Below are positions 1-64,000 of a stretch of 64,000 nt of DNA, one piece after another (the first letter of the stretch is position 1; every line of letters starts with the position of its first letter). The stretch is from Bolinopsis microptera (lineage: Eukaryota; Ctenophora; Tentaculata; Lobata; Bolinopsidae): the NCBI RefSeq assembly GCF_026151205.1, contig NC_087080.1, forward strand, positions 6,737,096-6,801,095, given 5' to 3'. The notes below the pieces were generated by a model. That model made no database searches. It saw nothing but the letters and a program-made list of their open reading frames with translations, and was not told the DNA's origin. The position numbers were made by a program, and so were the translations under genes.

Positions 1-2557
1 GCAGCTGACTCAGATAATCAGATATAATGCTCGAATCAAGATCTGACGGGATTGAAGAGAAAAAACCTCCAGTCACATGTTGTGTCACATGACAACTGCA
101 CGTGGGCGCTAGTAGGGTGACAGTGGGTATGTACATTGCACCCCAGGTGACAGGTTTAATCAGAGATAATTAATTAATTAGTTTCAATAAACGTTGTTTA
201 GCGAAGCAGCCAGTAGTTGCTCAGTAGACGGAGAATAGTATGGAGAAACACTGTTTTTAGAAATGCAGGCATTGTCAAGGTATTGCAGGTATGTTCCAGA
301 ACAATTGGCGGGAAATTCCTGAAATTGTTTGGTACTTCACCCTCGTCAAAAAACCGCCCGAAATATCGAGGTTCTACATTCTTCGAACTTTGAATTTCAG
401 TGCATGCTGGACAACATTCTTGATTCTTAAAGCACATGCTTATGTACGCTCTGCCATACCCAAATATTTAGCAAAAGACTTTAATCTCAAAACAGTGTGT
501 CACATGTGTACTAATAATCAGATTACGGAGATAAGAATTTAGACTCATACCTGTTCCTTACACGGTTCAAGGTTCAAACTTCGAGCAGATAATATTGAAA
601 AAATATTGGGCCGTCACGGTATATTATTATACAATATAATATTCATAATATTATAAGCTATTTCATTAAGAGATGCGTGTATTGCGGCTGAGTGTTTTGT
701 AATCCAATAATTGCACGAATTGAAGCCCAGAGGGACAGTTGCGGTTTTTTCACCCAAGAGAAGAGGACGACGATAATTTTTACTACAAACCACATACAGG
801 CTAATATCATTATATTTCCTCATATTATTTAATTATTCCTCAAAAGGTGTGATAAAAACCACTTAGAAGTGATACGTTCCAGTTTTTCTCCTCAATCACT
901 GACACGCTACTTTCACATCAATACAAATAACGTACACCGTCTAAAGGTCTAAGGGCCAGCAAGTCTCACGGTATGGTCTTTACAGGTGTGTTGTCCACCA
1001 GAGATAACAGAATTTCTCACAGGTAGGTTAAAAGGTATAGTGTATACAAACCTTATCTATTTCCCTTATCTTTAATAACCAAGGATAGAATATTATTAAT
1101 ATTACTTCACTGGAACAACTCCTCAAAATTATCCTCCTCTCGGAACACATCACCCGTAAAAACATCCCGCACTCTCCCAAAATATGTACTCAAGCGCGAC
1201 ACGTTTGTGTGCAGAAAAAAAATTACATCCGATATCATTCTTAGTTCTTCTCTCTCCTGGTTTTATTGATTTTCTCTCGTCAAAAAATAGAAGGCGTGTC
1301 AAGCCCGTTGCGTTTCTTGTCTTTATGATATACAGTGTGCAGCCTCACTGAGACTAACTTTTCTCTAAAAGACAGGATAAGAAGCCGGAGAAAAGACGAG
1401 CCCTCCGATAGCCCGCCAATTAACAGCAGTTTGTTTTACTTTTTCAGCGGTGAGGAGAGACAGAGGGGAAGTTGCGACTTGAGGCAGACATTCTGGCGAT
1501 GAGAGAGAGAGGAGTGGTGTGAAGGCTTGAATTGGTGTGGCGGAATTGGCAAAATGTTTGGTGTGTGGAATGTTTGGCGTCCTTATGGTGACTGGTGAGT
1601 GGTGGAAATATGATGAATTTGTAGCTATCTTCAACTGATTGTTCAGGAAACGACAGTTCACTTGAAAGATCTAAGTAAGGTCGACAGAATTGTCCAATCA
1701 GAGACAAGCCATTACCTCACGTGGCCTACTTTCATTCAATTACAAAGAACTTCAAAGCTTAGGAAGGAGTTATGGAGTCAACTATACTACCCTGCACTGT
1801 AATTTTCAGTGGTATTTACTATTTCTGTCTTGAATCGGACAGAAAGGAATTCTAGCTTCAGCTCCACTTTTAACCACTAAATATTGTGGTTAAAAAGTAT
1901 GTGTTGAATTGTTAAAACATGCTGCTTCATATTTCATGGCACAGTGCATGAAGAACACGCGTGAATAGACGATAGTATTTTTGAAATCCGGGAATGAACT
2001 TAGGCTTTCCGGTCTTGAACATTTGAATACGATACACTTCCTGTAAATTTTAACGCCACGAGCTGATAGAAACGCCCCATGACTTTAGTCAACATTCAGA
2101 TTACAGATCTATACTACTCAATACACACTTGAGGCTAGAATAGGGGGAATTTGGTAAAACATAAGCTCACTTGACCCGTCTAATTTGACATTTGAGATGG
2201 AACAAAAGTCACCAAATCATGTGATAGGAAGAAGTGAAATCAGACACTAGTCGGCTAAAATTGTGCATAGACTCAGAGAACTGTAAAAACAGCAGCAGAC
2301 GCAATAAATTTCATGCACCCTAGATAATATTTACAAAAAACATTTAAAATTTAAACCCTTTTAATTATAAATGACTGATAACACTGACAAAAACGAGAAG
2401 CGTTTAACATGAAATTAGATAAAACACATCCAAAGCCTGTAATATTGGTTAAAATTCGGAAATTGATGAATATTCTGAAAGATAATGGATAATACTGCTG
2501 AAAATACGACTTCTAATACCCTTAACCATGAGATTATGTTTTAAACAGTTACTAAAA
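1..2557. other. Left-edge intergenic DNA
   Basis: I see no credible coding exon here. Open frames at 1.4-1.7 kb on the minus strand are low-complexity and lack family motifs. The minus-strand 3' UTR of the hydrolase gene should lie just below 2558; an ATTAAA-type signal on the minus strand near 2358 is only a weak candidate. Confidence 0.5.
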
Positions 2558-3625
2558 TTAATCTAACAAATACTCTTTTATACACTGCTTGGTAGTTTCA
2601 GCCCATAGAGTACTTGACTCAAGACCAGGGTACAAGCAGCTACCATGCACAGCTCCAGGAATAACAACAAATTCCAGGAGTCTCCCAGCTCGTCTCAAAC
2701 GACCAGCTAGTCTGGAAGTTTCCGTCCTGAAAATGTCGAATTCTCGGGAGTCCAGGACAGTTGGTGGGAATTTGGAGAGGAGCTCTTCGCTTGCTTTCCC
2801 AGGGAACATCAAAGGGCAGGTATTCTGAGACTCAAGATCTGATGCGATCAGTTTGTACGCTTTACGACGCTCCAGATGGTCCGATCTTTCTTCAATCGTC
2901 ATGGCGAGAGGATCTCCAAAGGAGTAATCATCCACCATAGGCTCACTAGCAATAGCTAGTTTAACCAGATAACCCTCATTATGCTGAGCTAACAAAACCT
3001 CTGCCCCCAGACAGATGTACCCTCCACCACTGTCTCCAACGATACAGATCTTAGCAGGATCAATACCCAGACTCTCCGCGTTATTGCTTACATACTTTAT
3101 AACCTCGTAGAAATCCTTGATGTTGTTCGGAGATTTGGTCTCCGGAGCGAGCCTGTAATCCACGTTGAACACTACCACACCACAATTCACAGCTGTGAAA
3201 TCCAGGATAGGTTTGTATTCAGAGGGTGTCCCCGCGATTACGCCGCCGCCGTGCGCGTAGATATATGCAGCGTTCTTAGACCCACCAACAAGAGACTTAG
3301 GAGTGTACACGGACACGGGGACTTTAAAGTCTCCGTCATGAGAAGTCGGGACTTTAATCTCCTCACTTTCACATTCTCTCGTAGCTGCCTGATATTCAGG
3401 ACACTCCAGCAACCTTCCTCCAAAGTTAGAGTTGATCTCCCGATATAACCTGAGAATCTCCTCGTCGGCTTCGGTATCATTCTCGTGCTGGGTGACGAGA
3501 CCCAAGTATTTACCCCATGTAGCTACGAATTCAGCGGGTGTAGCCATCATCCAGTCAACAACATCCTCTGCTACCTCACCAGACAACTTGAAGTTAAACA
3601 GACTTTTGGAGATCACCTTAGCCAT
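2558..3625 (-). CDS. Alpha/beta hydrolase, AADAC/hormone-sensitive lipase type
   Basis: A single uninterrupted frame of 355 codons encodes a serine hydrolase that would cleave carboxylic esters (arylacetamide or lipid-type esters). The oxyanion-hole motif HGGG is at residues 125-128. The nucleophile elbow GDSGGG has Ser199, the acid is probably Asp297 (in REFDIFRTE), and the base is His327 (in PGAVHG). The YRLAPE motif, typical of the HSL/AADAC family, follows the oxyanion motif by about 30 residues. I chose the ATG at 3625 because its context is ACCATGG; the frame stays open slightly upstream but only from a non-ATG codon. No signal peptide or membrane anchor is obvious, unlike vertebrate AADAC, so a cytosolic enzyme is likely. 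The length suits the family. It is intronless while its neighbours have many introns, so retroposition or an ancestrally intronless gene are both possible. The catalytic set is complete, so I read it as functional; the substrate is unknown. Confidence 0.88.
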   Translation of the reverse strand: MAKVISKSLFNFKLSGEVAEDVVDWMMATPAEFVATWGKYLGLVTQHENDTEADEEILRLYREINSNFGGRLLECPEYQAATRECESEEIKVPTSHDGDFKVPVSVYTPKSLVGGSKNAAYIYAHGGGVIAGTPSEYKPILDFTAVNCGVVVFNVDYRLAPETKSPNNIKDFYEVIKYVSNNAESLGIDPAKICIVGDSGGGYICLGAEVLLAQHNEGYLVKLAIASEPMVDDYSFGDPLAMTIEERSDHLERRKAYKLIASDLESQNTCPLMFPGKASEELLSKFPPTVLDSREFDIFRTETSRLAGRLRRAGRLLEFVVIPGAVHGSCLYPGLESSTLWAETTKQCIKEYLLD

Positions 3626-5575
3626 GGTTTTACCTAGACAAACGGTGTTAATTACTCTCAATCTACCATCGTCTGAAAGTTAAACCACTGTTTTAGACGC
3701 ATGGTATGTCATTTTACTTTTATAGAACCTGGAAGATATTCATATTGTTCCAGAAAGGAGAAGCCTGGCAAAACTTTCCGTCTATTACAACAGCCTTTTT
3801 CGAGAGAGAGAGAGAGCAAATGTCAACTTTCTTTCTCTCAAACATTAGTCGTATAATTATATCAAGATATTACTAAGATATTACTAATGATAGGTTATGT
3901 AAAGGTATGTGTGATGTCCATTGGTAGTGTCCACTGGTGCAATATCGGTATTTTATCAGGTACCAGGTACTAATAAGAAGTGTAAGTGACAAGTGTTGTG
4001 TAGAAGGTTACGTGGCACTTTTGGTGATCGTTATTTTAGGAATTTAAGGAATTAGAGGTTGGTAATTCTGGGGCAAGGCAACAAATGAGGATAATTCTTG
4101 AAAACGTGGCAGGTTGTCAATCATAGTGTTTAGTGTTAATTACGATATTTCTTTAAAGTTTTTACGAAATGTTTAAAATACCAAGGATGAAAGGAAAAAG
4201 GAGACCTTGATATCAAACCATGTGTTTAAAACAAATAGGAAACCTTTTTAACTTTAATCGTTTGCAACGAGCAGTGGTAAAAAGATAAAGATCAAATCGT
4301 TATAAAAAACCCGTTCAACGTCTCACAAACACACCACAATCAACAAAACAGATGTCGGATCACGTGACCACTGAACGATTCCTCCTTGCAACGAGGAACC
4401 AAGTCTTTTAAAATATATTAAATGCTCAGGTGGCCAGGGTGGCCAGAAAGTGTGTATTAATCAAATGTTGAAGTTATTCCAGTAAATTGGATGAATAACT
4501 AGAAATGTGTTCCGAAAACATGACAAATTGCTTAAACTCGAGCGATTACAAAAACACTCGAATTTAGGTACGCCTTCGCCCTTCTTAAAATATGATGTAC
4601 GCAGAAAGATACGGGTGTAGTTTCGCTAATTAAATCGTTGGTTTTATTTCTATGTCACTTTAAAAGAAAAAATAAGTAAAAACATTCCAGTACATTGTGC
4701 AGAATGTTGGAGATTTAAATCTTGGAAGTATGTGATATATCGATCGTAAATATTAAAAATACTCTAGCACAATTGTAACTGCAGTTTTACAGAACTCTAA
4801 ATGCCTAATGAATATACTTGCAGGTACCACCCGTATTCACACTCAGTATTGAGTTTAGTCATTTTCCAATTCGAGATTTGGGACGGGTTTTATAAACAAA
4901 CAAACAAACAAACAAACAAGTGCAGATCTCCTTAAAGCAGAGGGTTTAGTACAAAGTACACGGAGGAAGCGAATGTATCATACAAATAATACAAAGCTAT
5001 TGAATAATGTGTTTGCAACGCGGTGATGGATATTTATGAATATTATGAAATAATATTTTTTATTTTTACTTTTTTAATAATATTAGAAGAAATGCCTATC
5101 TTTTGTTGCAATTTTGCGGCCAATACGTTTCAATTATATTTATACAACCGGATAAATTTGCACTGTTTTTTTTGTAGACTGTACAGGATCAAACAAACGA
5201 ATCAGCCACAGAGAAGTTGAACTGGGCCGTGAACCTTTCACTTTTCAATAATAAGGTGTGAATAAGATAAGGGAACATTCTCTTTGGATATATTCCAAGT
5301 CGGCCTCATCACGCGAAATCAATGTGAAATGTGAATCTAGTACATTCACCATATCATTAGAATCGAGTTACATAATATGTAATTGCACGATGTAGATATT
5401 ATGATTACAATCCAGGGTGCATTCTCCCGCGCTTTAATAATGTTTGTATCGATATCGTTAGTTAGTAGCAACTCCAGAATTACTTACTTACACGCTAAGT
5501 CACCAGTTTATGAATGTTTGATGTAATAATTAAATGATCTAAATCATGTTGGCGTCACCAGATTTAATGACGTCA
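3626..5575. other. Intergenic DNA between hydrolase 5' end and docking-protein 3' end
   Basis: This interval should hold the hydrolase promoter (from 3626 upward) and the 3' UTR of the docking-protein gene (below 5576 on the minus strand). I see only a short GA run near 3801-3815 and an AAAC microsatellite near 4895-4918. No coding motif was found. Confidence 0.5.
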
Positions 5576-5714
5576 TCAACCCAAAACAAAACTAACCGCT
5601 GTGTTGGAGACTTGGGGAGGTGCTCCTCGGTTGAGACTGTCCAGCGTGTCCACACCACTGTCGATCTCCGTCTCACCCAGGTTCAGATCTGATGAGAAGC
5701 TGCCGCGGGAGGAT
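5576..5714 (-). CDS. Docking protein exon 11 (C terminus)
   Basis: After ACTATTTCAG it completes the split codon of exon 10 and reads SSRGSFSSDLNLGETEIDSG, then VDTLDSL, to a TGA at 5576. The IDSGV motif repeats that of exon 10, supporting membership in the same protein. Confidence 0.72.
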
Positions 5715-8700
5715 CTGAAATAGTGACGTCAGAGACTCTGATGACGTCATCATGACGAAATGTACAGGATTACAGGGATTACAAGCATCACGGGGATTAC
5801 AAGGATTATGACGTATTGATCAAACTGGTTAACATCGCGGCACTTGATCTAATTTCTGCTGACCGACCACTTTATCCCAATCAACCGCTTTTTCCCCCGA
5901 ACATCCACTACCGGGTCCGGGCGGTGAATTACAGAGGGATACCAGATACATATCTGCTAATTTACTATCATAATTGATAGGCGTTGATGAGAACAGGAGT
6001 TTCCTTATCAGTACTAATTAAATTTACAAACATATACGTCATCTTTCTACAACTGAACAAGGGTTTTATCTTACAGACATAACTCTTAAGTTAGTATTAG
6101 TCATTGATAGACATGTCATCTATTTCAGACACTGATCTAATTAGGTTTACTGTATCGAATAGCACTTTTTATATGACAATCAAGACAGAATTGTTGCACA
6201 CCCGAAAGCAAATGAAGGTCATCTTTAGCTCCACCTAAAAACTTCCGTTTTGCAGTACCTGTCATCAAATTAACATATATCTGCCCAGGCCAGGCCTATA
6301 GAATTTTGGACACGGATTAATTAAAGTCTGAAGATTGAGGAGCTAGACATCAGTCGAACACAGCTTGCCAACAAGCCACCAATTACCTCAATCTCTATTA
6401 ATAATACATGAGGCATGCTTTCCCCACCCCATTCTTCCTCTTGATACATGACAATTAGTATGGTCGGAGAGCACGCCTCTGTCTCTTGGGATCAATTTAA
6501 CTTTCCGGCAGTGTATTGTGGGAAAACAAAGGCTGATGGAGCGTGTGTGCACTCTTTTCTTAGGGTTCACACTTCACACACTCTTACGGCGGTGTTCTCT
6601 TCTTCACTTGCCCGTTTATTATGTAAAAGAGTGATCGCTGGCAAATAGGCACCGCCGTACCACTTGAATCCGTTTGAAATGGTCCCAAATATCACAGACT
6701 CTACATAATGACCGATTCATAACGTCATATCTTTGTCGCCGAACCAACTCAATGCATGAACCATCACTTACGAAGTTCAACAAATTGCATAGATCAAGCC
6801 TATAAAATGCTAAATGAAAACCCACCAAATAAACCTTTAAGGATACAACAAGGCTATGTTCTCTTTTTCTCTCATGTATACCGACTGTGAACATCATGGA
6901 CTGGATCCAATACATAACACTGAACAAGCTTCTTTGGAGCCTGTAAGTGTACGTGATCGTGCATGACGCGCGGTGCATTGTATCTTGTCCTTAGCAGCCC
7001 TTTGAAGAAAACTAGCACAGTACATCTCCTCTAACAATAATCAAAAGAGAGAGTGGAACTTTTACCGTATCAAAAGTATAACAGATCGTTGATTTTTTAT
7101 TGTCACAAGTCCAAGCACGCACGTGCACAGCCTATATCAATAAATCAGGAACGATGACTTAACCCTCCCCGTTCGGTATATCCTTAAATCGTTACCTTAT
7201 TTGTACGGGAAATTAACATTTTGACAGGCGTGGTTCAGGACTCAGGAGAGGATTATAAAATTGTTATAATTGTGGAGAGATGAAAATGTAATAGTTGGTA
7301 TGGGGAGGAGGGATGATGATCACGAACACTGCACGCTACCAATTACTCATGCTCAACTCTTATAATGAGTAAACAATGGTCCTGACACAAAGACAAGACA
7401 TTTTACGTCAGCTGATTGGCGGGGTCAAGTCAGGTGGGGTTGATCCTGTTGTTTCATTGGTGGGGAGGGAGGATTGGCAGGGGTGACAGCGCTCGGTGTA
7501 AGGTTTAGGGTATGATCCAGTACTATCCGACAATAACTGTCTTAGAAATTATTTGTTGTGTTATATTGTTACAAAGTTTGCTACTACAATTATACCCCAC
7601 AATTGAGGTAGCAGGAGGAGTGAGGATAACAGCCCGGCTGTGATCCAGCCTTTTGTTCTGGTCAAATAGACTAATATTTCTGACAAATCTTACTGCTGAG
7701 TATATCATCATACTCTCATTTACCTGAGAACATTCTCATAACTGAGAACAAAAACTCTAAAATACATCCAAAAATGTGGGCTCAATTTAAACTTCAACAC
7801 TACATGAGCACTAATTTCACTGGACATCATCCGTGCATACTCAACACAGTCTGCATACAGTAAACCCTAGATTGACTATGGTGTTCCGATTTACAATGTC
7901 ATTTTATGATTTTATTTTCCCCAAAGTTACCCGATTATTAATAATATAGGATTTACAGTTCAAGTATTAAAGTTTAATAAAGTAAAAATGTAAGAACAAG
8001 TTGATGACTGAAGTTTTAAAAAAAGTTAGAAAGTAAGAACTAACTTATTGTTGAAGTTTAAAGAAAAGTATAAAAGTAACTTTTTAATAATTAGTGAACA
8101 TCTCCTCTCACCTGTTGCTCAGAATTGAGTTGTTGGAGCTCCTGAAGCTGACCCCACTGTCAATAGTATCGGACATGGGCCTACTACCATTCCTGTCTAG
8201 TGACATTTGCCGCACCTGGTGAACAAACATAAACGTTAGAAAAGTTTAATTCATCGGATTAAAAGTGTTGGGAAGGGAGCTGAGAGTGTGAACATCAAAT
8301 AATTTGAATATTTGAATATTTGATAGAAGTGATAACTAATTTGACCATAATTGGAAACCAATTCAGTTGTTAACATATTGATAAAGTAGAGTTGGGTTAC
8401 AGTCACATGGTATAGTTCTCGGATTGAGTGCGTGATCACAAGAATGTAAAACTGCGATCCGATTTATCTTACAATAGTTTCTAGTTCTACTCAACATAAA
8501 GCTAGGCATTCCTATTAGTTATATAGAAAACCGATTAGCATACGTTGGAAAATACAGATACCAGAAGAATATAATAAATAAATAAGATTGCTGCAGAACG
8601 TTGAGAAGCAGCAGAGTTACGGCTAGTAGAAAAATGGTTAGTAGCAGACACTGAAGGCAGGTAAATCACACATTTAAAAAATTGATTGGGAACCGATTAC

Positions 8701-11700
8701 TTAGAGAAACTAAAACACACTCAACTTAAAGTGATTGATTAATGAACTCAAGGATCTGGCGGAACAGAATTAAAAATAAAGGAGACAATCTAAGTTGAAA
8801 TCGGAAAAAGACCAAGGGATTATAAAGTTCCGATTAATCTTCAAAGTAAAGACGAAGCAGTGATTCCGTCAAGTTCCACTCCAGCGATATTTGATCACAC
8901 AATTTGATCACACTTTTTCACATGCCATGGACTGCTGGGATCCTCTGAAGCTGGAAGTTGACTGCCCGGAGTTTATCCTGCTCCTCGGATCATCCTCGTC
9001 CTCGTAGATAATTCCGTCGTAGTACATACTCGGTACTGTCATATTCCCAGACATTCTCCGGTTTGGCTGGTCAACTGACTTGGAGTATTGGCGCATTTCC
9101 TGGGTGAGGTGAACGATCTGAACTTTACTGTTGCCAGGGTAACAGCAGAACTCCCAAAGCAGCAGCGCAGATCACATGATAAAGAAAAGCACGACACGTG
9201 GAAGTTGAGCTCAGCTCACATCATACAAATACTAAAAATTCCATTCAAAGCTGAACTGACAGCTAAGACACAAACTCAATATAAAACTTAAGAACAACAC
9301 TCAAGAGAAAAGCAAAAGAAGAGGTACACGCAGTTAAAACCAGAGAGGAGTTGGAGCCCCTGAAGTCCCCGGTGGAGTAGCTATGATCCATAGACCGCGA
9401 CTTTAGGCGCATCCCAGCGTGATACACATTGGGCGGCGCCTGCTGTAACAATACTCGTTACCATGGGTAATTGTTGTCATGGTAACCAATATTATAGTGT
9501 GCTAAAGGTTAGTGCTCAAGATTTAACCCAAACAATGTTTAAAGGACCAGTTAACTGAAAAAAAAGTTGTCCTCATATTTTGACAGATTGTGACAAATAG
9601 CAAACTAAGCAACGTGTCGAAATTCCTAAATCTCTAACTGCTCTCTAACGCGTGTAAATAGCGTTTGTATTATTTTGGCGATGACGTCATAAAGTCCCTT
9701 GCGCGCGCAGAAGAGCTCGTGAGACTGTATTTTACAGGTAGAAAATGGACATAATACAATGTTTTTCCCCGAATAACTCGAAAAGTAAGTAATTTAGGGT
9801 ACATGTTGCTTCATAAGTTGTATATAAACATGGCCATTCTGCACAATTTGCACACATTCAAAAACCTTTAGGGCCTTCATAGCCCAATTTATTAGATATC
9901 CATAGTTTTGCATGATTTCTGGAACCGAAAATCAGTTTTTCGCCAATAAATGAAAAAGTAAGCACTTTAAGGCATATGTTTGTTCGTAAGTCATATATTA
10001 ATATGCTAATTGCGGTTCTTTTGCACCCTCTCTAAAGACTCTATCACGATCCTATCGAAAATGGGCTCAGCATCACGCCCAAAATGGTTTTTGGCGAATT
10101 TATCGAAAAGCAAGGATTTTAGGCCATGTGTTGCTCAATAACTCCTATATAAACATGCATATGCGGCTTCGTTCAAGCCTATTTTGAAGTCTCTACGACC
10201 TTCAGAAGCAAGGGGTCGGTTACGTTATTGGGTCAATATGGGCGTGGCCCTCCTGGGTTTTCTCCACGGTCAAAAAATGTCTCCAAACGAAAATCGTTTA
10301 TTCATACCTTCGGGAAGGTCTGTGCAAAGTTTCGTGAGTATTTGAATATTTGCAGGTTCATTTCCATAAATGTCCATAAATGACTGGACTACACAACTTT
10401 AGAGTTAACTTTAGAGAAACTCATAAGTCATTTATCTCAAATTAAGCTGTTAGTGTCCATGATCAACCTGTGGCAACAATGTTTTACGTGAAATGTAAAA
10501 ATCAGGAGTAATATAAAAAGTGTATTTTTAGATTAAAGTGCTAGCTCATAGTTTTAGAATTGTATTGATTAACGTTGGTCGTTTAGCCACCTAACAATCG
10601 ATCGTGCCGTAATATATGGCCAGAGAATAATAGGGTCTTGGAAATTCTTAAGTTGTTCAGTGGGTCGATTGACTGAACACGTTTGCACTTGGTATTTAAA
10701 CTTACCAGTAGTTATTTATGTTATGTACCGATGATAATGCAATTAGGATAACAACTAGGTAAGCCGTAAGTCTAATTCAAAACACACCGCACACTGTACA
10801 CTCCGATCCCATCAGTATTACTATTTGGTAGACGGGTATTTTGGCGGGAATTCTGTTCCCACGGCCCTGTTCTGATAGAAGCTACTTCAGCTAATGATAC
10901 CATAGAACCGGCCGTCGTAAAGTATCCAGACTTATTGTCTCTGTACTGGCTGACCACATGCGGATTAATGGTTAGAAATTTCCGCTATGCTATAACAATA
11001 ATTGCTCTCGGAATTTGAACAGAAACTCCCTACTTAATCTAGATCCTCTAAATTCGTTAGAGTTCATGGACTCTGGGGAACAAACTCGGTACAAGTCTCC
11101 CTGCATGTGTAATTAAGCAATGAAAACAATCCAAAATATACACTTGACATAAGAACTGTAATATCAGAAACTTTCTAACCGTACATTCACCCGCCACTGT
11201 TCAAGAACCTATATCACTGTTTAAAAATCATGAGCGTGAGCACTGTTACATCAAATCAGCTATTCCTTAGTTAGGATGATAGGCCCAAAACTATAAGGAT
11301 TTTGGAGAACTAGGATAATAGTCATAATTCTAAAATTCGAGTGAGTTACACGTGTTTTATTGACGATGATAAACATTTGTAATGTAAATTACGATATGCA
11401 AGCGCGCACTGAGGGACTTTATGACGTCACGAGGCCACAGCTTATTATTGCAATAACACGCGTTACAAGTACGCTAGAGAGTTGGTTCTTTCGGCGATAC
11501 GATTCTTTACCCAGTTTGTCACAGCTGATTTAAATCTAAGCCAAATTGGAGACTACAAATTTTTCAGTTAACTGGTCCTTTAAAACAGTGAGAAAACAGT
11601 GAATGAGGCATGGTGCCCTTCCTGGTTAGAAAAATGCCTTAAAAACTCAAAATGCCTGATCCCTAAAAACTACCATTTTAAAATTAGGTCCATCCATTAG

Positions 11701-14700
11701 GCTTGAAAGTGTAAACTGTAAAATGAAACAAACACGATGACTGAAATACAAATTCACCAATTAGTTAACCATCTAATTAACTAACCGATTCTCCGTTGCT
11801 GGAACTGCCGCTACTTCTCTTGCTGGTATTACTGGCCACACTTCCGTTAGAAACAACTGTCAGGGGCCGCTCTGCCGCCCGCACTCTCGCGTTCTGGCCC
11901 GGGAAATTCCTGAGAAAAGTTCTTGTAGGAAGGTATTTTTTCAGGCGGATGTTTACACCGGTGAACGTATTTTTTTGCCTCTTCATTCTTTACCTGACTA
12001 CGTTTCTCCCATAAAGTCGGGATTAAATTTGAGTTATATGGTTTGTGCCAGGATTTTGAGCTCCCGGTATAGTTGTCAGGATTATAGTTCAAAGGTCTAA
12101 ATGCTGTTAGAAAAACGTTCATAGTCATTAGTCAAGGATAAAAAGTACGCTCCATCCGGCATAATATGTTATTAAAACAATCGAGCAAAAGCGGGGAATT
12201 TCCAAAGAATTGTAGGGTAGGGAAGATTGGAGAAGGCAGGGATTATGAGAAGGAAGATGTGAAGTGGAGGTACTACCTCGATAACTACCTGAGGTAGTTA
12301 TCGAGTGATATTATTGTGGTAATAGTGCGTTCATGGTGATAGAATGTTCTGGAATAGAGTGAGTTTATGGAGGGAGGTGTCAGTGATCTAGAAGGTATCT
12401 AAACTCGACAAAGATATTAGATAACCATCTTTTAAAGTTTTTAATTTATTAAATTTTAGTCGTTTTCCCACGGTACATACCAGAGTTACAATTAAACGCC
12501 CATTTTAACACAGTTGAAAGCCTTACCGACCATCATGAGATAAAGATTTAGCCCATTTTGACCGGTTTAATTAACCATGGTAATAGGTACCAGTAGGTAC
12601 CAGTAGGTACCAGTATAGTAGGTACTGTGCTGATCTGACCTATATTTAGAAGTGCCCATGTTTTATACCGGAACTGTACTCGCGGTGACAAGAGGTTTCG
12701 TGTCACAGTACAGTAAAAGTACCGTGAATTTAGGGTTGTAATATTAAAATGTCAACTTGGTTAGATATTGTAACATTGGGATATGGAACTGGGAGCTCAT
12801 AGACCCTGAAATAATTAGAGGGACCTGTGAAGTATCCGTGGTATGTAGGGCTAATAAACCCGGTAGCAGTCCAACCGCTGGTGGGAGATATTATCTCGTA
12901 ACAGTCTGAGCGTATCTCCCTGTTTGGTATTTCACTTCTCCTTAACAGGTCTATACCTTTCAGACTCTAACCAGGCAAAGTTTAGTAGACTGATGACATG
13001 GGAGGTGATAATATCACTGTCAAATACCAGGTGATTAATGTGGGATATTTGTAAATAATAGAGCAGAGAAAACGTCGTCAGCTATAAGCTAGATGGCTAT
13101 GTAATTTGGGTTTAGTGTGTAAGTACTGATAAGGCACCGGAAGGTAAGTCTAGAGATTTTAAATACTTGAGCTTAGTTTAATACCTAGCTATTTAATACA
13201 TGCATAAATTTAAGCATATTTTACAAAATATTAGAACATAATTTTGAACATAAGGTTGTTAAGGATCCAATGGAAATTAAAGAATAAATTGAGAATATTA
13301 AGCGGGTTTGTACAATGTCTAGACCACATACCACATACCACATACCACATACTACATACTACAGTACACAAACCACACTCAGAGTACGCTGAAAATACAC
13401 AGACTCGCGACTACGAACCTGGGAGTTATACACAACATTTAGCTGCTATGTTAGGGAGAAATATGGACTGGGCAGAGTTTGTACAATGTACATTTCAGCA
13501 GTGAAAGTTCTCTGTGATGCTTCCAGGGCGGGATTGGAGATAGAAGAAGAGGAGTGCAATTTAAAATTAAAACTTGAGGCCTGTGAGTCGAGGACTGATT
13601 CCTCTGGCCTGTTATTTCTAGGCAGAGAACTCTGAAGCTATATCAAATTATGCAGTAATTTAATTTTCAATTAGAATGAAAGCTTTATTGACGATGTCCA
13701 ATTATTTGTGGTCTAGTTCTAATTTGGTCCGGTTCAGATAACATGAAGTATCTAACATTTACATTCCATTTCAGAAGTACTTATATATCCATTAATCTGA
13801 CCAAATACTTCAGATTCCTAACGTGTTCCTAACAAGCTGTAGGTGAACACTAAAGGCAATTCACAGAACCCCAAATTCTCCGAAACCCCCATATTAGGCC
13901 CAGTCTACAATTACCCCAATTAGCATTCTCTCAACATGTCTGTAATATTTCCTCTATATTCCCCCTATAGAGCTCTCTATCTTTACTTCACAAAATAACT
14001 TACTAATTGACGGTAATTGACGGTATTATCATGCTCGACTGCGCCAACATATTCAGGTACCGTTTACAGAGTTACAGTTTAGAATAGTCGTTAAGATTGT
14101 CGTAATATATGGTGTCACAAAAGGGCTTCTTTTCCGGTGAAAAAACATAGTTACTACAGGTTGAGAACGCTCTTAGGTTCTCCAAACAAGGATAAAATCT
14201 CATTTAGAATACAAGTCAGATATTTAGTACAAAGAAGTCTAGTCCTTTAGTCTGGAGCTATAAAACATGTCGTTATATGGGTAATGGGCGGAGGATCTGA
14301 ATATTACTGTACTATATAATAATATGAGGATTTGATTCAAGTAATCGCTTAGGATGTAAAATGCTGGATACAGGATAGCCGATGGATCAATTATTCAGAT
14401 TATATATGTATGTCTGGTTATGATGCCCTCATTTGATATTTCAGAGCACCAAGCCTATGGAAATCCAACGTATGTTGTACAGGAGTAGGGTGTATGCACA
14501 GTTTAAAATGGTAAGTGATGAGAGTTTTCGGTTTTGAACACGTTACCGACACTAACAGGGACCAGGCCCTTGAACTGGTTTTAAAGACAGGGTCCTTGTA
14601 GGTGCCAACTATCAGATCTTGTTAAAGTAAGAGATCTTCTGAAAGTGAGATGTGTTCTGGGCGGGAGTGACTGAGTGAGCGGGAGACAGCGGGTACCCAG

Positions 14701-17700
14701 GTGGCAGTTAACTGTAGCTAATACTAACCCCCTCAAAACCAGAGCCCTCACAAATCTTAGGAAAGTTCTGTGGAAATTATACAACTTGTAGTTCTGGTGG
14801 AACTACACACAGGATTAGTCAATCAGGAGAGGTAATTCCACACTGATGATTAAGATATATTTATTTGTTGGTTGTTAGGAACACCTGGTGACAGGGAATA
14901 GTGAGCCTATCATACCACCAGGTGTCAGTAGGTGATTAGTTACTGTCTACTGATCACCACTATAGTGTGTCTACTGATTTTAACTGATCGATCTGCGGTA
15001 TTCCAGTATGGTTAGTATTATAGACATAGTGGTTAGTGTTTAATTCTTAATTCTTTTTAAAGCTTTAACCTGTAAAATTCCTCTGAGCCCACAAAGTTAG
15101 CCGGTATGGAAATATGCCCGTTTTTAAACAATCTGTAACCTGGATATGGTGTTATATATAGCGACACATAGTCTCGCTGAGTAGTGTGATATAAGGGGAG
15201 CTGTATGCGTGATATAGTGTGATATAAGGGGAGCTGTATGTGTGATATAGTGTGATATAAGGGGAGCTGTATGTGTGATATAAGGGGAGCTGTATGTGTG
15301 ATATAAGGGGAGCTGTATGTGTGATATAGTGTGATATAAGGGGAGCTGTATGTGTGATATAGTGTGATATAAGGGGAGCTGTATGTGTGATATAGTGTGA
15401 TATAAGGGGAGCTGTATATTGTGTTACTACTGACAGGTGAACAGCTGAGGAAGTAGTTGTATTCTGTGTGGTTAAGGCTCTGTTACTCAGCAAATACCGG
15501 TAAATACTAGGTACTATATTGTGGTGGTAAATGTGGTATACAGTGTACACATGCTCTGTGTAGTGTGTATGATACTAGTAACGAGGGAAGTAGTTTCTAC
15601 TCAGTAGGTATCCCTACTGTGGGGGAGGCAACACTTTTGCAGGAAGTTGAATTAACAGGCCCAAGCCACAATCCGTGGCACACTCACTCGAAAATATCCA
15701 TGACTTTGATAAAAACCAATAATTTGAAATACGAAGGCTACAAAATTACAGGGCGTTCCAAATTAGCCTGAGAAGTCGTATGAAGTAGAGATGAACCAAC
15801 CGGAAAACCAAATATCGAATGGAAGGAAGAGGCTGTAAATTAATACAGACAGGTTTTAAATTGGTGGTACGTGGTACCTACTGGTAACTGGTACTGACTT
15901 CAGACCTAGTTGGTATCTTGAACGTGAACCTGGTACTGGAAGTGAGAGGGACTGAGGAGTGGGGCGATATTATCTCATATCTGTATCAGCTAGTTGATTC
16001 GTGCTGATGAGAATTAATATCAATAATATTAAAATTACAAAGAACCATAGTTTCGTATTGATTACCAAGTTGTAAATTGTGTAGCATCTGGAGCCTTAAT
16101 CTTCATTAAGATTAACACTATTTATCAGGTTTGATTTCTGCTATGCTATATCAAGAGGGACCCTGTCCCGAAGCCGCCAAACAGCGCAGGGACACTGGAC
16201 TTTATGATTATTCATTTTATTGGTACTAAGTTACCATTGTGTTATGACATGATGGAAGCCTCATACATGGTGGTGCGAACAGCAAAACGTGGTTATACAA
16301 TTGACCAGCCAAACTTGCAAACATGTGGTGTCCTGATATAATATAGTAAGATAGTGAAGAGGTTTGGACATGCGCCATATTAAACCATTGTGTGTTGCTA
16401 TTATACTAGACACTGGGGGTTTTATGGTTCTGTCATCTTACATACATTCAAATTTCAAAGTGGGGTCACGTGGGGTCACGTAAGTAAACTCTGAATGGCA
16501 GGATAGACTTATATTTTCAAATTTTGATCTTCAGTATCGGAACAATTATAGATCGTTTACAGATCGTTTCCTGTTGAGTTTCCATTGTACTTGAACTATA
16601 GAAGATAATAAAAATATCTTAATAACCAATTATAATCAATTGTTCTTATCATTTCTTTCTTCTTTACAAATAACTATGTTCCTCCTGAACTCAAAACTCC
16701 ACTCATCGATTAACCGTATCCAAAATGATTACAACATTTACAGAACCATACTGTGTATCAAGTACCCTAGCAATTATCTTCTCCACATCATACCTACACA
16801 TTGTGTATATTTCCGAGCACAACGGATCTAATCTTATTTACAAGCTCGTGTATAATACCTACTCTATTTAAACTGTTTATCTCCATACTACTGCATACCG
16901 TTCTCAAGAGAGGAGCTGAACGAGATTGCTATTTGCTCCTTCATAATATACAGCTATTAGACTTTAAACAGTGGGTAATGGGCTTACAACCTAGGTTTGG
17001 AGGTCGGCTCAGTGTGGGGCAGCAATTCACAAAACTCAAACAATCACTGATTGTCTGAGCCACAATTAACTCACAGAGGTAATTGAATGTGAGGTGTTAA
17101 TCTGAGCCTACTTTAATAGGGTAATAACTTAACGACTTAATCATTCTTTGTCTTAGAAAATATCACGAGAGTAATTATAGGTCGTCACCATGGCAACCCG
17201 GCCATTTTGCTGACAAAGAGCATACAGCTCTCATTTTCATAAGAGATCCTGATCTGATAATCTTGTCACGTGATTATATCGGCTCTCAGTTACTGGTACA
17301 TTTCTTGTCACGTGATAAAAATGAGACTCAGTCATTGGAGCAGATCATTGTGTAGCCTACAAGCGTCAAGCTGTGTTTCAGGATGAAATACCTGGCGTTA
17401 AGCCACGCGTACATACAGTTAGACCTACTGAAGATCTGAACCGATCCTTAGTATCATAGTTTACGTAGAAGACAATACACGACTTTGAGTTGAACCCTGA
17501 CACATATAGGCTACAATATATTATTATGTAAAGTGTCAACTCTAATGTTGGAGATGGCGACACTTTGTACATATCGACAACTTTAGGGAGTTAAAAATGT
17601 GAATAATAATTCAAAGGATGTCTGTCAATTCATATCCGATAGCTGTCAACTCGGATTAATCCGCCAACAGTTTGAAAACTTTCACCCTGATAAGAAATTC

Positions 17701-20700
17701 TGGTTCTCATTCCAGAAAATCCAGGCGTGCTGGTTTATACAGCGGTACCTTGTGAGGACGTTTTCGGAGAAAACCGAAAAGTTTTACAAGTTTAGAATGG
17801 TAAACCTGACACGGTAAGGTTGTATATTTACAGGGCCATATATTTTTGCAGAGTTAAACAGAAAATATAGAAAAGTAACAGCACCGGAGGCTCCCACGTG
17901 ATGTCTCCTCTGACTTCTGATTGGTCAGTTCGTGCTGACGGGGGAATCTGATTGGTCATAGCTTGGCGGTGCTGGAGATATGACATCAATTTACAGTCCT
18001 CCTGTTTAACCTAGAATTGCTCGTTAAATGGTAGACTGAGTGGCTCCGTTAGGTTCAACTGCTGGTGGTACAACAAGGAATGATTGGAATGTCTAGGCCC
18101 TGCTGAGAAGCTGGAAAAGTGCCAAAACAGACAAAGCATTATTACCTTATAGTTGTACTTCTGATATAGAGAGAGGGGGTGGTGAGGAGTGAAATGCGGA
18201 TGTTGTCGAGGAAATGAAGGGTTGAAAATGAACGCGGATGGCGGATGTTGTAGATGAAATTGGGAGGGGTTTCCTGAAGTCATAAATGATAAGAATTATT
18301 AGTAATGTCTTAAAAGCAAAATCTATTTAAGGTTTATCTGTGTTTCTAAGGGATGCACTTAAGGGTTAAGAATATAAGATTTATCATTCCGTAATAGTAT
18401 TATAAAATTTATCATGCAGATATTTATCGAGCAGCATAACCAGTATCAAAACAATCGTCACTCAAGATTCAAGCGAGAAGCCATGTTCAGTGGTCCGCAA
18501 TCACAAAATCACGCATTAGAAGAGATTGAAAAAAAGAGCATTGCAGCAAGGTACGCATTCCAGATTCCCAAGCATTTCCTGGTGTTTCACCATAGCCAAA
18601 CTAACCTATCTCCCTTATTTCCTGCTGCCGCTGAAGCGTCATCGTCCAGACTTATTCTAATGGTCACATGATTCAGTTCCAAGTTTTTTTTTTAAACCAT
18701 AATTTTATTTATCTAACTTAATTTAGAAAATACATAATATTAATATACAACAGGGTGTTCCAAAGAGATAAGAAAAGCAAAATAAAACACACCAAAACAA
18801 AACACTCTCAAACTTTCTTTGGGACACCCTATATTAAAAAAGATTTTAATCCTATATTATCTATTCTAAAACCAAAATTATCCCCTTAAAACCCCATGAT
18901 GCCCCGAACCCTTGCCCAATGCTTCACACACACCTGTACCGAGGTTCGGTATCTGCATACCCAGGTAACGTTGAGTTAGCCAAGCAGCCGGTAGTTGTTG
19001 CGCCGCCGCGCGCTGACGAGATCTTATTGCAGAGCCCGCGGATGTCATACGCTTGAGAAGATGCCACGTGGTATATGTTGACTCCACCGAAACAGCGTCG
19101 TCCGGATTCAAAGACAAACTTGTTGGGATCGTCTCCGCCGTACTTTCTGAGAAGCTGGGGAGGATAAGGAATGTTATGTTAGATCCAACAATAGATTGAG
19201 CTGCAGTAAGTTAAAATTTAAAAGTCAGTTGCCTCTAGACAATACATGTGTTTAATCCAGACGTTCTGGTATTGACAACATACATAATATGTACTACTTC
19301 GGTCACATCTCAATATAAGTCTGGATAACTTCGATCTTGGAGATATTTTTGGCAGTCAATGTAGTGAGTAGTCAGTCACGTCTAAATATATCGAACTATG
19401 GATTAATCAACTCAACCTATTCTGATCTTTGACTAAATTTTGTAGACAGTCAAGTTTGTGTTTGCCGAAATGATGAACCAAACGTCATTATACGCCAGTC
19501 ATTTTAGATCTCATTGTTGAGATTGAGCCCACGTGAATTTAACCTAGAAGTGCAATTTCCCACGGAGACAAGAAACAAATCACGTGATGCGCCGCATTAC
19601 ACTTCATGGCTCGTACCACGTGACACACCTCCGCAGTTCATTACAATGGAATTTATTAGTTACAAAAGGAGTTATACATACTACATAGGTGATAGGCGCG
19701 TCCAAACTTTTATTGGCTTTATTAACCCATTATCTTACACAATGGTAGCTCAAGACAAACGATAATTGGACAATTACTAATGACATTCCATTTCATTTTA
19801 CATAGTAATCCTTCTACTTCTGTGATGAATAATTGAATAATGATTGGATGACTTCCGTGACTGATAACAATTGTCGCTCTTTTATAATTTCGCACCTTTT
19901 TCAGACGTTACGAGTAATGTCATCTTCAGAACTAGGTATGTGACGTCGTTACGGTGTACTGATGACAGAGGTAGAACCATCAACCATTACGTCTTTACAC
20001 CCGATCTTATCTTAGGTCTGAAATCACTGATCAACCTGGTATGAACGTTCTGGCAGTCGATACGTAACTCTCGAATGCAAAACTTCCAGATGTGCTTCCT
20101 TGTGTATGTTAATCTAAAAAAGGAAATCGGCCAGATACACAAAATGTAGGTCATTTTCGAGCAAAACAAAATGTCTTATCGTTGTTCCTTGTAACCCTGA
20201 TACTATGACTCAACGTCTCAAATTGCAATTTATGATCTTACTATTTCAAAGCACTCCCCATATCGTCTCATCCCCTAGAATGATATCTAAACTCTTCTCC
20301 CCTCATTTCACGTGCAAGGAAACACTACAACAAACAATGAGTACTCTGTTGTAGTAGTAGCGCCAACCATCTTATACTCTGACAACCCTCCTCCTTCTCC
20401 TCCTACACGTAGCCCTCCTTCCCTACACGTAGCCCTCCTTTCCTACACGTAGCACTCCTCATCATAAACCCAAACCTAGGCTACAATCTGCTCGCAAATC
20501 CCAAGTTTTAAGTGATAAAACTCATAAACCTGAAACTCGAGACATGACCGGAGCACGGCGGGTTTTACACCCAGCTCCCGGGACTCCAGATTATCTAAAT
20601 TAATTAACCACGGGACAGGCCCGTACACTGTACACAATATACCTGCTGCGTCACGTGACACCATGTTCCTGGCAGGACCATCTGTTTAGCTTTTTAAAGT

Positions 20701-23700
20701 GTCTATATTCTGCCGAGTTGCCCGGGGAGCTCGGGGGTTCCCTGAACAGTGAACTCTTACAGGGACCATAACTTTAAAAAGACGGGGTGAAACATCCGCG
20801 GAAATGATGTATATATTTTTATATTCTGCATGGTCTTTACATCTGTCAGAGACTTGTCAGCAACGTCAGAATATGTTATATTATATTTACTAAAAACCGG
20901 CAAAAACCATCCCCCAACAAAGATGCCCGGCTAAAGAACTGAGATCTTAGTCGACTTCCTGACGGGCTTCGAAAACTTATGCAGTTATAATTCTTTTTTC
21001 TGTATGAAAGGGTCACGAAGTATTATGCAGTTGCGGTCGGGGGATTGAGCCCGCGAAAATGGATCTAACATCAGAGGGTTTCTGCAACCACAGACCGTAT
21101 GGCTTGCAGCTATAATTAGGGTCAACCAATAAAACCATATAATGAGACCTGTCAGTAGTAGCTGCTTACTCCTCTTTCTAAAACTAAGGACAAGGTGTTT
21201 AAATGTTTTCTCTTTGCTTTGTTTATAAAATGTCATACTCAGCTTCCGGTAGAAGGAGGACTCCGATGGTATATACAGTAGTATATTGGTTGAATGAGTA
21301 ATACATTAGTCGTACTATTAAAAGAGAAGCCATGATTATTCCGAACCATACAAGTATCAAAGCGAGAATAATTAATAAACATTAGTATTATAAAGTGAAA
21401 ATTAACCAAGGGATTTAAATTTTGAGAAATAGAGTTTGAAAAGAGCAGTTTGAGTTACCTGAATAGGCCAAGTGCCGTAATATTGCGGTATCTTGTGGTC
21501 GGTTGTGATGGTGACAAACTTCTGCTCTTCGTAGAAATACAACCAGCCGGGTCCGTTGTACTTCGTTTTGATGATCTTCGGAAGTTTTACTTCGAACTTG
21601 TGCATATCTGAGGAAAATTGATTGTGAATTACTTAATTTCATTGATCGAAATGTGTGTAAATTAGGTTAAAATGATACATTTTAAGTTAATACTGATAAT
21701 AATGAAACGGCTTTAGGTATTTATCAAATTAGGTTAAACCTAGGATTAGATTTAAAGCATATTACTTGTATAATGTATACGGTATTAAGTGTCAATATAA
21801 TCATCACACTAATCTTATTGAAACATTATCGCTCAATATTACACTCTGATAATTTACGCAAAGTTGAAAATTAAGCCCAGCCGGCAGTTTTGGTATGCTA
21901 GTAATAAAGTTATAATAGTATTAATTAGACAGGATAACAAGGTACTTAACCAGCTGCTTAAATTGTAACTTTCTGTTCGGATAATTATCATGGTAATTAT
22001 ATAATTATCAGATAATTGGTTTGGTGACGGCTCGCTGCTCGCACCTATTGAGTCCTCCTGCCATTTCTATTTACAAAGTTGCCACTTCGCACTAAAGTCA
22101 TCAGTAAATCCGTCATATGTTTCTATCTCTGTACGAGTACTAATTCTCATCGGTTGAGATTAGTAATAATGTAGTAGTACAAGACATAGAGGTATTGATA
22201 ATTATACTTTAACGTTCCCTTATCTGTTCACACATGAATAATCAACCATGACGAGTAACTTCTCTGATCTATGTTCTTGATAAATCCTTACATACATTCC
22301 GCAGCTTTACACTGACTCAGAACGGTGTAAAACACTGCCTCTTCGGTCAGTTCTTTATCACTTTATTCCATGACATTAAGGGATCCATGAAAGTAAGAAA
22401 TATTGACTCTTAATTTCTTAATTTCACGCTCCTGAAACATTTATTTACTCCTCCATCCAATATCCCTGCCTTAAATGTTTCTTAATTTCCTACTTCTCAA
22501 CCCCTTCTTAATTTCATGGTTTCTTAAATACACGACTTTCTCAATTTCATTGATTAAGTTTTATTCTTCTGAAGCCTTCTTCAGTTGTAGTGGACTGTTG
22601 AGTCTTGGAGACGGTTAAAGTGTAGAAGTTCGGAGAGGGGCAAACTTCTAGATTATTCTGGATGTGTGCTCAGAAATCATTACTTGTTGTTATATAACCC
22701 TATTCAAGTCCCTATTCGGCAACATCCTCAAAAGGTTACGAAATATACCCTCAATATTACCGGCACTTTTAAATGTACTTCTGACACCTTGACATTTAAA
22801 AGCCACGTACACACACAATATATATTCAATAATCCATTGTATGCATGCAGATTAAAAAATAATATTTACTACGATTTCTCTGTCGTCCTAACTTATTACA
22901 ACTCGAACTGAGCAGCACTAAACAGTAAATCAAAGTAATACCAGCCAAAATCTTGACGCCTCGTGCGCCGTGTAGAGCCTGTGTGCTGTTTAACAACATG
23001 TCAACTTTATCATTTCAACACAGTTTACTGTCCAAGCAAACTCACAGATATAGCAATGATTATATTATGTGCTGTATTGTGATGTTCGATATAACATGTT
23101 GGTGTTGGATCAAACATACAACCTAGACATATAATCATGTGTGATATAAACTGTGTAGACCACACTCGATACCTGTTTTTTACTGAATCATATTCAAATA
23201 TTCCCACATATTCTCATATTCACATGAATCACTTTCAAGCCCGTTAAGTAGTAGTGTGAAAATAGTTAAAATTCACAAGGTCTTCTCGGACGAATGACCC
23301 CTTCTGAAATATTTAAATTGGTCTCGACGGAATTTTCCCGTCTGTTAGGCATGCATAGTGTACATCTTATTGACATTTTCCAAACACAAATTTAAAAAGC
23401 TGAGTAGAGGAAATGGTCAGGTGATTACTGAATCCTCTAGGGAGTAGCTAAGGATTCATTATTGGATCTATGCAAAATTACACATCTGTGCAATGTCTCC
23501 TCGGTCAACTCAGCCGAATGATAGGAAACTTGATTGAGGGTTAAATGAGGATCAAAAGATCAAGAATCTTCTTAGGATACCACTTCAGTACATCTACATA
23601 GTACTATACTAATACCGAATCCTTTTTAATAATCATTAATCTAATATCTAAGCTATAATATTCTACCCGGAGTTGAAAGAATGAGCTCCAGAGTCCAGAT

Positions 23701-26700
23701 TATTTAATCCTATTAACTATAAGGAAAGATAAATTCCTTGAAATCTACCTACAACACATCACTACACATGGCCACCACCACCACAGAGGATAGGAGAGAG
23801 AGCATGTAAAACCGTGTTTACATAAGTCCCCACAATACATACTGTAACTCTCAGTAGTAGATTAGTATAGTGACTATTGATTGTGTGTGTAGTTACAATA
23901 TAATGACATGATGTAAGGTGTTTTTCTATATAATACCGGTGGGATGTCAGTACCTGTTAAACAATAGTAGAGCGGGCGTGGCCTCTCTCTCTCTCTCTGA
24001 GCCGCGATTATACTTGCAGCAATTTGTCTTTTGTTAAGTTTACACACAAATATGAAATACAATCAATGACTTTGTGCGCTTGGAAATCCTAATCCAATTA
24101 CAAGCGTGGTCTACGTTGAAATCATCTGAACCACTGTGTGATTCACAACGTAAATTTTATCTAATCACACCTCAATCAGTTATTAGTGATTACGTAAGTA
24201 GCAGGTTTCAGACGAGGGGATATGTTCCAAACAGTTCCTACAAACGGCATACCCAGGGTAACCCAGGCGCCAAGCAAGACCTGGTGACGGAGCTAAAATA
24301 ACGATTAGCACTATTTGATCATAAGGTTTAAAACCTCCCAAAGCTTGGTAAACTCCGTAGTGAATTCTTCGAATGCTTTGTGATGATATTTCTATTAACA
24401 GATAGTGTTTATGAGAATAGATCATGCTTATGGGATTCAAACTACGGTATCAGAAGCTCTACTTCTGTAATCTACGTGACGATTTAGTAGGTATCATCAT
24501 TTTAAAATTCCCAGCAAGTATATTTAGAAGTTATCGTAATGATAATTGGATGGGCAGTATAATATGTTCCTGAAAGTTCAGTATGAGCATCTTCTATACA
24601 ATAAACCGCAAAAGATCTTATCCAGACTCTAAAGTTTCGATTCGACTGTGAAAAACAAAATGTCACGCCTTGAGAAGCTCGATAGAGCTCATACAGAAAC
24701 CCATTCAATGGCATACAGACGTTTTCTAGCTCTTTGCAACATTCTCAAAGAAGTTTTGGCTTCAAACCCATATCCAGTCTCAAACAATAAGCGTTAACTT
24801 TCATTATTATATCTCTGTGATGTTAAGTCTAGTTAGAAGTGTCTTTGAGCATCTCTCCCTCGGTTTCTTCTAGTCTATCTAGTCGAACTTACACTGTCCA
24901 CCCTGCAGTCTACACTTCTCCAATCTCCATCCACATTACGTCGTCCCATAGCAACTAAAGAAAGTTCACCAAAAAGTTCACAGTTTTCAAGTACCACGTG
25001 ACACGTCAGATGACGTAATTCAAGCGGTCTGATCAGCTGAGGGGGGTGATTAAAGGGGAGAGCCTGGGTAATCTTAATTTGAGTAGGCAAGGGGAGGGCT
25101 ATTACAATATAACAGGGGCTCATGATACTATGATAGCCAACATTCCCAGATTTAGAAAATGTACATAAGGTGAAATATGTACACTGTTACACGCTCACTG
25201 AAAACACAGAGAAATTTCTTATTTCTAGACCCTACTATTCGCTAAATAACATTTCTCATACCACGACGAGACTTGCCTTGCATCGTCTATTTTGATATAT
25301 TTCAACGAGTAGTCTCTATGAGCAAATAATTAAAACGTGTCGCATAATTTGGGGGATTTAGGAGCTTCCAAAAAATTCGTACCAGCCGGTTTCATCCTAC
25401 AGCTCAAAATTTGAGGAAATCATACGTCGAGAAATTCTGAGCAGTTAAATAACAGTCCTGATTCATGATCAGAATATGTCCCTGAAGAATGAGTCATGAT
25501 GCGGACATCTATCTAGAGCTTCAATAAATTGGCCTTTGAGGCTTCACCCGCATATTTAAGAGACATTTCAAATTGCAGTCCGTCCACGTGGAGAGAAATT
25601 GTGATAGTCACGTGATGAGATTTTTACTGAAGCTTTGGATATTGACGTTTTACGCGATGAAGTACAGTTTAGAATGCCAAAGTAAGGATCGGAGTTTGAT
25701 GAGCAATTTAATTTGACAGGGAAATACAGAATATTATATTGACCCACGTGCACAGCTGCTGATTTGAGTTGTGCTACTCTTGACAGTACTCCGACGTAAA
25801 GGAGTCTCCCTATGTAGCTGCCGAGACTTCTGTGGAATTTTGGCAGAGGTCCAATTAGACTTTTTAAAAGAGAGAGAGAGAGAGAGAGAATAACTCTTAA
25901 TGAGTTGTTGACGGACAGGTTTAAACGCCAAGTCAAATGAAGCTGGTTTAGAAGCACTTTCAACTAAATTTCATGGTAGTATTAGGATGTATCTAGTTTG
26001 ATAATAAGGCTTCACATTTGGAAATAAGAGAGCTGTGTTGAGGAGTATATGAATTGAACTGTAAGTTTTAAAATGAACTTTAAGCTACCTGACTTCAACC
26101 CAAGATATTGTTCATGTACCTAATAATATTTATTTCTCGGATTTAGTAATAATAGGGCATTACGACATCCATCATTCATAAAAATAATAATTGCTAAGTT
26201 TTATTATACCTATCCAATAACGCGGGTTTTATTAATGAAGCTCCCGTTGCAACAGACAGGGAGCCGCACAAAAGCACCTTGGCCGGACAAAAGCACCCTG
26301 CATACGGAAATGCAAAGAACAATGCGCACAAAGTGTGAACAGTGAAGTGCAGTGCACAGTCCACAGTGCAGGTCGCAGGGCAAGTTCCACAATTACTTCA
26401 CAGATCAGATATATGCTCACTATTCTAGAAGTTTTAAGATTAATTTAGTCTCAGTTTGACTAATATGTTCAATGTTCATCAGGAGGATCCTCTGACATTG
26501 TCACGTGATATTACGTGTAAGTGAGATATTCATAATATGAACCCGACAGGGAATTAACGGGATAGTATGTGTTTTATCGACGAGTGCAGAGTTTTGGAGA
26601 AATACAGTGCGGCTGTTTGACTAGATAAAAATAGACTCGGCGAGGAGGAGAAAAGAAACATTTGGTTAGACGTGTTAAACAAAGAGTGAATAAGAGAAGC

Positions 26701-28840
26701 TTACTTATTATCACAGTTTTGCAACACAGTTACTTATAATTGGTTCCTTGTACAGGGTGGACCTAAAATTGTACCAATTGCACGTGTTACCTCACGTATG
26801 TTGGGCCAAACTGTACAATATTTAATCTTTGCAGTATTAAAATCGCCAATATTCTGATACGACCAAGTTTTCACAACTTTTGGCTCCATTACCAACTTGA
26901 CCTCTGTTACCACCTCACCAAGTTCTCAAGTCACAGTTTCCCTACTCATGTCCTATCAAAGGGCACTAGTTGCAGCACTATTGGACCGTGTTTCACGCCT
27001 TAACAGGTAACACTTCAGTCCAGTGGTTTTTAAAGTTCAGTCTAAAGTTCTAACTCTCTCCAGTTTAAAGTTAAGTCTAATTGATGGTATAAACTTCAGA
27101 GGTACACGTAATCCAGAGTTAACTCAAAGTATTCGCTTCTTTTGAACATTCTGATAAAGGAAATGCCTAACATGACTGATCGTGATTCCTCAAAGACCGC
27201 ACTCACTTGGCACCAAGCAGTGCAACTATAGGCGTCAAATTACGAAGTCATACGATCATGACATCAGGAACGTTTTAGAAAGTTTGGAAACAAATTACCC
27301 GCAGTCCAAACGGACCGGAACAGTTTAAAAACAAGGACAAACACACGAACCTGCCCCGACGATAGAGTTAAAGTAGTCAAGCCACACGTCCGTCTGGGCT
27401 TGGGTCTCGCACTGGAGTAGGTAGGTGTCGGCGGTGTTTGTGGGCTTGTTCGCTACCATCAGCGTGATTCCTGGAAAAGAGCGTTCAGTTTTTGAGTTTT
27501 AAAGTTATAAATAGTTGAAGATTTCTGTGTAGGTCGGTTTAAGTGCTGATGTACAAAAGGTCGAGATATATTCAAACATTAATAGGTGTCAGACCCAATT
27601 CTAACTTGACAAAGTCATTTCCAAGACGTGATAATCTGATATATTAGCACTTAAGCTCATTATATTGACTCATTCAACACTCTAGTTCAATGTTACATTG
27701 TTCAGCTCTGAAAGAACCCATTTTGCAGTTCGGCTAAATAGGACGACAGACTGAGACTTCTACGACAGCCACCCCATTACTACCGACATGGGTTTGGTGG
27801 CGAATATGGATCGCTCCAATTAGACATAATTAGGTGTAATTTCCTGGAGCCCACATGATCTCGCAAATACATTATCGATAAACCATGTAAGTATGGTGCG
27901 GCATACACATTTTAAAGTCCCATTATTATCGGTGGCTGGATTATTATTTATCATTAGTTCACGGACGAAATAAACGAAGTGACATAATCCAATTTCTACT
28001 TTTATAGAATCAGATTTGTGGCAATCACTGCAGCTATTTTAAAAACAACAGTTATTCAGATCAGTTACACAGCAAATTTCCTGATTAAGTTTGAGAATAA
28101 ATTAGCAGAGAAAACCGCCTCTCAACCTAAAATATCAACTTGTAATTCTGGTTTCAATACAAATTGATGGACAATGCACTTACCATAGGTTTTCTTGTCG
28201 ATGGTGTATTTGTCAACAACACACAAGTAATAGAGGGGGATAGCAAGACGTACTTCTCCCTCTCGGTTCTTCCGAATAACTAAACTTGTGTAGTTTGAGT
28301 GTCCTGTAAGGTTGAATATTAAGACTGACGATCAATCACAATTTTCAAGGGCTGAGAATGTTATTTTAACATGAAAAACTTTTATATGCCTATAAAACAC
28401 TTATATGTTACCAGATATTCCCTTGGTATGCAATGCTATTAAAAAATTAAAAACTGTCAAACAACTTACTCATATTGTCTGTGTCAACCTCTGGTGGTAC
28501 AGGTTGGTCTGATTTCTCCAGGATAGCCCATCTTGATTTCCATTTACTCTGAAAATATTATAAGATCGGTTAGAACACTTTTCAAGTCAAAGGTGGACGT
28601 GAATACAATTTAAAATAGACTCTCAATTATTGAGAAATTGTGACCAAAGAAGGTACGAGACACAATTGTGTCCAGTGTCATCAACATACAATTATAATGT
28701 AATCAGAATGTAATTAGAATGTAATTAGAAACACAGTTCACGATAATTCAATTTTTACTATTTCTAGGTTACAGATAAATAAAATTTACCTTTGCCTCCT
28801 TGAAGTCGATATTGCCTTGATGTACTATATGTCCGTCCAT
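5576..28840 (-). CDS. DOK/IRS-like docking protein, PH + PTB, eleven exons (whole gene)
   Basis: Eleven phase-compatible exons give a protein of about 464 aa. Such proteins bind phosphorylated receptor tails at the membrane and recruit SH2 proteins (known for DOK, FRS and IRS families). Residues about 1-123 form a PH domain: a KWKSRWAIL strand near the start and the expected Trp in a final helix (DVWLDYF). Residues about 124-225 form an IRS-type PTB domain with WP, LRKYG and the hallmark FESGRRC at about 188-194, whose arginines bind phosphotyrosine in relatives. The tail (about 226-464) is Ser-rich, with tyrosines near 295, 310, 327, 348, 349 and 354 and two IDSGV motifs. The PH-PTB order and length fit DOK1-3 or a short IRS; FRS proteins lack the PH domain. 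The gene starts 4.4 kb downstream of the filamin stop on the same strand. Tail-exon boundaries, especially two weak donors, are the least certain part. Confidence 0.82.
5715..8111. other. Docking-protein intron 10
   Basis: The 2.4-kb intron holds frames at 6.4-7.0 kb on both strands, but none shows a domain, so I call it non-coding. Confidence 0.5.
8112..8215 (-). CDS. Docking protein exon 10 (tail, DSG motif)
   Basis: It lies between TTCACCAG and GTGAGA sites, phase 0 to phase 2. It encodes VRQMSLDRNGSRPMSDTI, then DSGVSFRSSNNS. Both splice sites are good. Confidence 0.72.
8914..9099 (-). CDS. Docking protein exon 9 (acidic Tyr motif)
   Basis: An acceptor CACCCAG opens 62 codons in phase 0 with MYYDGIIYEDEDDP, a likely tyrosine-phosphorylation patch, and SFRGSQQS. 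The donor is GTGTGA (phase 0); a GTGAAA nine bases upstream would break the frame with exon 10. Confidence 0.65.
9341..9442 (-). CDS. Docking protein exon 8 (tail, Tyr motifs)
   Basis: An acceptor TGTTACAG opens 34 codons in phase 0, including NVYHAGMRLKSRSMDHSY and ending DFRGSNSSL. The donor (GTTTTA) is weak, so the 3' boundary is uncertain. The DFRGSNSS motif recurs in the next three exons. Confidence 0.55.
9542..11580. mobile_element. 2.0-kb non-autonomous DNA transposon with long TIRs
   Basis: The termini are an inverted match: AAGGACCAGTTAACTG at 9542 and its complement ending at 11580, each flanked by TA. The inverted similarity, with divergence, extends about 170 bp inward and includes ATGACGTCATAAAGTCCC against its complement near 11415. 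No transposase is recognisable. TA flanks suggest a Tc1/mariner-type target, but I cannot name the family. It lies in docking-protein intron 7. Confidence 0.75.
11786..11909 (-). CDS. Docking protein exon 7 (Ser-rich tail)
   Basis: A strong acceptor (CTTTTCTCAG) at 11909 continues the phase-2 donor of exon 6. Forty-one codons beginning NFPGQNARVRAAERP end in a Ser/Gly/Asn-rich stretch, then a GTTAGT donor in phase 0. There is no domain; assignment rests on phase and tail composition. Confidence 0.6.
15180..15418 (+). repeat. Minisatellite of GTGATATAAGGGGAGCTGTAT units
   Basis: Roughly eight to ten copies of a GGGGAGCTGTAT core are separated by TGTGATATA, with the spacer present once or doubled (GTGATATAGTGTGATATA). 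The minus-strand reading stays open for over 100 codons only because of the repeat. It lies in docking-protein intron 6. Confidence 0.9.
18752..18830. mobile_element. 79-bp MITE-like element
   Basis: AGGGTGTTCCAAAGAGA at the left end pairs with TTTCTTTGGGACACCCT at the right end, bounding an A-rich centre. TA-rich flanks and the AGGGTGT ends resemble Tc1/mariner-type MITEs. It lies just downstream of docking-protein exon 6. Confidence 0.7.
18934..19154 (-). CDS. Docking protein exon 6 (PTB second half, tail start)
   Basis: It opens after CCCCAG with LLRKYGGDD and contains FVFESGRRCFGG, the IRS-type PTB hallmark, then a helix with ASSQAYDIRGL. A GTGTGT donor gives phase 2 and joins exon 7 in frame. 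Without splicing, the frame stops three codons later at 18924, so a short isoform ending here is possible. Confidence 0.82.
19155..21458. other. Docking-protein intron 5
   Basis: A triplicated CTACACGTAGCCCTCCTT unit lies near 20400-20460. The intron is otherwise unremarkable. Confidence 0.5.
21459..21607 (-). CDS. Docking protein exon 5 (PTB domain first half)
   Basis: It lies between TCCTCAG and GTAACT sites, phase 1 to phase 0. It encodes the first PTB strands (FEVKLPKI, GWLYFYEEQKFVTI) and ends with YYGTWPIQ, where IRS/DOK PTB domains have their WP turn. Confidence 0.85.
21608..27350. other. Docking-protein intron 4 (5.7 kb)
   Basis: The intron separates the PH and PTB halves. It holds a GA microsatellite at 25869-25889 and, near 26753, an ACAGGGTGG sequence like a DNA-transposon end whose partner I could not find. 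No coding motif was seen. Confidence 0.5.
27351..27470 (-). CDS. Docking protein exon 4 (PH C-terminal helix)
   Basis: It lies between TTTTCCAG and GTTCGT sites, phase 1 to phase 1. TYLLQCETQAQTDVWLDYF matches the last PH strand and C-terminal helix with the near-invariant Trp. Confidence 0.85.
28184..28303 (-). CDS. Docking protein exon 3 (PH domain middle)
   Basis: It lies between CTTACAG and GTAAGT sites, phase 1 to phase 1, 120 nt. It encodes the central PH strands, including LVIRKNREGEVRLAIPL. Confidence 0.85.
28470..28548 (-). CDS. Docking protein exon 2 (PH domain)
   Basis: It lies between TTTTCAG and GTAAGT sites, phase 0 to phase 1. It carries the PH signature KWKSRWAILEKSD, in which basic and aromatic residues of strands 1-2 usually contact phosphoinositides. 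Confidence 0.85.
28790..28840 (-). CDS. Docking protein exon 1 (PH domain start)
   Basis: Seventeen codons from ATG at 28840, beginning MDGHIVHQGNIDFKEAK, end in phase 0 at a GTAAAT donor. The next exon begins in phase 0 with SKWKSRWAIL, giving a continuous first PH strand pair. In-frame stops lie upstream, supporting this start. Confidence 0.75.
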
Positions 28841-31800
28841 CCGATGAGGAAACTCCTAGCCTATATTTATAAGTATTCTCTAAATCTATACATATGCTAG
28901 GGAAAGTACAGTAGGTGTTATAATCTATGATACAGTTTATGAACATTACATTGAAAACAAACTTGACACTCTAGATCAAGATTTAAAGTCAACAGACAAA
29001 ATACTATTATATATTGGAAGTCTTGTGGCTAATCTATAAGTTCCCAGTGGACCAAAAATCTTGACTCTGGGATTGCTGAGTTGAAGATCCCATTATGTCT
29101 GAAATGATTAAATATATGTATATGAAAGAAGATTTTCATGTAAAGTTCGGGAGACATCCTTATAAGGACTGCAATTTCTGAACTAACTGTTAGAATGTGG
29201 GCCTTATAAACTGTTTGGTGATTCTGAAGATAGCAAAATACTTTTATTAGTCACTGTCTTCTAATGACCCAAACAAACTTTTGTGCCGATCTTGGGACTA
29301 GAACAAGGGTGGTTATAATATTGTCAGCCAACACTTTAATTGCCTCATGTAACAATGAAACAAGAAATTCAATGAAAGCACCTCATCTGCATCCAATTGG
29401 AAACATTTCCATCGTCTTTAATAAAAATTAAATGACAGTGATGATATTTTAAAATTTTATATTAGAGCAGCATAACAACTTAATAAAATATGCACAAAAA
29501 TAATTCAAGACACATGATCACCTGAAAAGCTCAGGTTAAACTCAGAAAAGATGCAGCAGCAGAGACTTGTCATAAGCACGTTTCAAAAGAAACGTTTTCA
29601 GATTCATTTTAGGACAGACAGTTAACTCGTTGAATATAATCATGGGATATTGCATCTAGGGTTGCAAATTTCTCCTGGTAGCAAAGTAAAAAAATATGGA
29701 CATAACACATTTGCTTTCCAACATTTGCTTCCAACTCAAAAGCTGTAATCAATGGATGTTTTGGGTTTCCAGCCGCTTAACTACAATCAAACTTTGTCAG
29801 TCTTTCCGCTTCACCACATTAGTGAAGGAAACGGAGCAAGATACTAGCAAGTTGGGTAACCGTTGTGTTGAATAACAAAACTTAGGCAATTTTATAATTT
29901 ACAAAATGAAAATCCCAACATTTTGGAAGAGCAAACATTTTTCATAGGCTTGCCTAGTATAGCTTACATTGGAATTGGCAAGAAAACATGAACAATTTCA
30001 AGAAAACAACAATTATATTTAGTATCAGTTAAAGCAGACAAAAATATATATTATAAATATAACTAGCACAAACTTTAGACCAGATATCTTAGGGGACTTG
30101 GAGTAGCAAAAGAGTGAACGGAAGGTATATATACTTTTAACAAAAATACGTCGAAAAGAATCAAGGATTTTAAACGGATCTGTAAATGATAGTCATTTTT
30201 GGTATGTTTCGGACGAAGTATTAGGAAAGATCGAGGGATTAAATTATGCTACTAATAAAGAGAAGCACAATGAATATCTTGTGTGTAATCCTCATGTTGC
30301 TAAAAAACGATTTATCAACTTATATTGTAGTGGAAAGTATGTAAATTAGATTCATTTTAACTTGGTTGTTTAGGCTAATAGATTAAAGATAATTTTAAAA
30401 CTTTAGTAGATATATTTTTGATGATGTGTGATGATGTTTGTGTCATTATATTTTGATTTGATTAGGGTGATACAGGATTGGAGAGTGCAGACTGCAAAGT
30501 TTACACACCCACCCTTGCCTCCTGAATTCTTGGTTGGATAGACATTTATGCAAACTTGTCCCTTTGTTAAATAAAAGAAGTAGTATTATTTATGTCTGGA
30601 GTTAGCTTCATTCAATAATAACAATATCAATATAACCAATATCAATATCAATATCAGACTAGACTATCGAATAAATATTATTCTCTCCCCAATAAATTTT
30701 CACAAAAAAATAAATAAGAAATGTTAAGGTTGGATATGTTTTTGATGCTAAATTACTATGTTTATTTTCTTGTTTCAGAAATTATTTAATAAAACAATTA
30801 TTTATTTTTATGGCACAATCAAACAATATCAATAATGTATAAATTAATAAAGGCGTGAGGAGGGTTCAATAAGTGCCAAAGGTTGTAGCGCGATGCACTA
30901 CTGGGTCGCGCGCGCATCAAATAATGCTTCTCGCAACCACAGATTGACGTATGCAGATCGGTGAGTTGCGAAGGATTGACATCGTGAATCAATGCCGAAG
31001 GCCACTGCTTGTTTTTGGATTTTACTCGTTTTCGCGCGCCGCTTTCTTCTGAAGGCAATTGCTACGACGTAGCGCGCGCCGGGCCAGACCATTAACAATG
31101 GTTAACCTGTCATTCCGCCTTTACTACTATGATAATAACAATACTTATCTCTATGATTATAAACATAAATATAATAGCCTGAGATCCCCAGCTAAGAAGC
31201 TACTTTAACCAATAACCATCCACTACGTCAATATTTGACGCGGATGTTACTCCTCTAAATTTCTTCGAAATAGCGCGCCGCCTTCTCATTTCTGCCTTGA
31301 AATGGCCCGAGGCTTGCTCTAAGCTCTATCCAGAGCCCTTGCAGTGGCGCGCGCCCGCCCCTTTACTTAATTCACGATGTCAATCCTTAACTTCGCATCT
31401 CGCCGATCTGCATGTGGTTGCGAAAAGATGCGCGGTTCACCTAACCATGTGCTTTCGCGCCACTTCGGGCGCGCGCTACTGCAAGCGCAAGGGCTCTGGA
31501 TAGAGCAAGATGCATTACTGGGCCGCATTTAGCCTGTCATTCCGCCGAATCTCTATTTATCTATGTTTATTAACATGATTGACGGATGTTACTCGTCTAA
31601 ATTTCTTCGAAGTAGCGCTCGCCGCTTTCTTCTCAACATGGCAAGTGCTACGAAGTATAGCGCGCGCCGGGCCAGACCATTAACAATGGTCAATGAACAT
31701 GGTAGCCTGAGGTCCCCAGATAAAAGATGCGCGGCGCGGCCCAGTAGTGCATAGCGCTACAACGCTTTTTACTTGTGAAACAAGCGCGCCCGCAGTGGCG

Positions 31801-33263
31801 CGAAAGCACATGGTTAGGTGAATTGGTTTAGCAATAAAACCAAAGTCACGTGATCGATAGGCGCGGCCGCGAGCTGTTGTGTGTCGGAATTAGTAGAAAA
31901 AAAATTTAGAAAATAGATTTATGAGTTATACAGAGTTATGAGTTATACTTATATAGTGCAAGTAAAGTAAAGGGTCGACATCAATAATAATAAATTGTAA
32001 ATCATTTAATCAAATTTTCAAATTTCAGACGCTGCATGACTCTAGACTCAGTGAACCGGCCCATCATCTCATCTGATTACCTGGGGACCTCAGGCTATAA
32101 TGTTCATAGAATAGAGATTCGGCGGAATGACATGCTGAGCGCGGCCCAGTAACTCATCTGACCGGCGCGGCGGAGGGGGTGGATTTGACACACGTTGCAT
32201 TCCCCGTTTTGCACGCGGAGCTGGCAACGTGTGTGGCAAGGGTACATTGTATAGTACATGTGAAGTTGAACAGTGAAGCAGTACAATTACTGACAACTAC
32301 AAAAAAAAATTGAACAAGTTTTTAAAAACCATAATACAATATCTTCATCTAAATGTAATTCACAATAAACTTTTGAGTTACTCAAAAATTAAAAGACAGT
32401 AAACGAAGTTAAATAATCTGACAGTGAAAAATTTCACGACTAATTATCAACAAGATTGAGAATATTCTTACTCTTAGTGCTTAGCAATAAAGTGCAGGAG
32501 ATAGTGATCTAATATAAAGAAAGACACAAGAGAAATAAACGCCCAAAAAGGCATTATTTTCATCAATATAACTATGATTAGATTGTTAATAAAGCGTAGA
32601 ATTTAAAATGTGCTTCTCTAAACTTTTTTCTCTACAAATTAACCATACTTTCAGATATGCCCATAAAATTCACCCTACATGTTTATACTTTATTGTTTAC
32701 TGATCACAAACATTCTGTCCATAATTTATTCACAAATCCGTTATAGCATATAGCAATAAAATTCAAATCAAATATTATTAAAATTTACAGATAACAATAC
32801 ATCTCATTACTCAAATTAATTGCGTGTTCGCTCACTTTTCTTAGATGACCCCAATCGTCACGTCATATCAGCAAAGAGGTTGGCTCTTTGTCCAGAATTT
32901 CAGTGCGTATATTCGATGATTATACTCATTTTGAAGACATGCTCACGCTCAATGCTCTGTGCTCACGACTGTCATGTTTTAATAAGAACCATTAAGAGAT
33001 CAATCTCGGAGATATTTATATTTCCGGTAGACGAAACCTCCTCTACACTCTATCATATTTTCTGTGCCAGATATTTTCTGTAGCAGAAATATCAGATACA
33101 ACAGATTCAGGATTGTAAAAGAATAGACAACAGCTACAATAGATGGTCAGAGTTGAAAAAGGGGTACTAGACGCTGCCTTGACAGCGAAGTCAAGAATTA
33201 AGTCCTTACAGTACTATGGTACTATTTGTACCGTACACTCAGTAAAGTCTGGTAATCGTAAAC
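28841..33263. other. Intergenic DNA between docking-protein and filamin genes
   Basis: The interval contains AT-rich sequence, the GC-rich inverted-repeat cluster at 30.8-32.2 kb and, on the minus strand, an AATAAA at 32694-32689. That signal, about 570 nt after the filamin stop, is a candidate filamin poly(A) signal. The docking-protein promoter should lie just above 28840. Confidence 0.5.
30840..32230. repeat. GC-rich cluster of nested inverted repeats
   Basis: The segment is rich in GCGCGC and CpG within AT-rich DNA. Several motifs recur inverted: GGATTGACATCGTGAAT at about 30973 against its complement near 31375, AGAGCCCTTGCAGTGGCGCG near 31332 against its complement near 31480, and the terminal GCACTACTGGGTCGCG near 30894 against its complement near 31740. 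CGGGCCAGACCATTAACAAT occurs directly near 31079 and 31669. It looks like several nested fold-back MITEs; I see no transposase. Confidence 0.75.
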
Positions 33264-33329
33264 TCATCTCGCTACAATGTCTGATCCGTTGTCCGGACGT
33301 TTTCTGACTTGTATCGTGAATGGACTACC
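33264..33329 (-). CDS. Filamin exon 16 (C terminus)
   Basis: After GATTTCAG it encodes GSPFTIQVRKRPDNGSDIVA, then Arg and a TGA at 33264. The protein ends just after the fourth repeat, with no hinge or extra repeat visible. Confidence 0.82.
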   Translation of the reverse strand, partial: GSPFTIQVRKRPDNGSDIVAR

Positions 33330-36300
33330 CTGAAATCGAAGATAATAAGCAACACATACAATAGAAATAAATTAAGTTAAAGATACAAGACGTAAAAAGA
33401 CGAGAAATCAATCCCCAAAATGACATCGCTTCATTAAAAACGGGATTTTTATAATAATTATGCTTCCTTAGCTTAATCACAGAGCAGTGCGAATTCATTA
33501 CATCAAAGCAATTAAATAATGTTATCGTTGGTGAGCCGACGGTGATGTCAAACAGTGATCACGTGACTCATAAACGCGCGTACAAATTCATTAGCTCGAT
33601 TATAATTGATATAAAAGCCACTCATATCTATTCGGTGTGTCATTCATTTGATAAACGCGAAGTTTACCTTGATATGCTCGTCCTCCCACTTGATGTTGAT
33701 AGTGTACTTTCCAGCTACTTCTGGGTTGTATCTACAGTTGACGGTCCGTTCTGCGCCCTTCCACATGTCTACTCGAAATTTGTCTTTAGGTCCGTTTACT
33801 CGCACACCTGTAATAGAGAAGGTCATAATTTTCCGCTTTCAATCTCGTACAGATTAGATAAAGAATTCACAGGCCCTAGTTCAGCAGCACTGCACAGTGA
33901 CCTGAAAATAACGTCTGTCTAAATAAAACTCAACTATAAAATGTTATACTTACTTAGTGTACCATGTCCAGCGTCTCTGGTGAAGACTTGGAAATCGCCC
34001 TGATCACCCACAAAACTGTCCATCAAGCCCGGACCCTCTGCCCATATCGCTTCCGGGTTACACACACGCACTTTAAAGGGAGAGTTTGGAATGTGGGATC
34101 CGTTGAAGTAAACGTTCACTAAGTACCTGAGATTATCATTCGTTATCAGCAGCGAAGTACATTCTCAGGAATGTATACACATAATACATATTATACAGAC
34201 GTCAGACATAAACAAATAATTTATTTTGAATTGTAGTTGACGAAGTGAGAGTCTCCACTCAGTGTGTTAAAACATAATTCTTTGTCGACGTTTCGGCTAC
34301 ATGCCTTTGTCATAGACAGGACGTATTGATAACTTACATAGCTGCAAAGTTACAATGTTAAAATAATCTATTAATATTACGAAATATTACAACAACAAAT
34401 AACATCTTGAAACCCATACAATGAACAATACAAGTGATAACGCGAATCAACCACGTACTCATTACATAGAATCCACATACCCCAAATACAACCGGAAAAA
34501 ATCGCGAAACAACGATCACAAATTTTTTCAAAAGAAACATATATAACGGCTAAAAGAATCCACACCGCATCAAGCCGTGAACAACCTCATAGAACTACAA
34601 ACATTTTACCAAGATAGCTCCTTCATAAAACTGAGTAATCAAAAATGATTTAGGTTAATAAGTTCAATATTACATTAACTTCCAACAAAGTGACAGCAAA
34701 TGCTACCAGTGCGATAAATCCTGCATGATCAAAAACATTTGCTACCAATTAATATGCCAGATATGTAATAAGTCCTACATTGGGGAAACTGGTAGGTTTA
34801 AAAGAAGTAGAGCCTGGGAACATTACAAATCAGTAAGGGATGGCAACAAATCTACGGCCATGGGAAAGCACTACCTAAAGGAGCATGCAGACATTTCAAT
34901 GCCAAACATACCGTTTCGGTTTATAGTTCGCAATAGATGCAAAGATTATGTGGACCGTCAATTGTGGCAGTCGGTTCTAATAAAACGTGAAAACCCAGAA
35001 ATAAACACTCAATTATCTGAGTCCGTAAATGAAGGTGATTGGATAAAATATACTCGGAAGTTAATGTAATATTGAACTTATTAACCTAAATAATTTTTGA
35101 TTACTCAGTTTTATGAAGGAGCTATCTTGGTAAAATGTTTGTAGTACTATGAGGTTGTTCACGGCTTGATGCGGTGTGGATTCTTTTAGCCGTTATATAT
35201 GTTTCTTTTGAAAAAATTTGTGATCGTTGTTTCGCAATTTTGCCGGTTGTATTTGGGGTATGTGGATTCTATGTAATGAGTACGTGGTTGATTCGCGTTA
35301 TCACTTGTATTGTTCATTGTATGGGTTTCAAGATGTTATTTGTTGTTCTAATATTTCGTAATATTAATAGATTATTTTAACATTGTTACTTTGCAGCTAT
35401 ATAAGTTATCAATACGTCCTGTCTATGACAAAGGCATGTAGCCGAAACGTCGACAAAGAATTATGTTTTAACACACTGAGTGGAGACTCTCACTTCGTCA
35501 ACTACAATTCAAAATAAATGATTGACCCACTCATAAGAGCAAAAAAAGATTACCAATAAACAAATAATGTTGAGGATAGCTCTTAGAATAAACTAGAGTT
35601 CAATAAAGCCTGCACTATTGATAGCTACATAACTCTCTGAACCATCTCCATCCTTTAACCGCAATAACATTGCCGCAATAGCATTGCCGCAATATACTAT
35701 TATTTGATTATTGTGTAAACTGTGTCCATCTACAAATACATAGATATATTTTCTGTGAAAGTATGACAAAGCGACCCGAACTCTTTAACCGTCATGTGCT
35801 AGCAACCTATCAATATATCACATTAAAAGTTGACCTTTTACAGCGTGACATGTCAAAACACTTGTCACGTTTTGTTCGTGTCTAGTCGTCTAATATTAAT
35901 ATCAGATTTGCAAATTCGCTTCCCTCAATCATCTGTAGATCCGCAGTGAGTTTTATAGTGTACCAGTTACGTCAATATTTAATGGTTAATTTGAACATTT
36001 GCAATATAATACGCTGTTACGCAGATCATTGGGAACTAATCAGAGGATAATACGCACCCTCACTGTTTGTTTTTGGATGAAAGCATCACTCTTAACGATT
36101 TGAGCAGTGAGGTTGAAACAAAGTTCGTATCCAAGACACACATTATATCATACACTGTGGTTGAGAGTATTGAAGATCGCGACTACAGTGCATAGGAGAA
36201 ATAAAATGTTCAACTTGTTATATATATAGATATACTATACGCTATGCGACTCCTAAACAGTGCTCCGCTAAATTACATACGTTATCAGAAATGCACTGTT

Positions 36301-39300
36301 TTGTATTACGGAGCGTGTAATAGATACCGTACAGCTAGAATCTGAAACAGCATCACGAATCACGTAATGCTGTCTGAGGTACCAGTTGTATGTGCTGCAG
36401 TATGTGACCTATCTGGTAGGTTTTCTATAATCTGAGATTGAAAAGGGTGTATATTTCTATAGGTTGGATAAAATTCATTTATATTATAAAATTTGTTGGA
36501 GAAACCACTGTTATTTACGTGGATTAATAAAAACTTTGTAAAAGAAGATAGAGTTTATTGCAGAAGATGATTAAGGTCCTTAAGAGTATTAATCTTATCA
36601 CACCTATGCGGGGTAAAGCAACAGTTACATTGCTTTTCAGAAAACTAATCCTCAGGGTGCTTTCTGCTCCGATTAGAGTGACCCACCTTTAACATAATAT
36701 CATCATGATGAATAATGAATATTGTGAACTCGTATTTTATCATAAATCGTCAAGATCAATATTTTCAATACTATCTAAATGGCTGCCAGACTTTGGGGCC
36801 GGAGTGTTATGATCTACCATATACGTCATCAAGTAATTAACATGCAAGCTTGAAGCTTGTGGTGCATAATTAGTGATGTGATCCATGGATTGGATATAAT
36901 TGACCTAGAAATGGGCTAGATCTGGGGTAGAGTTCATATGACAACTCTGTACATAGAAGCTACAAATTAAGAAATGAACATATTGTTTTAAATTGAGACA
37001 ATGTATTGGCTGGCTATAAAATGTTAAATCGATTAATAATATAATACTTCAGAATACAACAAATTACTCAATATTATTACCAAAGTATTTCGCAACAGCG
37101 AACAAGTACTCAATATTTGTTGGGTATGTCGTGTAGAAGGAACAAAGGTCGTACAGAATACTGCTGGAAATCCTCTTCTTTTTGGAAGGAGTCTTTCCAA
37201 CAGCAAGCCGATCCAGATGATAATCTGTAACAACCTGTTGCTCCTTGATAGCACGAAAATATTCTTGAACAGAGGGCTTTGGGCGATTCACTCGGGTTTT
37301 GAAACCTCTGTGAAACCCCTCGACCATGTTAGAGGTCCGAGGGAACTCCGGATCCTGAAGAATACTGGCGAAATGATTCCAGAACTCTAAAGGATATGTG
37401 GGAGGAACCCTCACCTCACTGTCTACAATGGCTGACCCTAAGTAGGTTTTCTCGAAATAATTCACTACAACCATCAACTCAGGATAGTTAGATTGGATGT
37501 AGAAAGTTATTTCAAAGAAAGCCTCCTCAACATCAGCTACTGGGACAAAAGCTAAAAAAGCAACCAGCCTTGCGGCTCTCTCAGCTGGGAGGACGAACGA
37601 ATTCAAGAGAAGTCTTCGACTCGGTATGTTGGGCAGATCCGGAGGCAGAAGGGATTCCATATTAGGTAGCCTGGTAGCGTCTGGTTTACTTGGAGAAGGT
37701 AGGCATAACTGTTGATAGAATGCGATACTACTACCTTCTATCGCCCAATATTTATACCTAGAACACTAGATCGGCTCACTCCCCTTGCATGCCTTTGACA
37801 CGTACGTCTCACATCCTTGATACGAGAACCCCCCCTTTAGCAAGAGCTCCCGTCCCTTATGTGATCTACGAGTCGAGCAGTCAGATCATGTTTACTTCTT
37901 AATGTACAGCTATGATTTACAGAATTGACATGTGAACTCTACCCCAGATCTAGCCCATTTCTATGTCAATTAAATTCAATCCATGGATCACATCACTAAT
38001 TATACGTCACTAATTGAGGACGTGATCTGACCCCTCTTTGGGGGCCGGATCAGTTTCCGGTCCCAAAGTCTCCCAGTGATCTAAATAGGGTTGGTCTTGA
38101 TGGTGCACACATTATGTGAGCTATTCTAAATTCTAGATGCCATTATTCAGAGGTGTGTCCTCCTCCTCTTTCTGTCACCAAGTGAAGTTTAACGCCTTAT
38201 CCGGTACCCAATAGTCAATATCTTGAATAACCACACCAAAAATATAGGGGTGGGCCTCAAAAGTCTACCCTTCCTTATCTCTTAAATTGTAACAGCTCGC
38301 TGAGATCTCACTAATTATTTTATTTCAGAATGGAAAAGCGCCATAACTTACGTTCTGATTAATATTTTTGCTTCAAATTTTTAGAGAATGTCAATCATAA
38401 TTAGACACAACTTCTTGTTAAGTTTTGTGTGAGTCTGAGCTTGTCTGACAAAGTTAGCTCCTGAGCGTGCTAGCTTAAATTTCTCACCCAGAACTGTTTA
38501 CATTGGTTAATAGAAACCACCAAAAAAAATCCTGGGTAACAAAAATAAAAAACCACCGATTTATTTATGTTTTACCAATTCTATTCACCATGATCCATCG
38601 CACATTCCATGTGAGAAGAACGATATAAACAAGCAGGAAGGATCATCTGTGATAGTACTTATCAGTTAAAATATAGAGAGAATGGAATGTTCGATGGATC
38701 ATGGTGAATAGAATTGGTAAAACGTGAATAAATCGCTGGTTTTTTGATTTTTTTACCCAGGATTTTTTTTTGTGGTTTCTATTAACCAATGTAAACAGTT
38801 CTGGGTGAGAAATTCAAGCTAGCTCGCTCAGGGGCTAAATTGGTCAAATAAGCTCAGTGAAGCTCGCAATCACACAAAACTTGCCACACAGGTTTAGCTA
38901 CTTGTTATTATCATTCTGTGAAATTTAGAAGCAAAAATATTTATCAGAACATAAGTTATGCCACTTTTTGTTTTACAAATAATTAGTGAGATCTCAGCGA
39001 GCTGTTACAATTTTAAGAGATAAGGATGGGTAGACTTTTGAGGCCCACCCTGTATAAATAATAGTAGTTAGTGTTAGTAAAAAAAGCCAGCACTCATGAC
39101 CCACCTGCCACCCCTAGAAGTAAGAAGTTTCAGTGTAAATGTTCTGTTTCTGTTGGCTATTATCTCCACGGGGACCGCGTCTCCCTTAGGTCCGATAGCT
39201 ACAGCCGCCAGTTGTCCGTCTCCAGCCTCCTGTGTGTCAACATCTAACTCTATACTCTCCCCTGCTCTGTGTACCGTGTCTATCTGCAACATCCTGAAAT

Positions 39301-42300
39301 ATAGGTTTTTAAAATTTCTGTTTATCCAAGATAATTAAAAAACTCTCATTATTTGTTTTGGTTTCATTGTTTTTTGTTAATATTGCTGCTTCGTTATTAC
39401 AAAATATGTGGTCGTTTACGGAATTTGCAAGTTTGCTGAACGAATGAGTATGTGGAGTGGACTTTTCCAAAAACCAGGGCGTTTCAACGTGGACAGAGTG
39501 GGGAGTAGTTTGGAAAAGAAAACTGTGACGGCTTACAAATCACCAACGTTTCTTATTCATTATTCATCAATAAATCATTTGCTGATCATTGATTACATCA
39601 CAGTGCACGGCTTAATTATAAGCTTATGTACATAACAGTATAACAATCAAGACTTACTTAGTATAGTGACTCACACGACCATCCTAAAATTGAGTCATGC
39701 ATGCAAATTCTGCCAGCAAAATAAGTGGGCGGCGCGAAATGCGCGTCTTTTTAAACTCACACAAAGCGCACTGTGACACACTATCAACACAAATTGTTTT
39801 TGCGCCCGCGGAGAACCAACTTTGATCTTAGGACAGGAAAAAAAGGACACCATGTGAAACCGGATATTCCTGCACCATGTGGCATTTGGTGAATTAACCA
39901 TTCCCTGAAATTCCATTGTTATGAAGCTTAACTTCTCACTCCAGGGCAACAGAAGTGGAAAGTGTACACTATGGAATGGTTCGTACTTCGTTAGGAAGTT
40001 GAAGTTCACCGCGAGAATTGTTCATCTCCAGGTGTAGGCGATAATTAACATCTTGAAGAGTTTGTCATGATGACAAGAGGTGTTTTAAACCAAATCGAAT
40101 TATTGCCGACTGATTTATCAGTCTGAACTAATTATCATTATTGTTCAGCCTGTTCGGCAGGCCGCCACATTATTGAAATCTTCACAAATTTGATATTCTG
40201 AAATTTATAAGAATGAATCTTTTCAAATAATAATAGTGTTCCTTTTTGCGGCACCTTATATTGTTTTTGTTTATAACAACATTTACATTTTGATTCTATT
40301 TTGGTAAAGTGCGTGGGAAGATGTTATGCTGACACAATATCATGTATGCAATATGTTTACAATCTGTTTACATCATTTTGTGATGACACGACAGACAAAA
40401 GATACAGGGTGGCCCAGAAGTAACTGCACACACGCAACCTTTCATAAATAACGTAATGGCCGAACAGGCCATTGATTGAGTGAAGAGATCGCTGAATAAG
40501 TGCTGAGAACAAGTATCCGCCAGATTTTAAAATGGTCATACTACTAAGCTAAATTGTGAACAATCAACTTATTTTATGACGACAATGCATGAGTGGCGTG
40601 CCACACCCACTGTAATCCATGAAAACTTACGAAACTTTCAGGAAAGTCTAAGTTTGAGCCATGTCTACAATCTCTTAAATTTGTGTGCAATTATGACACG
40701 AATTACGTGAGTTATTAAAGGGTTGCACGTCGGGCAGAAATCCAACAAACAAACACCAAATAAATCAGAGTACACAACACAAAACAAAGTCTTGACTAAT
40801 ACAGATCTAATAAACAGGTGCACAATACAGGGTGTCACTTTGCAACTTCATAACATATGTTATTATATACGTGTCTTGGTAACTGGTGGATTTGTTACAA
40901 GAGTACGCACTGAGGGAGCGGATTGTATCGAATTATTGAACACTTGGTGGATACCCGTCATACTGACAGACTGACCATTCTAAGAGTGCAGATTTTCTGA
41001 TTCTTTTAACAGAGTGGGGGTTTTTCGTGAAAATTTTGTCGAAATAGGCTTTATAGTTGTTTCAGATAAAGGGAATGATAATAGCTTAATAGGTATTAGC
41101 TGCTTTTTGTCCCATGGAAACATATTATTCCTAGCTGAAGTTCACACTGGCCAGAGGTCAACACTTGTGTGTAAAGGTGTAATTGTTGTATCATAATTAG
41201 GCTAAATATTAATTAGGCTAATTAGGCCCAGTCCAAAGTCTCATCAGAAGCTGAGAGGAATTGGCAAAGCCCCCTCCCCAACCCCAAACCAGACAGTCTG
41301 TGCTTAGCAGATAAATTGCTTAACTGACCAGACTAGAAAGTATGAAAGGTATAAGATCATTCGTTGTCACGTGCACATGATCCTAGACATCGTTAGAATA
41401 CAAACGACATATAGTCACATACACGTCATAGAAAGGGGCAACGTCTAAAAAGTGTGTTTTTTAGATAATCAAGAAAAAAAGATTTCGGAATAAATAGTTA
41501 CACTAACAATTAAAAGTACTGGAATTATGTTTTTTGATAGATTTGGGTTCAGAGATGAAACATGGATCAAAACATGTCAATAAAATTTGTCAAGTTTTAA
41601 TTGCATTTTACAAGAGCGCAACTTTCATTTTAACTTTACGATTAGCGTATGATATATTGTGCTGAAGGTAGAAATATAATGAGTTATTTGCTAAATTGTT
41701 TGCCACACTGTTTAACTTGTGAATTATTATACACAAGTTAAACAATGTGGCAAACAGCTGTCAGGTAAAATAATCGATTTACCCAACATCAGCTGAGTTT
41801 GGGTCAACTGTCAAATAACGCTATTTTTAGCGATATTTGATTGCAATTTAAGGGAAGATGCTTTTCCCAAAACCAAACATCGGATAGAGTGGACCGTGGG
41901 TTGTGTCTCCTGAATTGTAATAAATAACACCGATAATGAAATCGATTGCGTGCTTTTTGAGAGATCAATTTTATCCTAAGTGTCATTTGGGGATGGTCTT
42001 TATAGCCTGCAGTTGAACCGTTGAGTAAGCATCCTATAATTTGATTACTTTTAATTAGCACTGCTGTTGTAGATTTTGTCAGTCACACTTGTTTTTATAC
42101 TTTGATCGTGTTGAAACTTCTTGTCGATCGTATTTCCGGTTTAATCGGCATACAAACAGACGGACATACGAAAACACTACACAAACACCTTGAAGAACAC
42201 CGAAGACCTGGTATATGAAATTGCCGCAGGTGGATCGGTAGCTAAAGTACCGGTCTACGAAAGTGACCACATGTGACCACGCTATTGTGTACACGTGACC

Positions 42301-44633
42301 ACATGTGACCACGCTATTGTGTACACAAGCCACAACGAACGAACAAGTTAAGTCATGTTCATGAAGATGCGTGATTTTAGGTTCGCCCGAAACTTTATTT
42401 CCATATTTCAATGCGCAGCGTATGTCATTACTTTTGTTACGCCTATTTCATATACCAGGACTTAAACTATAAGATAGATAATAAGGTACAGTAAAACCCC
42501 GATTTACCGCGGAGTTTGGGGGAAAGGAAACATCCGCGGTAAATCGGGGTTTGCGGTAAATCGGGGACATAGACGGACATGACACCCCCTCATGTCCGTC
42601 TATGTCCGCCTATGTCCTGTCCTTTTTGGATTCTATGAGACAACGGACGTGTTTTTTGGGACATTGGCGGACACGGACGGACATTGGCGGACTCGGACGG
42701 ACATTGGCGGACTCAGACGGACATTGGCGGACTCGGACGGACATTGGCGGACCCGGACGGACATTGGCGGACTTGGATGGACATTGGTGGACATTAGCGG
42801 ACATTGGTGGACATTAGCGGACAAACATTTTGAGGACTGAAGAGTACTGAAGAGTACTGAGGAGGATGGCTGAGAAGGATGGCTGAGGAGGATGGCTGAG
42901 GAGGATGACTGAGGAGGATGACTGAGGAGGATGACTGAGAGGGAGGAGAAGGATCAGGAAGACCCAGGAGGAGGAGGAGGAGGAGGACCCAGAAGGAGGA
43001 CCTAGGAGGAGGAGGAGGAGAACTGAGGAGGATGACTCAGGAAGAGGAGGACTCAGGAGGAGGACTGAGGAGGACTGAGAAGGAGGAGGACTGAGGAAGA
43101 GGACCCAGGAGGAGGAGGAGAAGAACTGAGGAGGAGAAGGAGGACCCAGGAGGAGGAGGACCAAGGAGGAGGAGGACCCAGGAGGAGGACCCAGGAAAAG
43201 GCCCCAGGAGGAGGAGGAGGACTGGGGAGGAGGAGAACTGTTGAGGACTGATGAGGAGGACTGAGGACGAGGAGGAAGAGTAGGAGGAGGACTGAGGAGG
43301 GGAGGAGGAAGAGGACTGGGGAGGATCAGGAAGACCCAGGAGGACCCAGGAGGACCCAGGAGGAGGAGGAGGAGGGGGACTGGGGGAGGACTGAGGAGGA
43401 GGATGGAGGACTGAGGAGAAGGATGAGGAGGAGGACTGAGGAGGACTGAGGACTGAGGAGGAAGAGGAGGAGGATGAAGAGGAGGAAGAGGACCCAGGAG
43501 GAGGACCCAGGAGGAGGACTCAGGAGGAGGAGGAGGACCCAGGAGGAGGAGGACTGTTGAGGACTGATGAGGAGGACTGAGGACGAGGAATAGGAGTAGG
43601 AGGAGGACTGAGGAAGGGAGGAGTAAGAGGACTGAGGAAGATCAGGAAGACCCAGGGGGAGGAGGAGGAAGAGTAGGAGGATGAAGCATCTAAATGTTAT
43701 TTCCATTTTTGTCCGTTTTTGTCCATTTTTGTCCGCTCTATTTTTTGTCCGTTTTGAAAATATAGGGTACCGAACGGACAAAAAACATGATCCCCCCTAT
43801 AACAGCAAAAATTGAACATTTTATTTAGCAATTTAGGTGTCCATTAATGTCCGCCTATGTCCGCCTATGTCCGTCTATGTCCGCCTATGTCCGCCTATGT
43901 CCGTCTATGTCCGCCTATGTCCGCCTATGTCCGCCTATGTCCTGTCCTTTTTGGATTCTATGAGACAAGCGGACATAGACGGACGTGACACCCCCCCCTA
44001 TTAAATAGCGCACCTGCCGCCGGTAGTTTTTATCATAGCACTGGGAGGGAGGGATTCCTCCACGTGTACCAGGAAAGGACTTCCTGGAACCGGCTCGTTG
44101 CACCAGTACACGAACAAGTCATGATCACCTGCAGGAATAGGGTGGTTTGTAATGGAGAAATACAATTTGTACAGGTAGTAGATCAAAAGGTAGATCAGTA
44201 TGTTAACGTTCGGGTTTGACGAAGATTTCTTTTCTATTTTAATGGCAAAGGAATCTTGCTTAACAATTTTATTGGCAGTTGGTCAACAACCAAAGCCTAT
44301 ACTAACAGAATTAACTCGAAAATTTTGGCCGAAAAACTCTTTGGCTCTTGAAACATTGACAACTGTCTCAAATAATCATTATTCCGAAATGAACATCTAA
44401 TTGAGGACTGATGCTTATTGAGGACTAATAAATATTTTTTTAACTTATGGACAGGCTCAATTCTGCGACCTAAATTTAACGTTACATTTAATTTAAAAGA
44501 AGTTCAAGGTTCCATATTTTGGTGTACTTACCAGATTCTTTAGCGATATAAGTTCCCCTGAACTTTCCCTCTGCATATTCCTCGATCTCAACATTAGGAT
44601 TAGAGTTCGCGCCTGAAATATGTAGAACATTAA

Positions 44634-44683
<50 letters not shown>

Positions 44684-47600
44684 CGTGTTAGCTACCCAAT
44701 ATTATAACCCATTCGATAACGTTTGGGCCAGGGCCAACGGACATGGCGCTATCTAAATGAACATGAACCTTGTGCAGGGGTGAACTTCAACTATATTAGA
44801 GCGATCATTCTCGTTTATTCTCTGCTTAATTTGATCAACAAATCCCAGGATTCCACAATTTTGGTGGATTTGAATTAAATGGGCCGATCATGGTCATGCT
44901 GCTATCTCAAATAACGTTACGAAGGGGTGGCCAATTCAAAGATGCAATATCTTAATTACTAGCTCAATTTAAGTTTTCACATCCTATCAGTTGTAAAATT
45001 ATGTTTGTAGTTGAAACTTGAAGAATTATATTGTTGCTTTACTAAGTATGTAACAGGGCGTTAGATGTAAATATATATATTTACATACTTAATTCAGCAA
45101 CATATATGTGACGAATCTTAAATAAAAAGCTACCAGTACAGAAAGGGTATAAGGGTAATGGTTTTAAAGTTAATGTTAGATTTAGGGTTAGATCAAGGGT
45201 TAGGTTTAAAGAAAGCAGCAGTGAGGATTTGGCAAAAACAATTATAAGTATTATATTATGTAGCGTAAGATTCAGTCTTGATTTGTTTCCAAGAAAAACA
45301 TATTGTCCAGAGTCAATAATATATCACAGGCTGTGGCTTGCATTCTTCGCCTTTGTTTTTGTAACCAGTAGTGTCGATTCCAAAGAGTTGTCACAACCCA
45401 GCATTAACGTTAACAACACCTGACAACACCTAACAACACCTAACAACCCAGTATTAACCCTAACAACTATCTTAACACCAGCAGCTCAAACAAGCCCGAG
45501 CATGTCCAAATGTGCTAACATGACCTTACAATCACAACTGAACTGCACCAGTCTGATGAACAGTACGGAGAGTATGACGGAGAGAGTGGTGGTGCTAGGG
45601 ACGTTGCTGGTTTCTACCATTGGTGGGATGATCGGTAACACGGCGTTTCTCCTCCTTGCTGATGTTTTTCTGCCATTTGATAGGGTTACTCTCGTTTTAT
45701 TTAGGTGAGAAGATACATTATTGAGACCGGTTAAGGGGGGGGGGGGGGGGTTCACCCTGATTTTTTTGTGAAACTTGGTTTCGAGATAGCAGTTGACCAA
45801 CAAACTAGGACCAGTGACCGAACTTTTGAGGGGGTCCCGGACCCCAACCGCCAAACGTTGCCCGCATGCCAGCCACGCCCATATTTGGTCCAAATTAGGC
45901 CCAATTTAACCAAATACCCTGATCATGCCCAAAATCCAGATTTTAAGTGCTCTACTTGTAGCTAGTGGTTCCCTGAACTCGTATATGAATTTTCATCAAG
46001 ATTGGACAAAAAATGACTGAGTTATGAGCAAAAAACCATATGACCATATTTGGGCATACGCACCAAATTTGATCGATTTTGGCCCATAAATTGGTCAAAT
46101 ATCAATATTTTTGAATGAAACCAACTTTATATGGAAGGTAAGCCTATACTACACATTATCTATGATTATCAGCTCAGTATCTACCTAATTGTGGATTCTA
46201 AGTTCAAATAATCGCAAAAAATGAACAAAACTGCCCATATCTCAGTTCGCGATATTTGCAAAACTGACTTCGCTCAAAACAATAGAACTCAATAGGGTTT
46301 CAATATTTTTTCATGAAATTTTCAGAATCAACGTAGAATTGTCTCATGACCTTAAGTTTTGGGACAGAATTTTTGGCGGCCAAATTCTAAATTTAGCAGT
46401 GCAAATTTTGGAATTTAGCCGCCAAATTTTTTTAAAGGCCTAACTTAAAATTCTGTCTCAAAACTTAAGGTCATGAGACAATTCTACGTTGATTCTGAAA
46501 ATTTCATGAAAAAATATTGAAACCCTATTGAGTTCTATTGTTTTGAGCGAAGTCAGTTTTGCAAATATCGCGAACTGAGATATGGGCAGTTTTGTTCATT
46601 TTTTGCGATTATTTGAACATAGAATCCACAATTAGGTAGATACTGAGCTGATAATCATAGATAATGTGTAGTATAGGCTTACCTTCCATATAAAGTTGGT
46701 TTCATTCAAAAATATTGATATTTGACCAATTTATGGGCCAAAATCGATCAAATTTGGTGCGTATGCCCAAATATGGTCATATGGTTTTTTGCTCATAACT
46801 CAGTCATTTTTTGTCCAATCTTGATGAAAATTCATATACGAGTTCAGGGAACCACTAGCTACAAGTAGAGCACTTGAAATCTGGATTTTGGGCATGTTCA
46901 GGGTATTTGGCTAAAGTGGGCCTAATTTGGACCAAATATGGGCGTGGCTGCCCCGCGGGCACCGTTTGGCGGTTGGGGTCCGGGACCCCCTCAAAAGTTT
47001 GGTCACTGGTCCTAGTTTGTTGGTCAACTGCTATCTCGAAACCAATTTTCACAAAAAAATCAGGGTGAACCCCCCCCCCCCCCCCCCCCCCCCCTTAACG
47101 AGTAAGCTAGACGATTTAGATGTCGTCTTGTTCGAATTTTTGTTGTATTTTTATCTTTGCTAATAATTAAATATTTCACTTGGCAGGCAGATATCGATAG
47201 GAGACCTTGTGACCATCTCTGTGACACTGTTACCAGCATTTCCTACACACTTATTGCGGGACTGGGGGTTGGGAATCACCGTTTGTTACGTCTCTGCTTA
47301 TGGGTTCCTGGTGCCGTGGCTAGCTAAACTAGGCTTCTCACTCTTCAGCTCCATTCAGAAGTTAATATAGTTAAAATGGTTGCATTTCAGAAAATAAACA
47401 GAAGGGCAAAAACTGCACATTTTTGTTTTAGTTCTATATTTGTTTTAGGACGATTTAGAATTTGAAAAAATTTGTATTATTATCTGATAGGATACGTTTT
47501 TAAAAGTGTAAAATTCAGGTGTTTGATTTGGAGGCGCCCGCTAAATCAGCTACTGATAAGAAACAAGAAAGTGTTTACAGTGAGCATTATGATCTGGATA

Positions 47601-50600
47601 GGAACAACTGGATGGATCACATACACTTTACTTGCAAAGTATTGACCGCTGAAATTTATTGGGACAGGAGCGTGTCTAATGTTTGCCAAAACTTTTGGGA
47701 TGAATTTAGAAATGTTAATGCACGATTTCGCAGTTAAATATCAACTTGCACTTTAAAATAACTTGATATCAGAGAATGTAAAATGTAAATGTTATCTCCT
47801 TGCGCAGATTAATAGGTTGGCGATCTTGAGATCGTGGTATTCAACAGGATTTAAAGTTTCCAATTTCAATGATAAAATTAATCGCTATTTTCAGAGTGGA
47901 AACAGAGTTCAATAGCAGTATGGAGCTATGTGTGCTATCCTTCAAGGGAGAATACAGGATATCCTTTCTCATCATAATAAGCCTGATCATAATATCAACC
48001 ATCCTCCTCTTCCTTATCAATTCCTACTGCTGGAGAGTCGTCAGCAATGTGGCTCAGAGGTTTAAAAATAGTTGCTTCACAGGAGGTCATATGTTCCAGA
48101 ACAAATGTCAACCATACACCAGAGATGAAGTGGATGTGGATAACGAAAATAATAATATTGGTAATAATATTAATTTTGAGGAAAACCTGACCACCCAAAT
48201 GGCTAAAAACACATCACTGTATGCGACCCCAACGTACAGTGAACCAACCATGATAAACATGCTGAGCGATGAACCTCGAAAACCAGATGCTGAGAGTGCA
48301 CCAACCTCTCCTCGGTTAGAATCAGGGGCAACATCATCTTTTAGTAGAACAGAAGATGAGCTTACAAGGAAACGAAACAGACTTCCATCACTGAAAGATA
48401 GAATAGTAGTGATGGTGGAGCGGGACCTGATAGTGCGGAATGACAGCGTAGTAACAGAGAACAGCACACCACGTACCTCAATGTCCAGTTACAGCCGCAC
48501 AGTGGATTTATACCGGTACAAGACCGAGCGGGAGAGAAAGGGGAAGGTGTTTTACCGGGGTTTAGTAGGGGTGTCAGGGGTAACCACGGTCTTTCTTGTC
48601 ACCTGGCTGCCCGTTATGTCGCAGCTCTTGCTTGCTGTGTTGTCTCAGAGTTTCAATATTTCGCCACCCCCATGGCTGGACAAGGTGGTGTTGTTTGCCA
48701 CGGGGATTGGGGTGTGGTGCAGCTTGTTCGTCTATTGGAGAGTTCGTTGACGCAGATAATACAATAAAACCCAGGTTTATCGTACCCCGATTTACTGTTA
48801 ACACAAATTTACTGTACCTCGTTTCTTTGCTCTCAAGATGTTTTTAAAAATGTCAACATGTTAATTGTTAGTTTGATATCACGTGATCATTCAAAACAGC
48901 TATACGTTTTCTTATCCCCAAAGTGAACGGTAAGTTGGGGTTTCACTGTACATAAATATTAAAAAAAAAGGAAATTATTCGTTAAGTAAAGAATTTGCGT
49001 CCTTAAAGAATAAAGATAAGCTAAAGTTTTACAACATCAATAATCATTCGTTAAATAAAAGAGATTTTTTAAATAAAAGAGATTTTCGCTGGTTTTCAAG
49101 GCAAGTTCTTCTTATTCTGGATACTGTGTTGAGCCGTACATTTTTGTTGCCTACAGGTTTTCAGCAATATTATGTTTTCATTTTAAACCTATGCTGACTG
49201 CCTCCAATCCGACGCGACGTGGAAGAAATTTTTTGAGTTCTGTCACAGTGTGTTTTTCAATTTGGTATCAAAGTATTAATAACGACGAACAGTTATTTTT
49301 CTAATATTTTAGAAACGAAATCAATATACATGTCATTAGATTGTATAATGTAATTGTACATGAAGTATAATGTATATTTTATATTATATGTTTCTGTAAT
49401 TTATTGTTAAAATACTAATTAATTATGCAGTTTTATGCATTTATGTAGCATGTATGTTATGTATTTATTCTTAAACGTAAATGAAAAAAAAATGGTTTGA
49501 GTTATATCCTCAGTACTCACTTCATTTAATGAAATCTTAGTAATCTTTGATATTAAAAGCTTCTAAAAAATGTCGCGTCCTTAATAAATTCATGTGGAAT
49601 AAACGTTCCAGAATTGAATGAGAATATTGCAGCTGTTAATCTCCTGAGGATAGAGGCATACTCAGAGTTCTGGGTTCTGGGCCTTGATGTCAGCTGTAAT
49701 TTAGCCAGTATTTAGCCAGTATTTAGCCAGTATTTAGCCAGTATCGCTACCTAATGTTTTCTGCACATCAGCATTATTGGGTACTGGATAGAAGGCTGCA
49801 TAATTCAGCAAATCCAATGAATATGCCCTCAGCCACGCACTATTTATCACAAAGCCCAGGTTGAACTTCTTGTATAACTCCAGTCCATTCCAAACGATTG
49901 GGAGTATGTCAAGTGCTGATTGACAGATGAACTATGAAGAAGAGTAAAAAACCATCAGAATAGTAACTGAGACAAGGCGAGACGTTCCCAGGTCGATATC
50001 ATTAAAAATATGTCGTATATTATTATATCTGGGTGAAATATGTCGTGGTTTTTATCACCCGATGGGGCATGTTTGTGCGGCTTTCCGGTCAGATATTTGA
50101 TTGATTAACAAAGCTCATAACAATACTACTCTAATGAATAGTGCATACTGCATCACCGTCACAGTTTGAGCTGAGTTGTATTTCACAGAGGATCGGAACT
50201 GAATAAATTAAAGAAACTTGATATCTTCACTTCTCACTCCTCACTGTGATATTCTACATTGGTGAAACCTGGTTCACTATATCAGGAGGGAGTTCTGCTA
50301 CCATTATAATATTAATTTTAACCTCTTCTTCATTGTAATATATTTTAACCCCAGCTCTCGCGTTGTTTAGAGCAGGCATCCGAAATATTTACCCAGAACT
50401 AATCAACAATCGCCATTTGCCGATAATGAGCTTTAGTTGTGCAGTTCTGAGTGGACAAGCCCCAGCTATGGTTGACCTAAATAGTGTATTTAAATTAAAT
50501 TTAAGAAATGTGACTTACCTTGGATATTAGCAGTAAGATGACCTACTCCAGCGGTTTGAGCGTTTACTAAGAACTCTGCTGGCCAACCAGGCCTGGCGAT

Positions 50601-53600
50601 GTGTATTCCTTCTCCTGGGGGGCAACGGTCATTTAACAAGCGTGTAAATAACTTCTGATAGATTCCATCATTCTTTTTAAATTACCAAACAGCTGCTATA
50701 ATTACTGCTAGTAGATATTGTCAGTTCTATCTTGCTCTTTTTAATATCTTATCATGAGGTCATAAGATACCCAAAATAGCCCAATGTTATCAGCTCAGAT
50801 ATAAGAAAAGCAAACATACCACTGAGATCACATCTAGTAGCTTCTGGAGGAGTAAAATATACCAAAATAAGCAAAAATAAGACTAATTGATAATCAGATG
50901 CCATCAAGGCGGTATCCAAGAAGTCTGACCAGAATTCCTCGTGGAATTCTCCGTGAACCCTAACCCTAACCCAAACCATAATCATAACCCTAACCATATT
51001 CCACTTAGAGATAGTGGAATTCCACTATCGCATCGGGCTTCTTGGAAAGCACCCAAACCAATGACTCTAAAGCTCTAACAAAACACAGCTGACATACCGC
51101 TGACTACACATCTGGTAGCATCAGGAGGTCCCAGAACTACAGCCTTGAAGGGGGACCCTGGCACATGTTGTTCAGCCCACGTGACCGATATGATTAGGTC
51201 TATAAACTGGTTAGGAACGTAGGTTACACTGTATTCTCCTAGACCCAGGTCTTCTATCAGAGGCTGTGGAGGGGTTGTATCAAATAATATTATAGTTGTC
51301 AGGGAAAGGTTGTTCTGCGTGAGTTGATAATCATAAACGCCCTTATTAGCTAATTACCAATCAACAGGCAGAGATAATGTGAGAAAAAAGTTTTCCCCGT
51401 CGAAATGGTTAAACCGGACCTTAATTAACTTAGCAATTTTTAGTTGGTATTCATGAATACTATGCAGTTTATTCCATCTTTTTATTGATTATATATTAAA
51501 CGTGGTAAGAGGAAAATGTGGTCACGTAATTGATGCTGAGATAATATTGAAACGGGTTAATGAAGTTCTGTTACAAGGTGTTAACGATCATCAAACTGAT
51601 ATGTTGATATCCATACATTGATTAATCTTAAAACCTGGCAAACGAACTTTTCCCACTAGAAAACTAATCTAACTCACGACAATAGGTTCGCTGCCAGGGT
51701 TAGATATCTTAACATGCAACTCTCCCACCCCAGCATTCCCTGCATGAACTGTAAACTTGGAAGGTTCGCCCAGGGTACCTCGTGTCAGTCCCAGACCTGA
51801 TGCGATGCAGCGCTGTGCTGTGTTCTCCGCATAGCCTGATGTTATCTTGCTGTTCTGAGGGGTTTTTGTTGTCGTCAAAATTTAAACCTTTTACTTGCAG
51901 TGAGCTTATCCCACAGGGTAATTAGAAGAATAAATTAATATTTGCGGAGTAAATTTTGTTGTCCCATGCAGGCTGGAACTTGCAACCGATAAATTGGCAG
52001 TAAGAACATGATGCCATCATAATAATACCACCGACCTCTGGCCCTATGTTCACATATTATCTTGCTAGAACTTAGCGTATTTTACTAAGAAACAACTGCT
52101 TTCTCAGTTCTCACCCTAAATTGCCACATGTAAGTAGCCATGTTCAGCTCTGTAATCTCGTGATTCATGAACTCCTCCACCTTTATTCTAGGGAACACTC
52201 CCAGCGCATCATACGCGATCTTCAAACCAGTCTTAACATTTTCCTCCGCTGAGGGAACAAGGTGAGTTGTCGTTAAATCATAAAAAACAAGTTCAACAAA
52301 ATATTATGTAGGTATTGTTCAAAGAGAATATCCGAATCACACCAATTGTCTAACAACAAAAACGTTTACAGCTCCCTTACAGCTCCCCTACAGCTCCCCT
52401 ACAACTCCCCTACAGCTCCCCTACAGCTCCCTTACAGCTCCCATACTGCAGCTCCCCTACAACTCCCCTGCAGCTCCCCTACAGCTCCCCTACAGTTCCC
52501 CTACAGCTCCCCTACAGCTCCCCTACAGCTCCCCTACAGCTCCCCTACAGCTCCCCTGCAACTCCCCTACAGCTCCCCTGCAGCTCCCCTAAAACTCCCC
52601 TACAGCTCCCCTACAGCTCCCCTGCAGCTCCCTTACAGCTAGTACAGCTCCCCTACAGCTCCCCTACAACTCCCCTACAGCTCCCCTACAACTCCCCTAC
52701 AGCTCCCATACAGCTCCCCTACAGCTCCCCTACAACTCCCCTACAGCTCCCCTACAGCTCCCCTGCAGCTCCCCTACAGCTCCCCTACAGCTCCCTTACA
52801 GCTAGTACAGCTCCCTTACAGCTCCCCTACAGCTCCCCTGCAGCTCCCTTACAGCTCCCCTACAGCTCCCCTACAGCTCCCCTGCAGCTCCCTTACAGCT
52901 AGTACAGCTCCCCTACAGCTAGTACAGCTCCCATACAGCTCCCCTACAGCTCCCCTGCAGCTCCCTTACAGCTAGTACAGCTCCCCTACAGCTCCCCTAA
53001 AACTCCACTACAGCTCCCCTACAGCTCCCCTACAGCTCCCTTACAGCTAGTACAGCTCCCATAATGCAGCTCCCATACAGCTCCCCTACAGCTCCCCTAC
53101 AACTCCCCTACAGCTCCCCTGCAGCTCCCCTAAAACTCCCCTTCAGCTCCCCTACAGCTCCCCTACAGCTCCCTTACAGCTAGTACAGCTCCCATAATGC
53201 AGCTCCCCTACAGCTCCCCTACAGCTCCCCTACAGCTCCCCTACAGCTCCCCTACAGCTCCCCTACAGCTAGTACAGCTCCCATACTGCAGCTCCCCTAA
53301 AACTCCCCTACAGCTCCCCTACAGCTCCCCTACAGCTCCCCTGCAGCTCCCCTACAGCTCCCCTACAGCTCCCCTACAGCTCCCCTACAGCTCCCTTACA
53401 GCTAGTACAGCTCCCCTGCAGCTCCCCTACAGCTCCCCTACAGCTCCCCTACAGCTCCCCTACAGCTCCCCTACAGCTCCCTTACAGCTAGTACAGCTCC
53501 CATACTGCAGCTCCCCTAAAACTCACCCGTATCAGGGCTAACATCATCCATATTCTCCCAACTACCAGGTGCCAGAGCCTCCACTAGGTAGGCCAGGTTC

Positions 53601-56600
53601 ACACCGTTATTCCAGTCTAGTGTCAGATTCTCAATACTCCTGGAGAGGTTTTTGTGGTGAGACTGAGGCACAAAATCATTTCTTTCAACATCTATCAACA
53701 CAAACCTTTCAACATTAATTATTAGTTAGTAGTTCACCTGTGAGGTACTTTGGCACGGAGCCAAAATAGAAGATTGTTGAACAGTTGAGTGTTGAAGCAG
53801 CTGACATACGTCATGATACTGAGTTCGTCGACCTCGGGGTTAGCCATGTCGTCTGGAGCTAGCAGAGCTGGGATACTCAGTTCCTCTTCTGCTGTCTGAG
53901 GTGAGAGGGTCATTTTTGGTCACAAACAGGGGGAGGTCATTCATTGGCCACGAGATAATAATATGATACTTTAAACGGAATTCAATATAACAATACTTAC
54001 GGCATTGATAATTGAGCATCCTGAAAGACTAAATGTCTAAGTAAAGTTGTCATGAAACTTAGTAAAACTATAAGCTAACCTGCATAGCAGAGGTGATGTT
54101 TTCCACAGCGTTGTTCTCATCTAACAGGTTCCAGTCAGGTATTGAACCAGGTAAGCAGGTTTCAACTAGTGCTGAGAGTGCACGACCGTTGTTCCAGTCC
54201 GTCGTGAAGTTCTTTATGTTGGATTCTGGGATCACCGCCTGCAAGAAAGAAAAAAAACCATTATTTCGCCGTAATTAATTAATAGTGTTAAATATTTATA
54301 TCGTATTCGTTTGAGACTTTTAAAATTATCATGAAACATTAATGATCGTGCTATAAGACATTTTTTGTTTTTTTAATCCTTTCATTGAGCCTAAAATTGT
54401 GCATATCGCTATATCGGAAATTTACCTGTATCCAGTCGAGCATGGCTCTTTTGGCGTCTTCAGCTTGTATGTGATATTTCTGAATGAGCATCCAAACCAG
54501 TCCTAGTATCAGCTTAACATTGCCTCCCATTATTTCTTCGTTTGCTGAAATCATTGATGTTAGCAATTAATATCCTGAATTAGAATAGAAGTCTGTAAAG
54601 CAAATTCATATTCTTTGAAAAATAAAAGATTTCATTTCAAGGATCCTCTAGGATGTCACAAATTTCGCTCTAAATCTCGTTACTATTACGTAAAACAATT
54701 AGTACTCCTACTATTAATCTCACTAAACGTGTAAACTCCCTCGCTATAATATAGCGAGGGAGTTATATTATAATAGAAGGCCCACAAAACGGCCCCAGTA
54801 TAACTGATAGCTAGACTCACAAGTTTCAGTAAACTCCTGATCCACGACCCTCTCCTCCACCAAAAAACCCAAGAAATTCTTCCAGTTCTCCTCCTTCTGC
54901 TGCTCCGTCTCGCACTCCTCGTGGTACTTGAACGGTAGCTCTTTCTCCCTGCACACTTCCACCAGTGCTATCAGTGGGGCAGCAGTCTGCAGGTCCCGGA
55001 CCAGGGACCTCACCAGGGGCTTCTGGGCCTTTACTAGCTTGTTGTTCATCCATCGTATGAAGGTGTGAGCTTGGATACGCGGGGAGTTTTGCATCGTCTG
55101 TTTACTTTTTGCAGTGTTGTGATTATGTGGATTCAGAGGGGATACGTAGGGGGGCATTCACAGGGTACCCTGATATTTTACTCTTATCTTTTCAACGGGA
55201 TTTGCTGGTGTATCTCGTTATTTTTAAAGAGATATTGCGGTCTGATCTATCTTGTTGGAAGAGAGAATCAGAGAATGGAGCAGTGATTTCTGGATCTTCT
55301 TGCTAGAGAGCTAGAGTAACGTGTCACACACAGAGATTAACAGTAAAATAAGTTATATATAACAAGCGGTGTAATATATGAAATATATCACTAGTGCACT
55401 GAAATCCGGATCAAATTTTGCTAAAATAAGCAAACAAAAAATAAACTTTAGCTACGAATAAATTCTTACGATCGATAAATTAAACATAGTAAACTCAAAA
55501 ACAAGTGTCCCGTGATAAAGGAATGATTGTAGCGTACTACGTTCGTATGATAATAAATATTAAAGGTAAAAGTAAAATGAGGCTTTCTGATGTTTTAAAC
55601 AGAAATGTCTCAATATACTGGACTTAGTAGATGATATTGTGTTTTAATGTAAAGGAAGGTTAGTTGCAGCCTGTAGGAAAATTAACACTTGAGTAACACA
55701 ATCTATCTCTTTAAAAAAAATCTATGTCGGACAGTAATCTGTCAACTGTTATAATATTTTGAATAAAGCTAGAAGCAGTATAACGTATTTATAAGTCAAT
55801 GATGCATATCTAAAAATTTAGAATATGGAAAATGACAATAAAGATGAACTGGTTTTTTGTACTTGATGATAAAAATAAGCCCTAAAAATAAACCCTCTAG
55901 ACCAATAAAAAGGCCATAAAAGCGAATGGTAGAAGATCAAGAATGTAACACTGAGTAAAGGAAGTAGAACTTGTCTTCCTAAGCAATAATCAGCCTAGCT
56001 TAGCTACAACCTTATTTGGAAAAGTGCCCATTATGTAAACAAAAACTGTGCACAGTCTATGCAATGATGTCGTCATACATGATACTTGTCTACGTTACAA
56101 CTTCTTGGTGCCTCAGTATGTATAGACCAGGTGTTTAGTATGGTGAACCACCGCATATTATGCTAAATCTAGAGTAAGTTATACTGAACATGAATATTGT
56201 GCTAACACTGAAAATAACCACGAAATCTTGTTTCAAGCTACTGTTCTAACTGGCTACATAACAACTAAACACTATAACGGAACGAACCAAAGATTAATCT
56301 AAAATACTACTTTATACTTTATCAAAACCACTCCCAGATACAATACCACACAAAATGTAACAGACCGACTTTCCGCGGTACAATATCTTTCATAACAACA
56401 CAACTTTCAACAATACAACTCAAAGAAACTAATTAAGTTTTCACAGTTCTGAATAACGTCATGAGAAGGTACGGCGTAACGCTCAGCATTCCCGGCACAG
56501 ACATATATAATAATAATATCTTACAATACAAAAACACAACAACAATAGCGCACACAGCTAACTTTGCATATAAAAACTACATGGGTCCAATGCAATGGTA

Positions 56601-56648
56601 GGAGTCCGCCATATTGTCTTAACCGGAAGGGAGAGCGAGCGAGAGAGA

Positions 56649-56704
<56 letters not shown>

Positions 56705-59700
56705 AAATGTGTACTCTCTTAGCTGTTAGCGTTCTTTCTGCGCTAACAACTGATATTTTAATGGCCGTGAGTTACACATATCCCCCAGCAGCTACAGTTA
56801 CAGCTTTATGCCGTGCTAGAGGTACCAATTACGTTGTTGCACAGTGCAAGTGGTCACGTTGAGTGAATTGGGTTCTAAAGAGAGAAAGAGAAAGAGTCTA
56901 GGTTGCATGTGCTGCACTAATTTATACCGCTCGATCCCTGGGTTAAGTAGTATCTCAATTGTTCTCTTCATAACATGTTACAGCTTTACAGGCGCTTGTT
57001 TCATAACAAGTTACAGCTTTACAGGCGCTTGTTTCATAACATGTTACAGCTTTACAGGCGCTTGTTTCATAACATGTTACAGCTTTACAGGCGCTTGTTT
57101 CATAACATGTTACAGCTTTACAGGCGCTTGTTTCATAACATGTTACAGCTTTACAGGCGCTTGTTTCATAACATGTTACAGCTTTACAGGCGCTTGTTTC
57201 ATAACATGTTACAGCTTTACAGGCGCTTGTTTCATAACATGTTACAGCTTTACAGGCGCTTGTTTCATAACAAGTTACAGCTTTACAGGCGCTTGTTTCA
57301 TAACAAGTTACAGCTTTACAGGCGCTTGTTTCATAACAAGTTACAGCTTTACAGGCGCTTGTTTCATAACATGTTACAGCTTTACAGGCGCTTGTTTCAT
57401 AACAAGTTACAGCTTTACAGGCGCTTGTTTCATAACAAGTTACAGCTTTACAGGCGCTTGTTTCATAACAAGTTACAGCTTTACAGGCGCTTGTTTCATA
57501 ACAAGTTACAGCTTTACAGGCGCTTGTTTCATAACAAGTTACAGCTTTACAGGCGCTTGTTTCATAACATGTTACAGCTTTACAGGCGCTTGTTTCATAA
57601 CAAGTTACAGCTTTACAGGCGCTTGTTTCATAACAAGTTACAGCTTTACAGGCGCTTGTTTCATAACAAGTTACAGCTTTACAGGCGCTTGTTTCATAAC
57701 ATGTTACAGCTTTACAGGCGCTTGTTTCATAACATGTTACAGCTTTACAGGCGCTTGTTTCATAACAAGTTACAGCTTTACAGGCGCTTGTTTCATAACA
57801 AGTTACAGCTTTACAGGCGCTTGTTTCATAACAAGTTACAGCTTTACAGGCGCTGTTTCATAACAAGTTACAGCTTTACTGGCGCTTGTTTCATAACAGG
57901 TTACAGCTTTACAGGCGCTTGTTTCATAACAGGTTACAGCTTTACAGGCGCTTGTTTCATAACAAGTTACAGCTTTACAGGCGCTGTTTCATAACAAGTT
58001 ACAGCTTTACTGGCGCTTGTTTCATAACAAGTTACAGGTTTACAGGCGCTTGTTTCATAACAGGTTACAGCTTTACAGGCGCTTGTTATGAACCTGGATT
58101 TGTTAAGACTGAACAAAGCTTCCTTAGTTCTCTTATACAGCTGTTATACACAGCTATCTGTACTGATTATGGCCAGATAATATAGCGTATTATAGTGTAT
58201 GCCCTACGATTTACTAAGTATATCGTGAACAACCAGAAGCTGAGTATTGAGATATAGCCTCACTTCACAGGATCTGCTGCAGGTATTCAACAAGTTTCTT
58301 GTAACTGCAGCGGGGGCCATCCAGTCTTATATGGGCCACCCTGGATTATTCATACATGTAGTTGCAGCCTGATACGAATAACCATCTTATTTAACCGATC
58401 GTTAACAATATAAAATATACAATATACATCCAGTCTTATATGGGCCACCCTGGATTATTCATACATGTAGTTGCAGCCTGATACGAATAACCATCTTATT
58501 TAACCGATCGTTAACAATATAAAATATACAATATACATCCAGTCTTATATGGGCCACCCTGGATTATTCATACTATGTAGTTGCAGCCTGATACGAATAA
58601 CCATCTTATTTAACCGATCGTTAACAATATAAAATATACAATATACATGCAAGAAACAGGTAGTGGGTGCCATAACAAGGTACAATAAAAACAGGCGACA
58701 GTAATCACACACAGATAGTACAAAGGAAATTAAATAATTTACACGATTAAAATCATCACTACACCAGCTCCTGCTCGTATTATAATCACACGAATAAAAG
58801 CAAGCAAAGGGGGGAAAAGAGGAGGAGGAGGAGGAGAACGGTTAAATATATGACGAGGAGAGCAACCTGTAGTAGGTCTACACACTGGACATAATGTAGG
58901 TGTGTCGTTAGTGAGGCTATTGTGGGGAGGCAGTGGAGAGAATGACGCGACGGGGAAATCACCATCGTACCACCACTCTGAAAGAGAAGATAGCACTGTA
59001 CTATAACACACACACACACACACACACATACACATTACACGTGTGGTAGGTGATGAGTATCATGGGGCGGCGTGTCACGTGTTCTATAACAAGAGCCCGG
59101 TATGATGGTTATTTATACATAGTGCCCACTTTATAACACATGAATATATTAATGGCAGTGAGGGTGGGGAGGCAGCAGGCGTGGAAACTAAGTGAAACTC
59201 AGGTCTCGGACAATCTTACATGAATAAATTCACACGAATCTCACGTGCTGCAAAGTGCAGATTTCATTTAGATGAACTAAGTGAGAACAAAAGAACGCTC
59301 AATTTCTAAAATATTTCAAGAATGAAAAACTAAAGGGGGCACTCACTGTCCAAGTTGAAGCACAAACAAAGATATAAAAAATTCAGAAAACTGAATTCAA
59401 GTTTTTAAAGAACTCTAAAAATGTAAAACAAAGGGCTCTCCCTATCGGAGTTTAAACACAAACAAACAGAAACAAGTTATCGAAAAAGCAGACGAAATAG
59501 CTTACAAAATAAAAATTGGAATACATAATAAAGAAACACACTACAACGTCCGGTCCGTCCTAATGGCGTAGCTGCGTAGATTAAAGCGGAGCTGATGGTA
59601 TATATATATATATAATAGACAGATGAACCAAGAGTAAGTAACCAGAGTAAGAGAGAGTACTGTAAATATATATATGCTAGCTCCAAGCAGCAGAGCTAAT

Positions 59701-60697
59701 ACAATTCTCAGTCGTAGCATAGGTACAGGACAAATGGTTTAATATCGTAATTGTATAATGTATCCTGGATACAGTGTTTAGATTTGAGGGAGGGAGTATT
59801 ATAAGTGAACGTAAAGTATTTTAAATGGAACGTAAGGCAAGAACTTTCTACTAGGGAAATTTGTAAATTTAGGATTCGATCACCGTGGTTAAGTAAGACA
59901 GGTGCAGTCAACAGTTTTAGTTAAATACCAAAATTATACGTTTTGAGATATAACAAAGTAGGTAGGACAGCAGACTTAAATATAACCAATACTGAGTACT
60001 GATGCAATGTAGAAATGACGTAAAACTGGAATGACATGTGGCAGCGATCAGCTAATAACCCTGTGGTAACGACCAATCAAATTCGTAAATCGCAGTCACG
60101 TGTCTAAACAAATGACGTGACTCCTCCCGATATTGAAGTATATTTTACTTACACATAGCAGTTAAGTTGATCCCTTCAGCGGACATGAATTCAAGAGCAA
60201 TAGACAGGTTTTCCAGTTTCTGAGCGTTGGATTTGGGAGATTTGTGGTATTTAAGTTGTACACCAGTGAGATATTCCAGTAGGATTAACAGGGTGACTCC
60301 ACTTTCCAAGTCTAAGGGAAAAAGGGTGGTTTAGATTTGTTGGGAAGATAAATTATTGTTGTTCCCTATCTCGTATTAAAGCAATTATACTAATTTTAAC
60401 AGATTAACTAATTAACCAATTAACTAATTAAAAGATTAACTAATAAGCAAATTAACTAATAGGCAAATTAACTGATCTAATTTTTAATTATGGACTAACT
60501 AAACGTATTACAACTGTCAAATTATATAATTAATTATTGAATATAACAACTGATTGTTTGCCCATACCAATGAAGATGTCGTCAATAAGCGGGGATCCCC
60601 TGCGGTTGAGGGCACTGTTGCACCACCTGGTAAAAGTCATCTCCTGGATCTCCAGGAACCTACCCCGCTCCACTTTGTGGTCTATGAGTACAGACAT
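33264..60697 (-). CDS. Filamin-like actin crosslinker, three CH domains and four Ig repeats (whole gene)
   Basis: Sixteen phase-compatible exons give about 738 aa. CH1 (about 15-135) begins MTFTRWCNSAL and ends NVKLILGLVWMLI. CH2 (about 130-225) carries NFTTDWNNGRALSALV and ends with SIMTYVSCF. CH3 (about 230-338) repeats the CH2 pattern: NLTLDWNNGVNLAYLVEAL, ending TELNMATYMWQF. Four filamin-type Ig repeats follow (about 345-735), each ending in a PxSPF motif: VPGSPF, VPGSPF, IPNSPF, then GSPFTI. CH pairs bind F-actin; in known filamins the repeats form a flexible rod that dimerises at its C-terminal repeat. Classical filamins have two CH domains; three CH domains are known from invertebrate jitterbug-type filamins, which this resembles, though only four repeats is short. 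A second version of the first half of CH1 exists (54821-55094). One intron hosts an antisense GPCR gene. Transcription start, UTRs and isoforms are not visible. Confidence 0.88.
33668..33807 (-). CDS. Filamin exon 15 (Ig repeat 4)
   Basis: It lies between CTATTACAG and GTAAAC sites, phase 1 to phase 0. CRYNPEVAGKYTINIKWEDE is the standard Y.P...G.Y.I.I.W motif of filamin repeats. Confidence 0.9.
33954..34126 (-). CDS. Filamin exon 14 (Ig repeat 3 end, repeat 4 start)
   Basis: It lies between AATCTCAG and GTAAGT sites, phase 2 to phase 1. YFNGSHIPNSPFKVRV closes repeat 3; AEGPGLMDSFVGDQGDFQVF opens repeat 4. Confidence 0.9.
34725..35069 (+). pseudogene. GIY-YIG endonuclease C terminus of a Penelope-like element
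   Basis: The frame of up to 114 codons contains CQICNKSYIGETGR (the YIG half with Cys residues), an Arg-Glu-His patch (RSRAWEHYKSVRDG), a KEHA motif and NPEINTQLSE near the end, all as in PLE endonucleases. The last codons lie in the right arm. The first GIY strand is partly kept. Without a reverse transcriptase it is not an autonomous gene. Confidence 0.8.
35423..35452 (+). ncRNA. Degenerate hammerhead-ribozyme-like motif in PLE arm
   Basis: CTATGACAAAGGCATGTAGC followed by CGAAACGTCG resembles the hammerhead core: CUGAUGA-like box, a GGC/GCC stem with loop AUGUA, then GAAAC. Such ribozymes are known in PLE terminal repeats. The first box departs from consensus, so cleavage is doubtful. An inverted copy is at 34286-34315. 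Confidence 0.45.
36781..38078. mobile_element. Mutator-like (MULE) DNA transposon, internally deleted
   Basis: Terminal inverted repeats of about 170-180 bp (outer AGACTTTGGG, inner GATGTGATCCATGGATTG and GAAATGGGCTAGATCTGGGG) bound the element. ATCTAAAT flanks both ends (36773-36780, 38079-38086); one more base mismatches, fitting an originally 9-bp MULE duplication. It carries a transposase C-terminal fragment on the minus strand. Confidence 0.82.
37064..37660 (-). pseudogene. MULE-type transposase C-terminal fragment
   Basis: From ATG at 37660, 198 codons include YFEKTYLGSAI, PLEFWNHFASIL and RTSNMVEGFHRGFKTRV, the pattern after the catalytic core in MULE transposases (Y..T..G, WN, N..EG.H). 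The DDE core and zinc-binding N terminus are absent, so it cannot catalyse transposition alone. There is no internal stop, suggesting a young deletion derivative. Confidence 0.75.
38247..39055. mobile_element. 0.8-kb palindromic (fold-back) element
   Basis: GGGTGGGCCTCAAAAGTCTA at the left end is matched by its complement at the right end. Inverted identity continues through CGCTGAGATCTCACTAATTA and CATGATCCATCG almost to a central loop near 38610-38680. TATA flanks both sides. No coding capacity. The right end is 50 bp from filamin exon 13. Confidence 0.8.
39105..39293 (-). CDS. Filamin exon 13 (Ig repeat 3)
   Basis: It lies between TATTTCAG and GTGGGT sites, phase 2 to phase 2. ESIELDVDTQEAGDGQLAAV and GPKGDAVPVEI are typical filamin-repeat strands. 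Confidence 0.87.
42489..42569. mobile_element. Pogo-like transposon end with internal palindrome
   Basis: CAGTAAAACCCCGATTTACC after a TA dinucleotide is typical of Tigger/pogo-type ends. Its complement follows within 35 bp (GGTAAATCGGGG, twice). The opposite terminus is not clear, so this may be a truncated or folded MITE. Confidence 0.6.
42566..43997. repeat. Compound minisatellite and polypurine block
   Basis: The block begins and ends with GGACATAGACGGAC followed by a TGACACCCC stretch. It contains GGACATTGGCGGACTCGGAC units (42655-42830), an almost pure purine GGA-rich tract (about 42836-43680) and CGCCTATGTC units (43850-43945). A 36-bp segment reading CCTGTCCTTTTTGGATTCTA and beyond occurs near both ends. 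It ends 16 nt from the filamin exon 12 donor. Confidence 0.85.
44014..44128 (-). CDS. Filamin exon 12 (Ig repeat 2 end)
   Basis: It lies between TTCCTGCAG and GTGCGC sites, phase 1 to phase 2. FVYWCNEPVPGSPFLVHVEE is the last strand pair of repeat 2. Confidence 0.87.
44532..44612 (-). CDS. Filamin exon 11 (Ig repeat 2 middle)
   Basis: It lies between ATATTTCAG and GTAAGT sites, phase 1 to phase 1. PNVEIEEYAEGKFRGTYIAK matches the mid-repeat G.Y...Y pattern. A 47-nt cytosine run (transcript sense) ends about 24 nt upstream of its acceptor. Confidence 0.85.
44637..44683 (+). repeat. 47-bp guanine homopolymer
   Basis: Forty-seven consecutive G on the plus strand read as C in the filamin pre-mRNA and end about 24 nt before the exon 11 acceptor, so they occupy the polypyrimidine-tract position. 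The exact length may be affected by assembly. Confidence 0.95.
45502..45704 (+). CDS. GPCR exon 1 (N terminus, TM1)
   Basis: ATG at 45502 opens 67 codons and ends in phase 2 at AG|GTGAGA. The glycosylated N terminus and VVVLGTLLVSTIGGMIGNTA fit TM1. Confidence 0.7.
45502..48750 (+). CDS. Rhodopsin-like GPCR, nested and antisense, TM4 not found (whole gene)
   Basis: Three phase-compatible exons encode a receptor-like membrane protein. The N terminus has NMT, NCT and NST glycosylation sites. TM1 contains the GN pair (GGMIGNTAFLLL). TM2 has ISIGDLVTISV, then an extracellular Trp, the conserved Cys of TM3 and a hydrophobic TM3. Exon 3 has a Cys-bearing loop, TM5 (FLIIISLIIISTILLF), an intracellular loop of about 150 residues, TM6 with FLVTWLP (the CWxP position) and a TM7 ending VYWRVR with no NPxxY. 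The chain after TM3 stops at the DRY position, and exon 3 resumes before TM5, so TM4 is missing. Either one exon in the 534-bp intron is unrecognised or the gene is decaying. The ligand is unknown. Confidence 0.65.
45731..47098. mobile_element. 1.37-kb palindromic element flanked by TTAA
   Basis: The left arm starts TTAA then 16 G; the right arm ends 24 C then TTAA. The arms are near-perfect inverted copies for about 670 bp each, meeting near 46405. TTAA targets are typical of piggyBac-type insertion, but there is no transposase. Mirror-image frames of about 65 codons in both arms are not genes. It forms most of GPCR intron 1. Confidence 0.85.
47187..47360 (+). CDS. GPCR exon 2 (TM2-TM3)
   Basis: Acceptor CTTGGCAG; the first base completes the split Arg codon. 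It reads through TM2, the loop LLRDWGLGITVC and TM3. A GTTAAT donor at 47361 gives phase 2, which matches exon 3. Unspliced, it stops three codons later at 47370. Confidence 0.68.
47895..48750 (+). CDS. GPCR exon 3 (TM5-TM7)
   Basis: Acceptor CTATTTTCAG; it runs from VETEFNSSMELC through TM5, a long charged third loop rich in Ser/Thr, TM6 and TM7 to TGA at 48750. Loop length and composition resemble amine- or peptide-type class A receptors, but this is weak evidence. Confidence 0.75.
48762..48948. mobile_element. Pogo-like MITE in GPCR 3' flank
   Basis: CAATAAAACCCAGGTTTATC at the left and GGGGTTTCACTG at the right are imperfect inverted repeats, each next to TA. It begins 11 bp after the GPCR stop and its left end supplies AATAAA (48763-48768), a possible poly(A) signal. 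Confidence 0.68.
50519..50614 (-). CDS. Filamin exon 10 (Ig repeat 2)
   Basis: It lies between CCCCCCAG and GTAAGT sites, phase 1 to phase 1. GWPAEFLVNAQTAGVGHLTA is the repeat's B-D strand region. The next intron is 5.9 kb and hosts the antisense GPCR gene. Confidence 0.88.
50820..50843 (-). pseudogene. Possible 24-nt filamin micro-exon or duplicated exon tail
   Basis: Between CTCCTCCAG and GTATGT sites, 24 nt would add EATRCDLS in frame between exons 9 and 10. The sequence copies the tail of exon 9 (DATRCVVS followed by the same GTATG donor). It is either an alternative micro-exon or the relic of a local duplication; I lean to relic. Confidence 0.4.
51098..51263 (-). CDS. Filamin exon 9 (Ig repeat 1 end, repeat 2 start)
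   Basis: It lies between TCCACAG and GTATGT sites, phase 0 to phase 1. GEYSVTYVPNQ and VTWAEQHVPGSPFKAVV are the closing strands of repeat 1; DATRCVVSG begins repeat 2. Confidence 0.9.
51678..51854 (-). CDS. Filamin exon 8 (Ig repeat 1, first half)
   Basis: It lies between CCCCTCAG and GTGAGT sites, 59 codons in phase 0. ASGLGLTRGTLGEPSKFTVH and GNAGVGELHVKISNP follow the G.GL..G......F.V...AG.G.L.V pattern of filamin repeats. Confidence 0.9.
52115..52248 (-). CDS. Filamin exon 7 (CH3 end)
   Basis: It lies between TTCCCTCAG and GTGAGA sites, phase 1 to phase 0. LKIAYDALGVFPRIKVEEF and TELNMATYMWQF correspond to the last CH2-type helices. Confidence 0.88.
52360..53520 (+). repeat. 11-bp minisatellite, about 100 copies
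   Basis: Units of CAGCTCCCCTA vary at a few positions (CTTAC, CTGCA, CTAAAA, CATA) with an interspersed CTTACAGCTAGTACAG variant at intervals. It fills almost all of filamin intron 6 and abuts the exon 6 donor. Apparent plus-strand frames of about 100 codons are repeat translations. Confidence 0.95.
53527..53681 (-). CDS. Filamin exon 6 (CH3)
   Basis: It encodes SIENLTLDWNNGVNLAYLVE, the CH2-type core of the third CH domain, then a GTGAGT donor in phase 1. The intron before it is only about 56 nt, with a CTAAC branch-type motif. A second acceptor 24 nt upstream (53705) would leave a 32-nt intron and add eight residues. Confidence 0.85.
53738..53895 (-). CDS. Filamin exon 5 (CH2 end, CH3 start)
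   Basis: It lies between CACCTCAG and GTGAAC sites, phase 0 to phase 2. LSIPALLAPDDMANPEVDEL and SIMTYVSCF close CH2, and NNLLFWLRAKVP begins a third CH domain in the same exon. Confidence 0.88.
54080..54238 (-). CDS. Filamin exon 4 (CH2)
   Basis: It lies between TCTTGCAG and GTTAGC sites, 53 codons in phase 0. IKNFTTDWNNGRALSALVET is the core CH2 helix. Confidence 0.92.
54426..54544 (-). CDS. Filamin exon 3 (CH1 end, CH2 start)
   Basis: It lies between GATTTCAG and GTAAAT sites, phase 1 to phase 0. It encodes NEEIMGGNVKLILGLVWMLI, the most conserved end of type-1 CH domains, then the linker and AMLDWIQ opening CH2. Confidence 0.92.
54821..55094 (-). CDS. Filamin alternative first exon (divergent CH1, version b)
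   Basis: One exon encodes the same portion of CH1 as exons 1 and 2 together: IQAHTFIRWMNNKLVKAQKP, then RDLQTAAPLIALVEVC, ending in phase 1 at GTGAGT with the same split base (T). Exon 2 ends in phase 1 while no phase-matching acceptor opens this exon, so it should start its own transcript rather than be joined after exon 2. The ATG at 55094 is preferred; an in-frame ATG at 55157 is possible. It lacks the Asp-Gly of the usual DL.DG helix turn, so its actin affinity may differ. An inactive relic is the alternative. Confidence 0.7.
56637..56698 (+). repeat. GA microsatellite
   Basis: About 30 GA dinucleotides with few interruptions precede the 33-bp minisatellite. Confidence 0.95.
56969..58088 (+). 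repeat. 33-bp minisatellite, about 34 copies
   Basis: The unit is CATAACAWGTTACAGCTTTA then CAGGCGCTTGTTT, with A/T/G variation at one site (AAG, ATG or AGG). Because 33 is divisible by three and two frames lack stops, two long plus-strand frames of about 339 codons arise. They are repeat translations without flanking gene signals. Confidence 0.95.
58318..58645 (+). repeat. 109-bp tandem repeat, three copies
   Basis: Copies start at 58318, 58427 and 58536 with CATCCAGTCTTATATGGGCC; the spacing is exactly 109 bp twice. Copies are nearly identical, implying a recent duplication. Confidence 0.95.
60153..60311 (-). CDS. Filamin exon 2 (CH1 version a, second part)
   Basis: It lies between TTTCCCTTAG and GTAAGT sites, phase 1 to phase 1. 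DLESGVTLLILLEYLTGVQL and ENLSIALEFMSAEGINL match CH1 helices of filamin and alpha-actinin, and the end continues smoothly into exon 3. Confidence 0.88.
60568..60697 (-). CDS. Filamin exon 1 (start, CH1 version a)
   Basis: ATG at 60697 sits in GCCGCAATGT, a good context, with an in-frame stop upstream. It encodes 43 codons including EIQEMTFTRWCNSALNRRG, the classic CH1 opening. The donor is GTATGG, phase 1. Confidence 0.82.
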
Positions 60698-61552
60698 TGC
60701 GGCCTTCCCGGTCACACGGGAAATTTACTTTACCTAAACTTTGTTGGGAGACGATGAATAAACGAATAAACTGTAAATTGAACGCTTTGAAAATATATGT
60801 TCTTAACTATGATCTGAGTCTGTAGGAAGGTTTTGGAAATATATGATTGATACAAATGATTTTCGAGACCTGCTCATGTTCATTGCACAATTACATCAAG
60901 CAGCTGATAAGGTTATCATATTTGATGATGGTGTGCAGCCTTGTACCTAATTACATAACTAAAACATTATCCATAGTATAATTCGAAAGATTATTTCTGC
61001 CTGTATGTACAACAATTGAATTGTGTTTACATTTAAATCGGCTGGATCTTCTGTAAAGATGAACTCTTTTTGATGCGATTAAAACTTTCTTCTATAGAGC
61101 ACTACTAGCTAATTTCTTGTTTCATTAATTAAATACTTTCAAAAGAGTCTTTAAATTTAACAGATGCTAGACACCACAGGTCAGATATCAATTACCGTTT
61201 AAGGGGGCCGGGGGGGGGGGGGTCCCAGCAACAACCGATTTGACCAAATTTACTATTCAAATCAACGCTTCAGTAAATTTAATGTTTCAGTTGTCATAGT
61301 GACGACCAAAACCAAGAAACATCTGCTAACTTTTAATTTCCAGGATATGATCGTGAATTCATATTATCTGGTGAATGGTGTAAATATAGTGGTATTTTAA
61401 ACTTTAGCTTAAAATTAAAAATATCATTCCTAGCCAAAATTATTGCCAATCAAAGGTCAGCGCTTATGTGCGAGCGATTTTCATCTTTTTTTCTATCTTC
61501 TACCTTTTTTGAGCGATCACGCTGAAACATTCAGGATGTGTTCTAGGGATCA

Positions 61553-61697
61553 TTTAGCCGAATTTCGAGATAGGCTTTAGAATTTTTTTTTTGATTTTGA
61601 AAATCTTCGACTTGGAAGAATCGTCCAAAAATTAGGTCCAAGATTTTTAAAATCGAATAAAAAAATTTCTACGGTCTATCTCAAAATTCGGTTTGAT
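61553..61697. repeat. Imperfect hairpin of about 60-bp arms
   Basis: GCCGAATTTCGAGATAGGCT on the left pairs with the complement of AGCCTATCTC-like sequence ending TCAAAATTCGGTTTGA on the right, followed inward by AT-rich arms and a short loop near 61615-61640. It is probably a small fold-back MITE. Confidence 0.65.
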
Positions 61698-62276
61698 TGA
61701 TTTTTTAATTGACCCCTAGATTGATTGATTGGGGGACTGGTCCGTAGTACCAGCCAATGTTTACTCAAAAGTAATATATAATTGAAATAAGTTTAGACTC
61801 GATTTTCAGGGCGCATGATCAATAATTACTTGTGCAATACAATTACACATAAGCGAAGAGAGATATAATATATATATATATAATACTCCAAAAATCATTA
61901 TTGTGAATGGATAATTTTATTTATTGAACCATATGATAGACCGTCATGTCCCAGTTCAATTTTCAATTAAACAAATAATCAAATAATGTGGGACAATTTT
62001 GGAAAACTTAACTAAGGTATAACTAGCAAAACTGCATGTTTTGTTCTAGAAACACACTTTTTTTCACAGTATGATGATATTTTGTAGACATTTGTGATGA
62101 TGTGATGTAACAAATTTTACTTAAATACTTTACTTTTAATAATAATAATAATAATTCTATACAGTTACATAATTGAAACAATTATGGCCCCTTATTGTGG
62201 GCAGAGTATGTGTCTTTGTTGAAGTGTCCTGATATAAACTTATCTGAGTGACTGCATTAAAATAATTTAAGGAGAG

Positions 62277-62582
62277 CAGTGGCGTAACGTTGCCTGTTGG
62301 CCCCCCCCCCCCCCCCCCCCCCCCCCCGCCGGAAAGGCACCCCCCTGTCGGCGCCCCCTCCCCTTTTGGTGCCCCTCCCTAAAATTGAACAAATTAGGTG
62401 ATTTTAGAGGATACGCCGGTAAAATCTCTAAAAAAGTGTGTATCTAGAGCAAAACGCGCAGTTTTGCTAGTACTTTAGTTAAGTTTTCGAAATTGACGCA
62501 CATTCAAACGACGATTTGGCGCCCCCCTAAGACGGCGCCCCCCTGCACAGCGGGGTCAACGGGGCGCTTCGTTACGCCACTG
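62277..62582. mobile_element. hAT-type MITE with perfect 8-bp duplication
   Basis: CAGTGGCGTAACG at 62277 is exactly inverted at the right end (62570-62582), and AAGGAGAG flanks both sides (62269-62276, 62583-62590). Eight-base duplications and CAGTGGCG-type ends fit the hAT superfamily. The interior has a 27-bp C run and repeated GGCGCCCCCC. Confidence 0.92.
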
Positions 62583-63240
62583 AAGGAGAGTTCTCTTAAA
62601 ACTTTAAGACAATAGGAATAAATACTAGGACCTAGTAACATCAAAACAACTTATTACTTTTACTTTACTTTACTTTTACTTTCAGAGATTCTATTGGCGT
62701 ATTGTCTAACATGCAACATTATGCCACTATGATTGTTGATCACGTAAAGTAAAGACTTTTTCACAACAAGATTACAATCCATAGCAGGGGTGTAGGGAGA
62801 TGGGGGCAGGGAAGTGACCGCCACCCCTCATCCCCCTCCCCCCCCCCTCGGCTCCCCCCCCCCCCCCCATAAATCTGGGCTAGGGACAAAAAGGGGCCAA
62901 GTTTTTTTGGCCTCATTTGACTTGTAGGTTTTGAGTTGGACTCGTCGACGGTCCAATATATGGAACAGATATTTTACGAGTATCACCCGTTAACATTTGA
63001 CCTATCCTATCTACAGTATAGTCTAACTGCACGATCGTTGCCCCTTGCAGTCCAAATCTACATTCCTCATTGCTAAAATTCATTCCTTAGAAAAAACAAC
63101 AGCATATTGCTGGAGTTATCATTTCACATTGCTAGATTTGAATGCTGGAAGCAAATTTTAAATTGTTTCAAACAGTATACACATAATGTCACAATGACCC
63201 TATATAAAAATAACCCTTCAAAAATTCAATATTTTGAAAA

Positions 63241-63840
63241 TCACCCTTGGCCTTGCGGCTCCAAGTTCAAATCTAAACTGTCTATATTGACAAAGTTCTT
63301 TCTCGCCCCTCTGTCTCCCCGGAGAGAAATAACCGTCGTTCTTAAGATTTCGAAACGAAGGCGCTTCCTAATGTATCCCAAAGCATCTGAGTACCTCTGC
63401 CCTGTGTGGTATTCCATCTTACTAGCCAGCTTCTTTACTAGTCTTTCAGCTTCACCACCCATTCCACCAGACGTTGAGAAAACTAACGGCGTGAAGCTTC
63501 CTTTCTCTACTTCCAGGACCCTTGCATTGTAACACCGTCTTTTCTCATTTTCATGGGACTGGTACATTGCTGGGATCGATTTGCTTGCATTGGAGGGGAC
63601 AGGGGCATGGAATACCCTTACATCAAAAAATGCCCTCTCTGAAGCATTCCAAATCGATCTTGCAGAAATGTCCAGCCTAGCTTGGTCTTATCTATCTCCT
63701 AGGACTGTTCCCTTTGGCAGCTCTAGACCATCAACTGGAAGAAGAACTGGTTCAGTCTGCACATCCTTGCATTTCACAAAGGTGTTTGCAAAGGTGTCTC
63801 TCTGGAAGCAAATTGTCTGAAAATTTTTCGCAAGAATACA
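63241..63840 (-). pseudogene. Retroelement coding remnant (C-terminal domain), one stop
   Basis: Reading on the minus strand: KCKDVQTEPVLLPVDG, a TAA at 63688-63690, then in the same frame ARLDISARSIWNASERAFFD, VRVFHAPVPSN, ENEKRRCYNARVLEVEKGSF, TPLVFSTSGGMG and LRGDRG to a TGA at 63241. This pattern occurs C-terminal to reverse transcriptase in many invertebrate retroelements; the D...FFDVRVF stretch recalls a PD-(D/E)XK endonuclease, though that is inference. The 5' part is missing or lies past the edge, and one internal stop makes it a pseudogene. Confidence 0.7.
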
Positions 63841-64000
63841 ATATTGAATATGTATTTTGAGAACTATTATTATTTCGCAAAAGCTGCCTACAGGCCATCT
63901 GGCCCTGATATGCATTTAAAATCATATCATTTGAATCGCTCTTGAAACTGTGTAAGTCAAGAAAACAACAAATTTTTTTCAAGAAAACAACAAATTTTTT

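Follow-up and report, generated by a model that had tools for sequence, protein, structure and literature searches.

Two alternative front halves of the first CH domain suggested for a single filamin-type gene of a ctenophore

The sequence of the locus analyzed here points to one filamin-type gene in which the front half of the first CH domain (CH1) is encoded twice, by two alternative first units, one made of exons a1 and a2 (version a) and one consisting of the single exon b (version b), both joined to one and the same exon 3, and we consider this reading probable for the gene, which we take to be from a ctenophore. The presence of two alternative CH1 first halves within a single filamin gene is well supported by the features described below; that exon b is transcribed and spliced onto exon 3, where the 5' end of its transcript comes from, and what it does to actin binding, we infer from these features.

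The window, by which we mean the entire stretch of 64,000 nucleotides that was analyzed, is part of contig C9 of a 264.65-Mb genome, and the exons and repeats assigned to the gene are listed in Table 1. The translation of a1 and a2 reads MSVLIDHKVERGRFLEIQEMTFTRWCNSALNRRG...GINLTAM, that of exon b reads MQNSPRIQAHTFIRWMNNKLVKAQKP...VVDQEFTET, and exon 3 begins with SNEEIMGGNVKLILGLVWMLIQKYHI.... Between a2 and exon 3 lies an intron of approximately 5.6 kb that contains exon b, whose donor is separated from exon 3 by 276 nt, in phase. For exon 6, an acceptor at 53662 was considered and rejected, as it broke the frame, which is mended by the acceptor ctctccag/GAGT (exon from 53639). The earlier note on this DNA had proposed that the exons at 60153-60697 and the exon at 54821-55094 encode the same part of CH1 with very different sequences, and its coordinates, phases and junctions were confirmed, the two halves being 32.6% identical over 86 aligned residues. 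Its further proposal, that both versions finish on a T, in phase 1, and continue in frame into exon 3, was likewise borne out, with GT-AG junctions, one common acceptor, and translations of both the a1+a2 route and the b route free of stops through exon 7. The same note had spoken of a shared CH1 end, and while exon 3 is indeed common to both versions, the common part takes in CH2 and a third CH domain as well.

Table 1. Features of the filamin-type gene in window coordinates; the designation of the exons as parts of one gene, with b as an alternative to a1+a2, is the reading proposed here.
Feature	Position	Strand	Description
Exon a1	60697-60568	(-)	130 nt, phase-1 donor GTATGG; start codon (GCCGCAATG) and first CH1 piece of version a; CH1 model 38.8 bits
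Exon a2	60311-60153	(-)	Acceptor CCCTTAG, donor GTAAGT; remainder of version-a CH1 front half, ABS2' KYHKSPKSNAQKL, net charge +4; CH1 model 77.3 bits
Exon b	55094-54821	(-)	274 nt, donor GTGAGT; putative one-exon alternative CH1 front half, ABS2' FKYHEECETEQQKE, net charge -3
Exon b, upstream in-frame extension	55157-55095	(-)	Reaches an earlier ATG (55157), with an in-frame TGA immediately before
Exon 3 (common to both)	54544-54426	(-)	Acceptor TTTCAG; CH1 end with most of ABS2 and GLVW motif, CH2 start
Exon 4	54238-54080	(-)	Middle of CH2
Exon 5	53895-53738	(-)	CH2 end and CH3 start
Exon 6	53639-53527	(-)	CH3; acceptor ctctccag/GAGT
Exon 7	52248-52115	(-)	CH3 end
Filamin Ig-type repeat, first half	51881-51672	(-)	Open-frame limits, not exon limits; PF00630 29.5 bits, above cut-off
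Filamin Ig-type repeat, second half	51353-51075	(-)	Open-frame limits, not exon limits; PF00630 36.6 bits, above cut-off

Pfam CH recognizes three CH domains in each of the two spliced proteins. Downstream of the CH exons, two of the seven minus-strand frames pass the PF00630 cut-off and one further frame gives a weak match (15.5 bits); of the ten frames subjected to this test in all, these same two, both on the minus strand, are the only ones above the cut-off. When the CH1-CH2 parts of the two forms, two queries that consist mostly of the same residues, are compared with the sequences in PDB, the nine best distinct sequences are filamin A or B for both, with best scores of 170.8 bits for form a and 143.0 bits for form b, followed by alpha-actinin-2 at 141.5 and 98.1 bits, respectively; the matches include 2wa5, 3hop and 6d8c, actin-binding domains (ABD) of filamin A/B, as the nearest solved relatives of both forms. 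By these sequence criteria the locus is one filamin-type gene, with the three-CH layout known from jitterbug and FLN-2. Another filamin-repeat match (35.4 bits) is found at 33668-33883 (-) of the window, with three in-frame stops, perhaps reflecting read-through of an intron, and the gene may extend that far.

Upstream of b, the a2/exon 3 intron carries a 33-bp minisatellite of 34 copies with 97% matches (56967-58087), adjoined by three copies of a 109-bp unit (58318-58648), and the intron between exons 6 and 7 is mostly occupied by approximately 103 copies of the 11-bp unit TACAGCTCCCC (52367-53489). Opposite the filamin gene, at 45424-48750 (+), open frames of 94 and 306 amino acids show hydrophobic stretches by eye; neither has a Pfam match at E 0.1, and these frames possibly represent a nested gene. 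In the same region, a near-identical frame of 76-79 amino acids (HPDFFVK.GFEIAVDQQTRTSD...) is present in two opposite copies approximately 1 kb apart, at 45735-45965 (+) and 46855-47094 (-), probably a repeat element.

As to the nature of exon b, it is recognized as a CH sequence on its own, both when the 265-Mb genome is scanned in six frames with Pfam CH (30.6 bits, E 6.9e-5) and at the protein level (32.0 bits, E 1.5e-7, compared to 42.9 bits for a1+a2). A CH1 model built from version a, a paralogous filamin of the same genome (L003, at C8:14.55 Mb) and human filamin B (FLNB), with b left out, matches exon b at 49.1 bits, and in the window and 17.5 kb past its ends this model recognizes, at E <= 0.01, exons a1, a2, b and 3 and, weakly, exon 6 (CH3), with no additional alternative CH1 halves detected within these limits. 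In pairwise comparisons b scores 34.8 bits with FLNB, 31.4 bits with a and 29.2 bits with L003, so that a is not its closest relative. The codon log-odds of exon b in its frame amount to 48.4 bits, compared to a maximum of 12.3 bits among 2000 local noncoding windows; since another frame of exon b, interrupted by one stop, also reaches 18.5 bits, part of this signal reflects composition. The probability of 91 open codons arising by chance is 0.3% given the local noncoding composition and 1.2% given the composition of b itself. Of the 27 core columns of the N-terminal half with hydrophobic residues in all of a, L003 and FLNB, 23 are also hydrophobic in b (none of 20,000 permutations performed as well), and 18 of the 23 residues invariant among these three sequences are retained. 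At the sequence level, the halves encoded by a and by b each complete the same CH fold. With the core and the invariant residues kept despite the low identity to a, exon b looks like a fold maintained under selection, and not like a fresh or a decaying copy. An alternative would be that exon b is an unused relic of a partial tandem duplication that has stayed intact by chance, and it does reside in an intron that also carries the tandem array of 33-bp units, but an unselected copy that has diverged to this degree from a should have decayed, and the open frame, the strong codon bias and the retained core all argue against such a relic, as does the presence of a GTGAGT donor, the minus strand of the 64-kb window carrying 28 sequences of the type GTRAGT. 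We regard this alternative as distinctly unlikely.

No close second copy of b, either as a haplotig or as a donor gene, is found in the genome, the three matches listed being b and two CH1 relatives with weak scores (E 0.097 and 0.149). The paralogous filamin L003 possesses a single CH1, encoded by two exons, within the 9.5 kb examined, and its second exon is continuous across the position of the a2/exon 3 intron. The genome also contains a gene for a tandem-CH protein (L002, C12:7414598-7416526 (+)), with four CH matches in a single open frame of 3586 amino acids. Filamin-type repeats are numerous in the regions C7:12341908-12360404, C8:5736919-5755453 and C12:5692116-5813507, where they lie in open frames of great length (up to 3914 amino acids).

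The 5' end of b allows for more than one interpretation. Upstream, the frame of b stays open as far as an earlier ATG, at 55157, which immediately follows an in-frame TGA, and the N-terminus of version b is thus not fixed, with candidate start codons at 55094 and 55157. The earlier note had stated that b possesses no acceptor in the phase that exon 2 would need, and this holds for the likely acceptors: in an acceptor model trained on eight accepted sites, which themselves score 1.3-13.1 when each is left out in turn, the AG at 55097, three nucleotides ahead of the 55094 ATG, scores -0.2, and joining a1 or a2 at this position results in a frameshift and a stop. As a general statement it needs correction, as five AGs (55069, 55033, 54967, 54955 and 54940) out of the 32 in 55157-54821 do have phase 1, all scoring 0.2 or less (0.2, -2.5, -2.3, -8.0 and -19.1, respectively). 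If splicing from a1 or a2 made use of one of these sites, part of b would serve as an internal exon, resulting in a hybrid or duplicated CH1; nine of the ten possible joins would be open (5 of 5 from a1, 4 of 5 from a1+a2), but the sites score 0.2 to -19.1 versus 1.3-13.1 at the accepted sites, the products all duplicate or miss parts of CH1, none of them giving an intact domain, and the start codon of b and its CH-like N-terminus would be left unexplained, making this a highly improbable interpretation. Exon b could also belong to another gene on the same strand, not joined to exon 3, as it has a possible start and an upstream region of its own, but the CH domain that it encodes stops after the front part and has to be completed by a back half, for which exon 3, a short distance away and in phase, is the next match, no other CH back half being found with the CH1 model in the window and 17.5 kb past its ends; of the interpretations weighed here we hold this one the least probable. 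Given the poor scores of all five phase-1 AGs, the likeliest role of exon b is that of an alternative first exon.

The earlier note had gone on to predict two promoters, and this inference is not a necessary one, as the genome contains spliced-leader genes, which could provide an alternative route to the 5' end of b. These genes were searched for with a pattern based on the spliced leader of Hormiphora (PMC8527503), later refined from its first match in the genome. The initial pattern recovered one copy, with 3 mismatches, followed by GTAAG, and the refined pattern, TTTCAACACT..AATTTGAG/GTA.GA, matches 144 genomic copies, 49 forward and 95 reverse, compared to 0 for the backward control, with none of the copies inside the window. 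The genome is taken to be that of a ctenophore possessing such genes, and the spliced-leader-like genes here closely resemble the leader of Hormiphora, which is reported to be carried by 56% of Iso-Seq reads (PMC8527503). Among the places listed, those at C3:13511052-13533423 and C5:21341872-21352057 carry spliced-leader genes in tandem, with periods of approximately 591 and 857 bp, and scattered single genes are also present.

With spliced-leader genes in the genome, trans-splicing could form the 5' end of b, and a second promoter would not be obligatory. The same two isoforms could thus be produced from one promoter upstream of a1, a long pre-mRNA being either cis-spliced, to give form a, or trans-spliced upstream of b, to give form b. 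Consistent with this are the 144 spliced-leader-like genes, so similar to the leader of Hormiphora, a report that C. elegans fln-2 has several SL1 sites and inner starts (PMC3143143), and the passable AGs upstream of b, the best of which in 56900-55098 (-), at 56874, 55950, 55302 and 56111, score from 7.3 down to 5.5 in the eight-site model. However, trans-splicing would also be compatible with a separate promoter, and AGs scoring at least 6 are common (153 of 3546 on the minus strand), so that neither argument discriminates; the upstream AGs at 55302-56874 are therefore only candidates, for either a spliced-leader acceptor or a 5'-UTR acceptor, and no acceptor or promoter stands out in the scan of 56900-55098. 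A choice between cis- and trans-splicing is in our view quite possible, if not what we would favor; it differs from the preferred reading, of two alternative first units in one gene, solely in the origin of the 5' end of b, and the likelihoods that we assign to the two overlap.

Regions of actin contact were transferred onto the alignment using the residue numbering of filamin A. The contacts described for filamin A are ABS-N (Leu35-Lys42), ABS2' (Arg91-Leu104) and ABS2 (Val122-Trp142) (PMC9132340), and the same three regions are given elsewhere (PMC7688639; PMC7714767). By alignment transfer, ABS-N and ABS2' map to the exchanged exons, and of ABS2 approximately three residues are exchanged, the remainder being encoded by the common exon 3. 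The net charge of ABS2' is +4 in both version a (KYHKSPKSNAQKL) and filamin B, and -3 in version b (FKYHEECETEQQKE). The comparison was based on CH1-model matches with E <= 0.01 from loci covering the 40 CH places of the genome-wide scan other than C8:14714120, C8:17904977 and C12:7412943, with C12:7416263 included in part, and from one additional locus (L023), amounting to 22 aligned rows, of which the 12 that do not cover the segment were dropped. Among the 10 rows that cover the segment, the nine other than b (eight from this genome, including a, plus FLNB) carry charges of +2 to +6. At the position of the ABS-N tryptophan, version a has Phe, and version b has Ser or a gap, depending on the alignment. 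Another feature, an Asp-Gly turn, had been put forward in the earlier note as present in CH domains of the a type and lacking in b. Version b indeed reads TAAP, departing further from FLNB and the paralogue L003, both of which have Asp-Gly at the CH1 turn, but version a reads DLESG (Ser-Gly) and also lacks Asp-Gly, and the turn was discarded as a feature distinguishing a from b.

In the CH1-CH2 proteins studied, it is CH1 that makes direct contacts with actin, and in utrophin alterations of the N-terminal flank and of ABS2 shift localization and the sensing of filament states (PMC7688639). Considering this role of CH1, the reversal of the ABS2' charge leads to the prediction that form b would bind F-actin more weakly, or would bind other filament states. 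A difference in affinity between the two forms, as suggested in the earlier note, is thus plausible, on the basis of the charge reversal and not of the Asp-Gly turn.

The following scheme can be proposed. A transcript beginning, or capped by trans-splicing, near 60.7 kb would include a1 and a2 and skip b, and a transcript with its 5' end upstream of 55.1 kb would start on b; each unit would provide the CH1 front as far as the beginning of ABS2 and would be spliced onto exon 3. The swap would exchange ABS-N and ABS2', with most of ABS2, CH2, CH3 and the repeats staying constant. Form a, with the usual basic ABS2', would be expected to bind F-actin like other filamins, and form b, with an acidic ABS2' on a retained fold, may bind F-actin more weakly, recognize different filament states, or have another partner. 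A bolder conjecture, to which we give little weight and which may well be wrong, is that the gene switches its grip on actin via the front half of CH1, that the CH1 of form b avoids ordinary F-actin in favor of another filament state or partner, and that the choice is made by spliced-leader trans-splicing and not by a second promoter.

Among the titles and abstract openings surveyed on alternative exons of filamins and CH domains, on ctenophore filamin and on jitterbug isoforms, none describes this locus or a swap of a filamin CH1 half, and exchanges inside a CH domain by means of alternative exons seem to be rare, the authors of a study on smoothelin (SMTN) reporting no further case of alternative exon splicing giving variable CH domains (PMC10643981). 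In smoothelin, the alternative exon E20 varies the back half of CHD2 (helices IV-VI), and the gene described here would be similar in that alternative exons vary half of a CH domain while leaving the rest of it unchanged (PMC10643981). It would differ in that smoothelin has a single C-terminal CH subject to cassette splicing, and what is exchanged here is the front half of CH1 in a filamin ABD, probably through a first exon. Another example is presented by plectin and filamin A, which, as cited in the same study, also possess alternative exons at an N-terminal CH (N-terminal exons in plectin, alternative first exons in filamin A), but these lie beside the CH domains, adjacent or near, and here they would lie inside the CH fold (PMC10643981). 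A third example is Drosophila jitterbug and C. elegans FLN-2, whose layout of three CH domains and poorly conserved filamin repeats (PMC3143143) is shared by this gene. FLN-2 has several internal starts, and the variants described include FLN-2C and FLN-2D, without the ABD, and FLN-2B, with a shorter rod (PMC3143143), none of these being a swap of a CH1 half as proposed here. Compared to the ABD of filamin A/B, most of ABS2 is retained, in the common exon, unlike ABS2' and the ABS-N tryptophan position, the former acidic and the latter occupied by Ser or a gap in form b. As the exchanged part comprises two of the three filamin-actin contacts, the third being encoded mostly by the fixed exon, the gene would offer a natural dissection of how CH1 reads actin, and its occurrence in a spliced-leader animal raises the question of whether trans-splicing can select protein domains. 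In conclusion, alternative exons are known beside CH domains, in plectin and filamin A, or inside the back half of a CH domain, in smoothelin, and the putative swap of the front half of CH1 in a filamin would be a new addition to these.
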